DNA of 15,840 bases from Candidatus Latescibacterota bacterium (GTDB lineage: Bacteria > JAAXHH01 > JABIQT01): the NCBI GenBank assembly GCA_018667995.1, contig JABIQT010001099.1:1-15840 (forward strand). Reading direction: 5' to 3'. Below are positions 1 through 15,840 of the stretch, one piece after another; position 1 is the first letter of the stretch; every line of letters starts with the position of its first letter. The position numbers were made by a program, and so were the translations under genes. Under the pieces are notes generated by a model. It made no database searches. It was not told the origin of the DNA and was given only the letters and a program-made list of their open reading frames with translations.

Positions 1-45
1 ATCAATATAGATGTTGGATCTGTTCTTCGAGAATACAATCTGTAA
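1..45 (+). CDS. possible 3' end of an upstream gene (partial)
   Basis: Read from base 1, the frame gives 14 residues and then TAA at 43-45, ending in VLREYNL. The composition is protein-like and the gap to the next gene is short, so this may be the tail of an upstream member of the same operon. Fourteen residues are too few to assign a family, and the open frame could be chance. Confidence 0.3.
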   Translation: MNIDVGSVLREYNL

Positions 46-73
46 AATCGCCATATGACTTAGGAGGATGTGC

Positions 74-1084
74 ATGGCATTGATGACGCTGGAACCGGGT
101 ATCAAAGTGGCTGGCCAAATGTCTCCAGAACCCACGGAGGCGGATCTAAAGTTCGCCCAGCAGATGGGTATCGAGTATGTCTGTCTCTGGACGGATGGCG
201 CACACGCAAACTACGACTACTTCATGCGAACCCGGGAGATCTACGAGAACGCAGGGATAAAAATATACGGGTTTGGCAATGGCGATGTTCACAATCAGGA
301 CGGCATTGTACTCAACCTTGCGAACCGAAATGAAAAAGTGGCCCAATATACACGATACATTCGTGACTTGGGTAAAGCGGGGATTCCGTACACAACATAT
401 GCTCACATGGGGAACGGCATCTGGAGCACAGATCGTGAAGCAACGCGAGGGGGTGCCAGCGCCCGTGGGTTTGACCTGTCAAATGCTACCGAGGGACACT
501 GGGGAAACAGGACCTTTCAGATGCCTCTGTCACACGGCCGCTCTTTCTCAGAGAAAGAAATCTGGGACAACTTCAGCTCCTTCATTAAAGAGGTAGCTCC
601 CGCAGCGGAAGATGCTGGAGTTCGCATCGGAATCCATCCCGATGATCCACCACAGCCTGAATTGGCTGGAATCCCTCGATGTATCTTTAGTAGTTTTGAA
701 GGGTACTCCCGCGCTATGGATATAGCCGATAGCCCCAACGTGGGTATATGCTTCTGTATCGGTTGCTGGCTGGAGGGGGGCTCGTTAATGGGGAAGGGCG
801 TCGAGGAATCTCTACGTTATTTCGGTGAGCAGGGCAAATTGTTCAAGATTCACTATAGGAATGTGGATAAGCCACTTCCCCATTTCGTGGAGACCTTTAT
901 CGATAACGGATATTTCGACATGTATCAGGCGACTCGGGTGCTCGAGGAGGTCCGTTTTGATGGTGTGATGATTCCTGATCACATCCCTACAATGGCAGAG
1001 GACGGTCGAATTGCTACCGCCTATTCCATCGCCTATATGAAGGCCCACGTGGATCGTGCCGTGGCGGAGGTGGCTGCTGCATGA
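74..1084 (+). CDS. UxuA-like sugar-acid dehydratase (mannonate dehydratase family TIM barrel)
   Basis: This 336-residue protein belongs to the mannonate dehydratase (UxuA) branch of the xylose-isomerase-like TIM barrels. These enzymes dehydrate a hexonate to a 2-keto-3-deoxy acid using a divalent metal in the cytosol. Family landmarks are visible: HPDDPP with His188, a Cys-rich GICFCIGC strand with Cys228 just before it ends, IHYRNV with His260, and the C-terminal PDH at 301-303. These match the usual His/Cys/His/Asp-His metal site. The start at 74 is chosen because AGGAGG at 62-67 is six bases upstream; the ATG at 68 abuts that site and cannot use it. It is shorter than E. coli UxuA (about 394 residues), so the true substrate may be another sugar acid. 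Its stop overlaps the next ATG (ATGA), showing translational coupling. Confidence 0.85.
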   Translation: MALMTLEPGIKVAGQMSPEPTEADLKFAQQMGIEYVCLWTDGAHANYDYFMRTREIYENAGIKIYGFGNGDVHNQDGIVLNLANRNEKVAQYTRYIRDLGKAGIPYTTYAHMGNGIWSTDREATRGGASARGFDLSNATEGHWGNRTFQMPLSHGRSFSEKEIWDNFSSFIKEVAPAAEDAGVRIGIHPDDPPQPELAGIPRCIFSSFEGYSRAMDIADSPNVGICFCIGCWLEGGSLMGKGVEESLRYFGEQGKLFKIHYRNVDKPLPHFVETFIDNGYFDMYQATRVLEEVRFDGVMIPDHIPTMAEDGRIATAYSIAYMKAHVDRAVAEVAAA

Positions 1085-1926
1085 AAATAGCCTACGGAAC
1101 ATATGCTATGCCCGAAACGCCATTGGAAGAAGTCATATCCTTACTCAGTAGTATTGGTTATGACGGCATTGAGGTGTGCATCAGTCCCCGTCATGTAGGA
1201 TCTATGCCAGCGGATGTGGATGCGTCCCGCCGCCGCAATCTACGTGCGCTTCTGGAAGGTCACGATCTTGGCATTCCAGCTCTATTCATGACCGGGCATA
1301 TGCTGAACGAAGATGATTCGGAGCATCAGTCCAACCTCGAACATACCAGACGTACGGTACAGTTCGCCCGCGATCTGGGTATGCAGGAAAACCCGGTCTT
1401 GTCTATGGGGATTGGTGGAAAGACTGATCGGTGGTTAGACGTGAGAGATCTGGCCGTCTCTCGATTCGCAGATTTTGCCGAGTTGGGGAAGGCCGAAGGG
1501 TTTATTATGGCCGGGGAGGCCCACTGCGGCGCGGCGGTGGACCGTTCCGAGCGTGCACTTTGGTTGGTCGACTCGGTCAACAGTCCGCACGCTCGGTTGC
1601 ATTTTGACATCGTTCATTTTTACCTCTCTGGGGAGAAGGAAGATGAGGCTGTTCATCGCCTCCTCCCCATAACGGCCCATACGCATATTACAGATGCCCG
1701 GAAGCACCCGGACAGATCGTTCGACCTGTTACTTCTGGGTGATGGAGACCTTGACGCTACGGCCTATGTCGCCGCTATGAATGAGGGTGGATGGAACAGC
1801 TACATTACGCTTGAAGTAAGCGCGCGGGTGTGGGGGCGTGACGACTATGACCCCGTGTCGGCCGCTCAGTACTCCTATGAATCGCTCAGTAGTGCATTTA
1901 CTGCTGCGGCAGTGCCAAGAGGTTGA
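1081..1926 (+). CDS. sugar phosphate isomerase/epimerase-like TIM barrel (AP endonuclease 2 family)
   Basis: This 281-residue cytosolic TIM-barrel protein is of the AP_endonuc_2 (IolE/IolI/epimerase) type, which isomerises, epimerises or dehydrates sugars or inositol derivatives at a metal site. The start MKIAYGTYAMPETPLEEVI and the strand at 23-33 (IGYDGIEV) are typical of the fold. The expected metal ligands appear in order: Glu146 in GEAH, Asp176 in HFDIVH, a His in AHTHITD (200-202), and Glu245 in TLEVS. The start ATG overlaps the stop of the preceding gene by four bases, so the two are probably co-translated. No regulatory element of its own is visible. The exact reaction cannot be read from sequence; a partner step to the upstream dehydratase is the simplest inference. 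Confidence 0.83.
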   Translation: MKIAYGTYAMPETPLEEVISLLSSIGYDGIEVCISPRHVGSMPADVDASRRRNLRALLEGHDLGIPALFMTGHMLNEDDSEHQSNLEHTRRTVQFARDLGMQENPVLSMGIGGKTDRWLDVRDLAVSRFADFAELGKAEGFIMAGEAHCGAAVDRSERALWLVDSVNSPHARLHFDIVHFYLSGEKEDEAVHRLLPITAHTHITDARKHPDRSFDLLLLGDGDLDATAYVAAMNEGGWNSYITLEVSARVWGRDDYDPVSAAQYSYESLSSAFTAAAVPRG

Positions 1927-1958
1927 GCGAACAGACGTATCTCAAACTGGGGAATGGT

Positions 1959-2975
1959 ATGTTAAGAGCTGGGATTATTGGGTGCGGTGGAATCACGGAG
2001 AGGCGGCATGCACCGGTGCTTGCCGGACTGTCAAATCTGGTTTCATTGGTAGCACTATCGGATGTTTCTGAAGACAGACTGGATCTGATAGGCGATCAGT
2101 ATGGCGTTTCGAAGGATCATCGTTATGTGGACTATGAGAGCATGCTTAAGAAGGAGTCCCTCGATTTCGTGCATATCTGTACTCCGCACCACCTTCACCA
2201 ACCTCAAGCGGTGGCCGCTATGGAGGCGGGCACTGACGTCCTTCTGGAAAAACCCATAGCGACAGACCTCGATGAAGCAGATTGTATAATGTCCGCGGCA
2301 ACCAGGACAGGCAGGCGGTTGACCGTCAGCCATAACCAGCTGTTTAGGCCTCTCCATCAGGCGGTTCTTGCGTGCCTGTCGTCCGGGGAGATAGGACGTA
2401 CGTTTCTGGTCCGGAGTGAGGGGCTCAGCCCCAAGCACGTGGTCGGCCGTGGTAAGGACCAGAATTGGCGCACCTCCCCCACAGCTGGTGGTGGTGGCCC
2501 CCTTATAGATAACGGGTATCACCAGATCTATTCTGCTGTCGACTTTCTGAAATCGCCCGCGAAACGCGTATTTGCTCGCGTAGGCAGATATGTACAGGAA
2601 ATCGATGTGGAGGACACGGCGCTGCTGCTTATTGAGCATGAAAATGATGCCACGACCTCCGTGCAAGTTGGATGGAGCGCTCATGCTGGTGGTGTCAGGG
2701 TTGAGGAGATTTACGGGACCGAAGGGCAAATTCGGATTGGAGGAGACGCGCCGGTATCGGTGTGGCGGAAGCACACCGGGGAGTGGGAAGCGCTGAGCAT
2801 AGAAGAGGAAGGTCATGACGAAGTGGGTTTTCCATCGCTGGCGCGGGCGTTTGTGAATGCGATATCCGGCAAGGAAGAGGTACCTGTCAGTGCGGGGGAC
2901 GCACGACATGTGCTGAGCATCATTCGCTCCGCATATGAGTCTGGTCGGACCGGACAACCCGTGGACGTGTTGTAG
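1959..2975 (+). CDS. Gfo/Idh/MocA family NAD(P)-dependent oxidoreductase
   Basis: This 338-residue oxidoreductase has an N-terminal Rossmann domain (GIIGCGGI at 5-12) and the C-terminal alpha/beta domain of the Gfo/Idh/MocA family. The signature Glu-Lys-Pro is at 97-99, with the catalytic lysine, and a GGGGPLIDNGYH block at 177-188 carries the Asp184/His188 pair normally near the substrate. Family members oxidise or reduce a ring or chain hydroxyl of sugars, sugar acids or inositols with NAD(P). The ATG at 1959 is preferred: GGGGA lies five bases before it and the Rossmann strand begins directly after it. A TTG at 1923 overlapping the previous stop would add 12 residues of no recognisable value. 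It sits three bases upstream of the DUF6807 gene, so it belongs to the same operon. It is clearly different from the two tandem paralogues further on. Confidence 0.9.
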   Translation: MLRAGIIGCGGITERRHAPVLAGLSNLVSLVALSDVSEDRLDLIGDQYGVSKDHRYVDYESMLKKESLDFVHICTPHHLHQPQAVAAMEAGTDVLLEKPIATDLDEADCIMSAATRTGRRLTVSHNQLFRPLHQAVLACLSSGEIGRTFLVRSEGLSPKHVVGRGKDQNWRTSPTAGGGGPLIDNGYHQIYSAVDFLKSPAKRVFARVGRYVQEIDVEDTALLLIEHENDATTSVQVGWSAHAGGVRVEEIYGTEGQIRIGGDAPVSVWRKHTGEWEALSIEEEGHDEVGFPSLARAFVNAISGKEEVPVSAGDARHVLSIIRSAYESGRTGQPVDVL

Positions 2976-2978
2976 ATC

Positions 2979-3899
2979 ATGTCGGACTTCAGCGTTCAGG
3001 CCGATAAGGTCGAGCTTCCGAGAGGAGCGAGTGCCGCGTCGCTCCGTCAGAATGTCAGATGGCGCGGACGCACGGTTCTTTCACTGACCCAGGGCCAGTA
3101 TCGTGCCTATTTACATCCCGTCTATACCCCAAAGGGAATTCCAGTCACGACAGAGTCTCCACCAGACCATCCACACCACAACGGAATCTGGCTTGCCGCC
3201 GATCGCGTCAATTGTGCACTGCCATTTTCCGTTGACGACTTCGAATACGCCACGTATAACTTTTACGTCAATGAGACATTCCAGGGACGATCGCCGGGAC
3301 GGATTCTCTCGAAGGGCATCAAGCAGGAAGTCGTAACCGGCGCTCATCTGCGACTCGTGCAGGATCTCGTCTGGGTGGGGCCACCCGAATGGGGCACCAC
3401 TGATGGCCGAACGGTCCTTCGCGAGACACGCACGCTGGATATTTTACCTGGCGAAAATGCCAATGTCTTCGATCTGCGGTCCCGGCTTACGGCTACAGAA
3501 TGGGATATCACTTTGGGCCCAACTCGCCATGCCTATTTTGGCGTCCGTACAGCAGAGCCTTTACAGGGGGGCCAGGGAGGCGAATTCTCTGACGCCCATG
3601 GACGTACAGGATCAGCAGACATTACGGGCTCTCTGGCACCGTGGATTGACTGCTCAGGTTGGGTGACTCGGGATCATTTCGCGGGTATAGCCATATTTCG
3701 GCCGCCTTCTGAAGCGCCTTACCCCTGGCAGGTGGCTGATTACGGAACCATCACCATCAATCCCCTGCGAGAGCAACACCGGAAATTGCGGGCCGGCGAG
3801 AGTTGCGAGTACACAATCAGGATTGTGGTGCATGACGGGGACGTACACTCAGCAAAGATCGGTGAGCGATACGAGTCCTATTGTCAGCACACCGAATAG
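2979..3899 (+). CDS. DUF6807 (PmoA-like annotation) family protein
   Basis: This 306-residue beta-rich protein matches the DUF6807 family, often labelled PmoA in databases although it is unrelated to particulate methane monooxygenase. Characteristic blocks are YLHPVYTPKG at 44-53 and DHPHHNGIW at 63-71, a His-rich motif that could bind metal, then RETRTLDI at 148-155 and a His-containing strand GPTRHAYFGVR at 180-190. The function of the family is not established; members usually sit beside Gfo/Idh/MocA genes in carbohydrate-degradation loci, as here, where the oxidoreductase ends three bases before it. There is no signal peptide or membrane segment, so it should be cytosolic. No clear ribosome binding site precedes the ATG, consistent with translational coupling to the upstream gene. 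Family assignment is fairly firm; any reaction is unknown. Confidence 0.75.
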   Translation: MSDFSVQADKVELPRGASAASLRQNVRWRGRTVLSLTQGQYRAYLHPVYTPKGIPVTTESPPDHPHHNGIWLAADRVNCALPFSVDDFEYATYNFYVNETFQGRSPGRILSKGIKQEVVTGAHLRLVQDLVWVGPPEWGTTDGRTVLRETRTLDILPGENANVFDLRSRLTATEWDITLGPTRHAYFGVRTAEPLQGGQGGEFSDAHGRTGSADITGSLAPWIDCSGWVTRDHFAGIAIFRPPSEAPYPWQVADYGTITINPLREQHRKLRAGESCEYTIRIVVHDGDVHSAKIGERYESYCQHTE

Positions 3900-3928
3900 T
3901 TCATTGAAACCTACAAGGAGCGGAAACT

Positions 3929-4705
3929 ATGAAGATCTTACGATACCGGGAGCATAACGAGATACACTATGGGGTTCTAGAAGATGACGGAACCATCAAC
4001 CAACTTGTTGGATCACCCTTCGAAGGGCTCGATACTGATGGGGTATTCACAAATATCAACAAGGTAACGGTACTGGCACCGGTTCCGCAGCCACGTCTTA
4101 TCGGTGTGGGGCTCAACTACGCCGCTCACGCCGCGGAAGGTGGCAAAGAGCCGCCGCCGATACCCATGCTGTTTATGCTGCCATGGACGGCAGTAATTGG
4201 ACAGGGCGACCAGGTCGTCTATCCTGTGCAGGGCCAGAACATAGAGTATGAGGGTGAACTTGTAGTTGTAATCGGTAAAGAGACCAAAGATGTCTCCGAG
4301 GCGGACGCGCTCGACCACGTGCTCGGATATACCTGCGGCAACGATATCAGCGAGCGTGTGATTCAACGACAGGAGATGAGCCAGGGCTGCATGCTCATGG
4401 GAAAGGGATTTGATACATTCAAACCCATGGGACCCTATATTGCTACAGATCTTGATCCGACCGATCTCGAATTAACCACCAGACTCAATGGAGAGATTCG
4501 ACAGCACACAAGCACATCTGATCTGATCTTTCCGGTAGCCAAGTTAATTGAATACATCTCCGACGCCATTACATTACTACCGGGCGACGTAATCTATACA
4601 GGTACGCCCGCTGGTGTAGGCCCTGTAGAACCGGGAGACAGTGTCGAGGTGGAAATTGGCGGCATCGGTATTCTCAAGAACACCATTGTGGCAGAAGAGG
4701 CATAG
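3929..4705 (+). CDS. fumarylacetoacetate hydrolase family protein
   Basis: This 258-residue enzyme of the FAH superfamily cleaves C-C bonds next to 1,3-diketones or decarboxylates oxaloacetate-like acids, using Mg or Mn. Visible motifs: GLNYAAHAAE at 61-70, the metal-binding EYEGEL with Glu108 and Glu110, GNDISER with Asp139, GKGFDTFKPMGP at 158-169, LNGEIRQ at 186-192, and the C-terminal PGDVIYTGTPAGVG block at 218-231. Length is typical of the short FAHD/2-hydroxyhepta-dienedioate group. AAGGAG at 3915-3920 lies eight bases before the ATG, one of the best ribosome sites here, suggesting independent strong initiation inside the operon. In sugar-acid pathways such as non-phosphorylated rhamnose breakdown, FAH members hydrolyse 2,4-diketo-3-deoxy acids. 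With a UxuA-like dehydratase and a dehydrogenase upstream, that role is a reasonable inference. Confidence 0.88.
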   Translation: MKILRYREHNEIHYGVLEDDGTINQLVGSPFEGLDTDGVFTNINKVTVLAPVPQPRLIGVGLNYAAHAAEGGKEPPPIPMLFMLPWTAVIGQGDQVVYPVQGQNIEYEGELVVVIGKETKDVSEADALDHVLGYTCGNDISERVIQRQEMSQGCMLMGKGFDTFKPMGPYIATDLDPTDLELTTRLNGEIRQHTSTSDLIFPVAKLIEYISDAITLLPGDVIYTGTPAGVGPVEPGDSVEVEIGGIGILKNTIVAEEA

Positions 4706-4709
4706 GGCT

Positions 4710-5498
4710 ATGCTCTCCGCGGATCAAGTGGCACACTATCAGAGTAATGGATACGTGAAAGTTGAAGGCCTGTTGTCGCCTTCTGAAGTCGATGAACTCA
4801 ATGGTGAAATGAATTGGCTGATCGATGAGTGGTGGGGCGAGGATAGTATTGGCTGGCGGGGACCGTGGCGGGAGGCCTATCTGTCGGAAGACGAACAGTA
4901 CGCTACCAAAGCTGTTTTCATCTCCAGCCCCCACATGTACTCTTCGGCTTGGAGCCGCATCATATTTCATGGGGAGCTGGTGTCGTCTCTTCAGTCGCTG
5001 ATAGGCCAGGATGTGCAATGGCATCATACCGTTCTACATGCGAAACCGCCGGAAATCGGCACACCGTTTCCCATGCATCAGGACTATCCTTTTTATCCGC
5101 ATGACGGGCCGAATTTCGTGGATTGCCTGATCCATCTCGACCCCACGCCGCCTGAAAGTGGATGTCTGCAGGTTGTGCCCGGGAGTCATCGTGATGGTCC
5201 CCTGGAACACGTAACTGGCGAACACACCCGGCCGTATTTGCCGACCGACATGTATCACCCTGACAAGGTGGACACAGTTAGTGTATCGGCAAAGGCTGGT
5301 GATGTGATTTTCTTCAGTTACTACACCATCCATTGGTCCGATGTGAACCGTACGGATTCTTGGCGTAAGTCAGTTCGAATCGGCTACCACACACCAGATA
5401 CCCGCCCTATCGGGAAAGCTGCCGACGAACCAAATAACAACATCATGGTGGGCGGTACCAAACAACATCGCCAGGAGCCGAAGCTCACGTATCGGTAA
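4710..5498 (+). CDS. phytanoyl-CoA dioxygenase (PhyH) family Fe(II)/2-oxoglutarate enzyme
   Basis: This 262-residue member of the PhyH family couples oxidative decarboxylation of 2-oxoglutarate to hydroxylation of a small substrate. The N-terminus SADQVAHYQSNGYVKVEGLLS is the family's usual opening. The iron triad is present: His123 and Asp125 in MHQDYPFY, and distal His208 in YTIHWSD, followed by Arg219 and Arg223 as candidates for the 2-oxoglutarate carboxylate. The block DPTPPESGCLQVVPGSHRDG at 144-163 is also diagnostic. An upstream in-frame extension to 4641 lies inside the FAH gene and adds only non-conserved residues, so the ATG at 4710 is chosen, four bases after the FAH stop and nine after AGAGG. 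Bacterial homologues act on ectoine, phosphonates and many natural products, so the substrate is open. Confidence 0.87.
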   Translation: MLSADQVAHYQSNGYVKVEGLLSPSEVDELNGEMNWLIDEWWGEDSIGWRGPWREAYLSEDEQYATKAVFISSPHMYSSAWSRIIFHGELVSSLQSLIGQDVQWHHTVLHAKPPEIGTPFPMHQDYPFYPHDGPNFVDCLIHLDPTPPESGCLQVVPGSHRDGPLEHVTGEHTRPYLPTDMYHPDKVDTVSVSAKAGDVIFFSYYTIHWSDVNRTDSWRKSVRIGYHTPDTRPIGKAADEPNNNIMVGGTKQHRQEPKLTYR

Positions 5499-5506
5499 AA
5501 TACAGA

Positions 5507-6352
5507 ATGCCTGACCGCAAAGATCCTCTGAACAACTCCTTCGATTCCATGCGCCTCATACCTTCGGGCGGTGCCCTGGGTGCCGAGATATCAGGCATCG
5601 ATCTTTCGTTGCCGCTCTCAGACGATATCAAAGACGGCATCCGAAAGGCCCTGCTTGACCATTGTGTCCTCTTTTTCCGAGGACAGGAATTATCCGATGA
5701 GAATCAGGTCCAGTTCACATCCTACTTCGGAAAACCAGTTCAGCACGTGCGAAAACAGAGAGAGCGCCGCGTAAAAGAGATATTCATTATCTCAAATCTA
5801 ACCCAGAATGGTGAACCTATTGGTGCACTGGGCAATGACGAGATCTCTTTTCATTCGGATCTGTCTTATATGCCCAAACCTGGAACCATATCGGCACTCT
5901 ATGCCGTGGAGATACCTGAGGTAGGTGGGGCCACCCAGTGGTGCAACTGCCAGGCGGCATATGAGGCGCTTGCTCCGTCTATGAAGGGGCGACTTCAGGG
6001 ATTGCGAGCGGTACACAGGCACTATGTAGAGGAGCAGAATCCAACGTATCTGGTGGACCATCCTGTTGTCATAAGGCATCCCGAGTCCGGTAAGAAGTCT
6101 CTGTATGTGGGACCGCACTTGACCAAACACATTGTAGGTATGAGCCCGGAAGATAGCGAGGAACTGCTGGGTGAGCTCTTTGCACACCAGACCAAACCTG
6201 AATTTCTCTGGACACATCAGTGGCAAGTAGGGGATCTCGTTATGTGGGATAACCGCCCAACCATGCATCGGCGAGAACCGTTTCCGGCAACAGAGCGTCG
6301 CATTATGAAGCGTACCCAGGTGTTCAATGATGAAGTCCCCGTCGATGGATAG
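5507..6352 (+). CDS. TauD/TfdA family Fe(II)/2-oxoglutarate dioxygenase
   Basis: This 281-residue dioxygenase of the TauD/TfdA family follows the PhyH gene by eight bases. It shows the family's opening ALGAEISGIDLS at 23-34 and VLFFRGQ at 54-60. The iron ligands are His116 and Asp118 in SFHSDLSY and distal His254 in WDNRPTMHRR, with ERRIMKRT at 263-270 supplying the 2-oxoglutarate arginine. Relatives hydroxylate carbons next to sulfonate, aryloxy, sulfate or amine groups, causing the product to fall apart. No strong ribosome site precedes the ATG at 5507; an internal ATG at 5549, at the family's usual beginning, is an alternative. The 3' end overlaps the following kinase gene by eight bases. 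The pairing of two unlike 2-oxoglutarate oxygenases suggests two sequential oxidations, an inference only. Confidence 0.87.
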   Translation: MPDRKDPLNNSFDSMRLIPSGGALGAEISGIDLSLPLSDDIKDGIRKALLDHCVLFFRGQELSDENQVQFTSYFGKPVQHVRKQRERRVKEIFIISNLTQNGEPIGALGNDEISFHSDLSYMPKPGTISALYAVEIPEVGGATQWCNCQAAYEALAPSMKGRLQGLRAVHRHYVEEQNPTYLVDHPVVIRHPESGKKSLYVGPHLTKHIVGMSPEDSEELLGELFAHQTKPEFLWTHQWQVGDLVMWDNRPTMHRREPFPATERRIMKRTQVFNDEVPVDG

Positions 6353-7301
6353 TGTCCTCCAACTACTTTTGACATTTCTGGACGTCAATGCTCCGACATC
6401 TGACTGTGAATTTGAGAACTGGCGGATCATACCTGTGGCTCAGGGCCGAAACAACAGGTTATACCGTGCCGTCAGTGATATCCACGATATTGCGGTGAAA
6501 TTCATGATCCGGGATGACCGGGGACGCGCACGGCGGGAATACCTCGCCCTTCAAGCGCTGCGAAGCGCGAGTCTGGCCATCGCGCCCGTTCCACTACTCT
6601 ACCAACCGGACACTTTCGCACTACCAGTCGTGGTCCAAGAATGGTGTGAAGGGTTCGTCAGTTCCGGGCCACCTGAAGATGACAACGAGTGGCACCTTCT
6701 TGTAGAGCACTATGCAGCTATTCATTCCGTTACGGAGGCCAGTAGCTGCGAACTTCTGTCGGACGCCATAGCCAATAAGGGCACGCTGCCATCGGCGATG
6801 GCGTACATCGATGGACTCATTCCACCAATCCCCATGAGCGCCCGACCTGCAGATCTCGACAGACTTTTGTATCGCGTCAAAGAATCCGTTTTGCCCGGGT
6901 GGAACCCACCACCCCGTAGTTTGTGCCGCGTCGATCCCAATCCGCTAAATCTGATTCGACTTCCTGCCAAGTGGAAATCTGTGGATTGGGAGTACGCAGG
7001 ATGAGGCGATCCCGCAGCAGATTTGGCAGAAGTGATTGCATTTCCGGAGTTCATTGGGGTAACGGAGGATTCTTGGAATGGGTTTATCGAATCGTATGCC
7101 GAACGGGTACAGGATCGACAGATCGCTAGCCGCGTCCGAAGGTATCGTATACTTGTCACGATGCAGTGGGTGCTGCGGTTCGCGCGAATCGTCGCCAGGG
7201 CAGACCGCAAAGACCGTATGTGGGAGGAGCCGGAAGGTTGGCAAGATCTCATGGTCTCCCGCTACGCACATTACCTGCACGGCATTGAGCAACTGATCTG
7301 A
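6345..7301 (+). pseudogene. choline-kinase/APH-like phosphotransferase, interrupted by in-frame TGA
   Basis: The full frame encodes 318 residues around one internal stop, TGA at 7002-7004 (codon 220). Both halves are in the same frame: the first ends VDWEYAG and the second resumes GDPAADLAEV. Family members of the LicA/aminoglycoside-phosphotransferase type read DWEYAGWGDP here, so the stop replaces a tryptophan codon by one G-to-A change. The N-terminal part has a kinase-like Lys52 in AVKFM, catalytic-loop Asp197 and Asn202 in CRVDPNPLN, and metal-binding Asp214 in DWE. The loop histidine expected two residues before Asp197 is Arg195. The C-terminal helical part (221-318) would be lost without readthrough. 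A recent pseudogene, a sequencing error or readthrough are all possible. Start at 6345 overlaps the dioxygenase stop; 6327 is an alternative. It would phosphorylate a small hydroxylated or amino substrate. Confidence 0.8.
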
Positions 7302-7322
7302 TCGTCAATGGAAAGGCAATTC

Positions 7323-8597
7323 ATGATTCACCCGCTCGCACCGAACCATATCGCTTTGTATTCCTCTCCAGATCACGATAGGATCCATTGTTACAGTCCG
7401 GGACTTACGCGCTGTGCCAACGGCCGGCTGATAGCCACTATTGACCTGGGTGGTTCGGGCGTCACCCAAATGCCCGGTCCGAAGTATCACCGAGGGGAAC
7501 GGGATTGGGCCTGGCAGGGAAAGGTATATTCCTCAGACGATCATGGAGCTACCTGGACGTTTCGAGCTGACTTTCCCTTCATGCATGCCAGGCCCTTCGT
7601 CGCAGGAAATGCCATCTATGTACTCGGACACGCTGGTGACCTGATGATCATCCGATCTGATGACAACGGAGCTACCTGGTCTGAACCCGTGGCACTCACC
7701 GAAGGACAGTTCTGGCACCAGGCGCCATGCAACGTGCATCACGCCAACGGAAACGTGTATCTGGTTATGGAGCGTCGCATTTCGTTTGATATCAAAACCT
7801 GGTATGTGGGCGAGTTGGCGCCGGTACTAATGCGCGGATCCACAGATCGGGATCTACGATACCGCGAGCATTGGACATTCGCCTCTGAGTTGTCGTTTCG
7901 TGAGGTCTTGCCGGGGGTGGAATCCATGCCGGATACAGATTTCTTCGGTGTGCCTTTCTTCGATGCCCCATATCCCCAAGGCGCCGTTCAGTCTCCCGGA
8001 CGGACTTGCGCGCCTATGGGCTGGCTGGAAAGCAATGTGGTTCAAATCGTAAACAAGGATCACCTCTGGTACGATCCTGACGGAAGGACATTCCATCTCT
8101 GGATGCGAGCCCACACGGGAGGAACCGGCTATGCCGCCATAGCCAAAGTTGTGGAACGAGATGACGATACCATGGCCACCATGTTGGAAACGGCTCCATC
8201 TGGCAAGACCATGTTATATGTGCCCTGCCCGGGCGGGCAGATGAAATTCCATGTGTTGTATGACCACGTGACATCCATGTACTGGCTATTGAGCACACAG
8301 GCTACTGACAGTATGACCCGATCGGACCGCCTGCCAGATGATCGATACAATCTGCCCAACAACGAACGCCATCGGCTTCAGCTTCATTTCTCGACCAACA
8401 TGATAGACTGGTGCTTTGCCGGACTGATCGTCCGTAGTCCCTCGCCGAAACAGGCACGGCACTACGCGAGCATGATCATAGACGGCGATGACTTGCACAT
8501 TCTGAGTCGCTCGGGTGATGAGCGCTCATTCGACGCCCATGACGGAAACCTGATTACATTTCACACCGTTCCCGATTTTCGAGGACTGGTCTATTGA
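7323..8597 (+). CDS. BNR/Asp-box beta-propeller protein (sialidase-like)
   Basis: This 424-residue protein has two Asp-box repeats (SxDxGxTW): SSDDHGATW at 70-78 and RSDDNGATW at 111-119, the hallmark of six-bladed sialidase-type propellers. Further Asp-rich and Trp-rich strands follow, for example HLWYDPDGRTFHLWMR around 247-262, which is compatible with more blades that have degenerate boxes. Such folds occur in exo-sialidases, other glycosidases and carbohydrate-binding proteins; the arginine triad that would prove sialidase activity cannot be assigned confidently. There is no signal peptide or membrane helix, unusual for a secreted glycosidase. The ATG at 7323 is preferred to one at 7308 because GGAAAGG lies six bases before it. 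It follows the interrupted kinase by 21 bases and precedes the esterase by 44, so it belongs to the operon. Confidence 0.75.
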   Translation: MIHPLAPNHIALYSSPDHDRIHCYSPGLTRCANGRLIATIDLGGSGVTQMPGPKYHRGERDWAWQGKVYSSDDHGATWTFRADFPFMHARPFVAGNAIYVLGHAGDLMIIRSDDNGATWSEPVALTEGQFWHQAPCNVHHANGNVYLVMERRISFDIKTWYVGELAPVLMRGSTDRDLRYREHWTFASELSFREVLPGVESMPDTDFFGVPFFDAPYPQGAVQSPGRTCAPMGWLESNVVQIVNKDHLWYDPDGRTFHLWMRAHTGGTGYAAIAKVVERDDDTMATMLETAPSGKTMLYVPCPGGQMKFHVLYDHVTSMYWLLSTQATDSMTRSDRLPDDRYNLPNNERHRLQLHFSTNMIDWCFAGLIVRSPSPKQARHYASMIIDGDDLHILSRSGDERSFDAHDGNLITFHTVPDFRGLVY

Positions 8598-8641
8598 GAC
8601 CAACTGGGCTTTTCCACATCGACCTGAGAGAGTAAGTGCCT

Positions 8642-9673
8642 ATGTACGATTCCAAGAGACATTTCAACACCACGTTCCACGCATTCACGCCAGAGTTTCG
8701 GTTCGCGGCCGAGGACGATGCCGCTTTCGAGCGGTGGCAGCAGGCATTTCGACCACGGCTCCGACAGGTACTCGGTCTGGACAATCTTGAGAACGACCTC
8801 AAAAACCACGTGCCGCATGCCGAGTTGAACGAAACGGAAGACATGGGGGATTACACACGGGAGTCGTGGCATATCTGGACGGAACCGACAGTGCCATTGC
8901 CTTTTTATCTCCTGCGTCCAAAGTCGCTTAACGGAAAAGTACCTATGGTACTGATTCCGCATGGCCACAACCATCCGCACATTTATGTCGGTATTGCGCA
9001 CAACGAAGCGGAAGCGAAACATATTGAAGAGGGCGAACGGGACATCGGTGTACAGGCCGTGCGCGAGGGTTACATTGCCATTGCGCCTTGCACACGAGCT
9101 TTCGGCGAGACCCGTACTGCAAAAGCCATTGCCGAGAACAAGGTGCACTCGTGCCGTGATCAACTCGTCCATGGCCTGCTGGCCGGGAGAACACCGATCG
9201 GCGAGCGTGTGTGGGATATGGGGTGTCTCATCGATTGGGCCACAGCCAGTCAGGGCATCGACCCGACCCGTATTGCGATAACTGGAAATTCGGGCGGAGG
9301 AACAGTCTCAGTATTCGCCGCGGCTTGCGACACCAGGATTGCCGTCTCCATGCCTGGATGCTATTTCTGCACCTTTGAAGGCAGCATTGGATCCATCAAC
9401 CATTGCGAGTGCAATTATGTGCCCAATCTTCTGAGATTGGGTGAAATGTACGATGTGGCTGGCCTGATTGCTCCGCGCCCGTTTACCGCAATCGCTGGAA
9501 GGACCGACCCGATTTTTCCCATTGAGCACGTAAAGTTGGCCTTTGAGAAACTACGGAGTATATATGAGGTGGCCGGGGTGCCTGATGATTGCGCACTCCA
9601 TGTTGGAGAGGGAGGCCACCGATACTACAAAGACGGCGCATGGCCCTTTCTGAGGACTTACTTCGCGATTTGA
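8642..9673 (+). CDS. alpha/beta-hydrolase, acetyl xylan esterase/dienelactone hydrolase-like
   Basis: This 343-residue alpha/beta-hydrolase resembles the large bacterial group that includes Abhydrolase_7 and acetyl-xylan-esterase-like proteins. The nucleophile elbow is GNSGG with Ser217, reached after the common DPTRIAITG strand. The acid is probably Asp289 in AGRTDPIFP and the base His326 in GEGGHRYY. An oxyanion-type loop VLIPHGHNHPH lies at 103-113. These enzymes hydrolyse esters, often acyl groups on sugars. No signal peptide is seen, so an intracellular substrate is likely, such as an imported acylated oligosaccharide. The ATG at 8642 follows a GAGAG-rich stretch at about 8626-8632; a GTG at 8636 is an alternative. 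It is the last gene of the run: a hairpin and a new promoter follow. Confidence 0.8.
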   Translation: MYDSKRHFNTTFHAFTPEFRFAAEDDAAFERWQQAFRPRLRQVLGLDNLENDLKNHVPHAELNETEDMGDYTRESWHIWTEPTVPLPFYLLRPKSLNGKVPMVLIPHGHNHPHIYVGIAHNEAEAKHIEEGERDIGVQAVREGYIAIAPCTRAFGETRTAKAIAENKVHSCRDQLVHGLLAGRTPIGERVWDMGCLIDWATASQGIDPTRIAITGNSGGGTVSVFAAACDTRIAVSMPGCYFCTFEGSIGSINHCECNYVPNLLRLGEMYDVAGLIAPRPFTAIAGRTDPIFPIEHVKLAFEKLRSIYEVAGVPDDCALHVGEGGHRYYKDGAWPFLRTYFAI

Positions 9674-9704
9674 TCAAATGCAACTTGTCTGAAGATACTG
9701 GCAG

Positions 9705-9726
9705 TGTGGGCTTTCGACAGCCCATA
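9705..9726 (+). terminator. possible operon-end hairpin (no U tract)
   Basis: An eight-base-pair stem (TGTGGGCT pairing with AGCCCATA, one G-T pair) closes a six-base loop, 31 bases after the esterase stop and before the recombinase promoter. The position suits transcription termination or mRNA 3'-end protection, but no run of T follows it, so it is not a canonical intrinsic terminator. Confidence 0.35.
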
Positions 9727-9766
9727 GATCCCCCGTAAAACGAGCTCGGTGGTCCGAATCAGGGGC

Positions 9767-9795
9767 TTGCCGGGCGAAAGTCCGTGTGATATATT
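9767..9795 (+). promoter_or_regulatory. sigma-70-type promoter with extended -10 for the recombinase gene
   Basis: TTGCCG (9767-9772) and TATATT (9790-9795) are 17 bases apart, and TGA just before the -10 provides the extended TGn element. The -10 matches the consensus at five of six positions. Transcription would begin near 9802, about 36 bases before the TTG start at 9838. This is the best promoter match noted in the window and separates the recombinase from the catabolic operon. Confidence 0.6.
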
Positions 9796-9837
9796 GACCG
9801 GGTTGCCCTCAATCATTCTACGTAACCAGGAACTGTT

Positions 9838-10734
9838 TTGGCTGTTATAGATGATTTTCTTACTCATTTGACGGTGGAACGTGGGCTATCGGCGAACAGT
9901 TACGATGCCTATCAGCGTGATCTTAAGGGATATCTGACTTCGCTCCGTCGTCGGAAGACAACCCCGGTGAAAGCTGGCGCGGCCGATATCCGGGCCTTTG
10001 TGGCTTCCATGCGTCGTCGCGGTCTGGCACCGTCCAGCATAGCCCGGCATCTGTCGGCAGTACGTATGTTTCACCGATTCCTATTGAGTGAGGGTATTAC
10101 CGCATCAGACCCTACCGAACATGTAGCAGCGCCAAAGAAGCCACGCAGGTTGCCGGAAGTGTTGAATCGTGAGGAAATTGATCTGTTGATGGAGCAGCCT
10201 GATCACACGACGCAGTTGGGACTTCGCGACAGAGCGATTCTTGAATTTCTATATGCGACAGGCCTCCGCGCAGCGGAACTGCTCACATTCCAGCGGACAG
10301 ATCTCATGGAGGATCTGGGTCTCGCGCGCGTATTCGGTAAAGGCTCCAAAGAAAGACTGGTGCCTGTGGGACGCCCGGCTTTGCGGCTCATTCGGAAGTA
10401 CCTTGAAGACGTGCGGCCCATGCTGGCGAATAGTGGAAGCGGGGAGACTCTTTTTCTGAATTCCCGGGGCAAGGCTCTTTCCCGCATGGGGCTCTGGAAA
10501 ATTCTCAAAACACACGTTGAACTGGCGGGTATCGAAAAGAAGGTCAGCCCCCACACCTTACGGCACTCCTTCGCCACTCATCTCCTCGAAGGAGGCGCCG
10601 ATCTACGTGCTGTGCAGGAAATGCTGGGACATGTTGATATAGCGACCACGCAGATCTATACACATGTAGACCGTGAGTACCTCAAAGAAGTTCATCGACA
10701 GTATCATCCTCGGGGTGGCAAACGTGCCAAGTAG
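9838..10734 (+). CDS. xerD: tyrosine recombinase XerD
   Basis: This 298-residue protein matches the full length of chromosome-dimer-resolving Xer recombinases. The N-terminal core-binding domain (1-100) has the typical opening DDFLTHLTVERGLSANS and the block LSAVRMFHRFLL at 72-83. The catalytic domain contains all expected residues: Arg144 in ATGLRAAEL, Lys168 in FGKGSKERL, His239 and Arg242 in HTLRHSFATH, His265 in LGHVDIATTQ, and nucleophile Tyr274 in IYTHV. The C-terminus LKEVHRQYHPRG favours XerD over XerC or phage integrases. The start codon is TTG, five bases after AGGAA at 9828-9832. It acts in the cytosol with a XerC partner at dif to resolve dimers. It stands alone with its own promoter between two metabolic groups; no att-like repeats flank it, so it is probably housekeeping. 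Confidence 0.9.
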   Translation: MAVIDDFLTHLTVERGLSANSYDAYQRDLKGYLTSLRRRKTTPVKAGAADIRAFVASMRRRGLAPSSIARHLSAVRMFHRFLLSEGITASDPTEHVAAPKKPRRLPEVLNREEIDLLMEQPDHTTQLGLRDRAILEFLYATGLRAAELLTFQRTDLMEDLGLARVFGKGSKERLVPVGRPALRLIRKYLEDVRPMLANSGSGETLFLNSRGKALSRMGLWKILKTHVELAGIEKKVSPHTLRHSFATHLLEGGADLRAVQEMLGHVDIATTQIYTHVDREYLKEVHRQYHPRGGKRAK

Positions 10735-11030
10735 GGAATCGAAACTGCCTCGCACGCCGTGAATCTATTCGCCCTCTTGGATTTAAGCGCCCTCGAATGT
10801 TCCATGGTCCGTATGACGACCGGGATAAGCGTTAGTCACCCAGCCGAGGTATCCATTAACGCGACAAGGACCGGTGTAATGTAAAACAGTCAGAGTGCAG
10901 TGCATGGACAGGTCTGCTATGGGGAACACGGCGGGAACCGTTTTTCACCTGATCATGACATTTTCACTGAGAGAAGCTCAGTCTCCTCGGTGCGATACAA
11001 CATCACATTCATTAAGATTATGGAGGACAG
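10735..11030. other. intergenic leader, no gene seen; small dyad
   Basis: Nothing coding-like was found on either strand of this 296-base gap. It contains a perfect dyad at 10966-10982 (ACTGAG, five-base loop, CTCAGT), 48 bases before the next start, which might be an operator or mRNA structure. A TGTAAT hexamer at 10875-10880 could serve as a -10, but no good -35 is spaced with it, so no promoter is called. Confidence 0.4.
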
Positions 11031-12053
11031 ATGGACAGGAAATTGAAGGTTGGAATCATAGGGCTCGGTTTGGGACGTCATCACCTTGCAGGGTACGCCT
11101 CCAATGATCAGGTTGAGATAATCGGTGTCGCGGATCTCGATGACAACCGACTCCATGAGGCCCAGTCCGAGTACGAAATCCCAGAAACATGTCATGCCTA
11201 TGAGGATCTTCTGACGCTCGGGCCGGATCTGGTCAGCGTGGCGTTGCCGAATTTCCTGCACGCTCCGGCAACTGTAGCGGCACTTGACGCGGGGGTACAT
11301 GTCCTTTGCGAGAAGCCCATGGCCGTCAGCGTAGCCGAAGCTCAGAAGATGGTAGACGCGGCCAAACGGAACGACCGGTACCTGATGATAGCTCTCAACA
11401 ATAGATTTAGGGCCGAATCACAGATCCTCAAGAAACTGATCGATCAGGGCGAACTCGGAGAAATCTATTACGCGAAGACCGGATGGCTACGTCGCCGCGG
11501 CATTCCCGGCGCCGGAGGGTGGTTTACGACCAAAGCCAAATCCGGTGGCGGACCACTGATCGATCTCGGAGTACATATGATTGACCTGACGCGATGGCTG
11601 ATGGGCAACCCCAAACCGGTAACGGTGCAGGGATCGGTATACTCAAAGTTTGCTCACACCGTCGAGGACGGGCATTACGATGTAGAAGATCTTGCCGTCG
11701 GATTTATTAGACTTGAAGGTGGTGCGACGCTCATCGCTGAGGCGAGTTGGGCGACGAACGTACCCCAGGAATCCTCCTATGTAAAGCTGATGGGTACAAA
11801 AGGAGGTGCTGAGATCACCGGTGACAAGTTGACCGTTTTCACTGAGATGCACGATGAGTTGGTGGATATTACACCTATCTTTCATGGCCATTCCTGGGGT
11901 GATTGTATAGCATCCGAAATTGCGCACCTCGTGACATGTATTCAAGAGGGTAAAGAGCCCATGTCAACCGGTGAACAAGGGCTTGAGATGATGAAAATCC
12001 TTGAGGGTATATATCAGAGTGCCGAACAGGGATCGACTATCGAGATTGGTTGA
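11031..12053 (+). CDS. Gfo/Idh/MocA family oxidoreductase (tandem copy 1)
   Basis: This 340-residue NAD(P)-dependent oxidoreductase has the Rossmann motif GIIGLGLGRHH at 8-18, Glu-Lys-Pro at 94-96 and the substrate-side SGGGPLIDLGVH at 171-182 with Asp178 and His182. A segment shared with the next gene, GWLRRRGIPG at 151-160 followed by WLMGNPKPVTVQG at 189-201, marks both as one subfamily, distinct from the oxidoreductase at 1959-2975. GGAGG at 11022-11026 lies four bases before the ATG, an excellent ribosome site. It is preceded by a long leader and followed by a 128-base gap, so it is probably transcribed apart from the first operon. The substrate is likely a sugar, inositol or derivative; the sequence does not say which. 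Confidence 0.9.
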   Translation: MDRKLKVGIIGLGLGRHHLAGYASNDQVEIIGVADLDDNRLHEAQSEYEIPETCHAYEDLLTLGPDLVSVALPNFLHAPATVAALDAGVHVLCEKPMAVSVAEAQKMVDAAKRNDRYLMIALNNRFRAESQILKKLIDQGELGEIYYAKTGWLRRRGIPGAGGWFTTKAKSGGGPLIDLGVHMIDLTRWLMGNPKPVTVQGSVYSKFAHTVEDGHYDVEDLAVGFIRLEGGATLIAEASWATNVPQESSYVKLMGTKGGAEITGDKLTVFTEMHDELVDITPIFHGHSWGDCIASEIAHLVTCIQEGKEPMSTGEQGLEMMKILEGIYQSAEQGSTIEIG

Positions 12054-12181
12054 GGGCACTTTCAAATAGAAAAAAACTGCACTCGCAACCGCTATCGCAC
12101 CGTTCGGGCAATTGAACATCTAAGCAGTCTGATTCTCACTGTTAAATATCGAAGGTATCATCCAGGAAAGGAATACACGGA

Positions 12182-13234
12182 ATGGCTGGGAAACTGAAGG
12201 TTGGTATTGTAGGCGTTGGTGGCATCGCGGGAACGCATCTGCCGGGTTGGGCAGCATCGGACGACGCAGAACTCGTTGCCGGAAGTGATGTTAATGAAAA
12301 CGTGTTGCAGTCCTGGGGCGAAAGCAACGGGATTAGTATGCTAGTGGCGGATCCCGCTGAACTGTTCAGCAACCAGGACATAGATATCATCGATATCTGT
12401 ACGCCTAACATGTACCATGCCCCATTAGCCATAGCGGCACTTGCTGCCGGAAAGCACGTCATCTGCGAGAAACCGCTTGCTCCCACACCCGGGGCCATAC
12501 GTGACATGATTGCGGCCAGAGATGCTTCGGGCAAAACGCTCATGACCGCACAGCATTTTCGGTTTGAAGGTTCGTCTCAGGCATTGAAGAGAGAGATCGA
12601 TGCCGGAGCACTCGGAGATGTATATCATGCCCGAGGATGGATGCTACGGAGGGCCGCTGCGCCCACGACGCCAGGATTCGTTCTGAAAGAGCACAGCGGA
12701 GGAGGTCCCTGCATCGATATCGGCGTACATATTCTGGATTTGACACTCTGGATGATGGGCAATCCAAAGCCGGTCGCGGTGAGCGGAGTGGCGCGTAACA
12801 CACTTGCCCGAAAGGACGGTGCGTTCAGTGTATGGGGCGGTGCAATTCCCAAAGAAATGGACGTGGCGGAGATGGCTGCCGGTTTCATTCGATTTGATAA
12901 CGGTGCGACGTTGGTTCTGGAGGTGAGTTGGCTCCTCCACCATGACACGCAAGGTGAAGATATGCAGATGTGGCTGTACGGAACCGATGGCGGAAGTCAC
13001 TGGCCCACCTGTGAGATCCTCAAGACCAATTACGAAACCAAGCAGCATTACAACACTTTGCTGAAGGTTACAGGTAATCAGCTTGAGCCTCACGCCCAGG
13101 AATGTGTGGAATTCGCACGGGCAATCGCCGCCGGAGCACCCTCACCTGTACCAGCGGAACAGTCGCTACAGGTTTTGACAATACTGGATGGGATCTACCG
13201 TAGTCAAGAGGAGGGCAGGGAGGTCACTCTCTAG
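12182..13234 (+). CDS. Gfo/Idh/MocA family oxidoreductase (tandem copy 2)
   Basis: This 350-residue protein is a paralogue of the preceding gene. It has a Rossmann glycine motif GIVGVGGIAGTH at 8-19, Glu-Lys-Pro at 96-98, GWMLRR at 152-157, and HSGGGPCIDIGVH at 171-183 with Asp179 and His183; the block WMMGNPKPVAVSG at 190-202 is nearly that of its neighbour. It differs by an insertion around 209-226 (ARKDGAFSVWGGAIPKEM) and by a Cys in place of Leu before the catalytic-side Ile. AGGAAAGGA at 12164-12172 supplies the ribosome site. It ends 28 bases before the convergent lipoprotein gene. A duplication followed by divergence for a related substrate or the opposite redox step is the likely history. 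Confidence 0.9.
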   Translation: MAGKLKVGIVGVGGIAGTHLPGWAASDDAELVAGSDVNENVLQSWGESNGISMLVADPAELFSNQDIDIIDICTPNMYHAPLAIAALAAGKHVICEKPLAPTPGAIRDMIAARDASGKTLMTAQHFRFEGSSQALKREIDAGALGDVYHARGWMLRRAAAPTTPGFVLKEHSGGGPCIDIGVHILDLTLWMMGNPKPVAVSGVARNTLARKDGAFSVWGGAIPKEMDVAEMAAGFIRFDNGATLVLEVSWLLHHDTQGEDMQMWLYGTDGGSHWPTCEILKTNYETKQHYNTLLKVTGNQLEPHAQECVEFARAIAAGAPSPVPAEQSLQVLTILDGIYRSQEEGREVTL

Positions 13235-13248
13235 GATACAGGCTCTGC

Positions 13249-13263
13249 GGGCAATTGCTGCCC
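13249..13263. terminator. short hairpin between convergent genes
   Basis: GGGCA and TGCCC form a five-base stem around a five-base loop in the 28-base space between two convergent genes; its last base touches the stop codon of the minus-strand gene. It could end transcription in either direction, but the stem is short and there is no T run. Confidence 0.2.
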
Positions 13264-14243
13264 TATGGGTCTTGTGCACGATTCATCCGAATCTCGGGGA
13301 CATCTGGCCCCAGTCTCCTGGCTTGATTGAAGGCCTCCTTTGATAGGTCGATCAAGCCGGCTTGCTCATAGGCAATGGCCAGATTATTCCATGCTCGGGG
13401 ATTGTCTGGGGTGTCCTTGACGGCCTGCTCGTATATGGCCCTGACGCTATCCCAGTTCCCGCTCATGATATGGTCCATGGCGGTACCGCTGCCCTTCACA
13501 CGCTCTGCAAAGAAGCGCGTGACCGGAACGGTATGCCATGAGAACCGGTCACGCAGCTTTCTTGATAGATCGACAACGGTTCGATCAAGCAGCTTGCGTG
13601 TCACCCGGGGTACCTCGATTTGTCCCTGCGGTGGATTCTCCACTTTGGTCGGAAGTACAAGGTGTAACGTGTCCGATGCAACCACACGGTCCGCTCCAAT
13701 CTGGTGCCCGGTTGCCACATCGATGGCTCTGATGACGGCGGTGATGGTTACGATCTGGTCTATGTATGGTTCCTGATAGGCTATTTCTGACAGACGAATC
13801 AGTGTGCCGCCGCTCGATGGCGCATAGCCTGCGGCGGTCCTGAATCGTTTCTGCTCCGAATACTCCTCTGTGTACCGTGTCAAGAGGTCGGCGGAAAGCA
13901 CCGCGCTTACCCCAAGCTCTCTACCCACTACCAAGGCCAGAGAATCGGATATGTCCCCTGTCGTGAATGCGTGCCGTGAGAGTGCCCTGAGGACTTCTAC
14001 CGATTCTGTTAATACCACTGTGGAGTCCGCGCGCAGAAGGCGTGAAAATAGAAACTCCAGTTGAGAGGCGAGCCGCAGGTTCTCACTGTTGAATCCGACG
14101 ATAGCGACGCTACTGGTCTGCGAGAGATTCATAACCGGGGGGAGTGGTACGAGGTAGCTGACCGGCTGCGTTCCCGCACAGGCGAACATGCCCAGGAAGC
14201 TAACAAACAGGACAAGTCGCGAGATCGCTTTTTGAATAGGCAT
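13263..14243 (-). CDS. putative lipoprotein with CsgG-like N-terminal part and C-terminal TPR
   Basis: This 326-residue protein starts with a lipoprotein signal: basic MPIQKAISR, a hydrophobic stretch, then GMFAC with the lipidated Cys22 followed by Ala, favouring the outer membrane. Residues 40-200 recall CsgG-like assembly proteins (SVAIVGF at 45-51, ELGVSAVLSADL at 109-120, then a strand of the type VTITAVIRAIDVATG). Residues 262-313 form a tetratricopeptide unit (NWDSVRAIYEQAV, NPRAWNNLAIAYEQAG, AFNQARRL). The start at 14243 is chosen because it places the signal at the N-terminus; the frame runs upstream to 14339, where a GGAG lies only two bases before an ATG, which would add 32 odd residues. 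The CsgG resemblance is by eye; the lipobox and TPR are clearer. Role: perhaps periplasmic assembly or secretion. Confidence 0.75.
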   Translation of the reverse strand: MPIQKAISRLVLFVSFLGMFACAGTQPVSYLVPLPPVMNLSQTSSVAIVGFNSENLRLASQLEFLFSRLLRADSTVVLTESVEVLRALSRHAFTTGDISDSLALVVGRELGVSAVLSADLLTRYTEEYSEQKRFRTAAGYAPSSGGTLIRLSEIAYQEPYIDQIVTITAVIRAIDVATGHQIGADRVVASDTLHLVLPTKVENPPQGQIEVPRVTRKLLDRTVVDLSRKLRDRFSWHTVPVTRFFAERVKGSGTAMDHIMSGNWDSVRAIYEQAVKDTPDNPRAWNNLAIAYEQAGLIDLSKEAFNQARRLGPDVPEIRMNRAQDP

Positions 14244-14551
14244 GATGAAATCTGGTTTCCGAACGGCAGAGCCGTAGGTTGGCGGAGACGGTGACTTCTG
14301 CCCGTATCTGCTAATAAACTGTGCAGTACGGATTCTCATATCTCCATCGATCTAAATCCGATCTGGAAGCGATATGGGAGTCTATCGGCCCGGGCCTTTG
14401 TCTATACAGTGATTACCAACGAAACAGTCAGATAAATACATGTTGCTGCCCGCGGTATCGGATTCAGGCTGCTGCGTCCTGAGTGAAGACACTGCACGAT
14501 CAGGTTGAATAGTTGGTTCGGGCTGCTGCGCGTTAGAAGCACATCGTTCAA

Positions 14552-14782
14552 TCACAAGTGCACAATTTTCCGAGCGAAATCAGACCGATCTTGTAGGCGA
14601 TTTCGAGCCGTCGTACTGATCTCGAACAATGAACGCGCATTCGTCTGTTTCTGCTCCATTAAATCGTGCACGATCATGGTCTCATGATGGCTCTGCTTCT
14701 GGGGTAAGTCAAGCGCTAATTTGGTTGCTATAAGGCCATCGCAATGGGGAGAAAGCGGTTGACAACGAGGTCTTGTTTTTCG
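14552..14782 (-). pseudogene. startless coding-like minus-strand frame, possible gene remnant or short ORF
   Basis: A frame of 76 sense codons runs on the minus strand from just after TAA (14783-14785) to TGA (14552-14554). Its composition looks like real protein: a segment reading DGLIATKLALDLPQKQ, then an amphipathic stretch with NARSLFEISTTARNRLQD and ending DFARKIVHL. The only ATG is at 14677, giving 41 residues, but the protein-like character extends 35 codons upstream of it where no ATG, GTG or TTG exists, so a 5'-truncated or frameshifted gene remnant is more likely than an intact gene. No strong ribosome site precedes the ATG. I do not recognise the family. Parts of it overlap the predicted Rieske promoter. 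Confidence 0.3.
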
Positions 14783-14787
14783 TTATT
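14759..14787 (+). promoter_or_regulatory. possible promoter of the Rieske/cytochrome b operon
   Basis: A perfect TTGACA (14759-14764) is followed after 17 bases by GTTATT (14782-14787), a poor -10 matching three of six. An alternative lies just upstream: TATAAG at 14729-14734 with an extended TGC before it but no good -35. Either would give a leader before the ATG at 14847. Confidence 0.4.
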
Positions 14788-14846
14788 CCCAAGTGATTTT
14801 ATGGTGCCAAAATCACCAGAACCTCCCTGACTGGAACTGCCCCCAT

Positions 14847-15317
14847 ATGGCCCTGAATAATAGAGAGACACGTGATGGTCGGACGAATGACCACCATCAG
14901 AATTCCAGCCTCCGCCGTGGGTTTATCGGTAAGTGCCTGGGATTCCTCGGCTCTTTGAGTTTTCTGACCGTTTTATACCCCCTCATTCGATACCTCGAGC
15001 CTCCTCCCGAGGCCAGAGGCGTCAGCAAGGTTGAGCTTGATCTGGCCGATCTGCCTTCCGGTGCGGCGCGGTTGGTCACCTACCGGGGACGCCCCGCGCT
15101 GGTGGTAAATGGCGAGAACGGTATCGTGGCCTTCAACGGAGTCTGTTCCCATCTGGGATGCGCCGTAAAATGGGTCATGCGGGATCAGGAATTTGCCTGC
15201 CCTTGTCATGGGGGTAGATTTGACTTGCAAGGCCGGGTTATCGGTGGGCCACCACCCGAACCACTGGTGCCTATCGCTGTGAGCATTCACGGTGATAAAG
15301 TCGTGCTAGGCGCATAA
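14847..15317 (+). CDS. Rieske iron-sulfur protein of a cytochrome bc-type complex
   Basis: This 156-residue Rieske protein carries a 2Fe-2S cluster that takes electrons from quinol in a bc1/b6f-like complex. Near the N-terminus, SLRRGFIGK (21-29) is a twin-arginine motif, followed by one membrane segment at about 30-48, so it is anchored by an uncleaved Tat signal with the cluster domain outside. Cluster ligands are Cys100 and His102 in CSHLGC and Cys118 and His121 in CPCHGG; Cys105 and Cys120 form the usual disulfide. GPPPEP at 134-139 is the Pro loop. After the second box, Gly123 and Phe125 replace the common Ser and Tyr. The ATG at 14847 is the only ATG in frame; a GTG at 14793 would lie at the predicted transcription start. 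Cytochrome b begins 11 bases after its stop. Confidence 0.88.
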   Translation: MALNNRETRDGRTNDHHQNSSLRRGFIGKCLGFLGSLSFLTVLYPLIRYLEPPPEARGVSKVELDLADLPSGAARLVTYRGRPALVVNGENGIVAFNGVCSHLGCAVKWVMRDQEFACPCHGGRFDLQGRVIGGPPPEPLVPIAVSIHGDKVVLGA

Positions 15318-15328
15318 AGGGGCAAGCA

Positions 15329-15840
15329 ATGAAGGTGCGCGGCATGAAGTCGTTAACGAATTGGCTTGAGGAAAGAGTAGCTCTATCCGATGCGATGCGC
15401 TTCCTCCGTAACCAGCTTGCGAAACCCGTTCCACGTCATGTCAACTGGCTATTCTCGTTTGGCACGGTGGCATCGGTTTTCTTTCTGACCCAGGTTTTTT
15501 CTGGCCTCCTGCTGATGCTCTACTACGAACCTTCGGCGGGCACCGCATATGACAGTGTCAAATTCATCATAGAAAAGGTACCGTTCGGATGGCTGGTTCG
15601 GCAGGGCCATGCATATGGTGCCCATTTCATGATCGCTTTTCTCTTGCTTCATGCTGGTCGCGTCTTCTTCTACGGAGGATACAAGAAACCCCGAGAGATG
15701 ACCTGGTTTTTCGGTTTTGGACTGTTGGCGATAACGCTCCTTTTTGGATTCACAGGTTACCTGTTGCCGTGGGATCAGCTAGCCTACTGGGCAACTGTGG
15801 TAGGCACGGAAGTAGCCGGATCGGTTCCCATCGTCGGGGA
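15329..15840 (+). CDS. cytochrome b (N-terminal part, cut by window end)
   Basis: The frame stays open to the window end, giving the first 170 residues of a cytochrome b/b6. AAGGGG at about 15317-15322 precedes the ATG by six bases. After an amphipathic N-terminus, the first membrane helix (about 40-64) contains the family pattern NWLFSFG...TQVFSGLLLMLYY. The second helix has His94 and His108 separated by 13 residues in GHAYGAHF...LLHAGR, one axial ligand for each of two hemes, followed by the conserved YKKPREMTW at 118-126. The third helix ends FTGYLLPWDQLAYWATVVGTE (141-161), near the quinol-oxidation site. It forms the core of the quinol:acceptor complex with the Rieske protein. Whether it is a full-length cytochrome b or a split b6 cannot be told, because the C-terminal half is outside the window. 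Confidence 0.93.
   Translation, partial: MKVRGMKSLTNWLEERVALSDAMRFLRNQLAKPVPRHVNWLFSFGTVASVFFLTQVFSGLLLMLYYEPSAGTAYDSVKFIIEKVPFGWLVRQGHAYGAHFMIAFLLLHAGRVFFYGGYKKPREMTWFFGFGLLAITLLFGFTGYLLPWDQLAYWATVVGTEVAGSVPIVG

Follow-up and report, generated by a model that had tools for sequence, protein, structure and literature searches.

Non-phosphorylative Route III degradation of L-rhamnose, L-fucose and pentoses uses a 4-dehydrogenase that, where known, belongs to the SDR enzymes, and an HxxE dyad (His83/Glu86) has been assigned to 2,4-dioxo-acid hydrolases (PMC6336799). Keto-glycoside eliminases carry a Mn site and a His base, in the set E-x-H, D, H, E (PMC8563793, PMC10628242), and operons with a Gfo gene and two sugar-isomerase-like proteins are known in glycoside degradation (PMC10628242). 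Among oxygenases, TauD binds the amino group of taurine through Y73, D94 and N95 (PMC3675115), a PROSITE-like pattern has been given for the alkylsulfodioxygenases (S2; PMC5066984), and PHYHD1-type PhyH proteins (a poribacterial one included) strip O-methyl from ribose in free nucleosides (PMC12709175). Here we compare these systems with a block of ten genes in a DNA stretch of 15,840 nucleotides (the window), which makes up the whole of contig C444; the assembly is fragmented (6.06 Mb in 1165 contigs).

The block is real: ten ORFs, all on the + strand, run from 68 or 74 to 9673 with spacings of -26 to +38 bp. The reading frames of the UxuA-like, AP2 and Gfo genes overlap, AP2 and Gfo by 4 bp. 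ORFs and Pfam thus bear out the one-strand packing and the families named in the sequence-only reading, with nine of the ten families scoring above cut-off and the propeller as the weak match (Table 1). For the first gene, position 74 is preferred over 68 because AGGAGG lies six bases upstream of it and the orthologues begin MALM. Only 67 bp of contig precede this gene, and the operon may therefore be longer on its upstream side. Among the operon genes there is none for an aldose dehydrogenase, a lactonase, a regulator or a transporter; an Rfam search of the window gave no match, and promoter and terminator scans of it gave hits at chance level only.

Table 1. Genes of the block and the adjoining syntenic anchor.
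Feature	Position	Strand	Evidence
UxuA-like TIM-barrel dehydratase (core)	74..1084	+	PF03786, 128.7 bits
Sugar-isomerase-like TIM barrel AP_endonuc_2 (AP2; core)	1081..1926	+	PF01261
Gfo/Idh/MocA oxidoreductase (core; truncated in G013)	1923..2975	+	PF01408, PF22725, PF02894
DUF6807 protein, galactose-mutarotase-like fold (accessory)	2979..3899	+	PF14100, 174.3 bits (gathering cut-off 27); fold search
FAH-family hydrolase (core)	3929..4705	+	PF01557, 220.1 bits
PhyH-type Fe/2-oxoglutarate oxygenase (core)	4710..5498	+	PF05721
TauD-type Fe/2-oxoglutarate oxygenase (core)	5507..6352	+	PF02668
APH/choline-kinase-like gene, TGA-interrupted (accessory, broken)	6327..7301	+	PF01636, 41.8 bits, read through
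BNR-like propeller protein (accessory)	7308..8597	+	BNR_2, 28.3 bits, below cut-off 31.4
Abhydrolase_7 esterase (core)	8636..9673	+	PF12715, 50.6 bits
xerC-type recombinase, syntenic anchor, outside the pathway	9838..10734	+	PF00589

Seven of the genes (UxuA-like, AP2, Gfo/Idh/MocA, FAH, PhyH, TauD and esterase) recur in the genome G013, which belongs to another family; order and strand are the same, and xerC again lies downstream. The sequence-only reading had named absence of conserved order in relatives as refuting it, and in this relative the order is conserved. Its set of ten holds for these seven: on gene comparison, seven genes and not ten make up the conserved core. The six core proteins that are intact in both genomes share 65-82% identity, with synonymous sites saturated, while Gfo in G013 is a truncated remnant of 136 residues; either Gfo is thus not required or one of the many paralogues has taken its place. 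Across the conserved genes pN is 0.11-0.22 with synonymous sites saturated (xerC is comparable, at 0.19), and these genes are evidently under purifying selection.

Two of 16 related genomes retain most of the operon and 13 others keep one gene each at the same locus; in 15 of the 16, xerC comes directly after the operon or what remains of it. In twelve genomes of one genus the UxuA-like gene stands alone there, about 82% identical and with a dN/dS of about 0.06; relatives of TauD and of the esterase are present in this genus but far from the xerC locus, so these enzymes can work outside the unit. In the genome G011, FAH alone remains, adjoining a divergent second FAH gene. Such a divergent second FAH gene is likewise found upstream in the g3 genomes. 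The shared order in G013 and the single-gene remnants at the xerC locus together point to an ancestral operon before xerC, which most relatives have lost gene by gene, and not to a fixed ten-gene unit. Taken with the pathway proposed below as a single explanation, we put this at about even chances; counting against it are a gene order conserved in just one other genome, with Gfo truncated there, the TauD and esterase relatives away from this locus, the four functions missing from the operon (aldose dehydrogenase, lactonase, regulator, transporter), scores below every curated functional cut-off and an AP2 motif common to several enzyme types. The locus is a clear case of operon decay: one genus has kept a single, highly conserved enzyme and another genome a different one, and the remaining role of the lone UxuA-like enzyme is directly testable.

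The block could also be no pathway at all but a chance gathering of independent metabolic genes in a family-rich genome. A PhyH query does return 61-119 first-look candidates per genome, orthologues of PhyH, TauD and the esterase occur singly elsewhere, and three of the genes are missing from G013. With seven genes identically ordered in two families, remnants at this position in a further 13 genomes and overlapping reading frames, we nevertheless consider this very improbable.

The three genes absent from the G013 locus encode the DUF6807 protein, the kinase and the propeller. They either are lineage-specific additions or were lost elsewhere; their GC (0.54-0.56, against 0.52-0.55) does not single them out as recent imports. 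As assembled, the kinase gene is broken: directly after DWEYAG its frame meets a TGA at 7002-7004, beyond which it is open to 7301. The kinase finds only weak matches in the phylum, and its value as a substrate clue is weakened or unsupported. The mutarotase-type fold of the DUF6807 protein, identified by fold search, is common in sugar-active proteins. A scan of genome contigs with DUF6807 yielded only two loci, both distant and from Chitinophagales, and neither had a further recognised operon gene beside it; the literature searched contained one passing mention of the family and no function for it. Relatives of the propeller, about 35% identical, lie at another locus.

The operon most likely serves to break down a substituted sugar acid or glycoside in the cytosol, and the earlier proposal of a catabolic operon, cytosolic and of carbohydrate type, is upheld. 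The order of the genes, their families, active-site residues, selection and the ancestral locus can be read from the DNA; from these we infer the reactions, their order and the substrate. From a sugar acid or glycoside that has already entered the cytosol, the esterase and the two Fe/2OG oxygenases would remove acyl and oxidisable substituents (e.g. O-methyl, another ether or sulfo). Gfo would oxidise the sugar, AP2 would isomerise or beta-eliminate the keto-sugar, the UxuA-like enzyme would dehydrate an aldonate to a 2-keto-3-deoxy acid, and FAH would split a 2,4-dioxo acid by hydrolysis, giving pyruvate and a small acid. In its fullest form the proposal is tentative, and we hold it possible at less than even chances: a new pathway that breaks down a sugar acid bearing an O-substituent (methylated, sulfated or carboxyalkylated). 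The oxygenases and esterase would unmask the sugar, Gfo and AP2 would cleave or isomerise the keto-sugar, the UxuA-like enzyme and a non-canonical FAH would release pyruvate, and DUF6807 would be a new sugar-binding or mutarotase-like enzyme. Such a pathway would give DUF6807 a substrate context and account for one or more uses of the phylum's large PhyH dioxygenase expansions.

No operon enzyme passes a curated functional cut-off. The PhyH protein (77% identity in G013) has the Fe/2OG residues H123, D125 and H208, and scores 63.6 bits against the methylphosphonate hydroxylase model NF052437 (cut-off 500), far too low for that identity. The TauD protein has the Fe and 2OG residues (HxD...H, Arg) as H116, D118, H254, R265 and R269. 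We rejected taurine dioxygenase, since the equivalog score is 188.4 bits against a cut-off of 313 and two of the three taurine-binding residues are replaced in the alignment (Y73 by Lys and N95 by Glu, D94 being kept). These results speak against an amine, phosphonate or taurine-type sulfonate substituent, which had been suggested from the family names. The TauD protein also fails the pattern test for AtsK-type alkylsulfodioxygenases: the required [DEN]-x-L-[WRV]-[AV]-x-H-[TSGDN]-[NF] is not matched by QGLRAVHRH. The sulfate-binding His81, Val111 and Arg279 of AtsK correspond to H80, Leu119 and R269, and His80 is no proof of a sulfonate or sulfate substrate, as the residue is His in 83% of the aligned superfamily. 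The esterase (orthologues 65-74% identical) has S219, D291 and H328 and no evident signal peptide; relatives of it occur in pectin clusters.

In the UxuA-like protein, H190, C230, H262 and D304 (numbering starts at the ATG at 68) each align with the same residue in 3ban; in ManD structures these four are the metal ligands. Canonical UxuA (D-mannonate dehydratase) was rejected: the scores of 75 and 106 bits fall below both curated cut-offs (199.55 for TIGR00695, 191 for NF003027), and at the last ligand Ile takes the place of the RPDH arginine, giving IPDH in the window and in relatives. Related short UxuA proteins of haloarchaea adjoin glucuronate isomerase (uxaC) or alpha-glucuronidase, and related short UxuA proteins also adjoin carboxylate transporters, RraA-like proteins and acid-sugar dehydratases.

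The FAH protein (orthologues 71-73% identical) retains the metal set (E108/E110/D139) and HxxE dyad of C-C hydrolases, the dyad H67/E70 being conserved in G013 and G011. Identity as an L-rhamnonate-type hydrolase was rejected, the score against NF053535 (2,4-didehydro-3-deoxy-L-rhamnonate hydrolase) being 172.7 bits against a cut-off of 500. The best models and structures for FAH are HpaG/HpcE-like, and the best structure match of TauD is an (R)-phenoxypropionate dioxygenase, as if the substrate were an aromatic or other non-sugar acid, with FAH acting as in 4-hydroxyphenylacetate degradation beside phenoxyalkanoate-type dioxygenases. Full-length FAH relatives, 50-58% identical, also occur on rhizobial and burkholderial plasmids, and two annotated rhizobial neighbourhoods (54-55% relatives) show no evident sugar pathway and no substrate clue. 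Yet FAH scores 201.8 bits against the HpaG model, below its cut-off of 276.4, no ring-cleaving enzyme is present and five of the ten genes are carbohydrate-linked (UxuA, AP2, Gfo, DUF6807 and the acetyl-xylan-type esterase); a non-sugar acid is improbable.

A Route III-like course would also use FAH: the UxuA-like enzyme would form a 2-keto-3-deoxy acid, Gfo would oxidise C4, FAH would release pyruvate and a hydroxy acid, and the other genes would only prepare the sugar. A pathway with this logic is established (PMC6336799), and a dehydratase, a dehydrogenase and an HxxE-type FAH are all present. We nevertheless find it doubtful: no SDR occurs among the identified genes of the window, the FAH score against NF053535 is far too low, G013 retains FAH and the UxuA-like gene despite its truncated Gfo, and AP2 is left without a role, though its gene overlaps Gfo in the window and has Gfo genes in its vicinity at other loci. 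Of the dehydratase, dehydrogenase and FAH route in the sequence-only reading, the two outer steps keep their residues (four ligands in the UxuA-like protein, metal set and HxxE in FAH), but Gfo need not be the 2-keto-3-deoxy acid dehydrogenase.

A Gfo gene beside a sugar-isomerase-like barrel is the signature of keto-glycoside chemistry. In most of the loci examined at 36-38% identity a Gfo gene adjoins AP2-type genes, and AP2 relatives have a Gfo gene nearby. AP2 residues E146-x-H148, D176, H202 and E245 correspond to the metal and base set of keto-glycoside eliminases (CGD/OGE), matched by motif and not by superposition; isomerases and dehydratases with this fold have the motif as well. Gfo could thus oxidise C3 of a glycoside and AP2 beta-eliminate, with the UxuA-like protein, which also matches AP_endonuc_2, as a hydratase or second eliminase and FAH acting on the aglycone or its oxidation product; Gfo with two sugar-isomerase-like proteins has precedent in known operons (PMC10628242). 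Against this, AP2 has H202-x-T where C-deglycosidases have H-x-K, no gene for the small C-deglycosidase beta-subunit occurs among the operon genes, and FAH is left unexplained. In a fold search with the predicted structure of AP2 (pLDDT 89.9), isomerase, dehydratase and hydratase-type relatives all scored Z 25-30 and the closest were isomerases and epimerases; keto-glycoside eliminases are not among the 50 matches listed, which is no evidence against them. Overall we regard a keto-glycoside route as rather unlikely. The sequence-only reading had not considered it.

Plasmid searches with the UxuA-like, esterase, PhyH, TauD, AP2 and FAH proteins revealed no organism with the full set; the nearest case, in the haloarchaeal Halocatena marina, has a UxuA-like gene, FAH, Gfo and a decayed esterase within 14 kb. 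The literature searched contained nothing joining mannonate dehydratase, FAH, gene cluster and dioxygenase.

Compared with the hexuronate pathway with UxuA, the window shares a UxuA-like barrel that keeps the complete set of four metal ligands, and it has no uxaC, uxuB or KDG kinase or aldolase. The PHYHD1-type demethylases (PMC12709175) set a precedent for sugar O-demethylation, the likeness being the PhyH family and Fe/2OG residues only, and the operon has no nucleoside gene. With Route III (PMC6336799) it has in common an acid-sugar dehydratase, a dehydrogenase and an FAH with HxxE, pyruvate being the expected end product; in the window, however, the dehydratase is UxuA-like, the dehydrogenase is Gfo/Idh/MocA and not SDR, aldose dehydrogenase and lactonase are lacking, and two Fe/2OG oxygenases and an esterase are extra. 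With the PUE dgp cluster and the Agrobacterium GlycDH/OGE/HYD system (PMC8563793, PMC10628242) it shares an adjacent Gfo and barrel with matching metal and base residues, and another TIM barrel, the UxuA-like one, is nearby. Besides this one there is a single AP_endonuc_2-type protein only, and a DgpB-like subunit is lacking, whereas the window contains FAH and oxygenases that are not described in those operons.

Ten genes on the + strand, joined by overlaps or by gaps of at most 38 bp, open the window, which is one entire contig of an incomplete genome (6.06 Mb over 1165 contigs). Pfam matches were obtained to UxuA, AP_endonuc_2 (AP2), GFO_IDH_MocA (Gfo), DUF6807, FAA_hydrolase (FAH, which also has an Rv2993c-like N-terminus), PhyH, TauD, APH (the kinase) and Abhydrolase_7 (the esterase), while the propeller protein matches BNR_2 below threshold. 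The operon is followed by a xerC-type recombinase gene and two more Gfo/Idh/MocA genes and, further downstream, by a TPR protein on the opposite strand and a Rieske/cytochrome b pair. The gene calls of the sequence-only reading were correct, including the UxuA-like start at 74, which lies six bases after AGGAGG. Its description of ten genes also holds overall, except that the kinase gene is broken by an in-frame TGA immediately past the DWEYAG motif; as assembled, the kinase lacks its C-terminal third. Either a nonsense mutation created this TGA or the assembly introduced it wrongly. Recoding is not plausible because several adjacent genes end normally at TGA. A short frame that is open from the contig edge (INIDVGSVLREYNL*) may be the end of a gene preceding the operon. 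Such a gene precedes the operon in G013, a genome of the same order but another family: it is beta-ketoacyl-synthase-like, on the same strand and separated by 29 bp.

Coordinates of features in the window and in the loci compared (L-numbers)
Feature	Sequence	Position	Remark
Sequence 5' of gene 1	window	1-67	67 bp only
Stop of frame open from contig edge	window	43-45
Ten-gene operon	window	68/74-9673	+ strand
In-frame TGA in kinase gene	window	7002-7004	reopened frame runs to 7301
Gfo/Idh/MocA genes	window	11031-12053, 12182-13234	head to tail, 3' of xerC
Gfo remnant with AT-rich repeats (G013)	L039	5691-6260
Second FAH gene	L040	2723-3568	upstream of operon remnant
Second FAH gene	L079	3584-4429	upstream of operon remnant
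Second locus of G002	L080	6736-14245
Esterase relative, Halocatena marina plasmid	L081	13706-14330	split or decayed
UxuA-like orthologue and sulfatases (G054)	L161	5458-12294

We compared the 16 genomes of the phylum in the collection, all within one order. G013 retains UxuA-like (82%), AP2 (65%), a Gfo remnant, FAH (71%), PhyH (77%), TauD (67%), esterase (68%) and xerC (74%), arranged in the window's order; DUF6807, kinase and propeller were not found at its xerC locus. Short AT-rich repeats border the 136-residue remnant of its Gfo on both sides, and the Gfo 3' half and DUF6807 may have been lost through them. In twelve genomes of one genus, xerC lies directly 3' of the UxuA-like gene (80-83%), with no other operon gene recognised between the two, and in another genome, G011, FAH (73%) is the sole operon gene before xerC. 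Just upstream of FAH in G011, and upstream of UxuA-like in most of the twelve, sits another FAH gene, so divergent that its similarity to the operon FAH is only about 31-36%; together with xerC it helps anchor the locus. Orthologues or close relatives of three operon genes remain at other places: that of the esterase about 50 kb from the locus in several genomes of the genus, those of TauD and PhyH at unrelated places. The simplest reading is a single ancestral operon before xerC, independently eroded. Separate insertions of operon genes at the xerC locus are a less simple explanation, because this one site keeps different members in different genomes. The history of operon decay is unusually clear.

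Comparison of the window with G013 shows saturation at synonymous sites (pS 0.75-0.82). For pN it gives 0.11 in UxuA-like and 0.16-0.22 in the five remaining intact core genes; xerC has 0.19. Among species with UxuA-like as the only operon gene, its dN/dS is about 0.05-0.1. Together, these substitution patterns indicate that purifying selection acts on these genes, the lone-survivor UxuA-like included.

UxuA-like H190, C230, H262 and D304 align with the metal ligands of mannonate dehydratase, and Ile replaces the arginine of the RPDH motif. In AP2, E146-x-H148, D176, H202 and E245, kept in 11/11 aligned relatives, match by motif the residues that bind Mn and serve as base in keto-glycoside eliminases (PMC8563793, PMC10628242); among the matches listed in its fold search are Art22 (Z 29.7), AsbF (27.1) and AtHYD (25.8), the fold being common to isomerases and dehydratases too. 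FAH has an ExE...D set (E108/E110/D139) and an H67/E70 dyad, to the equivalent of which C-C hydrolysis of 2,4-dioxo acids has been assigned (PMC6336799). PhyH and TauD both contain HxD...H and Arg, and the esterase S219, D291 and H328 are kept in G013. The AlphaFold model of DUF6807 (pLDDT 80) is a galactose-mutarotase-like supersandwich resembling a galactosaminidase domain (Z 17.4, rmsd 2.9, 215 residues) and GalM (Z 15.2); the modelled fold would fit a sugar ligand, a common fold being by itself no proof of function.

No tested operon protein reaches a curated NCBIfam functional cut-off: UxuA-like scores 75 against UxuA (cut-off 199.55), FAH 172.7 against the rhamnonate-type hydrolase (500) and 201.8 against HpaG (276.4), TauD 188.4 against taurine dioxygenase (313) and PhyH 63.6 against methylphosphonate hydroxylase (500). 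In TauD, taurine-binding Y73 and N95 are both replaced, and the alkylsulfodioxygenase pattern fails.

Neighbourhoods elsewhere point to sugar acids, without naming any one. Short UxuA relatives (about 33-35%) adjoin glucuronate isomerase or alpha-glucuronidase in haloarchaea; others (Microvirga, G070) cluster with RraA-like proteins, carboxylate/sugar transporters and mandelate-racemase-type dehydratases. In haloarchaea, esterase relatives (about 43%) are clustered with genes for pectate lyase, GH28 and dihydrodipicolinate-synthase-like aldolases, and a Halocatena marina plasmid carries UxuA-like, FAH, Gfo and a decayed esterase inside 14 kb. In G054, from another phylum, a 73% identical UxuA-like orthologue lies beside two sulfatases of the SGSH_C type, a hint that sulfated sugars are involved. 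Gfo is near AP2-type genes (36-38% identity) in most loci examined, with PhyH between the two in G331. In G002 a propeller relative has another UxuA-like gene and a PhyH gene close by, a second locus with this combination.

Onto the families, motifs, gene order, selection and ancestral locus that the sequences show, a route can be mapped in which the esterase and two oxygenases would remove substituents, Gfo and AP2 would perform keto-sugar chemistry (isomerisation or beta-elimination), UxuA-like would dehydrate an aldonate and FAH would yield pyruvate. The earlier interpretation is partly supported. Since G013 retains FAH and UxuA-like with a truncated Gfo, a paralogue may be able to stand in for Gfo, which weakens the exact trio of dehydratase, dehydrogenase and FAH proposed earlier. 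By analogy, PhyH enzymes that remove ribose O-methyl groups, one of them from Poribacteria (PMC12709175), offer a precedent for sugar O-demethylation. The 61-119 PhyH candidates per genome in the 16 genomes, as first-look counts, are reminiscent of the PhyH abundance reported in Poribacteria (PMC3909097). In its working the operon plausibly resembles Route III, the non-phosphorylative 2,4-dioxo-acid sugar pathway, or keto-glycoside operons, a likeness short of established membership in either. The operon is a variant of a known operon kind, and its context elsewhere points to sugar acids.
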